Assembly (NCBI GenBank): GCA_003567725.1
Contig: PWYU01000031.1
Span: 1-64,000 of the forward strand
Direction: 5' to 3'
Length of the DNA stretch: 64,000 nucleotides
Origin: Syntrophomonadaceae bacterium
Lineage (GTDB): Bacteria > Bacillota > Dethiobacteria > DTU022
Position 1 is the first letter of the stretch, and the number at the start of each line of letters is the position of its first letter. The position numbers and the translations under genes were made by a program. This document shows, in pieces, positions 1 through 64,000 of the stretch. A model generated the notes under the pieces. It did no database searches. It was not told the origin of the DNA and was given only the letters and a program-made list of their open reading frames with translations.

Positions 1-930
1 AAATAGGAGTGCCCTCGGCAGTCGCAGCCGCAGGGTTGATGACGTCACTCGCCCCGACCACAACCACCACATCGGTATCAGAAAACTCCGGGGTGATCGC
101 ATCCATCTCATAAAGCTTCCCGTAATCCACACCCACTTCGGCCAAAAGCACGTTCATGTGACCCGGCATCCGCCCGGCAACCGGGTGGATGGCCATTTTG
201 ACCTCTTTGCCGTCCGCTTCCAGGGCATCGATCAGGGCCTTGACAGGCTGTTGGGCCTGAGCTAAAGCCATCCCGTAACCGGGAACCATGATAACCTTCT
301 CCGCTTCTCTCAGTAAGCCGGCAGCAGCTTTTTCAGAAGAAGCAGTATCTTCAAACACATCCCTGGAAAATATATCCGGCTCCATTTCAGCAGGGTCCTT
401 TCGGTAAGCGACGACCAGGTCGGGCACCGTTATAGCGGCATCCCCCCATATAGTAAGCACTTGCTCCTGTCCGTAGAGGGTATTGTCGACTCCCGAATAA
501 CCGGGCTTATTATCAAGGTTGCAGACAATGACCGCTTTAGCTTCCGACACGTGCAACACCGGCATACCGTAAATAGGAGTGCCCTCAGCAGTCGCAGCCG
601 CAGGGTTGATAACATCACTCGCCCCGACCACAACCACCACATCGGTATCAGAAAACTCCGGGTTGATCGCATCCATCTCATAAAGCTTCCCGTAATCCAC
701 ACCCACTTCGGCCAAAAGCACGTTCATGTGACCCGGCATCCGCCCGGCAACAGGGTGGATGGCAACCTTGACCTCTTTGCCGTCCGCTTCCAGAACATCG
801 ATCAGGGCCTTGACAGGCTGCTGGGCCTGAGCTAAAGCCATCCCGTAACCGGGAACCATGATAACCTTCTCCGCTTCTCTCAGTAAGCCGGCAGCAGCTT
901 TTTCAGGAGGAGCAGCATCTTCAAAAACAG
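1..930 (-). repeat. Direct tandem repeat, unit 570 bp (nt 1-~360 match nt 571-~930), coding for the duplicated dIII of PntB
   Basis: aaataggagtgccctc(g/a)gcagtcgcagccgcagggttgat... at 1 and 571; about 16 mismatches over 360 nt counted by eye; 570 = 190 codons, so in frame. Confidence 0.93.
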
Positions 931-1816
931 CACCCGAAAAAGTTACCGGTTCCGTTTCGGCTTCAGATCCAGCTGCCGCTTCGGCGGCATCTTTTTCTCT
1001 TATTGGGGCAGGGCCGGTTTGAAAGCCGCCTAATACTGCCGGTAAATTTCTGTTCATAGCCCGGCACATCAACTGGGTAAGAATCATGCCGGCAACACCA
1101 ACCAGTGACCCAACACCGGCCAGTAAAAAATTGCCAACGGCCAGGCCGCTTACCGCGGCGGCCACACCTGACATGGAATTAAGAAATGATATAATAACCG
1201 GCATGTCCGCCCCTCCGATACGAACAGCCATTAACAAACCGTAAATGGCAAATATTGCCAGTATAGCCAGCTGGTATACAGGAGCCTGCAAAAAAAACAA
1301 TCCAATGACCAACACGGCTCCTAATATCAATAAAAGGCGAAGGATTATACCGTGACCTTTCAAAAAAACCGGTTTCTGGGATACTAAACCCTGTAACTTA
1401 AGAGAAGCTACAACGCTGCCGCTGAAGGTAAGTGTCCCTACCCCAAGAGCCAGGGCTGCCGTGAACCAGAAAAGCCATAATTCCGTTCCGGCTTCCACGG
1501 CCATAACCGTGCCGGCCACCAGGGCGGAAGCGCCTCCGCCAAGGCCATTAAATAAGGCTACTGTCTGCGGTATCTGGATCATTTTCACCTGACGGGCCAA
1601 TAAGATTCCCAATATACCTCCAATAAAAATGTAAAGCCAGGCCAGGGAGTCAATCATCCCCATCTGCAGGAAGGCGAAAATAATTGCCAGAGCCATAGAA
1701 AAAGCACCCAGGCGGTTACCCCACAAAGCAGTGCGTGGAGATTGCATAAGCCGTATGCCTATTAAAAATCCAATGGTCAAAATAATTGGGATCAAATATT
1801 CAAGCAAAGTGATCAT
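1..1816 (-). CDS. pntB: NAD(P) transhydrogenase subunit beta (PntB), partial (runs off the left edge), with tandemly duplicated C-terminal NADP-binding domain III
   Basis: Manual translation from ATG 1816 (overlaps the pntA2 stop as ATGA): MITLLEYLIPIILTIGFLIGIRLMQSPRTALWGNRLGAFSMALAI..., membrane domain, then VIMVPGYGMALAQAQQPVKALIDVLEADGKEVKVAIHPVAGRMPGHMNVLLAEVGVDYGKLYEMDAINPEFSDTDVVVVVGASDVINPAA... and the same domain again. No stop in this frame down to nt 2. Absent from the ORF track, probably because it is open at the edge. Confidence 0.9.
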   Translation of the reverse strand, partial: MITLLEYLIPIILTIGFLIGIRLMQSPRTALWGNRLGAFSMALAIIFAFLQMGMIDSLAWLYIFIGGILGILLARQVKMIQIPQTVALFNGLGGGASALVAGTVMAVEAGTELWLFWFTAALALGVGTLTFSGSVVASLKLQGLVSQKPVFLKGHGIILRLLLILGAVLVIGLFFLQAPVYQLAILAIFAIYGLLMAVRIGGADMPVIISFLNSMSGVAAAVSGLAVGNFLLAGVGSLVGVAGMILTQLMCRAMNRNLPAVLGGFQTGPAPIREKDAAEAAAGSEAETEPVTFSGAVFEDAAPPEKAAAGLLREAEKVIMVPGYGMALAQAQQPVKALIDVLEADGKEVKVAIHPVAGRMPGHMNVLLAEVGVDYGKLYEMDAINPEFSDTDVVVVVGASDVINPAAATAEGTPIYGMPVLHVSEAKAVIVCNLDNKPGYSGVDNTLYGQEQVLTIWGDAAITVPDLVVAYRKDPAEMEPDIFSRDVFEDTASSEKAAAGLLREAEKVIMVPGYGMALAQAQQPVKALIDALEADGKEVKMAIHPVAGRMPGHMNVLLAEVGVDYGKLYEMDAITPEFSDTDVVVVVGASDVINPAAATAEGTPI

Positions 1817-2106
1817 CACCCCTTAACCTTTTCCTTTTCTTCATGCTTGAACATGCGTAGCATCCGGTCTGTAACCAAGAAGCCGCCTGCAACATTAATC
1901 ATGGCTAAAATTAAAGCCGCCGCGGCCAGGCTTCTGGCGCCCGGCGGGGCAGCGGCATATATAGCAATAGAGCCCAAAACAGTTATTCCCGAGAGGGCAT
2001 TCATTCCAGACATTAGTGGCGTGTGAAGTAATGAAGGTACAGCAGATATAACCCTGTATCCAAGCATAGCACACACCACAAGAAATATCAGTATCGCTGG
2101 CGACAT
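1816..2106 (-). CDS. pntA2: NAD(P) transhydrogenase subunit alpha part 2 (PntA2, membrane)
   Basis: 96 aa, hydrophobic, MSPAILIFLVVCAMLGYRVISAVPSLLHTPLMSGMNALSGI; between pntA1 and pntB. Confidence 0.9.
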   Translation of the reverse strand: MSPAILIFLVVCAMLGYRVISAVPSLLHTPLMSGMNALSGITVLGSIAIYAAAPPGARSLAAAALILAMINVAGGFLVTDRMLRMFKHEEKEKVKG

Positions 2107-2150
2107 AACTTACAACCTCCCTACCCTTTTGTAACCACAACAGTTGAACT

Positions 2151-3323
2151 TTATTCTTCCATTGCTTTCAAAGTTCCTTCATGAACAACTTTGTAATCTT
2201 TGGTAACCAGGGATTCTTTGATAACTTCATCTTCTAAGTCAAACTTCAGGTGTCCGTCTTCTATCAGGTAATTAATATAGTTGTAAGTGTTTTGAGCAAA
2301 CATCCGGGAAGAATCAATCGGCAGATAGGCCGGAATATTTAGTAGAGCGCTTACATAGATGCCATCGTAATCATACTCTTCCCCAGCCCGGCTCAGTTCA
2401 CAGTTACCTCCCTGGTCAATTGATATATCAATTATGACAGAACCCTTGTTCATCATTTCCACCATTGCTTTATTAACCAGGACAGGTGCTCTTTCTCCGG
2501 GTATCAAAGCAGCTAAGATAACAGCGTCACTTTCCTTCACATGAGGGGTAAGGATATCCCTTTCTTTTTCATACCAATCATCGGGAAGGCGCTTCGCATA
2601 ACCCCCTTCACCGACACCTAACCCTTCAGGAAGCTCAAAGGGAATCGGTTCAGCCCCCAGGCTCCGGGATTGCTCATTGGCTTCCGGCCTGATATCAAGG
2701 GTTTTAATCTTGGCTCCGAGTCTTTTTGCAGTTGCTATAGCCTGAAGTCCGGCAACACCTACTCCAACAACCAGGACCTGGGCAGGCTGGAGTACTCCGG
2801 CACTTGTAGGCATCATTGGAATAAAACGAGAAAGGTTGTGGGCGGCAATAATAACCGACTTATAACCGGCCACTGTGCTCATAGAGGTTAAGGTATCCAT
2901 ATGCTGCGCCCTGGAAATCCTGGGAATACTATCCAGTGTGAAACTGGTAATGCCACTGCTTGCCAGCATTTTAACCATGTCATGATTGGAAGGGTTTGCC
3001 GGGTGCAAAAATGAAATTAAAATACTTCCTTCCGGCATTAATTCAACTTCGTGCTTACCCAATGCTGGATTATTATGGGGCTCTTTAACTTTGAGAATGA
3101 CATCAGCCCTTCGATATAATTCTTCAGTACTTGTAACGATTTCTGCACCGGCTTGAATATAATCTTCATCATGAAAATATGATTTATCTCCAGCTCCTGC
3201 CTCCACCAGTACTTTTGCTCCGGCTTTAACGCATTGTTCAACCGTTTGGGGAATCGCAGCCACTCTTCTCTCACCGGCCAATATCTCTTTAGGAACCGAA
3301 ATAGTAAGACCGCTGAATTTCAT
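2151..3323 (-). CDS. pntA1: NAD(P) transhydrogenase subunit alpha part 1 (AlaDH/PNT family)
   Basis: VPKEILAGERRVAAIPQTVEQCVKAGAKVLVEAGAG, VVGVGVAGLQAIATAKRLGA; adjacent to pntA2/pntB. Confidence 0.9.
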   Translation of the reverse strand: MKFSGLTISVPKEILAGERRVAAIPQTVEQCVKAGAKVLVEAGAGDKSYFHDEDYIQAGAEIVTSTEELYRRADVILKVKEPHNNPALGKHEVELMPEGSILISFLHPANPSNHDMVKMLASSGITSFTLDSIPRISRAQHMDTLTSMSTVAGYKSVIIAAHNLSRFIPMMPTSAGVLQPAQVLVVGVGVAGLQAIATAKRLGAKIKTLDIRPEANEQSRSLGAEPIPFELPEGLGVGEGGYAKRLPDDWYEKERDILTPHVKESDAVILAALIPGERAPVLVNKAMVEMMNKGSVIIDISIDQGGNCELSRAGEEYDYDGIYVSALLNIPAYLPIDSSRMFAQNTYNYINYLIEDGHLKFDLEDEVIKESLVTKDYKVVHEGTLKAMEE

Positions 3324-3941
3324 TAAAAACATCTCCTTTTAATTGTGATTATAATACCAACTCTAATAAAGTCAAAACAGATAACCATGATAAAAATCCA
3401 GTCAAACTAATTTAGTCTAAAAAGCAATAAAAAAAAGACGTTTGACCCATCACTTCACAGCAATGAATTCCCAGTCCTTAAATTCAAAGAAAAACATAAA
3501 AGCAATAATAACACTTATTGCTTTTTCACCCCGCCAAATGCAGGATCCTGCCAGAGGCCCGTCCCCCTTATGGTTACCTAATCTTTTTGGGTATTAATTA
3601 CTTTACAAATATTAGTATATCAATATTCAATTAGATATGTCAATCACATAAATTCCCATTTTTATCAGATTATAATAACATACAAGTTTTTCGCAAAAAT
3701 AATTTTAATTATTGCACAAAAAAGAAGGGTTTTTATGCAAAACAGCGAATCACATTATTAAAATCGAAGATTATTTATTATCCGGGTCACCGTTAAATAT
3801 CCTTTAGCATTTAATTAAGAGAATAACTGCAAATAGGCAGCCTTTTATGAAATAAACAGGGGAGGTGATCTGCATTTATTAAACGGGCAAAAGGTAAGTT
3901 TTCCGGGTTTTTATTTACATTCTGAAAGGAGATGTTTTGTA

Positions 3942-5321
3942 GTGACGGAAGCGCTTTTAGCTTTCAATAGTTGGCTAAACTCTGTTGTGTGGGGACCTCC
4001 TTTTATGGTCCTCCTGGTTGGAACTGGTCTCTATCTTACTATTCGTTTGGGGTTTTTCCAATTTACTCATCTCGGACATGCCTGGAAACAAACCTTTGGG
4101 CGCTTTTTTTCCAAAGCTGAAGAAGAAGAAGGTGGAGCAATTACTTCATTCCAGGCGGTAGCATCAGCCATGGCTGCAACCATTGGGGTGGGAAACATTG
4201 CCGGTGTAAGCACAGCCATCGCGTTAGGTGGGCCTGGAGCTGTTTTTTGGATGTGGCTTACCGCTTTAGTCGGCATGGCCACAAAATACGGCGAGGCCAG
4301 TCTTGGAGTTAAATACCGGGAAATTGATCCGGAAACCGGCGAAGTATCCGGTGGGGTCATGTATTACATCGAAAAAGGCCTCGGTCCCAAGTGGAAGCCT
4401 GTAGCCATCATTTACGGGCTATTGGCCGGACTTGCTGCTTTCGGCATTGGCTGTATGGTGCAGGCCAATACTTTTGCCCACGCCTTTGAAACCGGTTTTG
4501 GCGTTCCTAACTGGGTTTCAGGAATCATCGTTGTTATTGCAACCGGCCTGGTAACTTTAGGGGGTATTAAGAGGATCGCCATGACCGCCGAAAGAATCGT
4601 CCCCTTCATGGCTATTGTTTATATTATTGGATCATTAATCATTATCTTTATGAATATCTCGAGCCTGGGTTGGGCTTTCGGGCAAATTTTCTATTATGCT
4701 TTTAACCCCATGGCCGCAACCGGCGGTTTCGCCGGAGCAGGAGTTGCAGCCGCAGTTCGTTTCGGTATCGCCAGAGGTATTTTCTCCAATGAAGCCGGGC
4801 TGGGTGCAGCTTCCATAGTGCACGCCCAGGCAAAAAACACGCCTGTCCGCCAGGGTATGTGGGGCATGTGGGAAACGTTTATCGACACCATCGTAATCTG
4901 CACGATGACCTCTCTGGTAATCATCCTGACAGGAGTTATTACCACTGGAACAACAGGAGCTGAACTGGCTTCTACGGCATTCAACAAAGGACTGCCTGGA
5001 CCTGGTGGTGTAGTTGTATTAATCGGCTTAATTCTATTCTCCTATACAACTATGCTTACCTGGAACTTCTATGGTGAAAAAAGTTGGGAATATATTTTCG
5101 GTAAAAGTATTGTTATACCGTACCGTTTATTATTCCTGGGCTTCCTCTTTGTTGGAGCAATCGGAGGGCTGGTCCTAATCTGGGACATAGCAGACACATT
5201 GAACGGTTTAATGGCTGCTCCCAACTTGATCGCCCTTTTAGTCCTGGCCAATGTTCTGGCTAAAGATAAGAAGGGTTACGTGGAAGAATTAAAAAATAAA
5301 CTGAGTGCAAAAATAAAATAA
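3942..5321 (+). CDS. Alanine or glycine:cation symporter (AGCS family)
   Basis: 459 aa membrane protein; AGCS signature region TIGVGNIAGVSTAIALGGPGAVFWMW; RBS aaaggagatg. Confidence 0.92.
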   Translation: MTEALLAFNSWLNSVVWGPPFMVLLVGTGLYLTIRLGFFQFTHLGHAWKQTFGRFFSKAEEEEGGAITSFQAVASAMAATIGVGNIAGVSTAIALGGPGAVFWMWLTALVGMATKYGEASLGVKYREIDPETGEVSGGVMYYIEKGLGPKWKPVAIIYGLLAGLAAFGIGCMVQANTFAHAFETGFGVPNWVSGIIVVIATGLVTLGGIKRIAMTAERIVPFMAIVYIIGSLIIIFMNISSLGWAFGQIFYYAFNPMAATGGFAGAGVAAAVRFGIARGIFSNEAGLGAASIVHAQAKNTPVRQGMWGMWETFIDTIVICTMTSLVIILTGVITTGTTGAELASTAFNKGLPGPGGVVVLIGLILFSYTTMLTWNFYGEKSWEYIFGKSIVIPYRLLFLGFLFVGAIGGLVLIWDIADTLNGLMAAPNLIALLVLANVLAKDKKGYVEELKNKLSAKIK

Positions 5322-5387
5322 ACATTATAGATCTTGTTAAGTTGCACTATCAAAATAGTGCAAGTAAAGAGTAACTAAAATTCTTAC

Positions 5388-5430
5388 CCCCGGCCTGTCT
5401 TCATAAAGAGGACAGGCCGGGGCTTATAAA
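5388..5430 (+). terminator. Intrinsic terminator after the AGCS gene
   Basis: 12-bp stem ccccggcctgtc/gacaggccgggg; a second hairpin ttgcactat-caaa-atagtgcaa lies just upstream (5342-5363). Confidence 0.7.
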
Positions 5431-5497
5431 TTTCCTTGCTCCGATTTTTAAACCTGGGAGGATAACACATAACTATTCCGAAAAACAAATACAGCTG

Positions 5498-6637
5498 GTG
5501 GTGTTAAGATTGGAAGATCGACTTCGCGCAACCCGTGCGGCAATCAACCTCAAAAATTTAGAGCATAATATAGTCTCCTTTCGGAACCATATCGCAGATA
5601 AAACAGCGATAATGGCTGTAGTAAAAGCGGATGGTTACGGTCACGGCGCATCTGAAATAGCATCTATCGCTTTAAAGTATGGGGCCACATGGCTTGGTGT
5701 AGCCTTCGTAGAAGAAGGCATCCGATTGAGGGAAAGAGGATTTACTGCTCCTATCCTGGTTTTAAATCCCCCTTTTGCCAATCAGGCCGAATTTTACATC
5801 AATCATAATTTGATACCGACCATATTTACGATGGAAACAGCAACAGTATTTTCAAATCTCGCTAAAAAAAATAACTGCCATTTAAACTTCCATCTAAAAG
5901 TAGATACCGGTATGGGCAGAGTGGGTGTTTTCCATTATGAAAAAGCAGAAGAATTCCTTGATCAGATCGTAAAGTTACCAAACCTTACCTGCAGCGGTAT
6001 TTATACTCATTTTGCCACTGCAGATGAAAATGATAAAAACTTTGCCAAAAAACAGTTAACCAGGTTTTTAGATTTAACCGGCAAATTAAAACTGAAGGGA
6101 ATATGCCCCTCCCTGGTTCATGCCGCAAACAGCGCCGCCGCACTGGAAATGCCAGAAGCCTGGCTGGATATGATCCGCCTGGGTATAAGCATGTACGGTC
6201 ATTACCCATCACAAGAAGTTGATAAAGATAGAATTCACTTAAAGCCTTTAATGACCTTAAAAAGCAGGGTCTCTTTTAAAAAAACAGTTCCTGCAGGCTC
6301 CTGCATTAGCTATGGGTGCACATACATAACTAAAGTAAAAACCCCGGTAGCTACCGTTCCACTGGGGTACGGAGACGGTTACAGCAGGTTGCTTTCAAAT
6401 AAAGCGCATGTCTTGATCAGGGGAAAACGCCATCCCGTAATCGGCCGGATCTGTATGGACCAGTTTATGGTAGATGTGAGCGCTGATCCAGGAATTAAAG
6501 AGGGTGATGAAGTTGTCTTATTCGGGAAGCAAGACGGTGCATGCATCTCTGCTGAAGAGATAGCTGATCTTTTGGGAACTATCAATTATGAATTGCTTTG
6601 TGCAGTTGGCAAAAGAGTCCCCAGGGTTTATATATAA
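5498..6637 (+). CDS. alr: Alanine racemase
   Basis: AVVKADGYGHGA PLP-lysine motif, CISYGCTY, VATVPLGYGDGYSR, GRICMDQFMVD. Confidence 0.95.
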   Translation: MVLRLEDRLRATRAAINLKNLEHNIVSFRNHIADKTAIMAVVKADGYGHGASEIASIALKYGATWLGVAFVEEGIRLRERGFTAPILVLNPPFANQAEFYINHNLIPTIFTMETATVFSNLAKKNNCHLNFHLKVDTGMGRVGVFHYEKAEEFLDQIVKLPNLTCSGIYTHFATADENDKNFAKKQLTRFLDLTGKLKLKGICPSLVHAANSAAALEMPEAWLDMIRLGISMYGHYPSQEVDKDRIHLKPLMTLKSRVSFKKTVPAGSCISYGCTYITKVKTPVATVPLGYGDGYSRLLSNKAHVLIRGKRHPVIGRICMDQFMVDVSADPGIKEGDEVVLFGKQDGACISAEEIADLLGTINYELLCAVGKRVPRVYI

Positions 6638-6676
6638 GATTGCAGGGCTTTCCTATTTTTAAATCCTATATACCTT

Positions 6677-6725
6677 AATCAGGCATAGCCCGCTAAGCCG
6701 CACGGACGGTTCCACCGTCTTCCCT
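6677..6725. repeat. Intergenic palindromic repeat, partial copy A
   Basis: atcaggcatagcccgctaagccgcacggacggttccaccgtcttccct; matches one arm and core of copies B and E. Confidence 0.65.
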
Positions 6726-6872
6726 TTCTCTAATAATGTGAATAAATACCGGTTGCTATTAAATGAATATTATCGTAATATAGAAATTGGAGAGTGCAGG
6801 ACAACCTCAGCACTTATGAACAATTATTCTGAATAAGAATCAGCTAATAATAGGATAAGGAGGAGCTGCTAC

Positions 6873-7043
6873 ATGCCGGTATATGAGTACGTTTGCCAGG
6901 AATGTAAAAAAATAACAGAAGTAAAGGCCAGCTTTGAAGAAAAAGAAAAAGGATTAACAGTTAAATGTGAACACTGCAGCAGCAATAATGTGAAGCAGTA
7001 TTTCGGCAATATGACTGTTACTGCCAACTTCCCTTTACACTAA
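6873..7043 (+). CDS. FmdB-family zinc-ribbon protein, 56 aa
   Basis: MPVYEYVCQECKKITEVKASFEEKEKGLTVKCEHCSSNNVKQYFGNMTVTANFPLH; CxxC...CxxC; RBS aaggagg. Below the ORF-track length cutoff. Confidence 0.82.
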   Translation: MPVYEYVCQECKKITEVKASFEEKEKGLTVKCEHCSSNNVKQYFGNMTVTANFPLH

Positions 7044-7069
7044 AGTGAGCGTCCAAACAAAATCTCGAG

Positions 7070-7101
7070 AAGGACCAGAAAAAAACCGGTCCTTCTTTTT
7101 T
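7070..7101 (+). terminator. Intrinsic terminator
   Basis: aaggacc-...-ggtccttctttttt. Confidence 0.7.
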
Positions 7102-7128
7102 ATTAACCCTATTTAATAGAATCTTCCC

Positions 7129-7500
7129 TTAAGCTTTTTCAAGAGTAATTTCTTCCCCATCACAAACATCACCCCATGCTCTGGGGTCTCCCCGTAAGCG
7201 CCCCACCAGGTTTACCGGGCTGGCCGGCCTGATTTCACCCGCTGTTGAAACCGGTGTTTGCCCAAAAAATATGCAAAAACAAGAACCTTCCGGCCAGTAA
7301 GCCACATCTCCTACTTCTACCATTGAAACAGCATCTTCCGGTCCGGTTTTAAGGGGTATGCTAAAGTATATTTCCTCACCCCAGGTACTGACAGAGTCTG
7401 CAACCGGTAATATCTCCCATAAGAGGTCAGCGGTTTTTGAATTGTTTAACTCCGCTTTCATTTGAATTTTTTCAGTTATAATGCTAATGATCCTGGTCAC
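7129..7500 (-). CDS. Cyclophilin-like fold (TM1367-like) family protein
   Basis: MKAELNNSKTADLLWEILPVADSVSTWGEEIYFSIP...VGDVAYWPEGSCFCIFFGQTP; GTG start chosen inside the longer listed ORF. Confidence 0.65.
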   Translation of the reverse strand: MTRIISIITEKIQMKAELNNSKTADLLWEILPVADSVSTWGEEIYFSIPLKTGPEDAVSMVEVGDVAYWPEGSCFCIFFGQTPVSTAGEIRPASPVNLVGRLRGDPRAWGDVCDGEEITLEKA

Positions 7501-7550
7501 GGTAAAGCACCCCTTTTTCAAAAAGTTATTTATACCATGGATATAACTTC

Positions 7551-8780
7551 TTAGCGTAAGTAATCGAGAGCCAGGTTGGTGAAAACAGCCGGACCAATCC
7601 ACAATACATCTTCATCCAAATCAAACTTTGAATTATGGTGCGGGTAAGTAATATTTTTCTTCTTATTCCCGGAACCAATAACAAAAAATACACCGGGCAC
7701 TTTTCCAAAGTAAAAAGACATGTCTTCAGTGCCCATATTTGGTTTTTTTATTTCAATAATGTTTTCAGGCCCAATCACCTTGGAAGCGTTTTTTATAAGC
7801 CTCTTTGTAAAATCGGGATCGTTGCTGGTCGAAGGGTAACCTCCCAGCATTTTCACTTCCGCTTTAGCCCGGTTGGCTTCCGCAGTAGAAGTGCAAATTT
7901 CAGTTAACCGCCTGGTAATAAAACAGCGATCTTCTTCATATAAAGTCCGGAAATCACCACCAAATATTACCCGGGGAGTAATAATATTATGGGCTTCCCC
8001 TCCTTGAATTTGCCCTATAGTAAGCACAACCGGACAAAGTGGATTCATCTCCCTGCTTACAATTTTCTGTAAAGAAAGAATTATCTCCGAAGCAATCGTG
8101 ATAGCGTCTACACCAAGGTGAGGTAGCGCACCGTGGGTGCTGTTACCTTTAACAGTGACTTCAAACCTGGTTGATGCAGCCAGAATGGGGCCCTCGCAAA
8201 CACCAACCTGACCTGTTGCCAGCTCAGGAAAAATCTGCCCAACATGCAAGCCGGCAACAGCATCTACAACGGGATCTTCAAGGCATCCATCATCGATCAT
8301 CCGGGCTGCCCCAAAATAACCCTCTTCACCGGGTTGAAATAGCAGTTTTACATTGCCCCGCAAGCGGGACCGGATACCATAAATTATTCTTGCTGCACCA
8401 AGAAGCATAGCCATATGAGCATCATGCCCACAGGCATGCATGTTTCCGTTGGTTGAAGCAAATGAAAGCCCGGTTTCTTCCTTAATGGGCAATCCATCCA
8501 TATCAGCACGAAGAGCCAGGGTTGGTCCGGGTTCCTCCCCCGCTATTAAAGCAACCACCCCGGTTTTGGCTGCCCTTCGGTAGGTAATTCCAAATTCGTC
8601 GAGTTTAGCGCGAATATAGGAGGAAGTATGCTCTAAGTCAAGGCCGATTTCCGGAATCTGATGTAAATCGCGCCTCCAGCTAATTACATCCTGTTGAATG
8701 TCTTTTGCTAAACTATTAGTGTCCATCGCCAGGCCCCTTTTCTGATCGCTATGATGGTTAAAATTAAAATATTTACTCAT
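7551..8780 (-). CDS. M20-family amidohydrolase/peptidase
   Basis: RRDLHQIPEIGLDLEHTS, NMHACGHDAHMAMLLGAA, LFQPGEEGYFGA, HGALPHLGVDAI. Confidence 0.92.
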   Translation of the reverse strand: MSKYFNFNHHSDQKRGLAMDTNSLAKDIQQDVISWRRDLHQIPEIGLDLEHTSSYIRAKLDEFGITYRRAAKTGVVALIAGEEPGPTLALRADMDGLPIKEETGLSFASTNGNMHACGHDAHMAMLLGAARIIYGIRSRLRGNVKLLFQPGEEGYFGAARMIDDGCLEDPVVDAVAGLHVGQIFPELATGQVGVCEGPILAASTRFEVTVKGNSTHGALPHLGVDAITIASEIILSLQKIVSREMNPLCPVVLTIGQIQGGEAHNIITPRVIFGGDFRTLYEEDRCFITRRLTEICTSTAEANRAKAEVKMLGGYPSTSNDPDFTKRLIKNASKVIGPENIIEIKKPNMGTEDMSFYFGKVPGVFFVIGSGNKKKNITYPHHNSKFDLDEDVLWIGPAVFTNLALDYLR

Positions 8781-8946
8781 CCACTACCGGGTTGTTGGTT
8801 AAATTACCTGAACTGGAAACTATGCTCTCGAATTCTTCAGGTAGCAACCACAGCAGCTTAGCTTCGCCCTTCTCCCGGGCTTCCCTTGAGACAAGCTGAA
8901 AGTAAGCTTTAACTCAATGGAAGTAAAAAGGATAATTACAAAAAGA

Positions 8947-9969
8947 TTAATTAATCAGGATATCTTTTATTGCCATCACAGCTGTTTCTATATCACGCCG
9001 GCTCACTTCTTTGCTTGTAGTCAATCTGATCATGTCCGGCTCCATAACGCTGGCCAGAATATTCCTCTTCTTTAACTCTTCATTAAATTGTTGGGGGTGA
9101 ATATGCTGTGGTTTAATAATTACAATATTAGTGTCCACATCTGCTGGATCAAACTCAAGTCCCTTCAATCCTGCTAATCCTTCGGCAAGCAGGCGGGCGT
9201 TAGTATGATCATCTGCAAGCCGATCAATCATTGTTTTAAGAGCCACAAGGCATGCAGAAGCAATTACACCCGCCTGGCGCATTCCACCTCCCAGGCGTTT
9301 ACGCCATCTCCTGGCCTCTTCAATAAAATATGCCGGGCCGGCTACAATAGATCCGACAGGTGCTCCCAATCCTTTGGAAAAGCAACATTGAATCGATGTT
9401 GTGCAGGCGGTATATTCTTTAACCGGTACCCCCGACGCTACAGAAGCATTAAAAATCCTCGCTCCGTCTAGATGAACAGGCAGATTATTTTGGGAAGCAA
9501 GGTTATAGATCATTCTCATGTTTTCAAGGGGAACTATTCTACCACCACCACGATTATGAGTATTTTCTAAACAAATCAGTGATGTCGGGGGAAGATGAAC
9601 ATCATCAGGCCGGATAGCGCTCGCAACCAGTTCCGGGGAAAGGATACCTTTATCTCCAGGCAGCGGCCTGGGTTGAATCCCGGCAAATGCAGAAGCTGCT
9701 GCCGCTTCATAATAATAAATATGGGCATTAGCTTCCATGATAACCTCCGTGCCGGGGCTGGTGTGGGTCAATATGGCAACCTGATTGCCCATAGTTCCGC
9801 TTGACACATACATAGCCGCCTCCTTACCCAATACCTGGGCAGACTCTTCTTCCAGGCGATTTACAGTAGGATCTTCACCATAAACATCATCCCCGACTTC
9901 TGCTTCATACATTGCCCTGCGCATTTCTTCGGTGGGCCTGGTAATTGTATCGCTGCGTAAATCAATCAT
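8947..9969 (-). CDS. Low-specificity L-threonine aldolase
   Basis: [53 protein letters not shown]-like; [16 protein letters not shown]. Confidence 0.93.
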
Positions 9970-10141
9970 TCTTTAGCGCCTCCTCTTTAAACTCTCCTTT
10001 AATATTGTAGCATGTAATATAATTTTATATGTAACCTGATTATAATATTTCAGAGTAAAGGTAATAAAACTGGGGATAATCCGAAGATAACCGCATCGAT
10101 TGAATGATCTTTATTATTATCAATTCTTGGGTATGAATCAT

Positions 10142-11743
10142 TCAATTGATAATAAAGTAAAAAACCGAACCTTTACCCGGACTGGATTCAGCCCAAATTA
10201 TACCGCCGTGCCGTTCAATGATTCTTTGGACTATACTTAATCCAATACCAGTACCAGGATATTCTTCAGAGGAGTGTAATCTTTGAAAAGCATTAAAGAT
10301 TTTTTTAGCATGCTCCGCCTCAAAACCGACCCCGTTATCTGAAATAAAAAATGAATTTTTGCCATTTTGGGTAACGCTACCAAATTCAATTTGCGCCTTA
10401 GCATTGCCATTTGTAAATTTCCAGGCATTGTCCAGCAGATTCTCCAGTGCAATTCGCAGTAAAGCGGCATCACCGGTAGCATATAGGCCTGGGGCAACAA
10501 TAAACGCTGCTTCACGCTGAGGGTCTTGTTCTTGTAAATACCTGGCATATGCTTCCACCATAGCACTTAAGTCAACCCTGTCCCGGTGTAACTCCTGCCT
10601 GGTAACACGGGATAATTTTAACAAATCATCAATTAAATCGCTCATCCGCCGGCTTGCTGCAACTACTCTCTCTAAATAATTACGGCCTTCTTCGTCAAGG
10701 TATTGGCCGTGATCTTCCAGTACTGCTTCACTAAAACCTTCAATACTGCGCAGAGGAGCCCGTAAATCATGTGAAACAGAATAGGTAAAAGCGGCAAGTT
10801 CCTTGTTTGTCCATTCAAGCTCGGCAGTTCTTTCCCGAACCCTTTGTTCAAGTTCCTCATTCAGTTTTTTCAATTCCCATTCGGCATTTTTTAAATCGGT
10901 TATATCCAGGGCAGTATCAATAATACCTACAATTTGGCCCGTTTCACCAAAAACCGGTGAAGCGGTAACCTGCCAGTAACGCCCTTCCGGTGAGTTAATG
11001 CTCCCGCGATATAAATGGCCCAGCTCCAGTGCTTTTTGAACATGACAGCCCGGGCAGGGCTCACTGCGATTATACCAGGCATCATAACATTTTCGTCCCA
11101 GGTATTGATCATGGCTTTTTTGGTAATTATTTTCAGCAGCCCGGTTGGCCCAGAGAATGTTCATCTCCTGATCTTTGTAAGTTACCATCTCTGCTAAATT
11201 ATCCAATATAACAAGTTTCTCCTGCTGCTCTTTTTCCACAATTTCCTGCTGTTTTTTGCTTCCTGTTATATCTCTTGATATAACCAGGATCCCGATCAGC
11301 TCTTCATTCTGATTTTTTAATAATGTAATAAGAGTGTTAACCCAGATCTTTGAACCGTCCTGACAGTATTCTTCCAATTCCAATTGTACTGCCTGATCCG
11401 ACTCAAAATCACCTCTCTTATCCATGGCCACCAAACGATCATATCCTTTAAAAAACTTTCTTATTGAATCAGGGGTCATATTATCTTCTAAGGTTAGTGA
11501 GAGAGCTTTATCGGCAGATATCCCTTTTACTTTTTTAACAGCGGGGCTAACATATATAAAACGCATATCCAAATCTAAAATATTGATTATATCGGTGGTA
11601 TTATCAGCTATAAGACGATATTTTTCTTCGCTTTCCAGAAGTTCACCTTCAGTAGTTTTACCCTTGTAATAAAAAATGATAAGCCCGGAAGTGATACCAA
11701 AAAAAAGGACCATCAAAATGAGAGCAATGTTTCGCCTTTGCAC
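10142..11743 (-). CDS. PAS-domain sensor histidine kinase (3' part of a Cache/PAS kinase interrupted by an in-frame TAG)
   Basis: Two PAS domains, HisKA (AAFTYSVSHDLRAPLRSIEGFSE), HATPase_c (DNGVGFEAEHAKKIFNAFQRLHSSEEYPGTGIGLSIV). Same frame as 11915..12301. Confidence 0.88.
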   Translation of the reverse strand: MQRRNIALILMVLFFGITSGLIIFYYKGKTTEGELLESEEKYRLIADNTTDIINILDLDMRFIYVSPAVKKVKGISADKALSLTLEDNMTPDSIRKFFKGYDRLVAMDKRGDFESDQAVQLELEEYCQDGSKIWVNTLITLLKNQNEELIGILVISRDITGSKKQQEIVEKEQQEKLVILDNLAEMVTYKDQEMNILWANRAAENNYQKSHDQYLGRKCYDAWYNRSEPCPGCHVQKALELGHLYRGSINSPEGRYWQVTASPVFGETGQIVGIIDTALDITDLKNAEWELKKLNEELEQRVRERTAELEWTNKELAAFTYSVSHDLRAPLRSIEGFSEAVLEDHGQYLDEEGRNYLERVVAASRRMSDLIDDLLKLSRVTRQELHRDRVDLSAMVEAYARYLQEQDPQREAAFIVAPGLYATGDAALLRIALENLLDNAWKFTNGNAKAQIEFGSVTQNGKNSFFISDNGVGFEAEHAKKIFNAFQRLHSSEEYPGTGIGLSIVQRIIERHGGIIWAESSPGKGSVFYFIIN

Positions 11744-11914
11744 AATTACAGCTTCCAGATCTGTCAGGTAAACCCCGGTTCCGATAACCCATTCCCAGGG
11801 TTTAAAACAGTTTACATAGGAAAGTTTTTCTTCAAAGCGGTCAGTCTCATCATAGTACTGCCAGGAATAAGAGACATGTCCACCTCCATGATCTCTGCAT
11901 ACATTTACAAACTC

Positions 11915-12301
11915 CTAAAAAACCTTAAATCCTTCCGGATCTTCAAAATCATATACATTTTCACTTTCTAAATCCGGCCTGAAGGGATGGACTATCACAT
12001 AGTGGTCATAACTATTAATCCAATAATAATCCAAACCCCGCTCACCATAATTTAGTTCACGGATCATTTGGCCTGCCTGCTGCTTAGCCTCTTCTGTATT
12101 AATCGAGCCTTCTTGTTCTAAGGCGTGGTAGCGCTGCAGTATAGAAAATCCTACATCTACCATTTCCCTGGTGTGAGTCATCTTTTCTTGGTAAATATCA
12201 TCTCTGAGAGAAGGAAGGATCCAAAAAATATACAAAAGGGTACTGAAAATCAGTAATCCAAATATTACCACAAGCAGTTTTAGATAATTGTGTTTTTGCA
12301 T
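11915..12301 (-). pseudogene. 5' part of the same kinase: TM plus Cache-type extracellular sensor domain, ended by TAG
   Basis: MQKHNYLKLLVVIFGLLIFSTLLYIFWILPSLRDD...GLDYYWINSYDHYVIVHPFRPDLESENVYDFEDPEGFKVF*; frame continues EFVNVCRDHGGGHVSYSWQYYDETDRFEEKLSYVNCFKPWEWVIGTGVYLTDLEAVIVQRRNIALIL. Confidence 0.8.
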
Positions 12302-12787
12302 ATCTTTTATCTCTCCAAAAACATAAAGCCCAAAGTATGCTCTACACCCGCACTATATATTTAGCATAGAGCATTATAAGGCAATTTATTCGAGATAATT
12401 AAAAGTAATATAAGATGAACCCGTCCAGATAATAATTCAACAGCTATCCAGTAAAACCTTTTATAAAAATGTAATTTTTCCCCATCGTGCCCAAATATTA
12501 GACAACTCTACAATATGCATCAAATCCTGGATTACCTTCTTAAAGAAACAAAGAGCATAGAACAATATCTACAGATTGTATCGTCAATATGGCGGCAAGA
12601 TAAATCCTGAAGCGCCTTTTTAGCCAAAGCTTAAAGTATTGGCCTTTTCTTGCCGTTCTTCAGGGGGAATCATGCCCGGCTTAAGGTGGACAAGACCTCA
12701 GCAGACAAGCGCAGCTATTTTCTATGAGCAACACAGCTTCTTAGATGGAAAACCGAAACCCGCTCTTTATGCAATTTGTGGGCTCCT

Positions 12788-13066
12788 TTACTCGTTAAAA
12801 TAGCGTATACTGATCTTTTTTAATTCCCTATCATTAAACAACGGTTCATAGTTATTGATTCCGTTCGCATTAGAAATCCCTTTCATAATTTCTAAGCATT
12901 CTTGTTCTGAATTCCCATGAACCATGGTCAAAAGATTATAAGGCCAATCATTGAAACTATTACGATGGACAAGTATAGCTCCTAAACGACGCATCACATC
13001 CCGATCGAAGAAATTTTTTATAGCAGTAAAAAGATTTTGCATCTCTGTTCCCAGTTCATTAGCCAA
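12788..13066 (-). pseudogene. C-terminal remnant of an AsnC/Lrp-like siroheme decarboxylase (AhbA/AhbB-like)
   Basis: VMRRLGAILVHRNSFNDWPYNLLTMVHGNSEQECLEIMKGISNANGINNYEPLFNDRELKKISIRYFNE; N-terminal half absent. Confidence 0.6.
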
Positions 13067-13092
13067 ATCAGAATAGTGTAACGTATATGTTA

Positions 13093-13740
13093 TTACTTTT
13101 TATTGTGGATTGCCAGCAAAAGCCCTTTCTTTAAAGAAACTTCAGCTTTCATTCCTACAAGCTCGTTGCTCAAACCAAGAGTTGAAGCAAAATCAAGGCT
13201 TCCATGCCGAAGCGGATATTTTAAGCCCTTTGTTTCTATCCCCTTAGCTTCTTCGGTCAAAGCAAAAAGCGAAAAATAATTTCCACTGCCGCCTTCAACA
13301 ATCGCTCTATCTTTAATCAAAAACACTTCCTGATTACGATCAACTATCCGGGCGGGAATACTAAATTTAAGAGGGATCTCGAGCAGCAGCACATTGACAA
13401 AAGCATGGTCAAAGCGCTCACCGCCCAGGGCTCCTATGATCACTATCTCTTGGGGCTTCATCTCGACAGCTTTATCTATAGCCAGTTCTAGATCGGATTT
13501 ATCTTTTATAGAAGGGTGTTTAATTGTATGAAGATCAAGTTTTTCAAGTTCCTTTTTATCCTCGGGTTTAAGGGAATCCATATCCCCGATAACCAGATTT
13601 GGCTTTAATTCCATGGCCAAAGCATATCCGCAACCACCATTGACGCAAATAAGAAAATCATCTGCCTTAACCAGTTTCTTGTAAAAAGCTTGGTCCTCCA
13701 GCTCACCATTAGCCACAACAATTACTCTTTTTAGATCCAC
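13093..13740 (-). CDS. Thiamine pyrophosphokinase
   Basis: VNGGCGYALAMELKPNLVIGDMDSL, KDKSDLELAIDKAVE, IIGALGGERFDHAFVNV. Confidence 0.9.
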   Translation of the reverse strand: MDLKRVIVVANGELEDQAFYKKLVKADDFLICVNGGCGYALAMELKPNLVIGDMDSLKPEDKKELEKLDLHTIKHPSIKDKSDLELAIDKAVEMKPQEIVIIGALGGERFDHAFVNVLLLEIPLKFSIPARIVDRNQEVFLIKDRAIVEGGSGNYFSLFALTEEAKGIETKGLKYPLRHGSLDFASTLGLSNELVGMKAEVSLKKGLLLAIHNKK

Positions 13741-13762
13741 TTAAGTTTACCTCTTTTCAAAT

Positions 13763-13908
13763 GTAACTACTCAGCCTATTGCCCTTGTTGAATGATAAGC
13801 GGCGCCATGGGGACAGTTCAAACGTCCCTTAAAGCATAAGCTTTAAGACCGAAGGGGAGACGGTGGAACCGTCCCCTTCGGCTTAGCGGGCTAAGCCTGT
13901 GTAGTTAC
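13763..13908. repeat. Intergenic palindromic REP/MITE-like element, copy B (fullest)
   Basis: Ends GTAACTACTCAGCCTA...TAAGCCTGTGTAGTTAC are inverted repeats; internal hairpins ttaaagcataagctttaa and ggggagacggtggaaccgtcccc. Confidence 0.75.
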
Positions 13909-13952
13909 TTTCAAATTACAAATCCTTTTTTCCCTGTCTAAAAGGATATTAG

Positions 13953-15152
13953 CTATCCACTGTTATAACTAAAAGGATTAAGGGTCTTTAAATGGCTTTC
14001 CAGGCGAGATAACCCTTCTTTAAGATTTTCCATAGAACACGCGTAAGATAGCCGGATATATCCTTCTGCACCGGGACCAAAATCAATCCCGGGAGTTACG
14101 GCCACACCGGATTTTTCCAGGAGGCTTAGAGCAAATGAATAAGAGTCATTTGTGTATTTTTTTACATTGGCCAGCATATAAAAAGCACCATCTGGCAGGC
14201 GGGTAGGGGCAATTCCCATATTATCCAGTGCCTGGTAAAGATATAAACGCCGCTCATTATAGTCGCTGAAACGTTTATCAAGAGTATCAGGGGTTTCCTG
14301 AAGAGCGGCAATTCCAGCCGACTGGATAAAATTACAGGAACAGATAAAAAGGTTTTGTTGCAGTTTTTGCATTTTCTTAACCATATCTGGGGGAGCAATC
14401 AGGTAGCCCAGGCGCCAACCGGTCATTATATTCCGTTTAGAAAACCCGTTTATAACCATAGCCCGATCAGTAAATTCCAGGATAGAATGATCACGGCCGC
14501 CATAATTAATCCCGTGATACACTTCGTCAGAAACAATCCAAAGCCCCAGTTCAGATAATTCTTGCAGCTCTATTTCTCCTAGTACAGCTCCGGTTGGATT
14601 GGCCGGTGAATTTATTAGTATGCCTTTTACTTTTGAATTTAAATTTTTTCTTACTTCTGAAGCCTTTATTTTAAAAGCGTCCTCTTCATAGACCGGTACA
14701 GGGAGAGGTTCAGCCCCAACATAGCGTATAAAATTTGGATAACAAGCATAATATGGATCAGAGGTGATCATTAGATCGTTTTGGTCTAATAAAACCGAAA
14801 AAGCAAGAAGCATGGCAGCAGAAGAGCCAGAAGTAACGATAATTTGTTCCGGGCTTATACTTACACCATAAAGCCTTTTATGGTAAGCGGATATTTCTTC
14901 TCTTAACGCCATCTTGCCCAGGCTGTGAGTATAACAAGTTTCATTGTCCTGAATAGCTTTTACGGCCGCTTCTTTTATAGCCTTTGGAGTTTCTCCACCT
15001 GGCTCTCCAAGCTCCATATGAATAATAGAAAACCCTTTAGATTCTAACTGCTGAGCTTTTTCCAGTATTTCCATGGCCAAAAAAGGTTGAATCTGATCAA
15101 TCCTGCGCGGGTAATCATGATCTTTAAACGGCTCAGAGATTTGTTCATTCAT
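13953..15152 (-). CDS. Class I/II pyridoxal-phosphate aminotransferase
   Basis: INSPANPTGAVL, DEVYHGINYG, NGFSKRNIMTGWRLGYLI. Confidence 0.93.
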   Translation of the reverse strand: MNEQISEPFKDHDYPRRIDQIQPFLAMEILEKAQQLESKGFSIIHMELGEPGGETPKAIKEAAVKAIQDNETCYTHSLGKMALREEISAYHKRLYGVSISPEQIIVTSGSSAAMLLAFSVLLDQNDLMITSDPYYACYPNFIRYVGAEPLPVPVYEEDAFKIKASEVRKNLNSKVKGILINSPANPTGAVLGEIELQELSELGLWIVSDEVYHGINYGGRDHSILEFTDRAMVINGFSKRNIMTGWRLGYLIAPPDMVKKMQKLQQNLFICSCNFIQSAGIAALQETPDTLDKRFSDYNERRLYLYQALDNMGIAPTRLPDGAFYMLANVKKYTNDSYSFALSLLEKSGVAVTPGIDFGPGAEGYIRLSYACSMENLKEGLSRLESHLKTLNPFSYNSG

Positions 15153-15155
15153 GCT

Positions 15156-15593
15156 TTAACCTCCTTCAAACCTGGATCCTGCTTGTTCTTTTTCCTTAAT
15201 TATTTCAACACAGTATTCAATTATTTCTCTGCGCCTCACAATACCAATAAAAATACCTTGATCATCTACAACCGGTACAAAATTCTGCTCACTGGCTGCA
15301 CTTAAAAGATCGACAATCCTTGAGTCAATTCGAACCGGCTTGTTTTTAACATGAATCGCTATTTCTTTCAGCATTATTTTTTCCATTCCACTTAGATCAA
15401 GACCTTCAGAATTTTTTAACTTCCATAGCAAATCACCTTCTGTGATCGTTCCCGCGTAACAACCCTGTTCATCAACCAGTGGTACTGCCGTGTAACTGTG
15501 ATGTTCCATTTTTTCAAGGGCCTGCCGCATAGAGGTCTTAGGGGTTAAAAAAACCACTTCATTTTTCGGGATTAAAAAAAATGCTACTTTCAT
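15156..15593 (-). CDS. CBS-domain-pair protein
   Basis: AVPLVDEQGCYAGTITEGDLLWKL and FVPVVDDQGIFIGIVRRREIIEY. Confidence 0.88.
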   Translation of the reverse strand: MKVAFFLIPKNEVVFLTPKTSMRQALEKMEHHSYTAVPLVDEQGCYAGTITEGDLLWKLKNSEGLDLSGMEKIMLKEIAIHVKNKPVRIDSRIVDLLSAASEQNFVPVVDDQGIFIGIVRRREIIEYCVEIIKEKEQAGSRFEGG

Positions 15594-15595
15594 TT

Positions 15596-16000
15596 CTACT
15601 CAAACTCCTCTGCTTCATTGTCAATCATACCACCGCCAATAATTCTAAAACCGGCTTTTCGATATAGCTCAGTAAGTTCCGGTTCAAATAAAACATTAAC
15701 CGTTTTAATATGGTCTTCCTTGATTTTTTTTATGATCATTTGTAAAAGGGTCATAGCAATACCCTGTTCCTGGTAACCAGGATGAACAAGCAGGTTGCGG
15801 ACCAGCGCATCATCCACCCCATCACTGATCACATCAACAAAGCCAACCAATTGCCTGCCATCAAAGCAAGCAGCTGTTAAATAAGTATTTCCAATAATTC
15901 TATTTAATTTATCTATTCTGGCATCCCAACCCACCGCACTTCTCAGCGCTGCTACATTTTCTGCCTTGAGTTGAGGATTCAAGCAATAAGACAGCTGCAA
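15596..16000 (-). CDS. GNAT-family N-acetyltransferase
   Basis: LVRNLLVHPGYQEQGIAMTLLQMIIKKI...YRKAGFRIIGGG. Confidence 0.88.
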   Translation of the reverse strand: MQLSYCLNPQLKAENVAALRSAVGWDARIDKLNRIIGNTYLTAACFDGRQLVGFVDVISDGVDDALVRNLLVHPGYQEQGIAMTLLQMIIKKIKEDHIKTVNVLFEPELTELYRKAGFRIIGGGMIDNEAEEFE

Positions 16001-16078
16001 ATGTTCACCTCAGGTCTTTATTCTTTATTCATTATAACAGCGATGCCTATAAATATCATGAAAACTGAATTGCATCTT

Positions 16079-17182
16079 TTAAAACAAGGCTTTCCTGATA
16101 AGAAAGGGGCCAACCAGTTCCAGGCTGCTGCAGCCGGTTAAAAGCATTGATCTACGTAAATCATCTTCCAAAAGTCTCAATTGCATACTTACGCCATCTG
16201 CTCCTCCACCAACAGCGGCAATCGCTACCGGCCTGCCGATAAGCACAGCTTCAGCACCAAGCGCGAGAAGTTTTAGAATATCTTCACCGGACCGGATTCC
16301 ACCGTCAACAAAAATCTTAATCGAGCCTTTAACTGCTGCTACAATCTCCGGAAGCACCTCTGCACTTCCAGGAGTGGAATCCAGAGCTCTTCCTCCATGA
16401 TTCGAAACCACCAGACCGGCAGCACCACAATTAACTGCTTCAACTGCCTCTTCAGCAGTCATGATCCCTTTTAGAATAAAGGGAAGACTTGTATCTTCAA
16501 TAATATCTCTTATGGTTGAAAATGATAAGGATCCAAACGGCTGCCCGGGTGTTGAAAAATTTTCAAATCCCGCAGCATCTATATCAATTCCTACTGCCAG
16601 GGAGCCATTATCCTCGGCCAGCCTTACCCGCTTAATAATTTCTTTTTTTTCGCGGGGTTTAATGATGGGGATGCCTTTTCCGGCTGTTTTTTTTCGGGAA
16701 GCTTTTAGACCCAACTCAAATAGTGGAGGGTCCGGTGAATCTCCGGTAAAAGCAATCGTACCTGCATTTTCAGCGCCTTCCACCTGAGACAAAATGAAAT
16801 CATAATCATCGATCCGGTTCAAAAAATTGTAGGCAGTTTCACACATGGGTGCCACCATGATCGGTGATTCTAATTTTACTCCAAACAGCTCATACCTTGT
16901 ATCGGCAGCATTAATTTCGTGGATAGTTCGAAGATTCAATAGAATTTGCTCTAAAGCGGCCCGGTTTCTTCTCACGCCCTGCCTGTTATGGTTTCTTCCG
17001 CCCATTCCCGGAACCCCACTGATACATGATAGGCCGTCACAAACAGGGCATACCCTGCAAATTCCTTTTAAACGCTCTCTGGCCTGCTCATGAATCAATT
17101 TCAACTCATCCAAAAAACCCACCCCTGCCTGACCAATAGTCAACACCAGATCACATTTTATCGTGATCACTGTTATTGTCAA
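16079..17182 (-). CDS. FMN-dependent alpha-hydroxy-acid dehydrogenase family protein
   Basis: SPIMVAPMCETA, PFILKGIMTAEEAVEAVNCGAAGLVVSNHGGRALDSTPGSAEVLPEI, FVDGGIRSGEDILKLLALGAEAVLIGRP. Confidence 0.9.
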   Translation of the reverse strand: MTITVITIKCDLVLTIGQAGVGFLDELKLIHEQARERLKGICRVCPVCDGLSCISGVPGMGGRNHNRQGVRRNRAALEQILLNLRTIHEINAADTRYELFGVKLESPIMVAPMCETAYNFLNRIDDYDFILSQVEGAENAGTIAFTGDSPDPPLFELGLKASRKKTAGKGIPIIKPREKKEIIKRVRLAEDNGSLAVGIDIDAAGFENFSTPGQPFGSLSFSTIRDIIEDTSLPFILKGIMTAEEAVEAVNCGAAGLVVSNHGGRALDSTPGSAEVLPEIVAAVKGSIKIFVDGGIRSGEDILKLLALGAEAVLIGRPVAIAAVGGGADGVSMQLRLLEDDLRRSMLLTGCSSLELVGPFLIRKALF

Positions 17183-17364
17183 TAGCTAATTGGTACTACA
17201 TATATATAGCTTATATCAAAATACCGCCGTGCCAGGGGACCTTTTCCATGCTCCCCTCTGCCGGAATGTTTATTATTGTCTTTAGTAATAGGAGGTACTC
17301 TTTTCCCCCCACCGACAATACATAAAAGATTATTTCTCCCTGGATAAATAATTAGAACAGCACT

Positions 17365-17690
17365 CTAGGTCTTATCATAAGCTTTACAAATCTGCCGGCG
17401 GTTCAACTTCCTGGTATTATCTTTTACAATAGTAATCAAGTGTCCATTTCTAAATCGTGTACGGACATCCTGATCATCAATTTTTTCAGGGATCCAGACA
17501 GCATTCGAGCTAAGCAATCGGTAATCCTCTGCAACAACCGGTTTGAGACCAAGGGCCTGCAAATCTGCTATCAGAGCTTTACTGTTCTGACGGTGACGGG
17601 CAAAGCGCTCATCCAAACCTTCTTCTTAAGGATCCGAGAATGAACCGGACTGGGATCTGGGCCCAATAATAATATTTCTTACGACTTCGT
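17365..17690 (-). pseudogene. Remnant of a class V (alanine-glyoxylate type) aminotransferase with a large internal deletion
   Basis: C-terminal-like piece EEGLDERFARHRQNSKALIADLQALGLKPVVAEDYRLLSSNAVWIPEKIDDQDVRTRFRNGH preceded in another frame by N-terminal-like LLLGPDPSPVHSRILKKK. Confidence 0.55.
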
Positions 17691-17736
17691 TAACTTCATA
17701 ATCATTAATCTACCTTATGCTTTAAGCACTTTTAGT

Positions 17737-18483
17737 TTAATTATCAAGAAGAGCTAACAGGTCGCTTAAAACCTGACTAATATCTTCTCTGATTACTACT
17801 TCAGACCTTCGATCATAATCAGTAGGTTGATTATTGATTATTGCCATTTTGCCTGCCAAACGAGGCAAATCGGCAACCGGGTAAACTACAAGGCTGCTGC
17901 CAACCACAAGCATAAAATCACAATCAGATTGGATTTTTTGACTAAGCTCAAAGAAAATGGGCGGCATGGGATCTCCGAAAAGCACCACTTCCGGCCTGAG
18001 CATGCTATGACAGTTATGGCAAACCGGAGGAATCCTTTTTAATTCAACCTGCTGGACCAGTTCTTCAAAGGGATATTTCATTTTACAGCCCAAACAGTAC
18101 CCTAATCTCAAATGGCCGTGGACTTCCCACACATTTTTAGAACCAGCTCGAACGTGCAAACCATCAATGTTTTGGGTAATTAAACCTTGTAAGTACCCCA
18201 ATTCTTCCAGGCGGCTTAACATAAAGTGACCTGAGTTGGGTTCAGCAGAAGATATTTTTGCAAAACGGCTAAAAGCAGATTCATAAAACAAACGAGGGTT
18301 GCTATACAACACTTCAACAGATGAAGTAGCAATTGGATCAACTTTTTCCCATAAACCAGTGCCTGGAGAACGAAAATCAGGAACCCCGCTGGCAGTGCTT
18401 ATCCCGGCACCAGTTAAGACAAAAAAACGCTCATTTTTTTTAATTAAAGCCGCTAGTTGTTCAAGTTTTTCTGCATACTCCAT
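17737..18483 (-). CDS. Sir2-family NAD-dependent protein deacylase
   Basis: FVLTGAGISTASGVPDFRSPGTGLW, ITQNIDGLHVRAGS, VHGHLRLGYCLGC...CHNCHSMLRPEVVLFGDPMP. Confidence 0.95.
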   Translation of the reverse strand: MEYAEKLEQLAALIKKNERFFVLTGAGISTASGVPDFRSPGTGLWEKVDPIATSSVEVLYSNPRLFYESAFSRFAKISSAEPNSGHFMLSRLEELGYLQGLITQNIDGLHVRAGSKNVWEVHGHLRLGYCLGCKMKYPFEELVQQVELKRIPPVCHNCHSMLRPEVVLFGDPMPPIFFELSQKIQSDCDFMLVVGSSLVVYPVADLPRLAGKMAIINNQPTDYDRRSEVVIREDISQVLSDLLALLDN

Positions 18484-18496
18484 ACAGGTGCCTCCT

Positions 18497-19228
18497 TCAC
18501 TTTATTCCATATTCTTCTTTGATTCCCCGGCCTCGCGGAAGGCAAAGTGAATGATCTGAGCAGTCTTTCAACTCAGGTTTTTCAAAGTTAATAATATCGT
18601 AAAAATCATCCCATGACGAGTAAGAAAGATGATGCTCTTTACAGGCTTCAGCCAGCCTGTCTCTTGCACAAATACGGTCACTCCAAAAAGCGCCAAACCG
18701 GTCATTGCTCCCATCACCAATATAAATAACCGGTTTCCCAGCTTCTTTATTCCTTACGACATGACTTGCCTTACAATTACCACAAACCGAGCAAGTTTTG
18801 TGAGCATGTGGAGTAACTACTTTAAGGGATCCATTTTCACCGGTTCTAGTATCATTGCGATATATACAATCAACTTTCTCCAACAAATTATATTTTTCTA
18901 AAACAGGTTCAATATAAAAACCAAACCCATCACTGGCGATAATGACAGTGCTGTTCATTTTCCGGGCATTGTCGAGGAAATCATTAAATCCAGGCCGGAT
19001 TTCCGCCCATTGCAATGATTTGCCACTCAACAATTCCAGGTCAGGTGGCAGCAATTTCACTATTTGCCGTAACCATTCTTTGATCGGTATTTCTCGGCGT
19101 CTGTATCTTTCCTCAGTTTCTTTATAAATTGGTCCGCCATAATGAGCAGCCAGTTCTGAAGATAAGTCATTTGTGGTAATGGTTCCATCAAAATCTATAA
19201 CATAAGTATAGTCAGCTTTTGCAGTCAT
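18497..19228 (-). CDS. HAD-superfamily phosphatase (MtnX/phosphoserine-phosphatase-like)
   Basis: YTYVIDFDGTITTNDLSSELAAHYGG...VIIASDGFGFYIEPVLEKY...VIYIGDGSNDRFGAF. Confidence 0.85.
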   Translation of the reverse strand: MTAKADYTYVIDFDGTITTNDLSSELAAHYGGPIYKETEERYRRREIPIKEWLRQIVKLLPPDLELLSGKSLQWAEIRPGFNDFLDNARKMNSTVIIASDGFGFYIEPVLEKYNLLEKVDCIYRNDTRTGENGSLKVVTPHAHKTCSVCGNCKASHVVRNKEAGKPVIYIGDGSNDRFGAFWSDRICARDRLAEACKEHHLSYSSWDDFYDIINFEKPELKDCSDHSLCLPRGRGIKEEYGIK

Positions 19229-19320
19229 TATAACCTCCACAAAAATCAGTTTAGCCAGCAATAAAAATCCTGTTATAGCTCGCTTCATCTTTTAAAAAGA
19301 GAAGGAATAATCAAGGCCTC

Positions 19321-19980
19321 TTAAGGTTTGTTAAATAGAGTGATTACATCCTGCGGTTTTTCAACCAGCAAGCCGGCTCCTCCTTCCAGCAGTTCATTTG
19401 CCGGACGAAATCCCCATAACGCACCGACTGGAAAGAATTTACCAGCTACTGCAGTCTGCATGTCAGTATTGGTATCTCCCAGGTAAACTATATGTTCCGG
19501 TTTAAACCCCATTTTTTCAGCTATATTTAATGCCCCGCTGGGATCAGGTTTTTTGGGAACCGTTTCTTCTATACCCTGAACGGTGAAAAAATTCCACTGC
19601 GGCAACAAAGTTTCTACGGTCAGCGTAGTAAATTCATGGGGCTTATTGGAAAAAATAGCTTTGGGTATGCAGTTTTCTTCAAAGAAATCAAGCATTCCTT
19701 CCACTCCGGGGTAAGGACTGGTATGATCAGCCCACCTTTTTCGATATTCTTCCTTGACTTTTGTCACCAGAACAGAATAATCGGCTTCTTCAACTGCATT
19801 TTCTGGAAAGGCTCTTCTGACTAACATCTCAATTCCATCACCGACGAAATACCTGTAATCGTCTACTGAATGCCCTTTAAAACCGTTTTTATTAAGCACA
19901 GCATTGACTGAATAAGCAAGATCTTTAAGGGTGTTGAGTAAAGTTCCGTCAAGATCAAAGATGATAGCCTTGTATCTCAT
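19321..19980 (-). CDS. HAD hydrolase, phosphoglycolate phosphatase-like
   Basis: AIIFDLDGTLLNTLKDLAYSVN...IFSNKPHEFTTLTVE...VYLGDTNTDMQTAVAGKF. Confidence 0.9.
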   Translation of the reverse strand: MRYKAIIFDLDGTLLNTLKDLAYSVNAVLNKNGFKGHSVDDYRYFVGDGIEMLVRRAFPENAVEEADYSVLVTKVKEEYRKRWADHTSPYPGVEGMLDFFEENCIPKAIFSNKPHEFTTLTVETLLPQWNFFTVQGIEETVPKKPDPSGALNIAEKMGFKPEHIVYLGDTNTDMQTAVAGKFFPVGALWGFRPANELLEGGAGLLVEKPQDVITLFNKP

Positions 19981-20012
19981 TATAATCTCCTTTTCGAATA
20001 TATTAACCAGAA

Positions 20013-20195
20013 GTAACTACTCAGCTTATTGCCCTTGTTGAATGATAAGCGGCGCCTTTGGGGACGGTTCGAGCGTCCCGAGGCGCAACATAGGCCGAAG
20101 GGAAGACGATGGAGCCGTCCCCGTGGCTTAAACAAAAAAACAAAGGGACGCTCCCGGTACTCAGCGTCATTTGGAGTGTCGAGGGTGTCCCCATA
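20013..20195. repeat. Intergenic palindromic repeat, copy C, abutting a second repeat type (gggacgctcccggtactcagcgtc)
   Basis: gtaactactcagcttattgcccttgttgaatgataagcggcgcc... as in copy B; right part diverges into caaagggacgctcccggtactcagcgtcatttggagtgtcgagggtgtcccc. Confidence 0.7.
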
Positions 20196-20219
20196 AATCA
20201 CAGTATATGTAAAGCAAAG

Positions 20220-21689
20220 CTAGCTGGTTTTTGTCCAGCGCCCCACCAGGGGCAGTACTTCTTCGGGATAATAACGGCGAAATATCCGGTAATAATACAG
20301 CTCTTCTTTGTTCCTTACAGGAACCGGTGCTTCAGATGATTCTTTTTCAAATTCCTGATCGCTAATCGCTTCTTCTGCAACTTCGGTTAACATATCCGAG
20401 GATCCAGAACCTTGATCAAATTGCTGCTTTTCCCGCCAGGCCACTTTTGAACCCAGTTCCTTTACAAAGGCTTTTCTCAAAATCCATTTATCAACCGGTT
20501 CATCTACATCAGCAGCAAAATCATGCAGTTTCCAATCAAGAGGAAACTGTTGGACCAGCTCAAGCAGAGCAGGCTTTAAAAAAGGAACCCGGCAGTCAAG
20601 GCCATGAGCAGAATTCATACGGTCTACTCTTTGCAGGCCGGTGCGGCTCAGGTTTTTGATAAAATTATCAATTTCAGCAGTTATTTCTCCTTCAGAATCA
20701 AGCGTTTTAAGATAGCTGTAACCCGCAAATATCTCATCTGATCCTTCTCCAGTTAGCATTACCTTGCACCCATCATGAGCAGCAAAACGGGCTGCTAAGA
20801 AATTAGGGATTGACGATCTAACATAAGCACAGTCAAATGATTCCAGATGATATATAACCGAAGGCAGTACTTCTAGCATATCATCCAGGCCATAAGTATA
20901 AACGTGTGGTTTTGAGCCAATTCTTTCAGCAACAATAGCTGCATACTCAACATCCTGGCTTCCTTCAATGCCAACTGTATAAGTGTTAATCGATTCAGAT
21001 GATATTTCTGACGCCAGCGCGGCAACGACACTGCTGTCCAGGCCTCCGCTCAAATATACCCCTAAATCATTAATTTTCACATCTGTCATTCGCTCTTCGA
21101 CGGCAAGCCATAGCAGGTGGCGCATTTTTTCTTCAGCTTCTTCCAAGGAAAGCTTATTTTCTTTAACTACTTTAGGCAAGTTATAATACCGGATCCAGCC
21201 TTTTCCTTTTTCATAATAGCTGCCCGGAGGGGCTTCTTCAATCGGACTATCCAGGTCTATCAAGGCTTTTATTTCCGGGGCAATATAGAGGGTTTTATCT
21301 TTGATCGTATAATATAGCGGCTTAACACCAAATGGATCTCTTGCCACAAGACAGCTGCCGTCATCTTTCAAGTAGGCCATTGTAAATTCCCCTTCAATAT
21401 TTTCAAAACAGGACAGTCCCCTTTTTTGCAGTAACTCAGAAAACTTACTTTCTCCTTCACGGCCTTGAAGAGCAGCGCCGCCATCTTTGGTAAAAACCAT
21501 ATAACCATCAAGAGCAGCTGATGACTTTTCGTCGTATTCCAAGGTAACATTGTTTAAAACAGCCAGGCTCTGACAATTTTCATCACATTTTTTTTCTCTA
21601 CAAGTTCCGCGAAACTTGACTTTTTGTATCAGCGGATCCAGATCTGCCGTATTGCCTTTTTCACTAAACACGGCAACTAATCCGGGCAT
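20220..21689 (-). CDS. Asparagine synthase-like protein lacking the glutaminase Cys2
   Basis: MPGLVAVFSEKGN... (Pro at position 2); VARDPFGVKPLYYT; LGVYLSGGLDSSVVAALASEIS; VMLTGEGSDEIFAGYSY. Confidence 0.87.
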   Translation of the reverse strand: MPGLVAVFSEKGNTADLDPLIQKVKFRGTCREKKCDENCQSLAVLNNVTLEYDEKSSAALDGYMVFTKDGGAALQGREGESKFSELLQKRGLSCFENIEGEFTMAYLKDDGSCLVARDPFGVKPLYYTIKDKTLYIAPEIKALIDLDSPIEEAPPGSYYEKGKGWIRYYNLPKVVKENKLSLEEAEEKMRHLLWLAVEERMTDVKINDLGVYLSGGLDSSVVAALASEISSESINTYTVGIEGSQDVEYAAIVAERIGSKPHVYTYGLDDMLEVLPSVIYHLESFDCAYVRSSIPNFLAARFAAHDGCKVMLTGEGSDEIFAGYSYLKTLDSEGEITAEIDNFIKNLSRTGLQRVDRMNSAHGLDCRVPFLKPALLELVQQFPLDWKLHDFAADVDEPVDKWILRKAFVKELGSKVAWREKQQFDQGSGSSDMLTEVAEEAISDQEFEKESSEAPVPVRNKEELYYYRIFRRYYPEEVLPLVGRWTKTS

Positions 21690-21788
21690 GATAAATCAAC
21701 TCCTGTTTAATATTTATCTCCTAACTCTTTAGAAGACTTAATTAAAGTATAGCATACCTGAAAGTGAATGTAAAAAAATGCCTTGAAA

Positions 21789-22445
21789 TCAGGCTTTCTG
21801 GTTATGCTTGTAGTAGAGTGCCCCTACCGGACAGGCATCTACACAAAGTTTACACTCAGTGCAGATAGAATCGGCTAATGGTAAATCTTTAAAGGTAGTT
21901 ACCACCCGGTTGATGCCCCGGCCGGTAAAACCAATGGCTCCAATTTCAGCCTCAACACGATCAGCCCAGACACATTGCCCGCATAAGACACAGCGGCTGC
22001 GGTCAAAGGCAAATTCGGCCGGACTATCATCAAGTTCATACTCTCTTTCCAATGGCTTGAAACGATCACACTTCAATTTAAGGCCTCTTTTTTTAGCAAT
22101 CATCTGGAGGGCACAATCCCGGTTGGCAGGGCATTCCCTGCACTTGAGGTTATGATCAGAGAGAATCAGCTCAAAACCAGTTTTTACCAAACGATCGATG
22201 TGCGGGCTTCTGGTCTTGACCACCATTGCATTCTCTACTTCCTTCGAACAAGCAGTGACTGGCTTATCTTGACCTTCTATTTCGACAAAACAGAGACGGC
22301 AAGAAGCATTGGGCCTGCTTTCATCTTTTATAGCACATAAATGTGGGATAAAAATATTATTTTCCAGGGCTACCCAGAGCAGTTTTTCTCCCCGTTGGGT
22401 TTTAATACTTTGATCATCTATGGTAATTGTTACTTCTTCACTCAT
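21789..22445 (-). CDS. 2Fe-2S/4Fe-4S subunit, NuoG N-terminal/HoxU-like
   Basis: VTITIDDQSIKTQRGEKLLWVALENNIFIPHLC...SCRLCFVEIEG, CRECPANRDCALQ, CVLCGQCVWADR, CTECKLCVDACPVGAL; no catalytic domain. Confidence 0.88.
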   Translation of the reverse strand: MSEEVTITIDDQSIKTQRGEKLLWVALENNIFIPHLCAIKDESRPNASCRLCFVEIEGQDKPVTACSKEVENAMVVKTRSPHIDRLVKTGFELILSDHNLKCRECPANRDCALQMIAKKRGLKLKCDRFKPLEREYELDDSPAEFAFDRSRCVLCGQCVWADRVEAEIGAIGFTGRGINRVVTTFKDLPLADSICTECKLCVDACPVGALYYKHNQKA

Positions 22446-24352
22446 TTCACCTTACGCTCCTTTTCACCTGGTAATACTGGAGGAGAAAGTCTTAGTACTG
22501 CATCATATTCGGTAGGACAGGCTTTACGACAGTTATCGCACTTCACGCATTTATCCTGATCAATGGCTTTCAACCCATCCTCCCTGGTATAAATCGCTTC
22601 TGTGGGGCAACTGCCCACACAGACATTACATAGTTTACTGCATTTGGCTGGTTTAATATAATAAAGGATTAAATCACGGCATACCAGGGCAGGACAGCGC
22701 CCTTCTTCCACATGAGCTTTATATTCTTCATAAAAATACCTCAAGGTAGTAAGGACAGGGTTAGGAGCAGTTCGGCCTAAATTGCACAGGGAACCATCCC
22801 GAACATCTTCACCAAGCTCTTTTAAAAGCTGGAGAGTTTCAAGATCACCCTCACCCCTGGTGATATCAGTAAGAATATCCAGCATATGCTTAGTTCCAAG
22901 GCGGCAAAAAGTGCATTTGCCGCAAGATTCATGTTGAGTGAATTCAAGGAAATAGCGAGCTACAGAGACCATGCAGTCCTCCTGATCCATAACCACCAAA
23001 CCACCGGAACCCATAATCGCCCCCGCTTCATGAAGTGAATCAAAATCAATAGGGACATCTAAGGACGACTCTGGTAAACAACCTCCCGAAGGACCACCGA
23101 TCTGCACTGCTTTGAATTCACAACCCTCCGGCAGCCCATCACCTACCTCTTCAATTAACTGACGTAAGGAAATGCCCATCGGCACTTCTACCAATCCGGT
23201 ATTATTAATCTTGCCAACAAGAGAAAACACGGCAGTACCGGGACTCTCGTCGGTTCCAATACTCTTAAACCAGTCTGCACCTTTATTTATTATCAGGGGC
23301 ACGTACGCAAAGGTTTTGACATTGTTGAGAACTGTCGGCCGGGCACGGAAACCTCGTTGGACCAAACGAGGAGGTCTGCTTTCAGGCATCCCTATCTTAC
23401 CTTCCATGGAATTAACCAGAGCAGTTGCTTCCCCGCAAATAAAAGCTCCCGAACCCTGGAATACATCAAGATCAAATGAAAAATCAGTGCCGAGGATAGA
23501 ATTACCAAGCAATCCTTTTTCCCTGGCCTGCTCAATTGCTTTGAGAGTATGCTCTACCGCCCTTGGATATTCGGCCCGGATATAAAGATAGCCCTGACGG
23601 GCACCAATAGCGTATGCACATATAATCATCCCCTCTATTACCAGGTGGGGATCCGATTCCAAAACACTGCGATCCATGAAAGCACCCGGATCGCCTTCAT
23701 CTCCATTACATATCACATACTTTTCTTCTCCACCATTTTTCAAGCAAGCTTCCCATTTAACTCCTGCCGGGAATCCTGCTCCACCTCGTCCTCTTAAGTT
23801 AGCATTCTTTACTTCTTCAAGAACATGGCCCGGTTCATCAGATAGCGCTTTTGCCAGAGCCGAATAACCATCCCAGGCGATATAGCTTTCTATCTTGCTA
23901 AAATCGCTAAAGCCGCAGTGCTCCAGGATCAGTTTTTCCTCGTAAACACCTCGGGGAAAATCCTCAAAGGTAGGAAATTCATCATTACGTTCCAGGGCAG
24001 CCATAGCGTACTCATAGGAAGGATCATCCCCGGCCAAAAAGTCTTCCACCAGCCGGTGAACCAGGCCTTCATCAAGATAGCCATAACAAACAGGTGAAAA
24101 CCCTGGCTTGGCGATTATAGCCAGAGGTTCTGCATAACAATGACCGATACAACCCACCTCTATGACTTCAGCATCCAGGCCCTTATCTTTAATCTCCCGT
24201 AAAAAATCTTCTTTGACCTGCATGGCGCCAGCGGCCAGGCCGCAGGTAGCCGTTCCTACCATTACAAGAGGCTTTTCCTGTCGGGATTTAAACATATTTT
24301 GAGCTTTTTTCTTAATATCTTCATACAGTTTTTGGGGGTTATTTTTACTCAT
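22442..24352 (-). CDS. NADH dehydrogenase/hydrogenase flavoprotein subunit (NuoF/HydB-like) with C-terminal ferredoxin domain
   Basis: NLRGRGGAGFPAGVKWEAC, YVICNGDEGDPGAFMDRSVLESDPH, HESCGKCTFCRLGTKHMLDIL, two C-terminal CxxCxxxCP-type clusters. Confidence 0.93.
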   Translation of the reverse strand: MSKNNPQKLYEDIKKKAQNMFKSRQEKPLVMVGTATCGLAAGAMQVKEDFLREIKDKGLDAEVIEVGCIGHCYAEPLAIIAKPGFSPVCYGYLDEGLVHRLVEDFLAGDDPSYEYAMAALERNDEFPTFEDFPRGVYEEKLILEHCGFSDFSKIESYIAWDGYSALAKALSDEPGHVLEEVKNANLRGRGGAGFPAGVKWEACLKNGGEEKYVICNGDEGDPGAFMDRSVLESDPHLVIEGMIICAYAIGARQGYLYIRAEYPRAVEHTLKAIEQAREKGLLGNSILGTDFSFDLDVFQGSGAFICGEATALVNSMEGKIGMPESRPPRLVQRGFRARPTVLNNVKTFAYVPLIINKGADWFKSIGTDESPGTAVFSLVGKINNTGLVEVPMGISLRQLIEEVGDGLPEGCEFKAVQIGGPSGGCLPESSLDVPIDFDSLHEAGAIMGSGGLVVMDQEDCMVSVARYFLEFTQHESCGKCTFCRLGTKHMLDILTDITRGEGDLETLQLLKELGEDVRDGSLCNLGRTAPNPVLTTLRYFYEEYKAHVEEGRCPALVCRDLILYYIKPAKCSKLCNVCVGSCPTEAIYTREDGLKAIDQDKCVKCDNCRKACPTEYDAVLRLSPPVLPGEKERKVK

Positions 24353-24884
24353 TATTATCCCCTTCTGACGAATCCGGCTGTTGAGAACTGTTGTCGTCTC
24401 TTCCTTCTTCCAGGGCCAGCATAAGCCCGTCAACTCTGGTCGGTGTCACCTTTCCTTCCACTTGATCATCTACAACCGCCACCGGAGCCAGAGTACAGCA
24501 GCCAACACAGGCCACACGTCCCAGGCTGTAATATCTGTCCTGGCTGGTTTCTCCTTCATCAATCTCCATCCGGCGTTGAAACGACTCAAGTGTTATATCC
24601 CCACCGGCCATATAGCAGGCAGTGCCCATGCATACCTTTACCTCATGTTTACCTGGAGGGTTTAATCGAAATTGGTTATAAAAAGTAGCCAGGCCGTAAA
24701 TATCAACAGCTGGAACATCCATACCTTCGGCAATTTTTTCAATGGCCATGGTAGGCAGGTAACCTAGTTTTTTTTGGACCTGTTGTAAAATTGGAATTAA
24801 GTTTTCCTGAGTTTTTGAATTTCCACCGAGGACATCTTTCACACAGGCAAGTATTTCTTCCTTCTCGCCTTCCAATAACTGCAA
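24345..24884 (-). CDS. NuoE/HydC-like thioredoxin-fold [2Fe-2S] subunit
   Basis: LIPILQQVQKKLGYLPTMAIEKIAEGMDVPAVDIYGLATFYNQFRLNPPGKHEVKVCMGTACYMAGG...RVACVGCCTLAPV. Confidence 0.93.
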   Translation of the reverse strand: MQLLEGEKEEILACVKDVLGGNSKTQENLIPILQQVQKKLGYLPTMAIEKIAEGMDVPAVDIYGLATFYNQFRLNPPGKHEVKVCMGTACYMAGGDITLESFQRRMEIDEGETSQDRYYSLGRVACVGCCTLAPVAVVDDQVEGKVTPTRVDGLMLALEEGRDDNSSQQPDSSEGDNNE

Positions 24885-24904
24885 TGATTACATCTCCTAT
24901 CATT

Positions 24905-24965
24905 TTAATCTAGAAAAAGGTGGGACCCCGGCATCCGAACCGGACTGACTCCCACCTCTTGATTA
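24905..24965 (-). terminator. Intrinsic terminator (minus strand)
   Basis: On the minus strand AGGTGGGAgtcagtccggttcggatgccggggTCCCACCTTTTTC. Confidence 0.65.
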
Positions 24966-24993
24966 TAACACTTTTTTTTATTCTATGCAGCAG

Positions 24994-26112
24994 CTAACAG
25001 GTGACCCGGCAAAGCAGCATTTCATTATAACCGGTAATCACTCTCATAAAACCGCATAAGCTCTTATTAACCTCTTCAACCCCGGTATCCACCAGTAACC
25101 GTTCATATTCCAAAGAATAAATCTTTTCCCTGGTAGCTACAACAATAATATTATCCTTACCGGCTCTTTTGATTACATCTGCACTGATCTGTTGATTACC
25201 CCGTCCAAAGATATAACCCTGTCCTCCGATTACAGTAACAACTATCTTTACTTTTTCTCCTTGAATCAAATCTAAAATTCTTTTCTCGTTAGCGTCGCTT
25301 GCCAGAAGCCGGCCGTTTTTTACCACGTCAACGCCAAGCAGGGTATTATCAAGGCCCAATTTATTCATGATCGGCTCAATTGTCGAACCGGGTCCGATAA
25401 TATAAACCTTGTCTTCTTCCATCTTTTCAATTACATTTTCAGCAATAGCATCCAAAACGGACTCTTCTGTTTCTGCCCCACCTATTTTTAAATGCTGCAT
25501 TAAGTCGCCCAAACATGGTACCTGCAAATAGCCATAAAGGCGGGCCGAAAGACGTCCTTCTCGAAAGGCAACTTCATCAATATCCATAACCTCCGATCTG
25601 CGAAGCGGCAACCCGGCTTCTTTAAGAAACTGCACTGCCAGCTCACCGGCACTGCGAGGATTAGTAGCATATACCGCTGAATGTATTTTAACCCCAGCGG
25701 GAATACCAATTACCGGTATTGATGAATCATCACCCAGCGCATTAAATATATTACGAGCTGTTCCGTCACCACCCGCAAACAGAAGCAGATCGACTCCTAT
25801 GTTGGCCATTTCTTTAGCTGCCATTTCGGTATCTTCTGCTGTCGTTGATTCACCGGGCCCATTTAAAAGCTTTGGTTCAAAGCCATAGCGAAGTGATAAA
25901 TTTTCACCCATTTCTCCAGGGCAGGTATACAGCTCTATCAAATCTTTTAGATCCGAAAGCAGCTGCAAAGCATGACCCGCCTTTTCTGCAGCTTCCGGTC
26001 GTGCTCCCATGGACCGGGCTTTTTCCACTATCTCCGGTCCATCGGTACCCTTGAGGCCAACTTTCCCACCCATGCCGGCCACTGGATTGATAATCAAGCC
26101 TACTTTTTTCAT
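24994..26112 (-). CDS. ATP-NAD kinase family (AcoX-like) protein
   Basis: KVGLIINPVAGMGGKVGLKGTDG, DLLLFAGGDGTARNI, IPAGVKIHSAVYATNPRSAGELA. Confidence 0.88.
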   Translation of the reverse strand: MKKVGLIINPVAGMGGKVGLKGTDGPEIVEKARSMGARPEAAEKAGHALQLLSDLKDLIELYTCPGEMGENLSLRYGFEPKLLNGPGESTTAEDTEMAAKEMANIGVDLLLFAGGDGTARNIFNALGDDSSIPVIGIPAGVKIHSAVYATNPRSAGELAVQFLKEAGLPLRRSEVMDIDEVAFREGRLSARLYGYLQVPCLGDLMQHLKIGGAETEESVLDAIAENVIEKMEEDKVYIIGPGSTIEPIMNKLGLDNTLLGVDVVKNGRLLASDANEKRILDLIQGEKVKIVVTVIGGQGYIFGRGNQQISADVIKRAGKDNIIVVATREKIYSLEYERLLVDTGVEEVNKSLCGFMRVITGYNEMLLCRVTC

Positions 26113-27515
26113 CGGCGGCCGAAATGCAGCGGTGCTTTATTAATAGCCATAGCCGCCTCCCAAACCGATTCTGAAAGGGTGGGATGAGGGTGAATCAGGT
26201 TAGAAAGCTCAGAGGCAGTAATTCCTTTTGTTACAGCCAGGGTGCCTTCCTGGATGAGGTCTGAAGCATGAGGGCCAAGAATGTGAACTCCGATTACCTT
26301 TTGTTCCTGGCCGGCAGATATAATTTTAACCGCTCCTTCTTCTTCACCCTGGGTTACTGCTTTACCGCAAGCAGAAAAGGGAAATTTGCCTGTTTTCAGG
26401 TTTTCAAACCCCTTTTCTTTAGCTTCTTCTTCACTCATGCCAACACAGGCCAGTTCAGGATCGGTGAACAGGCAGCCAGGAACGACAGAACCGTCAAAGT
26501 GGGCATCAAGCCCGGCAATGTTTTCTACAGCGACAAGACCCTGGTGGTAAGCAACGTGGGCCAGAAAATAGCCAGGAGCGGTAACATCCCCAACTGCGTA
26601 TATACCGGGGACTGTAGTTTCCATCCGGCTGTTAACCTTAATACCCCCAGAGTCATATTCCACCCCGAGAACTTCAAGATCCTGACCACCAAAAGAAGCC
26701 TTGCGGCCCACCGAGAGCAACACTTTTTCGGCTTCAAGCATTTCTTCTCCTTTTTTCCCGTTTACAGTTATTTTTAATTTACCTTCACTTTCCTCGATCA
26801 TTTTAACGGGAGTATTCATCATAATTTGCAAGCCATTTCGCCGTAAATAAGTGGAAAGGCGACGGACCATCTCCAGATCCATTCGCCGCAGAAACCGTTC
26901 ACTGCGATGGACGATAGTAACCTTTACTCCCAAATTAAGAAAAATTGAAGCCATTTCCAGGGCAATAACTCCTCCCCCTATCACAGCCATGGTTTCGGGT
27001 AATTCATCCAGGGCCAAAGCTTCCCAGGCAGTTATAACTCCCGGCAAATCCAGGCCCGGCGTGGGAGGAAATATTTCTTCACTACCGGTAGCTAAAATGA
27101 TATTATCTGTTTCCAGGGTTGTCTCTTCGCCGGATTTTGCAGATAAAACAACCTGTTTCGAGTTGAGGGCTTTAGCAGTTCCAAAAAAAACATCAACCTT
27201 GCTATTTTTTAAAAGTTCAGCTATATGACCGGTCAATTCTTTAACAACCGCTTTTTTCTTTTCCTGCAGCCGGATAAAAGAAAAATCGATATTATCCAGG
27301 TTGAAACCAAATTGATCGGCTGAATGAATACGCTTATAAAGCGAAGCACCATGGGTAAATACCTTGGTCGGGATACAACCATGATTGAGGCACACTCCCC
27401 CCAGAGCTTCCTTTTCGATAACTGCTGTTTTTAACCCTAATGAAGCAGCTCTCAAAGCAGCCAGGTAGCCGCCGGGGCCGCCGCCAATGATTGTTACTTG
27501 ATATTTTTCACTCAT
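26109..27515 (-). CDS. lpdA: Dihydrolipoyl dehydrogenase
   Basis: GGGPGGYLAALRAASLGLKTAVIEKEALGGVCLNHGCIPTKVF; HIHPHPTLSE-type C-terminus (LIHPHPTLSESVWEAA). Confidence 0.95.
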   Translation of the reverse strand: MSEKYQVTIIGGGPGGYLAALRAASLGLKTAVIEKEALGGVCLNHGCIPTKVFTHGASLYKRIHSADQFGFNLDNIDFSFIRLQEKKKAVVKELTGHIAELLKNSKVDVFFGTAKALNSKQVVLSAKSGEETTLETDNIILATGSEEIFPPTPGLDLPGVITAWEALALDELPETMAVIGGGVIALEMASIFLNLGVKVTIVHRSERFLRRMDLEMVRRLSTYLRRNGLQIMMNTPVKMIEESEGKLKITVNGKKGEEMLEAEKVLLSVGRKASFGGQDLEVLGVEYDSGGIKVNSRMETTVPGIYAVGDVTAPGYFLAHVAYHQGLVAVENIAGLDAHFDGSVVPGCLFTDPELACVGMSEEEAKEKGFENLKTGKFPFSACGKAVTQGEEEGAVKIISAGQEQKVIGVHILGPHASDLIQEGTLAVTKGITASELSNLIHPHPTLSESVWEAAMAINKAPLHFGRR

Positions 27516-28275
27516 ATTTATCCCCCTTACTATAAATTAAACCATCCAGACTGGTAAAAACAGCCGGAATAACCATGGAAAATCCTTTAACCAGGGCCCG
27601 GGCCATTCTGTTGTAGCTTATATCGTATCCAAGATCAAGCAGTCCGGCCGCTTTCTGGCCCAGTTCAATTTCATTAGCATTACCGGGCCTGGCTTTCGTT
27701 AAAACTATATTATATTTATCCAGAGGCAACCTGAACAGAATAGAACCGTGCTGCAAAACAATTCCGTCCCGCCGTAACTGGGCACTGCCCACCACTTTTT
27801 TCCCATCGACCTGGATTTCATAAGCCGTCGAACTGTCAAAACATGATCCGGGAGCTAATCCAGCCCGGCCCTGTTCTTCCGGAGCCAGGGCAGCAACGAT
27901 ATTCAAAAGGTTAAAGGCAGTTACAATACCGCGGCTAATAGACCGGTACGCGTCTATTACCCCACCTTTATTTATAAAGGGATGAGCCTCAGGAACAATT
28001 ATGCTGTAGGTTAATTCCTGATCGTGAAGCACCGCCCGGCCTCCAGTTGGACGACGGACAACATCGACACCGGAATCCCGGCAGCCCTTTAAATCAACTA
28101 CTTCACTTTCATCTTGGAAGTAACCAATAGAGACAGCAGGAGGAGACCAGCGGTATAACCGAAGCGAAGGCGGGCATTCTCCGGTGGCCACTTTTTCCAT
28201 TAATTCCAAATCTTTTTCCATATTCGCCCTTCCGCTCATAGGCGGATCAAGGATCAACCGCCATTGATAACACAT
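27508..28275 (-). CDS. Lipoate-protein ligase A-like protein
   Basis: WRLILDPPMSGRANMEKDLELMEKVATGECPPSLRLYRWSPPAVSIGYFQ, VVRRPTGGRAVLHDQELTYSI, YEIQVDGKKVVGSAQLRR. Confidence 0.92.
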   Translation of the reverse strand: MCYQWRLILDPPMSGRANMEKDLELMEKVATGECPPSLRLYRWSPPAVSIGYFQDESEVVDLKGCRDSGVDVVRRPTGGRAVLHDQELTYSIIVPEAHPFINKGGVIDAYRSISRGIVTAFNLLNIVAALAPEEQGRAGLAPGSCFDSSTAYEIQVDGKKVVGSAQLRRDGIVLQHGSILFRLPLDKYNIVLTKARPGNANEIELGQKAAGLLDLGYDISYNRMARALVKGFSMVIPAVFTSLDGLIYSKGDKYE

Positions 28276-28304
28276 GGCATTATCCTCCCATCATTATTCG
28301 GAAG

Positions 28305-29234
28305 CTATTGTTGTTTTAAAGATTTAATGATCATTTCTAAAGCAGTTTCCCGTTCTTTTTCAGTTAAGTCCCGGTGGTAATTATAAATCATACCACCTGG
28401 GCGCTCGTTATAAAAAGGCCGGTTACATCCAGGGCAACCGCTGGTTTGAAAAGCAGTCCCAGGAGATAATTGCCTGATAAGCTCTGCTTCCGAAATTCCA
28501 AAAGAAATCAACCTGCCTTGATCAGCAAATCTAAACAATTCAGATTTAACCTTCTTCTTTTTTAACAAATGATAACCGGCTTGAACCCTGCGGTACGAAT
28601 CGACAGGCGGAGGAGAACCCTCTGCGAGCGCTGTGCCTTTTAAGGGCACAAATGCAAAAAGAGCGACGCTAACTCCGGCCTTAACCAGCCTATCAATTAA
28701 TTCAAGCGCTTGCTTTTCACTTTCGCCCAGGCCGCAAATAAGATGAGTGCTCATTGATCCCGGGAATCTCTGGGCACATCCAAAAAGCAGATCAAGCCTC
28801 TCTTCCATCGAGCCGCCTTTATATTGCCTGTAACTTAGAGGATCAACAACATCTATTGAAATGCTGATTCGATCCACTCCGGCCTTGAAAAGAGTAGCTG
28901 CTTCCTCCTGATCTTTTATCCAGGCAGATAGTGAAATAGGTAAATTGGAGATCCCTTTTAATTTAGCAATCAGCTCTAACAAAGGATAAACACCTTCATC
29001 ATGCCTGACAGATTGAAGGCAGATCCTGCCAATCCCATTCTTTTCAGCCTGGAAAAGTCCTGCTTTGAGTTGATCCCAGGAAAAATCAGGCCAGTTTACC
29101 CTCCCCAGGCGATTCAACACCTGGTTATTACCGTTGCCCTGGGGGCAAAAAGCACATCCCATCCGGCAGCTGTTTCCAGAGAGAAAATAAGCTGTGGTAG
29201 GATAAGCATCCATTTTATTTGTGGTTAAGCCCAT
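28305..29234 (-). CDS. Radical SAM protein, candidate LipS-type lipoyl synthase component
   Basis: YFLSGNSCRMGCAFCPQGNG (Cx3Cx2C); C-terminal CPGCNRPFYNERPGGMIYNY; adjacent to the lipoate ligase and the second radical SAM gene. Confidence 0.8.
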   Translation of the reverse strand: MGLTTNKMDAYPTTAYFLSGNSCRMGCAFCPQGNGNNQVLNRLGRVNWPDFSWDQLKAGLFQAEKNGIGRICLQSVRHDEGVYPLLELIAKLKGISNLPISLSAWIKDQEEAATLFKAGVDRISISIDVVDPLSYRQYKGGSMEERLDLLFGCAQRFPGSMSTHLICGLGESEKQALELIDRLVKAGVSVALFAFVPLKGTALAEGSPPPVDSYRRVQAGYHLLKKKKVKSELFRFADQGRLISFGISEAELIRQLSPGTAFQTSGCPGCNRPFYNERPGGMIYNYHRDLTEKERETALEMIIKSLKQQ

Positions 29235-29263
29235 ACAGGCAGCGCTGCCGGCTGATATTCGGA

Positions 29264-30160
29264 TCAAAGGGAACAACACTCCTTAAAAACATTTATATAA
29301 AGACCTTTGCGGGCCGCTTCTTTTCGAACTGCGGGCGAAGGCAAAACAATTTTATTGATACCGGCATTCAAAGCATAAACATCTACAAGCTCACGGTACT
29401 TCCCTCCCGGGCGCATACAGCCCAGATAAAGGGGGGTACGGGGGAACATTAAGCGAGCAGATGCAATAAAATAGGCTACTTCTTCTGGTATGGGAGGATC
29501 ATAGTTACTAAAAGGGGTATCCTTTGTAGGGCGGAATATAATCATACTAATGGCTTCGACTTTTTCTTTCCGCAGTCGATGCAAGGCTTCATACTCACCT
29601 TTTATCTTGCCCTTATTTAAACCGATACATAAGTGAGGTATAACCCTTGTATACTTTTGCAGGGCTCGGTAAGACTCAAAATAATCTTCCACCCTGGCCG
29701 TGAACCCATATACTTCGGAAATGGTCTCATTATCACCAACCAGATCAAATGATACTACCTCCGCAATATCAGCCAGCTGCCGGGCTTCTTGTTCTGAAAC
29801 TAAGCCCGTATGCAGATTTAAAGGCCCTTTTTCAGCCAGTTTTTTTAATTTATCCAGGTTTTCCAACAGCGGGACCCGGCCCCGATGATCTGAACCTCCG
29901 GAAACAAGATAACTGGTTTCCCCTTTATTTTGCTTGTTTGAATTATGCAGGGCTTTTTCCAGCGGGGTCATAGTTTGCAAATATACTCCAGCACAATGAG
30001 CGCAATTCAAAGCACAGCTAGCCCCGGTTACACTAACGGCAAGGGTCTTTCCCGGAATGTTAAACCCAATAACGGGTTCAAAATTTGCCTGCCTTGTCAG
30101 CCAGGCCTGGGTCATTATTCTTTCCAGATCAAAACCACTATTGCGGTATTGTAGATACAT
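29264..30160 (-). CDS. Radical SAM protein, candidate LipS-type lipoyl synthase partner
   Basis: LAVSVTGASCALNCAHCAGVYLQTMTPL (Cx3Cx2C); YLGCMRPGGKYRELVDVYALNAGINKIVLPSP. Confidence 0.8.
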   Translation of the reverse strand: MYLQYRNSGFDLERIMTQAWLTRQANFEPVIGFNIPGKTLAVSVTGASCALNCAHCAGVYLQTMTPLEKALHNSNKQNKGETSYLVSGGSDHRGRVPLLENLDKLKKLAEKGPLNLHTGLVSEQEARQLADIAEVVSFDLVGDNETISEVYGFTARVEDYFESYRALQKYTRVIPHLCIGLNKGKIKGEYEALHRLRKEKVEAISMIIFRPTKDTPFSNYDPPIPEEVAYFIASARLMFPRTPLYLGCMRPGGKYRELVDVYALNAGINKIVLPSPAVRKEAARKGLYINVFKECCSL

Positions 30161-30306
30161 CTTATCCCCCGCTTACTTTTATTCACATTATTATAAGGGT
30201 AAATACAAAGCCAGGGGAAACAGGAAAACCAGTATTTCCTGCCGCCCCTGCCCACTGCTTAAATGATGAAAACCGTACCCAATAAGCACATATTCGGTCT
30301 TGAAGC

Positions 30307-30381
30307 CACAGGGGACGGTTCCACCGTCTCCCCTTCGGCCTTAAAGCTATGCTTTAAGGGAAGTTCGGACCGTCCCCCCTG
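30307..30381. repeat. Intergenic palindromic repeat, copy D (core only)
   Basis: caggggacggttccaccgtctccccttcggccttaaagctatgctttaagggaagttcggaccgtcccccctg; reverse complement of the copy B core. Confidence 0.7.
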
Positions 30382-30530
30382 CTTTGGTCTCCAGCCGCAT
30401 CGCTGCCCAGGTTACGGGGTTCTGACTTTTATCCCGGCGGGTCTTTTTCCGTTGAACGTCCCAGCCTTCGCTGGGCATACGAGTAGCTACGCATAATTTA
30501 TTTGACGGTATCAACAATTGATATTGTCAA

Positions 30531-31988
30531 TTATTCTTTTTGCCAGCGTAAAACCGGGCTACGGGCTGCTCGAACTTCATCAAGGCGGCCGACTACCGTA
30601 TTATATGGGCTAGCAGCAACTTTTTCTGCATTTTCTTCAATGGCCCTGGCTATCTCTTCCATAGCACGGGCATAATTGTCAAGAGTTTCTTTGCTTTCAG
30701 TATCAGTAGGTTCTGTCATCAATGCTTCATCAACAATCAAGGGGAAGTAAACGGTTGGTGGATGAAAACCTCTGTCAAGCAAGGCTTTGGCTATATCACC
30801 GGCACCGGCTCCTTTCTTCTTTTCCGGTTTGGCTGAAACTACAAATTCATGTTTGCGAATTCTATCATAAGGTATATAATAGTTTTTTTGAAGCAAACTG
30901 GCCAGGTAATTGGCATTAAGCACTGCATCAGTAGAAGCCTGCTTCAGTCCAGCGCCACCCATCATGCAAACGTAATTATAAGCTTTGATTACAACGCCAA
31001 AATTGCCATAGAAAGAGTGAACTTTACCGATACTGTTCGGTAAATCATAGTTAAAATGAAACTGATCATCTTTTTTATCCACAAGCGGTTTCGGTAAAAA
31101 AGGCGCCAACCTTTCTTTTACCCCGACCGGACCGCTACCTGGACCGCCTCCACCGTGAGGCGTAGATAAGGTTTTATGAATATTGAGATGAACCACATCA
31201 AATCCCATATCTCCTGGCCGGGCATATCCCATAATGGCATTCAAATTTGCTCCGTCATAATAGAGAAGCCCTCCGGCCTCATGGACTACTTTAGCCATTT
31301 CCATGATTTCTTCTTCAAAGAGACCCAAAGTACTTGGATTAGTAAGCATCAGAGCTGATGTAGTTTCATCAACAGCTTCTTTTAGGGCTTCAAGGTCAAC
31401 ATTGCCTCTTTCGTCTGCCGGTATCTGGATAACTTCATATCCGGCCATGGTTACAGTAGCAGGGTTAGTTCCATGGGCGGTAACAGGTATGAGCACCTTG
31501 TTACGCTGCTGATCACCACGATGGCGATGATAAGCTTGAATCACCATCAAACCGGTCAATTCCCCATGGGCTCCAGCCGCCGGTTGCATGGTAAATCTAT
31601 CCATCCCGGTCAACTCTTTTAAGGATTGCTCCATGTTATAATAGAGTTCAAGAGCACCCTGGGCTGTATCTTCAGGCTGGCAAGGGTGCATAAAGGCAAA
31701 ACCAGGCAGTGCTGCAACTTCTTCGTTCACCTTAGGGTTATATTTCATTGTACAGGAACCAAGGGGATAAAAACCGGTGTCAACACCAAAATTACGGGTT
31801 GACAGCTCAGTATAATGGCGGACAACTTCCACTTCCGACAGTTCGGGCAATTCAAGCTGCTCTTTCCTTTGCATATTTCCTGGCAGCAATTCATCTACAG
31901 CCTTTTCAGGAACATCAGATGAAGGCAGAGAATATCCACAGCGTCCGGCACGTCCCATTTCAAATAGCAGGGCTTTATGTTTTCTCAT
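30531..31988 (-). CDS. gcvPB: Glycine dehydrogenase (decarboxylating) subunit 2
   Basis: [49 protein letters not shown]. Confidence 0.96.
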
Positions 31989-33334
31989 TTCAATCCCTCC
32001 AGTTCCCGGACCAGGGTATCTATTTCTTCACGAGTCCGCTTCTCAGTTACAGCAAAGAGCATTGTATTCTCCATTTCAGGATAGAATGGAGAAACATCAA
32101 CTCCACCGAGAATGCTCTTTTGAAGTAGCTGTTTATTTAACTGTTCCGGTTTGGCCGGAACTTTTACAGCAAATTCTTTGAAGTTTTGTCCTTTAAAAGC
32201 CATATCATAACCATCTAAAGCGCTGATTTTCTCACAAGCATAAGCTGCTTTCTGCACACATTGTTCAGCAACTTCCCGCATTCCCTGCGGGCCCATGGAA
32301 GCCATATACACAGCTGCTGCCAGGGCAACAAGGGCTTCGTTGGAACAAATGTTGGATGAGGCTTTTTCCCGCCTGATGTGTTGCTCTCTGGTTTGCAGGG
32401 TCAATACAAAGCCCCTGTTTCCTTCACTGTCAACTGTTTCTCCTGCAATTCGTCCGGGCAGCTGCCGGACAAATTTGTTTCTGGCCGACATTATACCAAG
32501 CAGTGGACCACCAAAGGAAGGTGGAACGCCCAAACTTTGGCCTTCACCGACGACAATATCAGCCCCGTAATCGGCCGGAGCCTTGAGCAAAGGCAAAGAA
32601 ATGGGGTCGACTGAAACGATCATAACTGCTTTATGCTTGTGGATAATTTCTGCAACACCATCCAAATCTTCCACCAGCCCAAAAAAGTTAGGCTGCTGTA
32701 CTACCACTGAAGCAACCTGATCGTCAATCATTGCCTCGAGTTTGGAAAAATCCGTTGAACCGTCTTTAAGAGGAATTTCTTCCAGTTCCAGACCCCGGCT
32801 GTTAAAGTAGTTCTGAAGAACCGCTCTGTAAAAGGGGCTTACAGAACGGGAAACAAGGGCTTTTGAACGGCGGGTTGCCCCAACCCCCATAATTGCCCCT
32901 TCAGCAACTGCCGTTCCTCCGTCGTACATGGAAGCATTGGCAACATCCATGCCGGTCAGCTGACAGATCATAGTTTGGTATTCAAATATTGCCTGTAAAA
33001 TACCCTGACTGATTTCCGGCTGATAGGGTGTATATGAAGTGTAAAATTCACTCCTACCGGTTATATGTTTGATTACGGAAGGAATAAAATGGTCATAAAC
33101 ACCTGCACCCATAAAAGATGTACAATTATTTAAGTGTTTATTCTTTGCAGCCAGGTAGTTTAGATGTTTGATTGCTTCTAATTCCGACATGGCCGGCGGC
33201 AAGTCGAGATCTCTTTTAAAACGAACTTCCTGAGGTATATCGCTGAAAAGATCATCGATGGAATCAACCCCGATCTCTTTTAGCATATCACACCGATCAA
33301 CGTCGCTTAGAGGCAGGTAATGATTACCTCCCAT
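31985..33334 (-). CDS. gcvPA: Glycine dehydrogenase (decarboxylating) subunit 1
   Basis: [69 protein letters not shown]. Confidence 0.96.
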
Positions 33335-33337
33335 TGT

Positions 33338-33742
33338 CTACTCCTCCTCTTCTTCCTTGATAATAAATTCTTCATAGGTGGATTTATCCATCAGGGCATC
33401 CATCTGCCCTTCATCTTTAATCTCTACTTTAAAGACCCAGCCTTCCCCGTATGGATCCTGGTTAATCACTTCAGGCTGATCGAGCAGGGCTTCATTGACT
33501 TCGGTCACCTTACCGTCAACAGGCGCATAAAGATCGGCTACCGCTTTTACCGACTCAATAACTGCTGCGCTTTTACCCGCTTCTACCTCAGAGCCCACAT
33601 CAGGCAGCTCAACAAATACAATTTCTCCCAGCTTGTCCTGGGCATAATCGCTTAATCCAACTGCAGCAATGCTGTTTTCCTGGCGAGCCCACTCATGCTG
33701 CTTAGTATACTTTAAGCCATCAATTACTTTATATTTCATCAA
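33338..33742 (-). CDS. gcvH: Glycine cleavage system H protein
   Basis: YTKQHEWAR...GLSDYAQDKLGEIVFVELPDVGSEVEAGKSAAVIESVKAVADLYAPVDGKV (lipoyl Lys in ESVKA). Confidence 0.97.
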   Translation of the reverse strand: MMKYKVIDGLKYTKQHEWARQENSIAAVGLSDYAQDKLGEIVFVELPDVGSEVEAGKSAAVIESVKAVADLYAPVDGKVTEVNEALLDQPEVINQDPYGEGWVFKVEIKDEGQMDALMDKSTYEEFIIKEEEEE

Positions 33743-34842
33743 TTATCCCTCCTGTAAAATGGCATTTTAGTAATTTTAGCCCGGTATGTTCTTTTCCGGA
33801 TCAAAATATTTACTTCTTCAAGCTGTTTTCCCATTTCCGGATCTATAAAAGCCATGGCTATAAACTTATCCAAAGTTGGCGAGTAGGAACCGCTGCTTAC
33901 CCAGCCAATTTCCTGATCATCAACTACAATGGGATATCCTTCGCGAGGCACTCCCCGCTCTAACATTTCAAGCCCGAAAAGCTTCCTGCTGAAACCTTCC
34001 TGCTTTTGCTTTTGCAAAGCTTCCTGTCCATTAAACAGTACCGGTTTTTCAAGAGCAACGAAACGGTTAAGTCCGGCCTGCAGAGGCGTTATTTCTTCGC
34101 TAAGCTCATGGCCGTACAAGGGAAGAGATGCTTCCAACCGCAGGACATCCCGGGAACCAAGGCCAGCCGGGCTCAGTTGTTTCTGCTGACCGGCATCCCA
34201 CACAGCGTCCCATAAAGCTGATGCTCCATCAGTTTTACAGTAAACCTCAAATCCGTCTTCACCGGTATAACCGGTCCGCGATATAATTGAATTTACACCG
34301 GCCACTGAAACATCTGTTAGAAAGCGATAGTATTTCATTTCAGATAAATCTATGTCGGTTATCTCCTGTAAAATAGCTTCACTGTCTGGACCTTGCAGGG
34401 CAATCTGAGCGTACTGTGGAGAAAGATTTTGTAACCTGACATCCCCAAAAGAGTTTTCTTGAAACCATTCATAATCTTTGTCTGTATTAGCGGCATTAAC
34501 TACCAGGAAATAATTTTCACTGTTGATCCTGTAAATTAGGATATCATCGACCACTCCGCCATGGGAGTAGCAAACAGGACTGTAAATAATGGAATTATCT
34601 TTTACTTTAGAAATATCATTGACTAAAATCTTTTGCAGGTAAGCTTCAGCATCCTTTCCCTGTACGGATACTTCACCCATATGGGACACATCACATATAG
34701 TAGCCCGCTTGCGAGTATCATGAACTTCCTCAACCAATCCCTGGGGAAATTGAACCGGCAAATACCAGCCATTGTAATCAATAATTTTTCCGTTTAGAGC
34801 CACATGCTTTTCGAAAAATGGGGTTTTCTTTGCTTCAGTCAT
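33739..34842 (-). CDS. gcvT: Aminomethyltransferase (glycine cleavage T protein)
   Basis: KKTPFFEKHVALNGKIIDYNGWYLPVQFPQG, CDVSHMGEVSVQGKDA, ISRTGYTGEDGFEVYC. Confidence 0.97.
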   Translation of the reverse strand: MTEAKKTPFFEKHVALNGKIIDYNGWYLPVQFPQGLVEEVHDTRKRATICDVSHMGEVSVQGKDAEAYLQKILVNDISKVKDNSIIYSPVCYSHGGVVDDILIYRINSENYFLVVNAANTDKDYEWFQENSFGDVRLQNLSPQYAQIALQGPDSEAILQEITDIDLSEMKYYRFLTDVSVAGVNSIISRTGYTGEDGFEVYCKTDGASALWDAVWDAGQQKQLSPAGLGSRDVLRLEASLPLYGHELSEEITPLQAGLNRFVALEKPVLFNGQEALQKQKQEGFSRKLFGLEMLERGVPREGYPIVVDDQEIGWVSSGSYSPTLDKFIAMAFIDPEMGKQLEEVNILIRKRTYRAKITKMPFYRRDN

Positions 34843-34892
34843 AGCTAATTAAACCTCCTTTCTTATTAATTTAGTTTCATAAAACTTTATAA

Positions 34893-34931
34893 AAATAAAA
34901 GAACAGAGGAAGCCCATCGGCTTTTCCTCTG
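34893..34931 (-). terminator. Terminator/expression platform of the glycine riboswitch
   Basis: Minus strand CAGAGGAAAAGCCGATGGGCTTCCTCTG followed by TTCTTTTATTTTTAT. Confidence 0.7.
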
Positions 34932-35123
34932 TCCCTGTAACCTGAGAGATTGCAACCTTTACTAATTATTGAAAGGGCTTTCCCCTTCGGCGTCCCCCAT
35001 TTTAGGGGAGCTCTCCAGAGGTACGTCCCCCAATGGTACTGTAGCCTGAGAGTTTCCCTGCCGCCAGCCAAGCGGAAGGTTGCACCTTCGGCGTTCTATA
35101 ATTAGAACTCTCCCACGAGGTTC
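34929..35123 (-). promoter_or_regulatory. Tandem glycine riboswitch upstream of gcvT-gcvH-gcvPA-gcvPB
   Basis: Minus strand: GGGAGAGTTC...GAACGCCGAAGGTGCAACC...GGAAACTCTCAGGC..ACAGTACC..GGGGGACGTACCTCTGGAGAG followed by a second aptamer GGAGAGCTCCCC...GACGCCGAAGGGGAAAGCC...GCAATCTCTCAGGTTACAGGGACAG. Confidence 0.9.
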
Positions 35124-35213
35124 ATCCGTACATTATTTAGTTTTTCTCTATTACCTTATTTTTCGACATATCTTAAAAAAATCCTTCTTGCCCGAAAAGA
35201 TTTATTTTTTAGA

Positions 35214-36068
35214 TTATATCTTTTTTGACGAGCCGAAAAGGCGAATTTTTTCTCGAATCACCTCTGTCGTTTCTTGCCGGGCGGGTCCAAGAACTTTACG
35301 GGGATCTATTTCATCTGGTTTTTCATTAAGAACCTTCCGCATCGCTCCAACAAAAGCTTCCCTGATATTAGTATCAATATTAATTTTACGGACTCCCAGC
35401 CCTATGGCCTTTTTAATGCTTTCATCAGGAACTCCAGAGGAACCGTGCAATACTACCGGACATGAAATTCGGCGGTTAACTTCTTCCAAACGATCAAAGT
35501 CTAATTCCGGTTCTCCTTTATACTGACCATGGGCAGTGCCAATCGCTATGGCCAGGGCATCGACATCGGTTTCAGCAACAAACCTTTCTGCTTCTGCCGG
35601 ATCCGTAAAAAGTGCATCTTTATCACTAACACTGATATCATCTTCCGTTCCACCTATCCGTCCGAGTTCAGCCTCTACCGAAACTCCGAAAACTCTTGCG
35701 ATTTCTACCACCTTACGGGTTTGGGCAATATTCTCTTCCAAAGGCATGCTGGAACCGTCAAACATTACCGAAGTAAAACCAAAACGGATACATTGCATGA
35801 CCTGCTCAAAGCTGGTCCCGTGATCAAGATGTAAAACCACGGGAACGGCAGTCCCTTCTGCAGCCTGGCGGACAAGCGCAATAATATAATTAAGTCCGGC
35901 ATATTTGATTGCTCCCTGGCTGGCCTGAATTATTACCGGCGAGCTTTCAGCTTCGGCAGCATTGACAATGCTTTGGACTATTTCCATATTATTGCAGTTA
36001 AATGCCCCCAGGGCATACTCCTCCTGGTCGGCTTTTTGCAATAGATCGGCTAAAGGAACCAGTGCCAT
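35214..36068 (-). CDS. Class II fructose-bisphosphate aldolase family protein
   Basis: VPVVLHLDHGTSFEQVMQCIRFGFTSVMFDGSSMPLEENI, VSVEAELGRIGGTEDDI, LVLHGSSGVPDE-like. Confidence 0.93.
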   Translation of the reverse strand: MALVPLADLLQKADQEEYALGAFNCNNMEIVQSIVNAAEAESSPVIIQASQGAIKYAGLNYIIALVRQAAEGTAVPVVLHLDHGTSFEQVMQCIRFGFTSVMFDGSSMPLEENIAQTRKVVEIARVFGVSVEAELGRIGGTEDDISVSDKDALFTDPAEAERFVAETDVDALAIAIGTAHGQYKGEPELDFDRLEEVNRRISCPVVLHGSSGVPDESIKKAIGLGVRKINIDTNIREAFVGAMRKVLNEKPDEIDPRKVLGPARQETTEVIREKIRLFGSSKKI

Positions 36069-36133
36069 TTTATCAACCTCCTGAATAGTTTTTCACTTTA
36101 TCAACTTATAGCTTAGTGCAATCTATTATAACA

Positions 36134-37666
36134 CTATTCATTCGGTTTTTTATCCTCTAAAGGTAAAATCACTCTAAATATACTTCCTTTACCAACCTGA
36201 CTTTCAACTTCAATCTTGCCCCCGTGTAGTTCAACCAGTTGTTTGGTAATAGCCAGGCCCAAGCCCGATCCCTTATCACTTCTGCGCCTCGATTTGTCCA
36301 CCTTATAAAACCGCTCGAATATGTATTGGATCTCTACCTCCGGAATTCCTTTTCCTGTGTCGTGTACTTCCATAACCAGTTGTGCATCCCGGGCTTTTAC
36401 CTTTAAGGTTACAGTCCCCCCGCTGGATGTGAATAAAATAGCATTTTCAAGGAGATTAACAAGCACTTCATGTAAACGGTGTCGATCGCCATATAATAAG
36501 GGTATTGAAGGTTCCAAATCCAAATTAAGTTTTATACCCCTAGCTTCACCTCGAGGAGCGACACTTTCAAAGCTCCATCTGGCCAGAGCTTCGACTGATA
36601 TAATTTCTTTTTCCAAAGATAGCTGGCCGCTTTCCAGGTGAGACAAGGTTAAAAGTTCATCAACCAGGCCGCTTAAATGAATAGAATTGTCAAGGATTGT
36701 TTTTAGATATTTATCTTTTTCATATTCCTTGATGTATCCATCTATCATTAATTCTGAATAACCGCGCACAGAAGCCAGTGGAGCTTTCAGCTCATGAGAC
36801 ACATTAGCCACCAGGTTACGACGGAGAATTTCCAAACGTTTTTGTTCTTCCAGGTTTTTTTGTACCTGTTCCACCGAATAATTAAATGTCTTGATTAATC
36901 CGCCAAGTTCATCATCTCGATCCTCATCTATTTTACAATTAAAGTTCCCGGCCGCCATATCCAAAGCAGCAAGGTTAATCTTTTGCAGAGGCCTGGTTAG
37001 GGTTTTGGACAGGGTAAAGGAAAAAAGAGCCGCTACTGCCACTCCGACTGCTCCGGAATACAAAACCAGGCGGCTGATATGAGCAATAGTCTCCTCTACC
37101 CCACGAAGAGGTACACTTAAAGTTACCGCCCCGATTACGGTGGGCTCTTCCTGTCCATTTTCATCCTGATCAGGAGGCATTTCATCTTCGAACTGCACCA
37201 TTTCATGCGTAATTGGAGCAGCCACAAGCAGTCTTTGCAGTACAGGCCCATAAACTTTTTTTGAAAGCATGTTTCCTTCAAATATATGGGCAATTTCTCT
37301 TTCTTCCAGTCCAACCCCTTCTTCTCTTTCTTCTTCATCTTCAGCCAGATCAGGATCAAAGGTATAAAGGGAAGAGCGGCTATTATCGATGACTCTAATC
37401 TTAGCATTTAATGAATAAGCAAGGGTTTCAGCAGTTTTTATTACCCCATCGATATCATTTTCAAGCAAGTCCTGACCGATAATATAAGCAGCATCTTGAG
37501 CTTGACCGGCCAGCTCCCATTCCCGGGTACTGAAAAAATAATCTTCAATAAGATAAGTTAAAAAAAAGCCAAGTATGATCAGGCTCAGCGCCACAATTAA
37601 TAAATGGGAAAGCATTAATTTGCCAAACAAGGTTTGTGGTTTATAGGGGAATTTAGACATTTTCAC
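36134..37666 (-). CDS. Two-component sensor histidine kinase (HAMP-HisKA-HATPase)
   Basis: RRNLVANVSHELKAPLASVRGYSELMIDG; HDTGKGIPEVEIQYIFERFYKVDKSRRRSDKGSGLGLAITKQLVELHGG. Confidence 0.95.
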   Translation of the reverse strand: MKMSKFPYKPQTLFGKLMLSHLLIVALSLIILGFFLTYLIEDYFFSTREWELAGQAQDAAYIIGQDLLENDIDGVIKTAETLAYSLNAKIRVIDNSRSSLYTFDPDLAEDEEEREEGVGLEEREIAHIFEGNMLSKKVYGPVLQRLLVAAPITHEMVQFEDEMPPDQDENGQEEPTVIGAVTLSVPLRGVEETIAHISRLVLYSGAVGVAVAALFSFTLSKTLTRPLQKINLAALDMAAGNFNCKIDEDRDDELGGLIKTFNYSVEQVQKNLEEQKRLEILRRNLVANVSHELKAPLASVRGYSELMIDGYIKEYEKDKYLKTILDNSIHLSGLVDELLTLSHLESGQLSLEKEIISVEALARWSFESVAPRGEARGIKLNLDLEPSIPLLYGDRHRLHEVLVNLLENAILFTSSGGTVTLKVKARDAQLVMEVHDTGKGIPEVEIQYIFERFYKVDKSRRRSDKGSGLGLAITKQLVELHGGKIEVESQVGKGSIFRVILPLEDKKPNE

Positions 37667-38355
37667 TTCACCTCAAACTTGTAACCTATCCCCCATACTG
37701 TATGAATATAAGTATGATCCTGATCGTATACATTGATTTTACTCCTAATTCGCTTGATGTGCTCATCTATAGTTCTGGTGCTGCCGGCAGGATCATCAAA
37801 ACCCCATACTTCTTTAAGCAGTTCTTCCCTGGTAAAAGGTTTGCCGGCATTTTTTGCCAGCAAGATTAACAAATCAAGCTCCTTGGGGGTTAAATCCAGT
37901 TCATTTTTACCCACACTGGCATTGTACTTGTATAAGTCTATCGACAGGTTTCCATATTCGATTTTATCCTCTATCTTGTTGTAGTCATCGGTCCGTCGGA
38001 GCAGGGCTTTTACCCTGGCCACCATCTCCCTGGGACTAAAAGGCTTGGTAATATAATCATCGGCGCCCAGTTCCAAACCCAAAACCCGGTCAATTTCTTC
38101 ACCCCTGGCAGTAAGCATAATAATCGGGATATTCTTAACATCACTGCTCCTGATTTCACGGCATATTTCCCAGCCATCTTTTTCTGGAAGCATGATATCA
38201 AGAAGCACAACGCGGTAATCAGTATCCATGATTTTATTGATGCCATCCTCACCATCAAAAGCAGCATCTACGGAAAAACCTTCAGCTTCAAGGGCAATCC
38301 GGACCAGGTCGCAAACGTGCTCATCATCATCTATGACAATTATCTTTTCGCTCAT
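37663..38355 (-). CDS. OmpR-family response regulator
   Basis: KIIVIDDDEHVCDLVRIALEAEGF, VVLLDIMLPEKDGWEICREIR, winged-helix LTPKELDLLILLAKNAGKPFTREELLKEVWG. Confidence 0.96.
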   Translation of the reverse strand: MSEKIIVIDDDEHVCDLVRIALEAEGFSVDAAFDGEDGINKIMDTDYRVVLLDIMLPEKDGWEICREIRSSDVKNIPIIMLTARGEEIDRVLGLELGADDYITKPFSPREMVARVKALLRRTDDYNKIEDKIEYGNLSIDLYKYNASVGKNELDLTPKELDLLILLAKNAGKPFTREELLKEVWGFDDPAGSTRTIDEHIKRIRSKINVYDQDHTYIHTVWGIGYKFEVK

Positions 38356-38806
38356 ACAAAAACCTCCTGTTATACTAATTCTCACAATCCGGACTAAATC
38401 CTGTAAAGATATCAGCTTTGCCAGGCCTTATTAAATATTGTTGCCCGCTTAAGATAACTGCACTGGCTAATCCTTCAGGTTAAAACTAAACCGGCTTAGC
38501 TTTTAACCTTTCACCCGGTCCCAACTTTATGCTAAGTTCATCCTTAAGTTATCTCACCATAGTATCCAGTTTTTCCTCTAAGACACTCTTCGCAGGCTAT
38601 TATTAAGCCTGTTTCTATTCTTGCACCAGCAATCTTCAAGCAGGGCGGCTAGCAGCAGGTGATGCCGGCAGAGCAATTTGATCTATAAAAAATACCGGGT
38701 GCGGCATTTTAACCGAACCCGGCATCTTTTATAGCTTACTTTTTAGTATAAGCTACTTAATAATAGGTTAAGTTTACTCTAAGGCTCTGATCGGAATTGT
38801 AGTTAA

Positions 38807-38932
38807 CTACAATTCCTCTTCAATTGGTTCTTCTTCAACCGGTCCTTCATCAATTGGCTCTTCACAGCCTGCAATCGCCAGCGAACCAAACATCAACAAC
38901 ATTACGGCAAATGGAATCAGGATTTTCTTCAC
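38807..38932 (-). CDS. Small acidic lipoprotein, 41 aa
   Basis: GTG start behind aaggagg: MKKILIPFAVMLLMFGSLAIAGCEEPIDEGPVEEEPIEEEL; lipobox-like LAIAGC. Not in the ORF track. Confidence 0.7.
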   Translation of the reverse strand: MKKILIPFAVMLLMFGSLAIAGCEEPIDEGPVEEEPIEEEL

Positions 38933-39179
38933 TTTTAACTCCTCCTTATTACTTGGTTGCTGACTACTTCTCGGTAGCTATCAATCATCCTTTCTTTATT
39001 GTGATAATTTGCATAACATTTACAGCGTTTATATTTTGTTTACACGTCCGGACAGTTTGTCCGATCGGACCGGTAAACCCGGCTGTTAAAAAACAGCTGG
39101 AAAAGCCTTAGTAACCAAGCGCATGGACCAGCTAAGCCGAGTGGAAAAATAAGTTAGCAGATAATCGCCCCCTTGGTCA

Positions 39180-40022
39180 TTACCTGTTCATACTGCGCAA
39201 CTTTTTTACCCTTTCCCTGATAGGGGGGTGTGTGCTGAACAGCCCGCTAATACCCCTGGCTGATAGAGGGTTGATGATAAACATATGCGAAGCGGCTTCA
39301 TTAACCTGGAGCGGTCGATTCCTAGCATAGCTCTCCATTTTCTGCAGGGCACTGGCCAGACCTTCAGGGTTGCCAGAAATCATTGCCCCGGTCGCATCAG
39401 CCTGGTATTCCCTGGTTCTAGAAATAGCCATACGGATTAAAATAGCTGCCAGGGGAGCCAGGATCATTGCTGCCAGTTTTACCAGCAACATAACCGGATG
39501 ACCCCCTTCACGACGTCCTCCGAATATCATGCCATACATACCAAAACGCGATATAAGCATCAATGCTCCCGCAATCACTGCTGCCATGGTGCTTACAAGG
39601 ATATCACGATTACGGATATGGGCTATTTCATGAGCCAAAACACCCTCCAGCTCCTGCTGGTTGAGCATTCTAACCAGACCTTGAGTAACAGCAACTACTG
39701 AATTGGCAGGGTTACGTCCGGCAGCAAAAGCATTGGGTTGATCTGTAGGCATCAGGTAGATACGAGGCATGGGAAGATTGCTGTTCTGAACCAGTCTTTT
39801 AACAGCATCATAAACCTGAGGAGCTTCACCTTCCTTAAGCGGGTGAGACCTGGTCATCGTTATAGCCACTTTATCGCTGTACCAGTAAGCAAAAAAATTT
39901 ATAACCAAAGCTATTCCAAAAGCAATTAACATGCCTCCATCTCCAAGCAGTAGTTCACCTGCGATCATTAAAATTACCGTAAGAATAACCATCAGGATCA
40001 TAGTTTTTATGTGATTAAACAT
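39180..40022 (-). CDS. htpX: HtpX-family M48 zinc metalloprotease
   Basis: GVLAHEIAHIRNRDILVSTMAAVIAGAL; MPTDQPNAFAAGRNPANSVVAVTQGLV. Confidence 0.95.
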   Translation of the reverse strand: MFNHIKTMILMVILTVILMIAGELLLGDGGMLIAFGIALVINFFAYWYSDKVAITMTRSHPLKEGEAPQVYDAVKRLVQNSNLPMPRIYLMPTDQPNAFAAGRNPANSVVAVTQGLVRMLNQQELEGVLAHEIAHIRNRDILVSTMAAVIAGALMLISRFGMYGMIFGGRREGGHPVMLLVKLAAMILAPLAAILIRMAISRTREYQADATGAMISGNPEGLASALQKMESYARNRPLQVNEAASHMFIINPLSARGISGLFSTHPPIRERVKKLRSMNR

Positions 40023-40340
40023 TACAATTACCTCCTAAACCTTATTTCTCATCCTGCATTTAAGGACAAACCTTTACTGGATGGTTCCTAAAGTTTTCAG
40101 TTCAGCTTGCCGGGTTAATGCAAAAATGGCTGAACAATCATCTTAAAGCTATTAAATATAGTAAAACATGATTAATAAATATGTCAACAAAGGTCTTATC
40201 TTGTCAGCTGCAGTTTTTCATATAGCAGTAATAATTAATGTTTGCTTTTACCCCCCTTGTTAATGACTAAGCTATTTGTTATTATTGAGCACAGTGATTA
40301 AAAACATATTATGTACAATTAGTTTTTTAGGGAGGTTGTC

Positions 40341-41252
40341 ATGACGAACGACACCGGTGAAAATAAGGAAAATGTAAAAAAAACTGACACTTCGCGCAAA
40401 ACCAAAACCATATGCATAGCAGCGGCAGTAATCGTTGTAGCCACAGTGGGCCTGGCTTTTGCACTGGGGGCTTTTGAAGGTATAACAGATCCGCAAGAAG
40501 TGCCTGACAACGAAGAAGTGGTTGCAACTGTAAATGGCGAAACCGTTTCCAGGGTTGAGTTTGAGCAAGCTTTAGAACAAGAAAAAATGCAATATCAAAT
40601 GCAAGGAATAGATTTAGATAGCGAAGAAATGTCAGAGATGTTAAGTGAACTGGAAAACCATGTTCTGAACAATTATTTTGTTATACCTATCTTATTGGAA
40701 AAACGAGCTGAAGCCGCAGGTATAAATATAAGTGAAGATGAAATCGAAGATCGTTATCAAGATTATGTGGCCCAATTGGGTGGAGAAGAACAACTAGAAG
40801 AACAGATGGCAGCAGTTGATTTAAGCAGAGATGATTTGGATCAAGACATAAGCCGAGAACTAACCATTACAAAATACATTGAACAATACCTGGAAGATTA
40901 TTATGAAGAAAACCCTGATGAAAAAGTAGATGAAGCAAGTATTGATTTAAGCGATGATGAAATTGAAGAACAATACCAACAACTGCTAAACCATTACAAT
41001 AACCTTCAAGAGATGCTGGAAGAAGATGATCCGGACATGCCCAGAGAACAGCTGGAAGCACAATTAACGCAAATAGAAGATAATTATGGCGAGATGTTGG
41101 AAGAAGATAATTTTGAAGATATTAAGCCAATTTTGAGAGAAGAAATGCTTGAAAGACGAATAGCCCAGGAAACACAGGCTAAAGAACAGCAGATCCTTAC
41201 TGATCATTTTGAAGAGCTTCGAGAAGAAAGTGATATTGAAATAAACTATTAA
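40341..41252 (+). CDS. Membrane-anchored SurA N-terminal-like chaperone, no PPIase domain evident
   Basis: TM helix (ICIAAAVIVVATVGLAFALGAF), VVATVNGETVSRVEFEQALEQEKMQYQMQG, long acidic helices. Confidence 0.72.
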   Translation: MTNDTGENKENVKKTDTSRKTKTICIAAAVIVVATVGLAFALGAFEGITDPQEVPDNEEVVATVNGETVSRVEFEQALEQEKMQYQMQGIDLDSEEMSEMLSELENHVLNNYFVIPILLEKRAEAAGINISEDEIEDRYQDYVAQLGGEEQLEEQMAAVDLSRDDLDQDISRELTITKYIEQYLEDYYEENPDEKVDEASIDLSDDEIEEQYQQLLNHYNNLQEMLEEDDPDMPREQLEAQLTQIEDNYGEMLEEDNFEDIKPILREEMLERRIAQETQAKEQQILTDHFEELREESDIEINY

Positions 41253-41290
41253 GCTATATTATTGCTGAACTGCAGAACTATTTTTTATCA

Positions 41291-41340
41291 TATCCTATTA
41301 CCGGGGTTTGAGTATACAATCAAACCCCGGTAATAGGATA
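41291..41340. repeat. Perfect 21-bp inverted repeat with 8-nt loop
   Basis: tatcctattaccggggtttga-gtatacaa-tcaaaccccggtaataggata. Confidence 0.9.
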
Positions 41341-41359
41341 TTGATATAAGGAGAACGAA

Positions 41360-41419
41360 ATGGATAAGGTTGATATTTCAAATCTAACACGGTGTACCTC
41401 TGTTGAAGATTTTAGATAA
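41360..41419 (+). CDS. Candidate 19-aa leader ORF overlapping the EamA start
   Basis: aaggaga RBS then MDKVDISNLTRCTSVEDFR*; overlaps TTG 41403 in another frame. Confidence 0.4.
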   Translation: MDKVDISNLTRCTSVEDFR

Positions 41420-42311
41420 TTATAACAACCTGGGTGAAAACCGAATTGCCTTGAGCGTAGCTTTAACTACTGCGGTTATTGCTATCTCTTTTGCAGCCAT
41501 TTTTATCCGCCTCTCAGGTGCTCCATCTTTAACTATAGCTTTTTACCGTCTTTTTATTTCTTTAATTATCCTGACCCCTCACCTGGCTACGCAGCAAAAA
41601 CAAATCCGCCTTCTAAAAATATCAGATTTGACAGGTATGGGCGCCAGCGGCATTTTTTTAGCCGGCCATTTTTATTTGTGGATTTCCTCACTGGAACATG
41701 CACCAGTATCAGTTTCTGTAATCCTTGTTTCAGTCCATCCAGTTATGGTAGCCCTGGCAGGTTATTTTTTCCTGGGCGATAAGATACCTCGTCGCTTTTT
41801 TTTATCAATGGCCCTGGTTCTTATGGGGACAGCAGCTATAGCCTCTGAAAGTATTACTGCTTTTACTGCAGGTTCAACTGAACTCCGTGGTGCTCTGATG
41901 GCTCTTGGCGGTGCCGCCATGATGGCGGGTTACTTACTGGTTGGCCGCCGTTTAAGGCAAAATTTAACAACCACCATCTATGTAAGCGGCACTTACGGTA
42001 TTGCTGCTTTTTTGCTTTTTTTAACTGCTGTTTTTTCCGGAACAGCACTAACCGGTTATCCAATTCATGAATACTTGCTGTTCATAGCCCTGGCCATTAT
42101 CCCTACCTTGCTCGGACACACTGTTTTTAACTGGGCTTTAAAGAAAGTCCGGGCTTCACTGATCTCATTATTGTACCTTGGGGAGCCGCTGGGTGCTACT
42201 TTACTGGCCTTTTTTATCCTCAGGGAATTGCCAACAACCCTCCAGGCTACCGGTGGCTTAATCATACTCATTGGCCTCTATCTGGTTATTAAAAATGATC
42301 GTAGCTCATGA
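41403..42311 (+). CDS. EamA/DMT-family transporter
   Basis: Ten hydrophobic segments; FAAIFIRLSGAPSLTIAFYRLFISLIIL; SLLYLGEPLGATLLAFFILRELPT. Confidence 0.92.
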   Translation: MKILDNYNNLGENRIALSVALTTAVIAISFAAIFIRLSGAPSLTIAFYRLFISLIILTPHLATQQKQIRLLKISDLTGMGASGIFLAGHFYLWISSLEHAPVSVSVILVSVHPVMVALAGYFFLGDKIPRRFFLSMALVLMGTAAIASESITAFTAGSTELRGALMALGGAAMMAGYLLVGRRLRQNLTTTIYVSGTYGIAAFLLFLTAVFSGTALTGYPIHEYLLFIALAIIPTLLGHTVFNWALKKVRASLISLLYLGEPLGATLLAFFILRELPTTLQATGGLIILIGLYLVIKNDRSS

Positions 42312-42388
42312 AATATGGCATAAACGGTTTATTCTGGAAATAGTAATCAGTTAAAAACTGAATTGGTGATCGTGTGGAACAGAATATG

Positions 42389-42428
42389 CAAATACCCCCT
42401 CTCCAGCAACCTGGAAAGGGGGTATTTG
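42389..42428. terminator. Bidirectional terminator between the convergent EamA and 2-oxoacid oxidoreductase genes
   Basis: caaatacccccTctccagcaacctggaaagggggtatttg. Confidence 0.75.
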
Positions 42429-42458
42429 TTATATGTTTATTTCTGCTCTAAAATGATT

Positions 42459-42977
42459 CTAATCTTCTAACCCATAATTAAAAGCCTTTAGGTTAATATC
42501 CTGAATTTTTGGAGGCAGGTTTTTTTCCAGGGCTTTAATCAAATTCTCCCGGGAAACAATATTTCGCTGTTTTAAAATAACCCCCAAAAACAGGGAATTA
42601 ATAACTTTCAAATTGCCAAGTGTTAAAAGGGCTTCTTTAAAATCGTAACCAAATTCATTTTTACGCTTGCCATCGGCTACATCCTTGCTGTCATATACAA
42701 TCAGGCAATCGTCTTTGACTTTGTCCACATACCTGTCATAAGCCGGCTGCGTCAAAGCAAGCACTAAATCAGGGGAAGCACATTTGGGATAATAGAGTTC
42801 ATTTTCAGAAATAACCACCTGGGCTTCCGAGTAACCTCCCCGTGCGGCTATTCCATAACTGGAAGTTAAAGAGACATTGTTACCGTCCATGATTGCTGCT
42901 TCGCTAAGGATCCGCCCAGCTAAAATGAGGCCCTGTCCGCCTTCTCCTGCCAGGACAACTTGCCAGTTTTTATTCAT
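42459..42977 (-). CDS. 2-oxoacid:ferredoxin oxidoreductase subunit gamma
   Basis: VVLAGEGGQGLILAGRILSEAAIMDGNNVSLTSSYGIAARGGYSEAQVVIS. Confidence 0.93.
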   Translation of the reverse strand: MNKNWQVVLAGEGGQGLILAGRILSEAAIMDGNNVSLTSSYGIAARGGYSEAQVVISENELYYPKCASPDLVLALTQPAYDRYVDKVKDDCLIVYDSKDVADGKRKNEFGYDFKEALLTLGNLKVINSLFLGVILKQRNIVSRENLIKALEKNLPPKIQDINLKAFNYGLED

Positions 42978-43816
42978 TATTTACCCTCCCCCCGGCCGGA
43001 TTCCGATGCAGCAGGGTTTATTTCCCTATACACGCTTAAAAAGTCTGGCCGTTCTTTGTTTACCAGTTCACCTGTTACAAGATATTTTGCCTTTTCTTCA
43101 TCATCCATTTTTTCATAACGCGACTTTGCTACAGTCATTTCTTTGATGTAGTTCATCATTTCCACAGTATCACCGGGGACATTTCTTCTTCCAAAATGAG
43201 TAGGGCATGTGTTGATAGCCTCCACTACATTAAAACCTTTTTTCTTAATTGCAGCTGTAATAAGCCTTTTTAGCTGCGTAACATGATAAACAGTACTGCG
43301 AGCTACATAGTTTGCACCGCATTCTTCAGCCAACCCACAAACATCAAAAGCAGGCTCTGCCACACCAATTGGAGAGGTAGTGGTTTTAGATGACAAAGGG
43401 GTAGTTGGTGAATACTGCCCGCCGGTCATACCGTAAGTAAAGTTGTTAGATATAATCGCTGTTATATCTATGTTCCTGCGGGCGGCATGTATAAAATGAT
43501 TTCCGCCAATAGCCAGAGCGTCTCCATCTCCCATTAAAGCAATGACATGAAGATCGGGATTGCCAAGTTTAATACCTGTTCCGAAAGCCAGAGCTCTGCC
43601 ATGACTGCCATGAAAAGCATGAGTCGTCATATAGTCATCAGCTTTCCCCCAGCAGCCAATTCCAGTACTGACTACAACCTGGTGGGGTGGTATCTCCAAA
43701 TCGGCTAAGGAATCGGTTATTGCACGCAGCAAGATACCATTACCACAACCTGCACACCACATAAGAGGCAGTGCGTCTTCTTTAAAATATTCTCTATAGC
43801 TTAAATTAACTGCCAT
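42977..43816 (-). CDS. 2-oxoacid:ferredoxin oxidoreductase subunit beta (TPP)
   Basis: MWCAGCGNGILLRAI, HGSHGRALAFGTGIKLGNPDLHVIALMGDGDALAIGGNHFIHAARRN. Confidence 0.94.
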   Translation of the reverse strand: MAVNLSYREYFKEDALPLMWCAGCGNGILLRAITDSLADLEIPPHQVVVSTGIGCWGKADDYMTTHAFHGSHGRALAFGTGIKLGNPDLHVIALMGDGDALAIGGNHFIHAARRNIDITAIISNNFTYGMTGGQYSPTTPLSSKTTTSPIGVAEPAFDVCGLAEECGANYVARSTVYHVTQLKRLITAAIKKKGFNVVEAINTCPTHFGRRNVPGDTVEMMNYIKEMTVAKSRYEKMDDEEKAKYLVTGELVNKERPDFLSVYREINPAASESGRGEGK

Positions 43817-44958
43817 TATTTCACCGCCTCCTTTATGCTATTCATTACAATCTCTGGCCTGATTAATTCCCCATCAATCCCTGAAGCCAGATGAACTGGA
43901 GTATTTGTTGTATTCACCCGGTTAACTTCATGGATAACCTGGCCCTGATTCATTTCAGCCACAACTGCAGCGCCAACTTTAGCCAGGGCTTTTTGGACTT
44001 CTTGATCGGGGAAAGGCCAAATCGTTATCAGCCTCAACAGGTTTACCTTAATGCCCTCTTTTTCGGCTTCTCCAATCACATATTTGCAAACTCGAGAGGA
44101 ACAACCAAAAGAAATTAAGGTTACATCGGCATCTTCAGGCCCAAAATGCTCTACTTCTACAATTTCATCTGTGTAATTATAAATCTTATTTTTTAGCCTG
44201 GTTAAAAGCTGCCTGTTAGTCCCGTATTTAAAGTTCGAATAACCTGTTTCACAATGGCAGGTGCTGGAAGCATGAACTATATGCTTATCTCCATATGCAG
44301 CCATGGGAGGGACCAAATTTTCATCAGCCTGGTAAGGTAGAAAATCTTCAGGTGCAACAACAGGTTTTTTACGTTCAATTAATTCCAGTGAATCAGGATC
44401 GGGCAGGGTTATATTTTCATAAGTTTGTCCAACCACCTGATCACCCAATAAGATAACTGGCGTCCGAAACCGTTCTGCTAAGTTGAACGCTCGAATGGTA
44501 AAATAATACATCTCCTGGACTGATGCCGGCGATATCGCTATTATAGGATGATCGCCATGCGTACCCCACCGGGCTTGCATCACATCTGCCTGAGCCGGTT
44601 GGGTAGCTAGGCCTGTAGCAGGGCCCACCCTCTGAATATTAACCACTACACATGGCACTTCTTGATAGATACCGACTCCAAGGTTTTCCTGCATTAAAGA
44701 AAAACCCGGGCCACTGGTAGCAGTAAATGTTTTCTTTCCAGATAACGAAGCGCCAACTATGGCTGCCATGCTTCCAATCTCGTCTTCCATCTGAATGTAT
44801 GTGCCTCCATAAGCAGGTAGCTCACGGGCACAAACTTCAGCTATTTCAGAAGAAGGAGTAATTGGATACCCGGCATAAAAACGGGCGCCTGCATCTATAG
44901 CTCCCCATGCGCAGGCATGGTTCCCTTCCATTAATTGAACTCCTTCAGGTCTACTCAT
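43816..44958 (-). CDS. 2-oxoacid:ferredoxin oxidoreductase subunit alpha
   Basis: MEGNHACAWGAIDAGARFYAGYPITPSSEIAE, ATSGPGFSLMQENLG. Confidence 0.94.
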   Translation of the reverse strand: MSRPEGVQLMEGNHACAWGAIDAGARFYAGYPITPSSEIAEVCARELPAYGGTYIQMEDEIGSMAAIVGASLSGKKTFTATSGPGFSLMQENLGVGIYQEVPCVVVNIQRVGPATGLATQPAQADVMQARWGTHGDHPIIAISPASVQEMYYFTIRAFNLAERFRTPVILLGDQVVGQTYENITLPDPDSLELIERKKPVVAPEDFLPYQADENLVPPMAAYGDKHIVHASSTCHCETGYSNFKYGTNRQLLTRLKNKIYNYTDEIVEVEHFGPEDADVTLISFGCSSRVCKYVIGEAEKEGIKVNLLRLITIWPFPDQEVQKALAKVGAAVVAEMNQGQVIHEVNRVNTTNTPVHLASGIDGELIRPEIVMNSIKEAVK

Positions 44959-45166
44959 TGTTTTCTACCTCCACTTTTACTGCAAAATCAGGACAACGAA
45001 GCTCGCATAGACGGCATTTGGTGCAATTATCGAGATTTTTAACCAATGGCAAACCATCTTGATCAGCTTCATACACTTTTGTATTACAATATTCTATGCA
45101 AAAACCACATCTTTTACATAATGATTCATCTATATTGATCTTAACACTCTGATCAGTTTTATTCAT
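44951..45166 (-). CDS. 2-oxoacid:ferredoxin oxidoreductase ferredoxin (delta) subunit
   Basis: CKRCGFCIEYCNTKVYE...CTKCRLCELRCPDFAV. Confidence 0.93.
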   Translation of the reverse strand: MNKTDQSVKINIDESLCKRCGFCIEYCNTKVYEADQDGLPLVKNLDNCTKCRLCELRCPDFAVKVEVENNE

Positions 45167-45405
45167 GTTATAAGTGATCCTCCACCATAATTACTACTAA
45201 AAAGCATTTTCAATTATTTTCCTTTATACTGCGGCTTTCTTTTTTCCATAAAAGCCTTGACGCCTTCTTTTTTATCTTCTGAAGCACAGGCCAGGGCATG
45301 CAGATAAGATTCATGGGCCAACCCTTCATAAAGCCCTGTTTCCAGTGAACGGTTAACCGCTTCTTTGGCATATTGGAGAGCAAGAGGTGCCTTAGCAGCC
45401 AGTTT

Positions 45406-45993
45406 TTAAGCCATTTTTTTGGCTTCTTCCATTAAATTATCGGGATCAACCAGTTTATTAACCAGCCCGATGCGGTAAGCTTCTTCCGCATCGATAATGC
45501 TTCCCGTTAAAACCAGTTCCATTCCTCTTCCAAACCCAATCAAACGAGGAAGTCTCTGGGTAGCGCCATCACCGGGAATAATGGCCAGGTTAACTTCAGG
45601 CGAACCCATCTGGGCATCTTTGGAAGCAACCCTTAAAGTACAAGCTATAGCCAGCTCTAATCCGGCACCAAGGGCATAGCCATTAACGGCCGCAATAACA
45701 GGGATGGGCATCTCCCAGAGCATGTTAAATACTTCCTGACGACGCCGGGTTTGCTCTCGACCTTTAACAAAATCACGGTCTTCCAGTTCTTTTATATCCG
45801 CTCCGGCCATGAAGGCTTTTTCACCTTCACCGGTAATAATTAGAACTCTAACTTCAGGGTCACTCTTCACCTGGGAAAAAGCTTCAGCCAGCTCTTCTAC
45901 CAGAGCATTGGAGAGGGCGTTTCTAACCTCCGGGCGGTTTATAGTAACAATCGCCAGTGGAGCTTCCTTTTCTAACTTTAGTAATTTAAACAT
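45406..45993 (-). CDS. Enoyl-CoA hydratase/isomerase (crotonase), terminated by a premature in-frame TAA; frame continues to 45214
   Basis: LAIVTINRPEVRNALSNALVEEL, AFMAGADIKELEDRD, NGYALGAGLELAIACTLRVAS; after TAA the same frame reads [63 protein letters not shown]. Confidence 0.9.
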   Translation of the reverse strand: MFKLLKLEKEAPLAIVTINRPEVRNALSNALVEELAEAFSQVKSDPEVRVLIITGEGEKAFMAGADIKELEDRDFVKGREQTRRRQEVFNMLWEMPIPVIAAVNGYALGAGLELAIACTLRVASKDAQMGSPEVNLAIIPGDGATQRLPRLIGFGRGMELVLTGSIIDAEEAYRIGLVNKLVDPDNLMEEAKKMA

Positions 45994-46041
45994 CAGCATC
46001 TCTCCCCTTCGCATTTATTGTATGCTTTTGACACCTGTCAA

Positions 46042-47196
46042 TTATTTAAAGGCCGGAATACCCAGCTCGATGTTGCCTAAAATTAACTGCTGAATCTGAG
46101 AAGTCCCTTCATAAAGGGTATTGATCCGGGCATCACGGTATATTCTTTCCAGTGGATATTCACCGGAGAAACCATAACCACCGAGAACCTGGATAGCGTT
46201 ATAAGCAACGCGGTTTACCATTTCACTGCAATAGTACTTGGCCATTGAAGTTTCCCTGGTATTGGGAACGCCCTGGTCTTTTAAATATCCGGCTTTATAA
46301 ACCAGCAAGCGGCCGCATTCTATATCCAGCAGCATATTAGAAAGCAACTGTTGAACCAGCTGATGACCGGCGAGAGGCTTGCCAAACTGGATTCTTTCCT
46401 TGGCGTAAGCTTTGGCCGTATCCAAAGCTGACTGTGCTGAACCAACACAACCGGCAGAGACAGTAAACCGGGCATTATCCAATGCAGAAAGCGCTATTGG
46501 GAAACCTTTACCCATTGGGCCCAGGATATTCTCCTTGGGAACCTTTACATTATCCATGATTAATTCACCTGTATCCTGGGCACGCAATCCTAATTTTTCA
46601 TGGATTTTTTGAGATGAATAACCGGGAGTATCTTTATCAACCAGAAATGCTGTAATACCCTTAGGGCCCTTCTCAGGATCCGTCTTGGCAAAAACGATAG
46701 CAACCTCAGCAAAAGTGGCATTAGTAATCCACATTTTGTTGCCATTGAGGATATAATAGTCACCATCTTCCACTGCAGTTGTGGAAAGGCTGGCAGCGTC
46801 ACTGCCTGAGTCAGGTTCAGTCAGGCCAAAACAGCCCATAATTTCACCGGTCGCCAGCCGGGGAACATATTTTTTCTTTTGCTCTTCATTTCCCCATTTA
46901 AGGATTGTTTTAGCAACCAGCGATATCTGGACCGAGTAATTGCCTCGCATAGTGCTGCATCCATACCCAAGTTCTTCAGCCACGATAGCATGGGTAATAT
47001 GATCCATGCCACTACCATCATACTCTTCCGGAATAGCAGTTCCTATAATCTCAACTTCCCCCAGTTTTTTCCATACATCCCAGGGGAATTTCTCTTCTTG
47101 ATCCCATTCCTTGGCAAAAGGAGTTATTTCCTTTGATACAAAATCACGGACCATTTTTTGCACAGTTTCTTGTTCGGCATTAAGACTAAAATCCAT
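46042..47196 (-). CDS. Acyl-CoA dehydrogenase
   Basis: MGCFGLTEPDSGSDAASLSTTA, GKPLAGHQLVQQLLSNM, QVLGGYGFSGEYPLERIYRDARINTLYEGTSQIQQLIL. Confidence 0.96.
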   Translation of the reverse strand: MDFSLNAEQETVQKMVRDFVSKEITPFAKEWDQEEKFPWDVWKKLGEVEIIGTAIPEEYDGSGMDHITHAIVAEELGYGCSTMRGNYSVQISLVAKTILKWGNEEQKKKYVPRLATGEIMGCFGLTEPDSGSDAASLSTTAVEDGDYYILNGNKMWITNATFAEVAIVFAKTDPEKGPKGITAFLVDKDTPGYSSQKIHEKLGLRAQDTGELIMDNVKVPKENILGPMGKGFPIALSALDNARFTVSAGCVGSAQSALDTAKAYAKERIQFGKPLAGHQLVQQLLSNMLLDIECGRLLVYKAGYLKDQGVPNTRETSMAKYYCSEMVNRVAYNAIQVLGGYGFSGEYPLERIYRDARINTLYEGTSQIQQLILGNIELGIPAFK

Positions 47197-47233
47197 AATT
47201 ATCACCTCGTATTGTTAATTATTAAAACTAATA

Positions 47234-48121
47234 TTATTTAAAATCCATTGGGACAGGATCGTCTCCTGTGTAATCATAAAAACCTTTCTTGGATTTGCGA
47301 CCCAGGTATCCAGCATGAACCATTTTTTCAAGTAAGTAGCATGGTCGATACCGGGCATCACCCAGCTTGTTATAAAGGGTCCGGGTTTTTGCCAGGTGGG
47401 TATCAATACCGATCAAATCAATCAACTGTAATGGCCCCATAGGCTGATTGGCGCCCATTTTCATAGCTTTATCAATATCTTCAACCGAGCCGATTCCTTC
47501 TTCAAGAACCCATACCGCTTCATTTAAAAGAGCAGCCAGTACGCGGCTGGCAATGCCTGCTATACCCTCTTTTGCTGTTACTACAGGTTCTTTACCCAGA
47601 AATTCGGCTAATTCCCGGGTCTGATTAACTACTTCCGGACGGGTAGCCAGGCCGGGCATAATTTCCACCAGCTTCATCACCACGGCCGGATTAAAAAAGT
47701 GCATGCCCACTATCCGGCCCGGATCTTTGGCTTTTGAAGAAATCTCCGAAATAGAGCAAGCAGTTGTGTTGGTAGCCAGAATAGTTCCTTCTTTAACAAC
47801 ACTCTCAAGCTCACCAATGGTATCCTGCTTAATTTTTACATTTTCTATGATCGCTTCGATAACAAAATCAGCCTGAGCTGCATCTTTAACCCCTTGAGAG
47901 GGAGTAATTCTGGATAGAATATCTTTAACTTCATCTTCAGTCATTTTGCCTTTCTCAACTCGGCGTTTTAATCCTTTTTCAACATTTTCCAGGGCGCGCT
48001 CAACGATTGACTGATCAACATCAGATAAAACAACTTCAATACCATTTTGAGCCATTAACTGAGCTATTCCTGAACCCATAATACCGGCACCCAAAACGAA
48101 ACCCTTTTTAACATCCATCAT
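47234..48121 (-). CDS. 3-hydroxyacyl-CoA (3-hydroxybutyryl-CoA) dehydrogenase
   Basis: GFVLGAGIMGSGIAQLMAQNG, ILATNTTACSISEISSKAKDPGRIVGMHFFNPAVVMKLVEI. Confidence 0.95.
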   Translation of the reverse strand: MMDVKKGFVLGAGIMGSGIAQLMAQNGIEVVLSDVDQSIVERALENVEKGLKRRVEKGKMTEDEVKDILSRITPSQGVKDAAQADFVIEAIIENVKIKQDTIGELESVVKEGTILATNTTACSISEISSKAKDPGRIVGMHFFNPAVVMKLVEIMPGLATRPEVVNQTRELAEFLGKEPVVTAKEGIAGIASRVLAALLNEAVWVLEEGIGSVEDIDKAMKMGANQPMGPLQLIDLIGIDTHLAKTRTLYNKLGDARYRPCYLLEKMVHAGYLGRKSKKGFYDYTGDDPVPMDFK

Positions 48122-48162
48122 TAATCAAGCCTCCTAAAGATTTATTGAAAGAAATAACATGA

Positions 48163-49344
48163 CTAGTTAATACGTTCAAAAACCAGAGCCACTCCTTGCC
48201 CACCGCCCACGCAAGCGCTAACCAGACCTAAATCTTTATCATAAATCTTCATGGCATTCAGCAAAGTGGTTATAAGCTTGGTACCGGTAGCTCCAACAGG
48301 GTGACCCAGTGCAATTGCTCCACCATGCACATTTACCTTATCGCGGTCCCATTTCATTTCTCGTTCTACAGCTAAGTACTGCACTGCAAAAGCCTCGTTT
48401 AACTCAATTAGATCGATATCATCAAGGCTTAGCTTTGCCTTTTCAAGAGCTAATGGAACAGCTTTTATAGGGCCGATACCCATATACCTGGGATCTACTC
48501 CTCCTGCGCCATAACCACGAATGGCGGCAAGCGGAGTCAAGCCCAGGGCTTTCGCTTTTTCTTCAGACATAATTACCATCGCGGAGGCATTATCAGAAAG
48601 AGCACAGCTGTTTCCGGCCGTTACCGTACCATCTTTTATGAATACTGAAGGGAGTTTAGCCATTTTTTCCATGGAAATATTATCACGTGGTATTTCTTCC
48701 TGGTCTACTGTAATTGTTTCCTTTTTCTGAGCGACTTCTACAGGTAAAATTTCATCTTTAAATATTCCTTCTTCCATTGCTTTTACCGCTTTTTGATGAC
48801 TTTCAAGTGCAAAGCTATCCTGTTCCTGCCGATCAATGTTATATTTTTCGGACAGCAATTCAGCAGTACCGCCCATCAACATTCCGGCCAAAGGACACAT
48901 AAAACCATCTTTGTGCAGCACGTCATAGGCTTTCATGTCGCCCATCCGCGCGCCCCAGCGGGCTTTATCTAAAATATAGGGAACATTAGAAGCAGATTCT
49001 GTACCACCAACCACTACTGTATCAGCATCACCTGTTAGAATTGATTTTGCCCCCTGAATTGTTGCTTGGAGGCTTGAAGCACAGCGAATATTAATAGTAT
49101 AGGCAGGAACTTCATGTGGCAATCCACCGTTAACTGTAGCCAGACGGGCAACATTAGGACCAATTCCGGCCTGCCAGCCACATCCAAAAACTAGCTCATC
49201 AACCTCTTCTCCTGGTATGCCCGCTCTTTTTACCGCCTCTTCCACTACTTTTGCTCCTAATTCGGGAGCACCAAAACTACTTAGACTTCCTCCATATCTG
49301 CCGGCAATAGTTCTTACCGCACTTACAATAACCGGTTTGCGCAT
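48163..49344 (-). CDS. Acetyl-CoA acetyltransferase (thiolase)
   Basis: INIRCASSLQATIQGAKSI, NVHGGAIALGHPVGATGTKLI, LVSACVGGGQGVALVFERIN. Confidence 0.96.
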   Translation of the reverse strand: MRKPVIVSAVRTIAGRYGGSLSSFGAPELGAKVVEEAVKRAGIPGEEVDELVFGCGWQAGIGPNVARLATVNGGLPHEVPAYTINIRCASSLQATIQGAKSILTGDADTVVVGGTESASNVPYILDKARWGARMGDMKAYDVLHKDGFMCPLAGMLMGGTAELLSEKYNIDRQEQDSFALESHQKAVKAMEEGIFKDEILPVEVAQKKETITVDQEEIPRDNISMEKMAKLPSVFIKDGTVTAGNSCALSDNASAMVIMSEEKAKALGLTPLAAIRGYGAGGVDPRYMGIGPIKAVPLALEKAKLSLDDIDLIELNEAFAVQYLAVEREMKWDRDKVNVHGGAIALGHPVGATGTKLITTLLNAMKIYDKDLGLVSACVGGGQGVALVFERIN

Positions 49345-49642
49345 GATCTTCCCCACCTTAGTGGGATTGATCCCTCCTATCATAGAGTTTTTTTGTTATG
49401 CTCCAAGTTTTTTATAAAAAGATAAAAAACTGTTGGCACAAAAAGTTGGTGTACATGTCATTAAGAAAAACATCAAATGGTTTTATGATGTTCAAAAACT
49501 TTCAATAATAATGCTATCATCAACTTGTGAAAAAAGCAACAGACCCCGCGTATATAAGAGCAGCCATCAAACTGGACTTTTTGTATAGCTATAACCTCAG
49601 CTATTAAGCGTTCTTATCATAACGGGGCTGAAGCAGGTTTAC

Positions 49643-49984
49643 CTATTTATAATATCTCATCTCCAGGGTAGTACAGCCCTGGGGAATAGAGTACGGACCG
49701 TGGGTCATTCCCGGAGGCCGGCAGGCATACATGCCGGTGGTAAAGGTTTCCTTTTTGTTGAGATCAACCAGGTAACCATCCAGGATATATACCTCTTCCC
49801 AGAAATCGTGGACCAGGACATCGGAAGTAGTGAGTCCCGGGGGGAATTTAAGCAGCCTGCAGTAATCACCTGTTTCCGGGTCTTCGCTCAGGATTTTTTC
49901 TATAACTCCTTCCGGAGCATCTTTAACCTGACGCCACTGAAGATAACGATCATGATCGTAAAACTCCATTTCTTTTTTTGCCAT
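49643..49984 (-). CDS. Cupin-domain protein (ChrR-like cupin)
   Basis: GDYCRLLKFPPGLTTSDVLVHDFWEEVYILDGYLVDLNKKETFTTGMYACRPPGMTHGPY. Confidence 0.78.
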   Translation of the reverse strand: MAKKEMEFYDHDRYLQWRQVKDAPEGVIEKILSEDPETGDYCRLLKFPPGLTTSDVLVHDFWEEVYILDGYLVDLNKKETFTTGMYACRPPGMTHGPYSIPQGCTTLEMRYYK

Positions 49985-50097
49985 TTATAATATCCTCCTT
50001 TAGTAAACAAATGAGTTTGTTTGACTGGATCATTTAACTGACCCAGTTAAGCTGACATCACTACGTTTTTATAAGATCTTTACTTATAAGCTCAGGC

Positions 50098-50796
50098 TTA
50101 ACCTTTAAACCATTCGCTCATCGGTTGAAGCCGGTAAGAACTCTTCATAGACATTTTGCGCCGCGGGTCTTCTAGTTCTACTTCAAAGTATGGACTGTAG
50201 TCAATTTCAAATTTGCCGGCTACAGTGCCTGAGTATAATACCAGTCCGTTTAAATCTTTTACTGAGATAATATCCTTTACATAAGATAACAGCTCACGGG
50301 GGGCGAGAAGGGCACTTAAAGTTGTTTCCTGGTAAAGCGCTTTTTGCCCTTCCTGTTCCACCCAACCACGTAAGACAAGCTCATCCCAGTAATCCTCAAG
50401 ATCTGAAAATTTCCAGATATCCTGGGAAATTATATTGGGATACATCTGCTTTGCTTTGGGAATACTTACTGTTTCCAGTGTGCGATCTGTATGATCACTG
50501 CCGGTGGAAATATAGATTTCATCGTCTTTTATAAGCACCGCATATTCAGCTTCGCCTATATGGCTTTCTTCATCTAAACATGGAATTTCTGAAACCTGGG
50601 TTAATCTATCTGGATACTTGGGGAAAAAAACGGGAGTTTTTTCCGGAGCAGGTACCCCGATACTTTTCAGTTCATCGATGTGCTTCTGAACTTCTTCCTG
50701 GTTTCTTCCTGTATAACCGCCGTTAATTAGCATTTTAGCCTCAAAGGTAAGCTTTTGCTGCGGATTGCCGTTTAGGTAAAAATTTAATTCAGCCAA
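50098..50796 (-). CDS. DUF2848-family protein
   Basis: INGGYTGRNQEEVQKHIDELKSIGVPAPEKTPVFFPKYPDRLTQ, AEYAVLIKDDEIYISTGSDHTDRTLE. Confidence 0.75.
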   Translation of the reverse strand: MAELNFYLNGNPQQKLTFEAKMLINGGYTGRNQEEVQKHIDELKSIGVPAPEKTPVFFPKYPDRLTQVSEIPCLDEESHIGEAEYAVLIKDDEIYISTGSDHTDRTLETVSIPKAKQMYPNIISQDIWKFSDLEDYWDELVLRGWVEQEGQKALYQETTLSALLAPRELLSYVKDIISVKDLNGLVLYSGTVAGKFEIDYSPYFEVELEDPRRKMSMKSSYRLQPMSEWFKG

Positions 50797-50818
50797 AACA
50801 AAACCTCCTTCGGTTTTT

Positions 50819-51604
50819 CTATTGCATAAACTTCATAGTTCTATCGCTTAATTGCGAAAAACTACTTCTGATCTGGTGTACCCTTTTCAAATCGATGTAG
50901 TCAGATACGATACAGGGTTCTTCGTTACTGCTGGCCCTGATTATACCCCGGGGATCGACGATAGAGCTGTGACCAAGAAAGGTAATCCCTTTGTTAATCC
51001 CGGCACAATTACAGGAGATGAGGTAACAAATATTTTCCAAAGCTCGAACCTGATTCAAGGCCATCCAGTTAGCCCAGCGTGGAAAAGGCCAGCCAGAAGT
51101 TACAAGAAACACTTCTGCTCCTTTATCAAGCATGAAACGGTATAATTCTGGGAAACGTAAATCATAACATGTTGACAATCCCAGGGCGCCCAGTTCAGTT
51201 TTTACAACTTCCGCTTCCGTTCCCGGAGTGAGCAGCTCTTTTTCCCTGGAACCGTAACCGAAAAGGTGGATTTTCCGGTAAGTGCCTATGACTTTGCCGG
51301 AGTTGTCCAGCATTACACTGGTGTTATAAAGCTTGCCTTGAACATTTTCCACAAAGCTTCCAGCAAACACATAGGAGTTAATCTCCCGGGCCTTTTCCGC
51401 TACGCTGTTAACGGTTAATCCATCCAGGGTTTCACTTTCTTCAGTATATAAATCAAAATTGAAGTATCCGGTATTCCATATCTCAGGAAGAAGGATCAAA
51501 TCGGCATCCCTGGCTGATTCCATCTGTTCCAGAGCATATTGAATACGATCCTGTTTGCTCTGCTGATCATTAATTTCCAACTGCAGTGATGCTACCTTAT
51601 ACAT
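50819..51604 (-). CDS. Carbon-nitrogen hydrolase (nitrilase superfamily)
   Basis: DLILLPEIWNTGYF, YRKIHLFGYGSREKELLTPG, GLSTCYDLRFPELYR (Glu-Lys-Cys triad context). Confidence 0.93.
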   Translation of the reverse strand: MYKVASLQLEINDQQSKQDRIQYALEQMESARDADLILLPEIWNTGYFNFDLYTEESETLDGLTVNSVAEKAREINSYVFAGSFVENVQGKLYNTSVMLDNSGKVIGTYRKIHLFGYGSREKELLTPGTEAEVVKTELGALGLSTCYDLRFPELYRFMLDKGAEVFLVTSGWPFPRWANWMALNQVRALENICYLISCNCAGINKGITFLGHSSIVDPRGIIRASSNEEPCIVSDYIDLKRVHQIRSSFSQLSDRTMKFMQ

Positions 51605-51634
51605 TTTGCCTCTCCTTTCCATTAAATGTAATCA

Positions 51635-52855
51635 TTAATTAAAGTCGCCCAGGTATACCGGCTTAGGGCCTTTCATGTAAATTGCTTCTTCGCTGCAAAG
51701 AGCAGCACACAGTCCGCATCCATCACATTTTTCCGGATCAATATAGCCTTTCTTCTTACCATTCTTTTCCACATAAGTAACTGCATCATAAAAGCACCAC
51801 TTATCACAAAGCTTACAGCCAATACATTTTTCCTCATCCACATAGGAAATTGCCCGAGTATCCCGATCAACTACATCCCAGGTGCTAACCTGCGGTAAAG
51901 TAATCCCTTTTATTTCTTCAACAGAGTTATATCCTTTTTCTTCCATATACCCTTCTATACCTTTTAAGAAATCCTGGATGTGGCCCAATTGCTTGCGGCC
52001 ATACATTAATGCAGTGCAAAGCTGAACGGTAGACGATCCAGCCATAATCATCTTTATAGCATCCTGCCAGGTATTGATTCCGTTGGTAGCAGAAATGGGA
52101 ATACCAACCTCGCGGGCAATTTTGACAATCCATTTCAGGGTGATCGGTCTCATCCACGGTCCACCAACACCGGCAAAAGTTCCATGCAGAAGGGGACGTC
52201 CGGTATCAAGATCGAGATCCAGGGCCGGAAACCGGTTGATAGCAGTAACTCCTGCTGCCCCGGCTTCTTTAACTTTTTGGGCAACCTCTACCGGGCTGAC
52301 TGCTTCCGGTGTCAATTTGCCTAAAACAGGGATTTTAACCGATGAGGTTACCGCTTCCATTACTGCTGCCGCCCCGTTAGGATCACTTCCTAATTCCTGG
52401 CCACTTTTATAACCTAAATCACGAGGATGGGGACACCCAAAATTCAATTCAAGCATATCAGCTCCCAAATCTTCCATCTCTTTAGCCATCTCGGCCCAAT
52501 TATCCATGCTTTCTCCGGAAATGCTTACGATAAAAACCACTTTTCCTTCTTCACAGTAACGTTTTGCTGCTTTCATTTCGTCCATCCACTGATCATGATC
52601 ATAGGTAGCCAAGAACTCGCATGAATAGTTGGAATAAACCTGGGGCCAGCCTTTTTTATGCAGTATGGTAAACCGGGGAGAAACATATTTTTTCAAGAGT
52701 GGTTCAGGGCTAATCGTTTTAGTTACGATGCCTCCTGCTCCGGCTTCGACACAGCGCCTGATATAATCAGCATTTTTGGTCGGCGTTGCCGAAGCAACTA
52801 CCAGGGGATTTTTAAACCTATGTCCGCACATTTCTATACTTAAATCAGTTTTCAT
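51635..52855 (-). CDS. Dihydropyrimidine dehydrogenase/dihydroorotate dehydrogenase-like (PreA-type) with C-terminal 2[4Fe-4S] domain
   Basis: LSIEMCGHRFKNPLVVASATPTKNADYIRRCVEAGAGGIVTKTI, LELNFGCPHPRDLGYKSGQELG, CIGCKLCDKWCFYDAV..CDGCGLCAALCSEEAI. Confidence 0.93.
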   Translation of the reverse strand: MKTDLSIEMCGHRFKNPLVVASATPTKNADYIRRCVEAGAGGIVTKTISPEPLLKKYVSPRFTILHKKGWPQVYSNYSCEFLATYDHDQWMDEMKAAKRYCEEGKVVFIVSISGESMDNWAEMAKEMEDLGADMLELNFGCPHPRDLGYKSGQELGSDPNGAAAVMEAVTSSVKIPVLGKLTPEAVSPVEVAQKVKEAGAAGVTAINRFPALDLDLDTGRPLLHGTFAGVGGPWMRPITLKWIVKIAREVGIPISATNGINTWQDAIKMIMAGSSTVQLCTALMYGRKQLGHIQDFLKGIEGYMEEKGYNSVEEIKGITLPQVSTWDVVDRDTRAISYVDEEKCIGCKLCDKWCFYDAVTYVEKNGKKKGYIDPEKCDGCGLCAALCSEEAIYMKGPKPVYLGDFN

Positions 52856-52929
52856 AGCGCTCTCACCTTTCATATTATAAATATAAGCAATTAGCAATAA
52901 CCTTTAATAAAATACCCGGTGAAGACCGG

Positions 52930-55200
52930 TTATATATCAAGGCCCGCCAGAATTTTCTCCGGAGTGATAGGCAAATCGGTAATCCTTACTCCCACCGCAT
53001 CAAAAACTGCATTAGCAATAGCGGCAGGAACAGGGTTCAGGGAAGGTTCGCCAATTCCTTTTGCCCCAAATGGCCCGTTTGGATCATCAGACTCCATAAA
53101 ATAAGAATATATTTTTCCGCGGGGTATATCCATAGCTGTAGGAAGGCAGTAGTCATGGAAATTAGGATTAACCAGCGCCCCGTCTTTAAGCACCATATCT
53201 TCCCCCAGGACCCAGCCGGCACCCATCATTACGCCACCTTCAATCTGCCCTTCAAGAGTTTGTTTATTGAGTACCCTGCCCACATCATGAACAGCCCAGT
53301 AGTTTAAAAGCCTGATCTTACCTGTTTCTGTATCAACTTCAACTTCAGCAATATGACAGGCAAAGGGATAAGCAGGAGAGACATTGCCGTATTTGTTTTC
53401 ATCGGGCAAAACTGTATTGGGAACAAATACTCCGTGGCCCACCAGGGAAGTACCGCCCAAGGTGTAGCTAATCTGTTGCATCGCTTCTGCAACAGGCAGC
53501 GGCTCTTCGTTTCCAGCGAAATATATTTTTCCGTTATTGATCTTAATTTCCTCAGCTTGTTTTTCATAAACCCTGGCAACATGCTCAATAAGCTGCTTTT
53601 TCAGGTTTATTGCCGCTTCATAAACTGCTCTTCCTCCAATGGTAGTCCCCCGGGTAGCGAAACTTCCCAGGCCAAAGGGGCTGATATCGGTATCTACCGC
53701 AGCAGTCCGTACATCTTTTACATTTAGCCCAACCGCTTCTGCTGCAATCAATGCAAAAGTTGTATTCATACCCTGGCCAATATCCGCTTCTCCTGTAAAA
53801 ACAATGGCTTTACCCTCCGGAGTAAGTCGAACCAGGGAAGATGATCCGTCAAAAGGTTTATAAAACGGACGATTTCCGGAAACATGGTTGCAGATCGCCA
53901 CCCCGATTCCTTTCTTTACCGGCCCTTTTTGGTCCGCTTCTTTTTTCTTCTCATACCAGTCCGATTCCTGTGTCGCTTTTTCCAGGCATTCTTTAAGCGC
54001 GCAGCTATTGATCTCCCAGCCGTGAATAGAGGTAAAACCAGGAGTGACTCCATTCAGTTTACGAATCTCGATCGGATCCAGGTTATTCTGATGACAAATT
54101 GTATCCAGGGCTGATTCCATGGCAAAATGCATCTGGGCATTGCCAAAACCGCGGAAACAAGAAGTTGGAATCGTATTGGTATAAACAGTATAACCGGTAC
54201 TACGCACATTCTGGAACTTATAAAGCGAGTCAATTCTGTAACAGGCAGTAGAAGTAATCGCTGGAGCATATACGGTCCGGGCACCGTTGCCCGCAATTAT
54301 TTTAGTGTCTTTGGCCAATAAAGTCCCATCTTTTTTCAAGCCTAATTTAACCCATATTTTCATAGGCACACGGGGATTACCGGCCCTAAAATCTTCTTCT
54401 CTACAATTAACCATCCTAACCGGTAAACCGGTCTTCCTGGTCAATACTGCTGCCAAAATATGTGACTTATATTCAAATTTAGCTCCAAATCCGCCTCCGA
54501 CATGGGGTTTTATTATGCGGAGATCTTCTGAACACATTTCCAAGGCTTCAGCGTAACGAAGTCTTGACATGGAAGGAACCTGAGTGGAAAGCCACATAAT
54601 AAGGCGTTCGTAATCACCCGGCACCACGAGAGCACCCATGGGTTCCATGTGGGCCTGGTAAACCTGGTTGGTTTCATAAGTTTCTTCAAAAACCAGATCC
54701 GCCTTAGCCAGGGCATCATCTACATTGCCCGTGTGTACATTAAATGTAACAGCAATATTGTTCTCTTTATCCTCATAAAGCTGTGGAGCATCTTCAGCCA
54801 TCGCCAGCTCTGGATCATACACAGCCGGTAACTCCTCATACTCTACTTTGATCAGTGAAGCAGCTTCAGCAGCGGCTTCTTCCGAGTTTGCTGCTACCGC
54901 CGCTATTTCATCACCGTGAAAACGCACTTTATCTCTGGGCAAAATCACCCAATCAGGAACCATAGTCCCAAATCTGTGCTGGGAAACATTGTTCCCGGTT
55001 ATTATTCCCTTTACCCCGGAAACCCTTTCCGCCTTGCTGGTGTCAATTTTTAAAAGGCGGGCATGGGGGTAAGGGCTTCGTAAAACTTTTCCATATAACA
55101 TCCCTTCCACCTTGAGATCGGGTACAAAACGAGCCCGCCCGGTTACTTTTTCCAAACCATCAAGGATGGGGGTGTCCTTACCCAAATTAGTGTAATTCAT
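52930..55200 (-). CDS. Xanthine dehydrogenase-family molybdenum-binding subunit
   Basis: GRARFVPDLKVEGMLYGKVLRSPYPHARL, VGGGFGAKFEYKSHILAAVL, TIPTSCFRGFGNAQMHFAMES, GPFGAKGIGEPSLNPVPAAIANAV. Confidence 0.95.
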   Translation of the reverse strand: MNYTNLGKDTPILDGLEKVTGRARFVPDLKVEGMLYGKVLRSPYPHARLLKIDTSKAERVSGVKGIITGNNVSQHRFGTMVPDWVILPRDKVRFHGDEIAAVAANSEEAAAEAASLIKVEYEELPAVYDPELAMAEDAPQLYEDKENNIAVTFNVHTGNVDDALAKADLVFEETYETNQVYQAHMEPMGALVVPGDYERLIMWLSTQVPSMSRLRYAEALEMCSEDLRIIKPHVGGGFGAKFEYKSHILAAVLTRKTGLPVRMVNCREEDFRAGNPRVPMKIWVKLGLKKDGTLLAKDTKIIAGNGARTVYAPAITSTACYRIDSLYKFQNVRSTGYTVYTNTIPTSCFRGFGNAQMHFAMESALDTICHQNNLDPIEIRKLNGVTPGFTSIHGWEINSCALKECLEKATQESDWYEKKKEADQKGPVKKGIGVAICNHVSGNRPFYKPFDGSSSLVRLTPEGKAIVFTGEADIGQGMNTTFALIAAEAVGLNVKDVRTAAVDTDISPFGLGSFATRGTTIGGRAVYEAAINLKKQLIEHVARVYEKQAEEIKINNGKIYFAGNEEPLPVAEAMQQISYTLGGTSLVGHGVFVPNTVLPDENKYGNVSPAYPFACHIAEVEVDTETGKIRLLNYWAVHDVGRVLNKQTLEGQIEGGVMMGAGWVLGEDMVLKDGALVNPNFHDYCLPTAMDIPRGKIYSYFMESDDPNGPFGAKGIGEPSLNPVPAAIANAVFDAVGVRITDLPITPEKILAGLDI

Positions 55201-55216
55201 GTTATCACCCTTCCTT

Positions 55217-55729
55217 TTAATTATTACCTTTCCTTTCAAGGGCATATGAATATATAGCTTCAACTATCTTCTGATATCCTGTGCAACGGCAAATATTACC
55301 GCTAATCGCTTCTTTAATATCCTCGCGGCTAACTTCCCTACCGCTGTTTTGATCCAAAAATGCCTTGGCGGAAAGAAGCATTCCAGGTGTACAATAACCA
55401 CATTGCACTGCACCTTTCTCAAGAAAGCTTTTTTGTAAAGGATGCAGCTCATCCTCCATGCCTTTGCTTAAGCCTTCTATGGTAATTATTTCTGCACCAT
55501 CTGCCCTGGCAGCAGGAATGATACAAGAATTAACCGCCAGGCCGTTCATAATTATCGTACAGGCGCCACATTCCCCTCCTCCGCAGCTTTCTTTGGTCCC
55601 AATTAAACCCAGGCGGTTGCGGATCAAATCAAGGAGCCTTTCATCAGAATTAATTTCCATTGTATAATCTTCTTGATTTAATTTAAAACTAATAGTCAAA
55701 AGGCCTCTTTTTTTTGAGCTGTTAGTCAT
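55217..55729 (-). CDS. Xanthine dehydrogenase-family 2x[2Fe-2S] subunit
   Basis: GTKESCGGGECGACTIIMNGLAVNSC; KGAVQCGYCTPGMLLSAKAFLD; GNICRCTGYQKIVEAI. Confidence 0.95.
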   Translation of the reverse strand: MTNSSKKRGLLTISFKLNQEDYTMEINSDERLLDLIRNRLGLIGTKESCGGGECGACTIIMNGLAVNSCIIPAARADGAEIITIEGLSKGMEDELHPLQKSFLEKGAVQCGYCTPGMLLSAKAFLDQNSGREVSREDIKEAISGNICRCTGYQKIVEAIYSYALERKGNN

Positions 55730-56621
55730 CCCAATCAACTCCTTTGCCATCCAGTACAACCTTAATTGCACGTTTAAGAGCAACTCCGATTAAGTACTTT
55801 TTAAAATCAGCACTGCCTCGAAAACTGTCTCTGGGAGTTACTTCCTCAGCTATTACAAGCCCGGCCTTTTCCAGTTCTTCTTCACTAATTTGAACATCTT
55901 TCATTGAAGCTTCAGTTTCCCGGGCCCGGAAAGGAACAGTAGACATGGGTCCTACTGCTATACGGATTTCTTTTACAGTTTTCTGATCTTCCTTTAAAAT
56001 CAACCAAAAACCAAGGTTTACCAGAGGTAAAGCCAGGGAATCCCGGCGGGCGAAACGGATAAAACCGGTTCTTTCCAGGGAAGTCGGTGTTGGGTAGGAA
56101 AATGCTGTTATTAGCTCTTTTGAAGGATTAATTGAGCTTTTTCCCGGTCCTAAAAAAGTATCAAGGACTGGTTTTTCCAACTTTTCACTGCCTGACTGAA
56201 TATGAACACAGGCATCCAAGGCCACAAGAGCTATCGCTGTGTCAGCTGCCGGTTGGGCAGTAACCACATTGCCGGCTATCGTTCCTACGTTCCGGATCTG
56301 CAGAGCTCCCACAGCTTTAGCTGCATCAACCAGGACCCGCCCTTTTTCTTTCAATAATGGCGAACTAACCACCTGGCTGTGGGTCGCAGCAGCGCCAACA
56401 TATACCCGGCCATTTTCCTCATGGATCTTTTTTAAATCAGGAATACCTCCGATATCTATTAAGGCTTTGGCTTCTATCGGCTCTGATTTATGCTGAACCA
56501 TCAGGTCAGTTCCGCCGGCAATAAGCCTTGCTTCGCCCTGGTGTTTGTCCAGCAAACTTAATGCTTCTTCAATACTGGAGGGCATATAATAATTTTCCCA
56601 GGTCAAGATAAAACCTCCCAT
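55722..56621 (-). CDS. Xanthine dehydrogenase-family FAD-binding subunit
   Basis: YYMPSSIEEALSLLDKHQGEARLIAGGTDLMVQ; QIRNVGTIAGNVVTAQPAADTAIALVALDA. Confidence 0.94.
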   Translation of the reverse strand: MGGFILTWENYYMPSSIEEALSLLDKHQGEARLIAGGTDLMVQHKSEPIEAKALIDIGGIPDLKKIHEENGRVYVGAAATHSQVVSSPLLKEKGRVLVDAAKAVGALQIRNVGTIAGNVVTAQPAADTAIALVALDACVHIQSGSEKLEKPVLDTFLGPGKSSINPSKELITAFSYPTPTSLERTGFIRFARRDSLALPLVNLGFWLILKEDQKTVKEIRIAVGPMSTVPFRARETEASMKDVQISEEELEKAGLVIAEEVTPRDSFRGSADFKKYLIGVALKRAIKVVLDGKGVDWDD

Positions 56622-57011
56622 CCGAGTTATTGCATTTTAAACCTTCTTGTAACTGCTCAACCCTACAGCTTTTAAGTGTATTGCCTGCGGCCGACAGCCT
56701 GCCGGCCAGCCCGCTTTCAAGCCTTGTCAAGCCTTGCTTCGTCGGCAACTCAAAGCCTTCACTTGCTGCTTATCTGTGTTTTCATTTCATGCTTGCCGGG
56801 TTATTGTAAAAAGGGCATACAAGCAGTCACTTCTTTTTTTCTGTTAATCAAATTAAATTTCTATATCAAGAATAATTATTCCTGCTAAGCTTAAAGTTCA
56901 GAGCGCGATTATTGATATCACTTTTTTACAGACACCATTAACCCCTTAATATTTTAAAAGAGAGTTTATTTGCCAAGACCGCTTTTAGAGCATGGCCTTT
57001 ATATCGAATTT

Positions 57012-57110
57012 GTAATTACTCAGGCCTAGCCCGCTAAACCACAGGGGACGGTTCCACCGTCTCCATGGCGCCGCTTATCATTCAACAAGGGCAATAGGCT
57101 GAGTAGTTAC
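57012..57110. repeat. Intergenic palindromic REP/MITE-like element, copy E (internally deleted, inverted relative to copy B)
   Basis: gtaattactcaggcctagcccgctaaaccacaggggacggttccaccgtctccatggcgccgcttatcattcaacaagggcaataggctgagtagttac. Confidence 0.75.
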
Positions 57111-57241
57111 TCGAATTTTATAACAGCCCAAGCAGCCTGCCACAATCTTAATGGCAGATCTGCTTGAGCTGATGGCTTCAATTACTGGTACTGTTGTCAA
57201 AGATCAAAATATAGATTAGTTGCAGCATAATTTACCACTAT

Positions 57242-58795
57242 TTATTCAGACTTATATAGATGAGGGAATTGATCCCTGTGCATCCTTTTTGCCAAAATAG
57301 GGCCACCCCAAAGCATGGGCAGTAATAACAAGGATACCGGAACTGCGGTAAAGACGATAAAGTTCTGCAGTGCGCCGATACCCCCTTCACCGATCATAAT
57401 TAAGATTGCTGCCACTGCACCCATAGCAATAGCCCAAAAAATCCTGATTGGGGGATAGGGGTTTTCCTGTCCGCTTACTACAATAGACATGGTGAAAGCA
57501 ATTGAGTCCCCGGTTGTGGCCAGGAATGACATTAGCAGGATCATCATAAGCGGAACAATGATCTGGCTTAAAGGCAATTCCAGCCCTATATGCAGTAATG
57601 CAGCCGGCAACCCCGCTTCAAATAAGGGGCCGGAAATAACTCCTGGATTATTTAATTCGAAAAAGATACCACTGCCGCCCAGGACTGTAAACCAGAACAT
57701 CGTTGCAATGGGAGCAATAACAGCCACTCCAAGTATTAATTCCCGAATAGTTCTACCCCTTGAAATTCGGGCCACAAAGGTGCCCATAATGGGACCGTAA
57801 CCCAAAAACCAGCCAAAGAAAAACACTGTCCACCAGTTGAGCCAGCCAGCATCGCCTCTAAACAGGGTCATGGGAACAAAATCAATAGTATGACTGCCGA
57901 TGGAAGTTAAAAAACTATCAATCAAAAAGCCGGCCGGACCAACGATAAAGACAAGGGCAATAAGCACCATCGCACCAATAACGTTGAAACGGCTCAAGAA
58001 CCTGATCCCTTTATAAAGCCCTGTTACCGCCGACAATGTATAAATGCCAACCAGTACAACCAGTATTCCCAGCTGTGTTGAAAAAACGTTCGGAATTCCA
58101 AGTGTAAATTCCAGCATATAGCTCATCTGGAGGCCTAAAAAACCAATAGGGCCAATCGTACCGGCAGCAACCGCTACTATAGCTACAATATCAGCAATCG
58201 AGCCCCAGTGATTCATAACACCTTTTTCACCCAGCACCGGATACAGCATGGAGCGAGGCTTAAGAGGAAGCCCTTTTTCATGATAGGCATACATTAAAAC
58301 TATTGTCGTTAAAGTAGCCAGAATAGCCCAGGCGTTAAAACCCCAGTGTAAAAAGCTGGTCGATAAAGCAGGCGCTATTGCTGCTTCAGTCCCGGCTTCA
58401 ATTCCACCAAAAAATGGTGGAACATCGGTAAAGTGATACATAGGCTCAGCAGCAGACCAAAACACACCGCCACCCGCTAAAAGAGTCATCATAATCATGG
58501 CAATCCAGGAAAAAGTGCCAAGCTCAGGCTTATCCTGCTTGCCCAGGCGCACCGCACCATAAGGTGAAACAGCGATCCCTAAGGCTATCACTACAGTTAA
58601 AAAACATAAAACCTGCCAGAAAGCTCCAAAATAGTTGGCACTCCAGTTAAATGTTGCATTAACAAAAGCAGCAACTGAATCAATATTAATTAAGGCCGCG
58701 ACAACAAATACAACTAAAAAACCACCACTAATTATAAATACCGGCCAATCAACATCTTTAAGCATTAATTTTGTGTTATTATTCTCTTCGTTCAT
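57242..58795 (-). CDS. BCCT-family (betaine/carnitine/choline) transporter
   Basis: 12-TM protein; GTFSWIAMIMMTLLAGGGVFWSAAEPMYHF; WWTVFFFGWFLGYGPIMGTFVARISRGRTIRELILG. Confidence 0.94.
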   Translation of the reverse strand: MNEENNNTKLMLKDVDWPVFIISGGFLVVFVVAALINIDSVAAFVNATFNWSANYFGAFWQVLCFLTVVIALGIAVSPYGAVRLGKQDKPELGTFSWIAMIMMTLLAGGGVFWSAAEPMYHFTDVPPFFGGIEAGTEAAIAPALSTSFLHWGFNAWAILATLTTIVLMYAYHEKGLPLKPRSMLYPVLGEKGVMNHWGSIADIVAIVAVAAGTIGPIGFLGLQMSYMLEFTLGIPNVFSTQLGILVVLVGIYTLSAVTGLYKGIRFLSRFNVIGAMVLIALVFIVGPAGFLIDSFLTSIGSHTIDFVPMTLFRGDAGWLNWWTVFFFGWFLGYGPIMGTFVARISRGRTIRELILGVAVIAPIATMFWFTVLGGSGIFFELNNPGVISGPLFEAGLPAALLHIGLELPLSQIIVPLMMILLMSFLATTGDSIAFTMSIVVSGQENPYPPIRIFWAIAMGAVAAILIMIGEGGIGALQNFIVFTAVPVSLLLLPMLWGGPILAKRMHRDQFPHLYKSE

Positions 58796-58970
58796 AATAT
58801 CCTCCTTACTTTTTTCTAATAAGTTAACACAGCAGATTATAGTATTTTAATCAGAAAAACGGTAGCTTTATCACCCCCGAAACAAGATTACCTCTCTTCC
58901 TGTAGCTTATAATCATCTACTTTTAAAGGTCTTTAAAGACCTGGTCCTGATATTTAATCAGTTGATCATC

Positions 58971-60392
58971 CTAACCATGATCGGCTTGCTCAGCAATCTT
59001 ATTGAGTTCTTTGCTGGTTGCTTCATCTAATGCCGGTTTACATTTTTCTTCCAACATTTCCCTGGTCATAGCTACAACTTTTTCTCTCATATCCAGGGCC
59101 CCGTCTTCTTCCCAGGCGCCCCACATCCGCCGCTCAAAAACTTTTGGCTCAAATATTTCTGTTTTGAAGTGTTCAACCGTATGTTCAGTAGCCAGGAAAT
59201 TCTGTCCATGAGAGACTTGATCAATAACTTTTAAAGCCAGCGTATCTTCATTAACAGCTACATCTCTAACCAGTCTTTGAAGCTGAGCTATTGCTTCATT
59301 GCAAAAAACAAAATCAGCAAAATCAACGACCATGTCCATATCAAATTGCATTCCGTCCATAATATCAGCTGATAAAGCGCTGGCGATTCCGGTCATGGCC
59401 GTTTCAAAGCCAGCCTGAGCATCAAGGATTTTAGCATCGCGCAGCATAGCAGGCATTCTTGTTGGCAGCCCAAGATAGCGCCCTAACTGCCCCATGCAGC
59501 CTTTTAAAATAGTAAACTCGGGACTGGCCATGGAAATATGGCCAATTTTAAAATCCATACTACGAGCAAAACTGGTATAAACCACCGGCGCTCCAGGGTT
59601 AACCAGCTGTGAGAGAACCAGGCATGACAGGATTTCTGCATGGGCCATAGCACAGCTTCCAGCGATGGTTACCGGTGCAGTTACTCCTAGAATAGGTCCT
59701 GAACTGATAATTAATGGTATTTTATTTTTTGCGCCTTCAATCAGTGCCTCTAAGGTTAAAGGATCCACCTTCATCGGGGGAGTAGTCAATATCCATAGAG
59801 AAAAGAACGGCCTTTCTAAAAATTCCTTTTCTCCTCCTGCCACGATCGAAGCCATTTTTATTGCATCTTTTACACATCGAGCCCCTGTGCCGGGGCCGGT
59901 AATATGTTTGGTGGTATTGCTAAAACTGGTGGCCCATGTATACCAATCAGTAGTTTTATGATTAACATCTTGCGGTGTAACCGGCGGACTGGCGATCGCT
60001 ACATTTTCCAAAATTTCCAGGAGTTGAGTTGATTGCGCTAGATCTTTATTGGTAGCCGGCCGTTTTTTTCGGGTGTATAGATCATAAACATGTGTTGCTT
60101 CCACCATTGCTGCCAAAACAGGACTATCTTTAGCTGGTTTAACATCATATTCAGGATCTCTTGCATAAAGAGTGATTTCATCTCTAGCAGGAATAGTATC
60201 AAGGGCTTTTTCAACAAGCTGCCGTGGTATATTGACAACTGTATCCTCTTTTACCTTACACCCTTCTTTTTTCAAAATTTCCAGGGCCTCAGGTAGTTTA
60301 ATATCTATCCCCGTAGTCTCTAACAATACCAGGGCCTGATCATGAATATGTTCAAGCTCCTCTTTAGAAAGAAATGTTAATTCTGGTTTCAA
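58971..60392 (-). CDS. MttB-family methyltransferase (trimethylamine methyltransferase superfamily, non-pyrrolysine; possible glycine betaine/quaternary-amine methyltransferase)
   Basis: 473 aa with no internal TAG; LSKEELEHIHDQALVLLETTGIDI, TTKHITGPGTGARCVKDAIKMASIVAGG, GPILGVTAPVTIAGSCAMAHAEILSCLVLSQLVNPGAPVVY. Confidence 0.92.
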   Translation of the reverse strand: MKPELTFLSKEELEHIHDQALVLLETTGIDIKLPEALEILKKEGCKVKEDTVVNIPRQLVEKALDTIPARDEITLYARDPEYDVKPAKDSPVLAAMVEATHVYDLYTRKKRPATNKDLAQSTQLLEILENVAIASPPVTPQDVNHKTTDWYTWATSFSNTTKHITGPGTGARCVKDAIKMASIVAGGEKEFLERPFFSLWILTTPPMKVDPLTLEALIEGAKNKIPLIISSGPILGVTAPVTIAGSCAMAHAEILSCLVLSQLVNPGAPVVYTSFARSMDFKIGHISMASPEFTILKGCMGQLGRYLGLPTRMPAMLRDAKILDAQAGFETAMTGIASALSADIMDGMQFDMDMVVDFADFVFCNEAIAQLQRLVRDVAVNEDTLALKVIDQVSHGQNFLATEHTVEHFKTEIFEPKVFERRMWGAWEEDGALDMREKVVAMTREMLEEKCKPALDEATSKELNKIAEQADHG

Positions 60393-60448
60393 TTGATATC
60401 TCCTTTCATAATAATTTAATTTCCAGCAAACCTTCTATATATTAATAT

Positions 60449-60464
60449 AGCAATAAACATGCCA
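60449..60464 (-). promoter_or_regulatory. Sigma-54 (-24/-12) promoter upstream of the mttB-like gene
   Basis: Minus strand TGGCATGTTTATTGCT versus consensus TGGCACGNNNNTTGCW: one deviation in the defined positions (T for C). Confidence 0.75.
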
Positions 60465-60539
60465 TGTTTTTAATTATGCTCTGAACACCAGCCCCACAGG
60501 AGATCAAACCAGGAGATGAAAATATCAGCAAAGAAAATC

Positions 60540-60644
60540 TTTGCATAATATGCATGGTAAAAAAACAAAGATAGCCCCAACCGTTTAAAGCCGGGGCTAT
60601 CTGTTTGTTGCATATTTTGCATAGCGGCCTTGCACAATATGCAT
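60540..60644. promoter_or_regulatory. Three repeated near-palindromic sites (TTGCAyAATATGCAT-like), putative activator-binding sites
   Basis: ttgcataatatgcat (60541-60555), ttgcatattttgcat (60608-60622), ttgcacaatatgcat (60630-60644); the last two are 22 bp apart. Confidence 0.65.
60570..60602 (-). terminator. Terminator of the sigma-54 activator gene
   Basis: agatagcccc...ggggctatct; followed on the minus strand by TTTGTTTTTTT. Confidence 0.75.
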
Positions 60645-60648
60645 AGAG

Positions 60649-62058
60649 TTATTGAAGATTGTATTTATTAATTTTATTATAGAGCGCCCGGAGGGATATT
60701 TCCAACACTTTGGCTGCTTTTTTCTTGCCTTCAACAGTTTTTCCGTAACGTTCTAAAGCTAATCGGATCATTTCTTTTTCCATCACAGCCAGCGACACCG
60801 GTTCCTGGTAATCAAAGACATTACCCGGTGCACCGGATAAAGAAGAAAGCAGCTCTCTTTCTGATAGGATTTCTTTTTCTGTCATGATTACCGCTCTTTC
60901 GATGCAGTTTCGCATTTCCCTTACATTACCGGGCCAGCTGTAATTCTGCAGACTAAGCCTGGCCTGATCAGAAAATCCTCTTACTTTCTTCCCCAATTTA
61001 CGGCTGGTTTGCCTTAAAATATGGTCAGCCAGGGCAAGAGTATCCTCCTGTCTTTGTCGTAAAGGTGGGATTTCAATATTAACCACATTGACTCTGTAAA
61101 ACAGATCTTCACGAAATTTCCTTTCTTCAACTAACTTTTTTAAATTTCGATTTGTAGAGGAAATAACCCTTACATCAACATAAATTGGTTCAGTTCCTCC
61201 TACGCGAACAACTTCTCCTTGCTCTAAAACTCTTAACAGAATGGCCTGTAAGTTAAGGGGCATATCGCCAATTTCATCCAGGAAAATAGTTCCCCCATGC
61301 GCCAATTCGAACCTGCCCAACTTTTGTCTGGCAGCCCCGGTAAAAGCCCCTTTTTCATAACCAAAAAACTCACTTTCCAGCAAATTCTCAGGGATTGCCG
61401 CACAGTTAACTTTTATAAAAGGGGAGTTGCTTCTCATACTGGCGTTATGAAGGGAATGAGCGAATAGCTCCTTGCCGGTACCGCTTTCTCCAGTGAGCAA
61501 TATCGTTGACTCTGTGGCTGCCGCCCTTCGGGCTATTTCCAGGCTTTGCTTGATTGAATAGCTGAATCCGACGATATCATCAAATTCATATTCAGCCGTG
61601 GCCACTTTTGACAATTTATGATGAAGGACTTTTATCTTGTTCTTACTTTCTTGAACCAGGTTGTTTAATTTTTTTATTTCGGTTACATCTAAAAAAACTA
61701 CTACGGCACCCACCATAATACTGTTCACATAGATAGGAGCAGTATTGGCAATAATATCAATGCCTGCGTCTTTCATTTCCATTTTTTCTCCAAAGATAGG
61801 GGTGCCGGTTTTAAGAACTTTGACCAAGGGGCCGTTGGGTACAACATCAAAAATGTTTTTCCCAATCCGGTCTTCTTCCTTTAACCCGGTAATAGCAGTA
61901 AAAGCAGGATTGATATATTGAACCCATCCAGACTGATCTACGATTTCTATACCTTCTTGAATAGCGTTGAAAATAGAAATGAAAACATTGGCCGCGGGAG
62001 TTCCAGAAATCTTGTGCCAGATTTGTGAATCTTCGCCGGCAATATAGTTATTGTCCAT
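60649..62058 (-). CDS. PAS-domain sigma-54-dependent transcriptional activator
   Basis: ILLTGESGTGKELFAHSLHNAS, ESEFFGYEKGAFTGAARQKLGRFELAHGGTIFLDEIGDMPL, Fis-type HTH C-terminus. Confidence 0.96.
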   Translation of the reverse strand: MDNNYIAGEDSQIWHKISGTPAANVFISIFNAIQEGIEIVDQSGWVQYINPAFTAITGLKEEDRIGKNIFDVVPNGPLVKVLKTGTPIFGEKMEMKDAGIDIIANTAPIYVNSIMVGAVVVFLDVTEIKKLNNLVQESKNKIKVLHHKLSKVATAEYEFDDIVGFSYSIKQSLEIARRAAATESTILLTGESGTGKELFAHSLHNASMRSNSPFIKVNCAAIPENLLESEFFGYEKGAFTGAARQKLGRFELAHGGTIFLDEIGDMPLNLQAILLRVLEQGEVVRVGGTEPIYVDVRVISSTNRNLKKLVEERKFREDLFYRVNVVNIEIPPLRQRQEDTLALADHILRQTSRKLGKKVRGFSDQARLSLQNYSWPGNVREMRNCIERAVIMTEKEILSERELLSSLSGAPGNVFDYQEPVSLAVMEKEMIRLALERYGKTVEGKKKAAKVLEISLRALYNKINKYNLQ

Positions 62059-62109
62059 AAGGCTTCCTCCAAGCTCAAATGGTTAATGATCAGTAATTGT
62101 TTTATGCTT

Positions 62110-63630
62110 CTATTCTCTGTGAATAGTCCCTTCCCAGGTTCCCACTTTAACATCTCTTCGATCCTCTTCAGTGAACCACCGGGAAGTAACACATTTGGAT
62201 TCTGTATAAAAGGCAACTCCGTCTTTACCCATAACATGAAGGTCACCAAAAAACGAACCCTTATGGCCGGAAAATGGAAAATAAGAAACAGGCACCGGTA
62301 TGCCTACATTTACGCCAACCATGCCAGCATGGGTGCGGTAAGTAAATTCACGGGCGTAGTAACCATTTTGAGTAAAAATACAGGATCCATTAGCATAAGG
62401 GCTGTCGTTCATTATGCGCAGGCCTTCTTCAAAATCTTTAACCCTTTTTATTGACAACACGGGACCAAAAATTTCCTCTTCTCCCACTTTCATGCCCGGT
62501 GTGACATGGTCAAGGATTGTGGGGCCCAGGTAAAACCCGTTTTCATAACCTTCCACTTTGACATCTCTGCCGTCCAGAACCAGTTCGGCCCCTTCCTCTA
62601 TGCCTGTTGCTATCCAAGAGGATACCTTCTCTTTATGCTCAGCGGAAATAACCGGCCCCAGATCGGTACCGGGATCGTAAGCAGGGCCAACCTTTAACTC
62701 TTTTGCCGCTTTTACCAGGTAGGAAACCAGTTCATCGGCAATTTCTTCCTCCACACAAACCACCGGTAAAGCCATACAGCGTTGACCGGCACAGCCAAAG
62801 GCAGAATTTCTTATCCCTAAAGCCACCCTTTCTAAAATCGCATCTTTTAATACCAGGGCATGGTTTTTAGCTTCGCCTAAAGCTTGCACCCTCTTACCGT
62901 GAGCTGCGGCTGTACTAAAGATGTGCCTGCCAACTGAACTGGATCCTACATATGATATCCCTTTAACATATGGATTTTTGAGCAAAAGTTCAGCTTCAGT
63001 ACGGTTACAGGTTACCAGGTTTACTACTCCCTCTGGTAGACCAGCTTCAATCAATAATTCCAACATCCGCATACTGGTTTGAGGCACCTGGCTGGCCGCT
63101 TTTAACACAAAAGTATTACCGGTAGTAATACAGAGCGGCAACATCCAACCAAAGGGGATCATGGCGGGAAAGTTCATAGGGACAATACCAGCAAAAACAC
63201 CGATCGGTTCTCTGTACATAACCGTATCATGACCTTCTGAGACATTCATTAAAGAATCTCCCTGCATCAAGTATGGAGCAGAACAGGCCAGCTCTACTAC
63301 CTCCATGGCTTTTATTACATCTCCTCGAGATTCGGCCATATTTTTTCCATGCTCGGTAGCTACCATCATAGCTAATTCATCAAGGTTTTTTTCCAGCTTA
63401 TATTTAAATTTGAACATCAGGTCTGCTCTTTGCTGAACCGGCGTAGCAGACCATTTGGGGAAAGCGCTGCCGGCCGCTTCAACAGCCTGCTTAATTTCAT
63501 TAGCTGTACAACTGGGGGCCAAAGCCATTATTTCTCCGGTGCTGCTGTTTGTAATATCCATGTACTTACCGGATTCAGTATCTCTCCATTCGTTATCGAT
63601 ACAAAACTGCAATCTTTTAGGATTTAACAT
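62110..63630 (-). CDS. CoA-acylating methylmalonate-semialdehyde dehydrogenase-like aldehyde dehydrogenase
   Basis: PIGVFAGIVPMNFPAMIPFGWMLPLCITTGNTFVLKAASQVP, NSAFGCAGQRCMALPVVCV, VPVSYFPFSGHKGSFFGDLHVMGKDGVAFYTESKCVTSRWF. Confidence 0.94.
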   Translation of the reverse strand: MLNPKRLQFCIDNEWRDTESGKYMDITNSSTGEIMALAPSCTANEIKQAVEAAGSAFPKWSATPVQQRADLMFKFKYKLEKNLDELAMMVATEHGKNMAESRGDVIKAMEVVELACSAPYLMQGDSLMNVSEGHDTVMYREPIGVFAGIVPMNFPAMIPFGWMLPLCITTGNTFVLKAASQVPQTSMRMLELLIEAGLPEGVVNLVTCNRTEAELLLKNPYVKGISYVGSSSVGRHIFSTAAAHGKRVQALGEAKNHALVLKDAILERVALGIRNSAFGCAGQRCMALPVVCVEEEIADELVSYLVKAAKELKVGPAYDPGTDLGPVISAEHKEKVSSWIATGIEEGAELVLDGRDVKVEGYENGFYLGPTILDHVTPGMKVGEEEIFGPVLSIKRVKDFEEGLRIMNDSPYANGSCIFTQNGYYAREFTYRTHAGMVGVNVGIPVPVSYFPFSGHKGSFFGDLHVMGKDGVAFYTESKCVTSRWFTEEDRRDVKVGTWEGTIHRE

Positions 63631-63692
63631 ATTATACTCCTTTGCATTTATTTAGCACTTTCTAATTATTTTATCGATTTTTAAAATACTCA

Positions 63693-64000
63693 TCAACCCC
63701 AAACACTGTTTAACCATTTTCTTCTCTCTTTCCAATCAGGCATTAAAAATGATAAAAAGGCATAAAAATCTTGATCATGCTTTTGATATATAAAATGAGC
63801 CAGTTCATGCAATACCACGTAATCGATATATTCCATGGGAAAGCTGATCAACCTGGTATTTAAAGTAATCTTCTGCCGGTTCCAGGAACAGGATCCCCAC
63901 CTGGTTTTCATGGTTCGTATAGTAATTATTGGCCTCTCCAGTTGTACGCGGCTGTTAAACAGTGCCAGCATCCGGTCAAGCGAATCTTTAAACACAATAC
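63693..64000 (-). CDS. YgjP/DUF45-like M48-type metallopeptidase, partial (5' end probably beyond the window)
   Basis: MKTRWGSCSWNRQKITLNTRLISFPMEYIDYVVLHELAHFIYQKHDQDFYAFL; HELAH motif. Confidence 0.85.
   Translation of the reverse strand, partial: IVFKDSLDRMLALFNSRVQLERPIITIRTMKTRWGSCSWNRQKITLNTRLISFPMEYIDYVVLHELAHFIYQKHDQDFYAFLSFLMPDWKERRKWLNSVWG

Follow-up and report, generated by a model that had tools for sequence, protein, structure and literature searches.

The closest described relatives of the genes studied here are those of the transhydrogenases of T. thermophilus, R. rubrum and E. coli, in which the three genes pntAa, pntAb and pntB supply the domains dI, dII and dIII. Every dIII has to make contact with dI as well as with dII, and how the pair of dIII in the dimer alternates is a central question of transhydrogenase mechanism. 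The K424-R425-S426 motif of E. coli dIII holds the 2'-phosphate of NADP, and an Asp in the 2'-phosphate pocket of a nucleotide site normally selects NAD. In transhydrogenase, dIII shuttles between dI and dII (PMC9529548, PMC5742237), and K424-R425-S426 is part of the NADPH site (PMC9529548). According to a review, all homologues have a single dII-dIII linker, 14-19 residues long, and species share the three-domain architecture; the channel histidine of known enzymes is likewise conserved, although its position may shift (PMC5742237). A more distant relative, alanine dehydrogenase (AlaDH, TIGR00518), shares the fold of dI, and its activity is abolished by alanine substitution of R15, K75, H96 or D270 (PMC10401832).

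We analyzed a 64,000-nucleotide stretch of DNA from a Syntrophomonadaceae bacterium, referred to as the window, and searched for relatives of its pnt operon in the order, class and phylum to which it belongs. A search of open-access full text yielded no account of tandem dIII, and none of a PntA with AlaDH residues or of an N-x-D motif.

A PntB-like protein with tandem domains III

The window contains a single pntB-like open reading frame of 606 amino acids, which starts with GTG and reaches the contig end without a stop codon (Table 1). Its product is a PntB-like protein that carries a minimum of two consecutive dIII: the membrane part is followed by a linker of some 35 residues, a full dIII, an acidic linker of 30 residues, and the first 107 residues of another dIII. 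The Pfam family PF02233 matches the frame in two stretches with 646 bits and the second copy with an E value of 2.8e-52, and the nearest solved structures of the first copy are transhydrogenase dIII domains. As claimed by a sequence-only reading of the same DNA, a single frame spans the repeat, the in-frame spacing between the copies being exactly 570 bp (190 codons), with neither a frameshift nor a stop codon between them. Our recount also agrees with its figure of 16 mismatches in 360 nt, of which 14 fall within the first 355, and no other offset in the first 60 kb produced a match better than 131/355. The same reading had equated the repeat with domain III; the repeat is real, but the 570-bp unit takes in the linker, itself repeated only in part, and dIII alone comprises about 160 codons. 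Comparison of copy 2 with copy 1 revealed 7.5 synonymous and 3.5 nonsynonymous changes (dN/dS of about 0.15). An AlphaFold2 model of the window PntB built with one homologue had a mean pLDDT of 45 and shows just the identical order of strands and helices twice.

Table 1. Features of the pnt operon and adjoining genes in the window
Feature	Position	Strand	Basis or remark
pntB-like ORF (dII, dIII and cut dIII)	2..1819	-	leaves the contig; PF02233
Truncated dIII copy 2, cut by contig end	2..322	-	PF02233; 570-bp offset; dN/dS
Acidic linker joining the dIII copies, 30 residues	323..412	-	sequence composition
Complete dIII copy 1	413..892	-	PF02233; nearest structures transhydrogenase dIII
N-L-D codons in place of the K-R-S motif, copy 1	512..520	-	alignment
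Acidic/Ala-rich linker between dII and dIII copy 1	893..994	-	sequence composition
pntAb-like gene, 96 aa, NALSG for NAIHG (Ser at channel His position)	1816..2106	-	alignment
pntAa-like gene (dI), 393 aa, with AlaDH residues R23, K83, H110, D306	2151..3332	-	alignment
Na+:alanine symporter gene (agcS), divergent from the operon	3942..5321	+	TIGR00835 456 bits; PF01235
Alanine racemase gene (alr), after agcS	5498..6637	+	TIGR00492 411 bits

Distribution of tandem domains III in other genomes

PntB proteins with two to four dIII in a single frame recur across the order, class and phylum of the window. Complete frames with two dIII were identified in nine genomes (G076, G089, G091, G177, G237, G257, G306, G471, and G590), with three dIII in four genomes (G192, G376, G536, and G577), and with four dIII in three genomes (G155, G164, and G313). 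The four copies of G313 and the two copies of G306 lie in genomes assembled as one contig of 3,695,371 and 2,309,262 bases, respectively, while the gene of G020 has two dIII copies and a run of N farther upstream. The interdomain linkers vary and contain many charged, Ala and Pro residues. All 22 tandem-dIII genes, including five in which the second copy is cut at a contig end, either sit in one fully supported branch of the dII tree or carry the motifs of that branch, and we refer to such genes as NxD type. They are outnumbered by 34 NxD genes with one dIII. Each of the 53 canonical (KR) genes, of which 50 belong to the same phylum and three come from outside it, has one dIII, and the absence of tandem genes among them as compared with the NxD genes has a p value of 4e-8, with kinship ignored. 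Outside these groups, 294 plasmid PntB records served as controls and gave no match at 60% identity or above; among the 23 extra match places in these records, the gene examined in one record proved to be an ordinary single-dIII one, and the only match in a scan of genome contigs was one canonical Rubrobacteraceae PntB. NCBIfam NF006974 was rejected as a diagnostic, since canonical PntB proteins outside its seed group also fall below the cut-off and four-dIII proteins pass it by the sum of their copies.

Two one-contig genomes of 2,939,057 and 2,761,252 bases hold one-dIII NxD operons (L119 in G162:C1 and L120 in G368:C1, respectively). A pntB pseudogene with internal stops is found in a two-contig genome (L153, G152:C1, near 469000).

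Nucleotide-binding motif and membrane channel of the NxD branch

In place of K-R-S, the dIII of NxD genes have N-x-D (N in 82/82, D in 80/82; N-L-D in the window), whereas all KR genes have K-R-[SG], with K-R in 53/53 canonical genes. No conserved basic residue that would make up for the loss was found in the alignment. The only two dIII that depart from N-x-D read NLRMDDAYSGV (L039, copy 1 of G010) and NTGKKSAYSGV (L060, G092). All other nucleotide and docking residues are retained in NxD dIII, including Y315, H345, R350, and D392. The description of the repeated domains as NADP(H)-binding is doubtful, because the 2'-phosphate motif is missing from every NxD dIII, whether single or tandem.

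The membrane channel differs as well. At the alpha2-His42 position NxD genes carry Ser (66/66), and at beta-His91 they carry Asn (66/66); in KR genes one of these positions is occupied by His, with the exception of G419. In that genome (L118), the operon of a PntB with the canonical motif has no channel His at either known position and may be an intermediate. The dII equivalents of S139, D213 (of the D213-R265 pair), N222, and R265, placed by alignment to the E. coli numbering, are retained in the NxD branch. The motif, the channel and the features of dI described below are common to NxD members with single and with tandem dIII.

Alanine dehydrogenase residues in dI

The equivalents of AlaDH Lys75, His96, and Asp270 are present in 68/68 NxD dI domains, and that of Arg15 in all 65 that reach this position; in the window, R23, K83, H110, and D306 correspond to R15, K75, H96, and D270 of the M. 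tuberculosis enzyme. In the 50 KR dI domains, other residues prevail at the K75, H96, and D270 positions, with Asp in 1/50. Among about 40 AlaDH columns compared, seven are common to the NxD but not the KR branch, namely K75, H96, D270, the neighbors E76 and Q271, and two others. The window dI is 29% identical to AlaDH and scores 184 bits with TIGR00518, below the cut-off of 392, and, unlike AlaDH, it belongs to a membrane complex that also includes dII and dIII. Both branches, NxD and KR, retain the NAD-type Asp of dI, and on this ground we rejected a cofactor swap with NADP in dI and NAD in dIII. In a dI tree rooted on AlaDH, which served as a test of an ancestral NxD branch, canonical dI nest inside NxD in 98% of bootstrap trees; the AU test did not reject NxD as one clade (p 0.51).

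Compared with PntAa-PntAb-PntB, the NxD systems thus have the same three genes, the dI-dII-dIII domains and their Pfam families, the NAD-type Asp of dI, the dII-dIII coupling residues and the docking residues of dIII, but differ by one to four dIII, N-x-D instead of K-R-S, the lost channel His and the AlaDH residues in dI. The window operon encodes dI, dII and dIII as pntAa-pntAb-pntB and lacks the K-R-S/G motif, the channel His and the single dIII per beta subunit. Because these tested defining features are absent, we file its gene as a PntAB relative and not as an NADP-linked proton-pumping transhydrogenase.

Genomic context and distribution of alanine dehydrogenase

In the window and in three more species of its genus, pntAa lies back to back with agcS, followed by alr. 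This arrangement adjoins the operon in that genus only, where gene order is conserved anyway. A regulator of the Lrp/AsnC family is encoded near the NxD operon in three genomes and an ArgZ-like protein in four. AlaDH is rarer in genomes with NxD pnt genes (10/45) than in those without pnt genes (168/344), with a p value of 7e-4 when kinship is ignored.

An isochorismatase-family protein, possibly a nicotinamidase, is encoded near the operon in five genomes (L098, L147, L150, L152, and L124), at less than 100 bp in four of them. Tandem pntB is repeatedly followed by genes for two DUF1538 membrane proteins and further genes (L091, L106, and L108 in G155, G400, and G438, respectively).

A possible ion-coupled dehydrogenase

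A lineage without the residues that define transhydrogenase and with those of AlaDH may run a different reaction. Based on these residue patterns, the tandem architecture with its variable linkers, the selection on the copies and their positional orthology in old arrays, the agcS-alr neighborhood and the lower frequency of AlaDH, we tentatively propose that the NxD branch could be a transhydrogenase-related dehydrogenase that is coupled to an ion, binds NAD(H) on tethered dIII arms and perhaps acts on alanine, a reading that we regard as plausible while placing it short of an even chance. In such an enzyme, dI would hold NAD(H) much like a prosthetic group and exchange hydride with a small amino or oxo acid at the AlaDH-type site, alanine being the first guess for the substrate. 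A dIII arm would carry NAD(H) in its N-x-D site, because of the preference for NAD conferred by Asp in the 2'-phosphate pocket, and would dock at dI to accept or donate the hydride. The arm would then swing to dII, where its opening and nucleotide exchange with the cytosol would be coupled to ion movement through the His-less channel, so that the hydride would pass between the acid and the NAD(H) of the cytosol. With several arms on flexible linkers, one could be at dI while another is at dII. An ion gradient could in this way drive an otherwise uphill amino acid oxidation, and the reverse reaction could store energy. In its working, though not by homology, this arrangement would resemble the E2 component of pyruvate dehydrogenase, which has one to several near-identical mobile lipoyl domains, in species-variable number, on flexible linkers that are charged or rich in Ala and Pro; the lipoyl arms carry an acyl group on lipoate, whereas NxD dIII would carry hydride on a nucleotide.

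This dehydrogenase proposal is weakest in its choice of substrate and ion and in its need for two NAD(H) sites. As dI, too, appears to be NAD(H)-type, another such site in dIII would be sensible only if the nucleotide of dI does not exchange freely, and since members with one dIII are commoner than tandem ones, the extra arms would be non-essential. We consider a broader claim rather unlikely, namely that the branch represents a new class of enzymes in energy conversion, membrane complexes in which an ion gradient is coupled to the oxidation of an amino acid (alanine) via tethered multi-copy NAD(H) carriers, and is a sister or ancestral form of the proton-pumping transhydrogenase.

The main alternative, possible but in our view doubtful, is that the NxD enzymes are still NAD(H)/NADP(H) transhydrogenases, in which NADP(H) is bound to dIII through different contacts or less tightly, other residues serve the channel, the extra arms raise turnover or the local dIII concentration, and the AlaDH-like residues of dI are relics. 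The operon, the domain order, and the retained NAD-type Asp of dI, coupling residues of dII and docking residues of dIII all fit this explanation, and the geometry of direct hydride transfer is probably unaltered. It must nevertheless accommodate the loss of K, R, and S from every copy in favor of a near-invariant Asp, with no compensating basic residue, and three AlaDH residues that are invariant in 68 dI domains, as is unlikely for relics.

PntAB has been proposed as a marker of syntrophic acetate oxidisers (reported in PMC11932165). If the NxD branch is not NADP-linked, many genomes are misannotated, and this proposal would need re-examining, because some such operons may be of the NxD type. 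As direct test objects for the turn-taking of dIII, nature also offers enzymes in which as many as four dIII are tethered to each dII. An ion-driven amino acid dehydrogenase, if confirmed, would give anaerobes a new means of driving an unfavorable oxidation.

Selection on the dIII copies and their age

Between copies within one gene, dN/dS ranges from 0.04 to 0.37 in the computable pairs, which span 99% to 56% identity; synonymous changes are saturated in some pairs, and low values include pairs only 56-61% identical. The dIII copies are under purifying selection and functional by that measure. In the dIII tree, the first copies of G155, G164, G192, and G438 form one supported clade and the last copies of G155, G192, G438, and G400 another. 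As first and last copies cluster by position across genera, these arrays predate the genera and their positions have kept their identity. The copies of G313, G306, G020, and the window cluster by genome and are therefore young or homogenized. The suggestion of a recent duplication in the sequence-only reading consequently holds for some genomes and fails for others, in which copies are orthologous by position. The dII-only tree requires at least 14 switches between single and tandem states. Directly behind the stop codon of the two-dIII pntB of G177 (L100) lies a third dIII decayed by stops and frameshifts, an array that shrank.

These switches, together with the near-identical copies in G313, G306, G020, and the window, the decayed dIII of G177, and the 34 relatives that manage with one dIII, could also be explained if the extra domains had arisen by replication slippage and unequal recombination in a gene prone to repeats and were selectively neutral or nearly so, with a single dIII doing the work. 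We consider this improbable given the low dN/dS in all copies, even the most divergent pairs, the distinctness of first and last copies across genera, and the restriction of tandem genes to the NxD branch (0/53 canonical genes, p 4e-8, kinship ignored).

Contig ends and assembly

Contig C25 ends at window base 1, so the array is not traceable further on that contig. Contig C75 of the same genome (L004:1-330) opens inside a dIII, of which it encodes the C-terminal 101 codons, and has a stop after 109 codons. Its first 145 nt overlap the C25 end with one mismatch, and it is a mosaic of window copies 1 and 2, so that the C75 domain either completes copy 2 or represents a third one. Since the C75 start matches the C25 end, the window array holds two copies or more; the expectation that further copies might exist is borne out by the relatives with three and four dIII.

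An assembly artefact or strain mixture, for which the MAG-like assembly (127 contigs, 3.5% contamination), the termination of the window contig within the repeat and the inexact C75 overlap could be cited, has already been refuted as the source of the tandem architecture and retains a negligible probability, as the copies are diverged yet in frame (the ground on which a simple assembly duplication had earlier been doubted), the identical architecture occurs in the one-contig genomes G313 and G306 among the many with two to four dIII, and contigs stop inside dIII in 20 genomes and inside dII in one (p 8e-8 against the lengths of both parts), as expected of real repeats, at which short-read assemblies break. 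Several seemingly broken arrays contain runs of N. Another contig of the window genome (G000:C115, L250) carries a second, cut pntAa-like gene that is 64% identical to that of the window and represents either a second operon or contamination.
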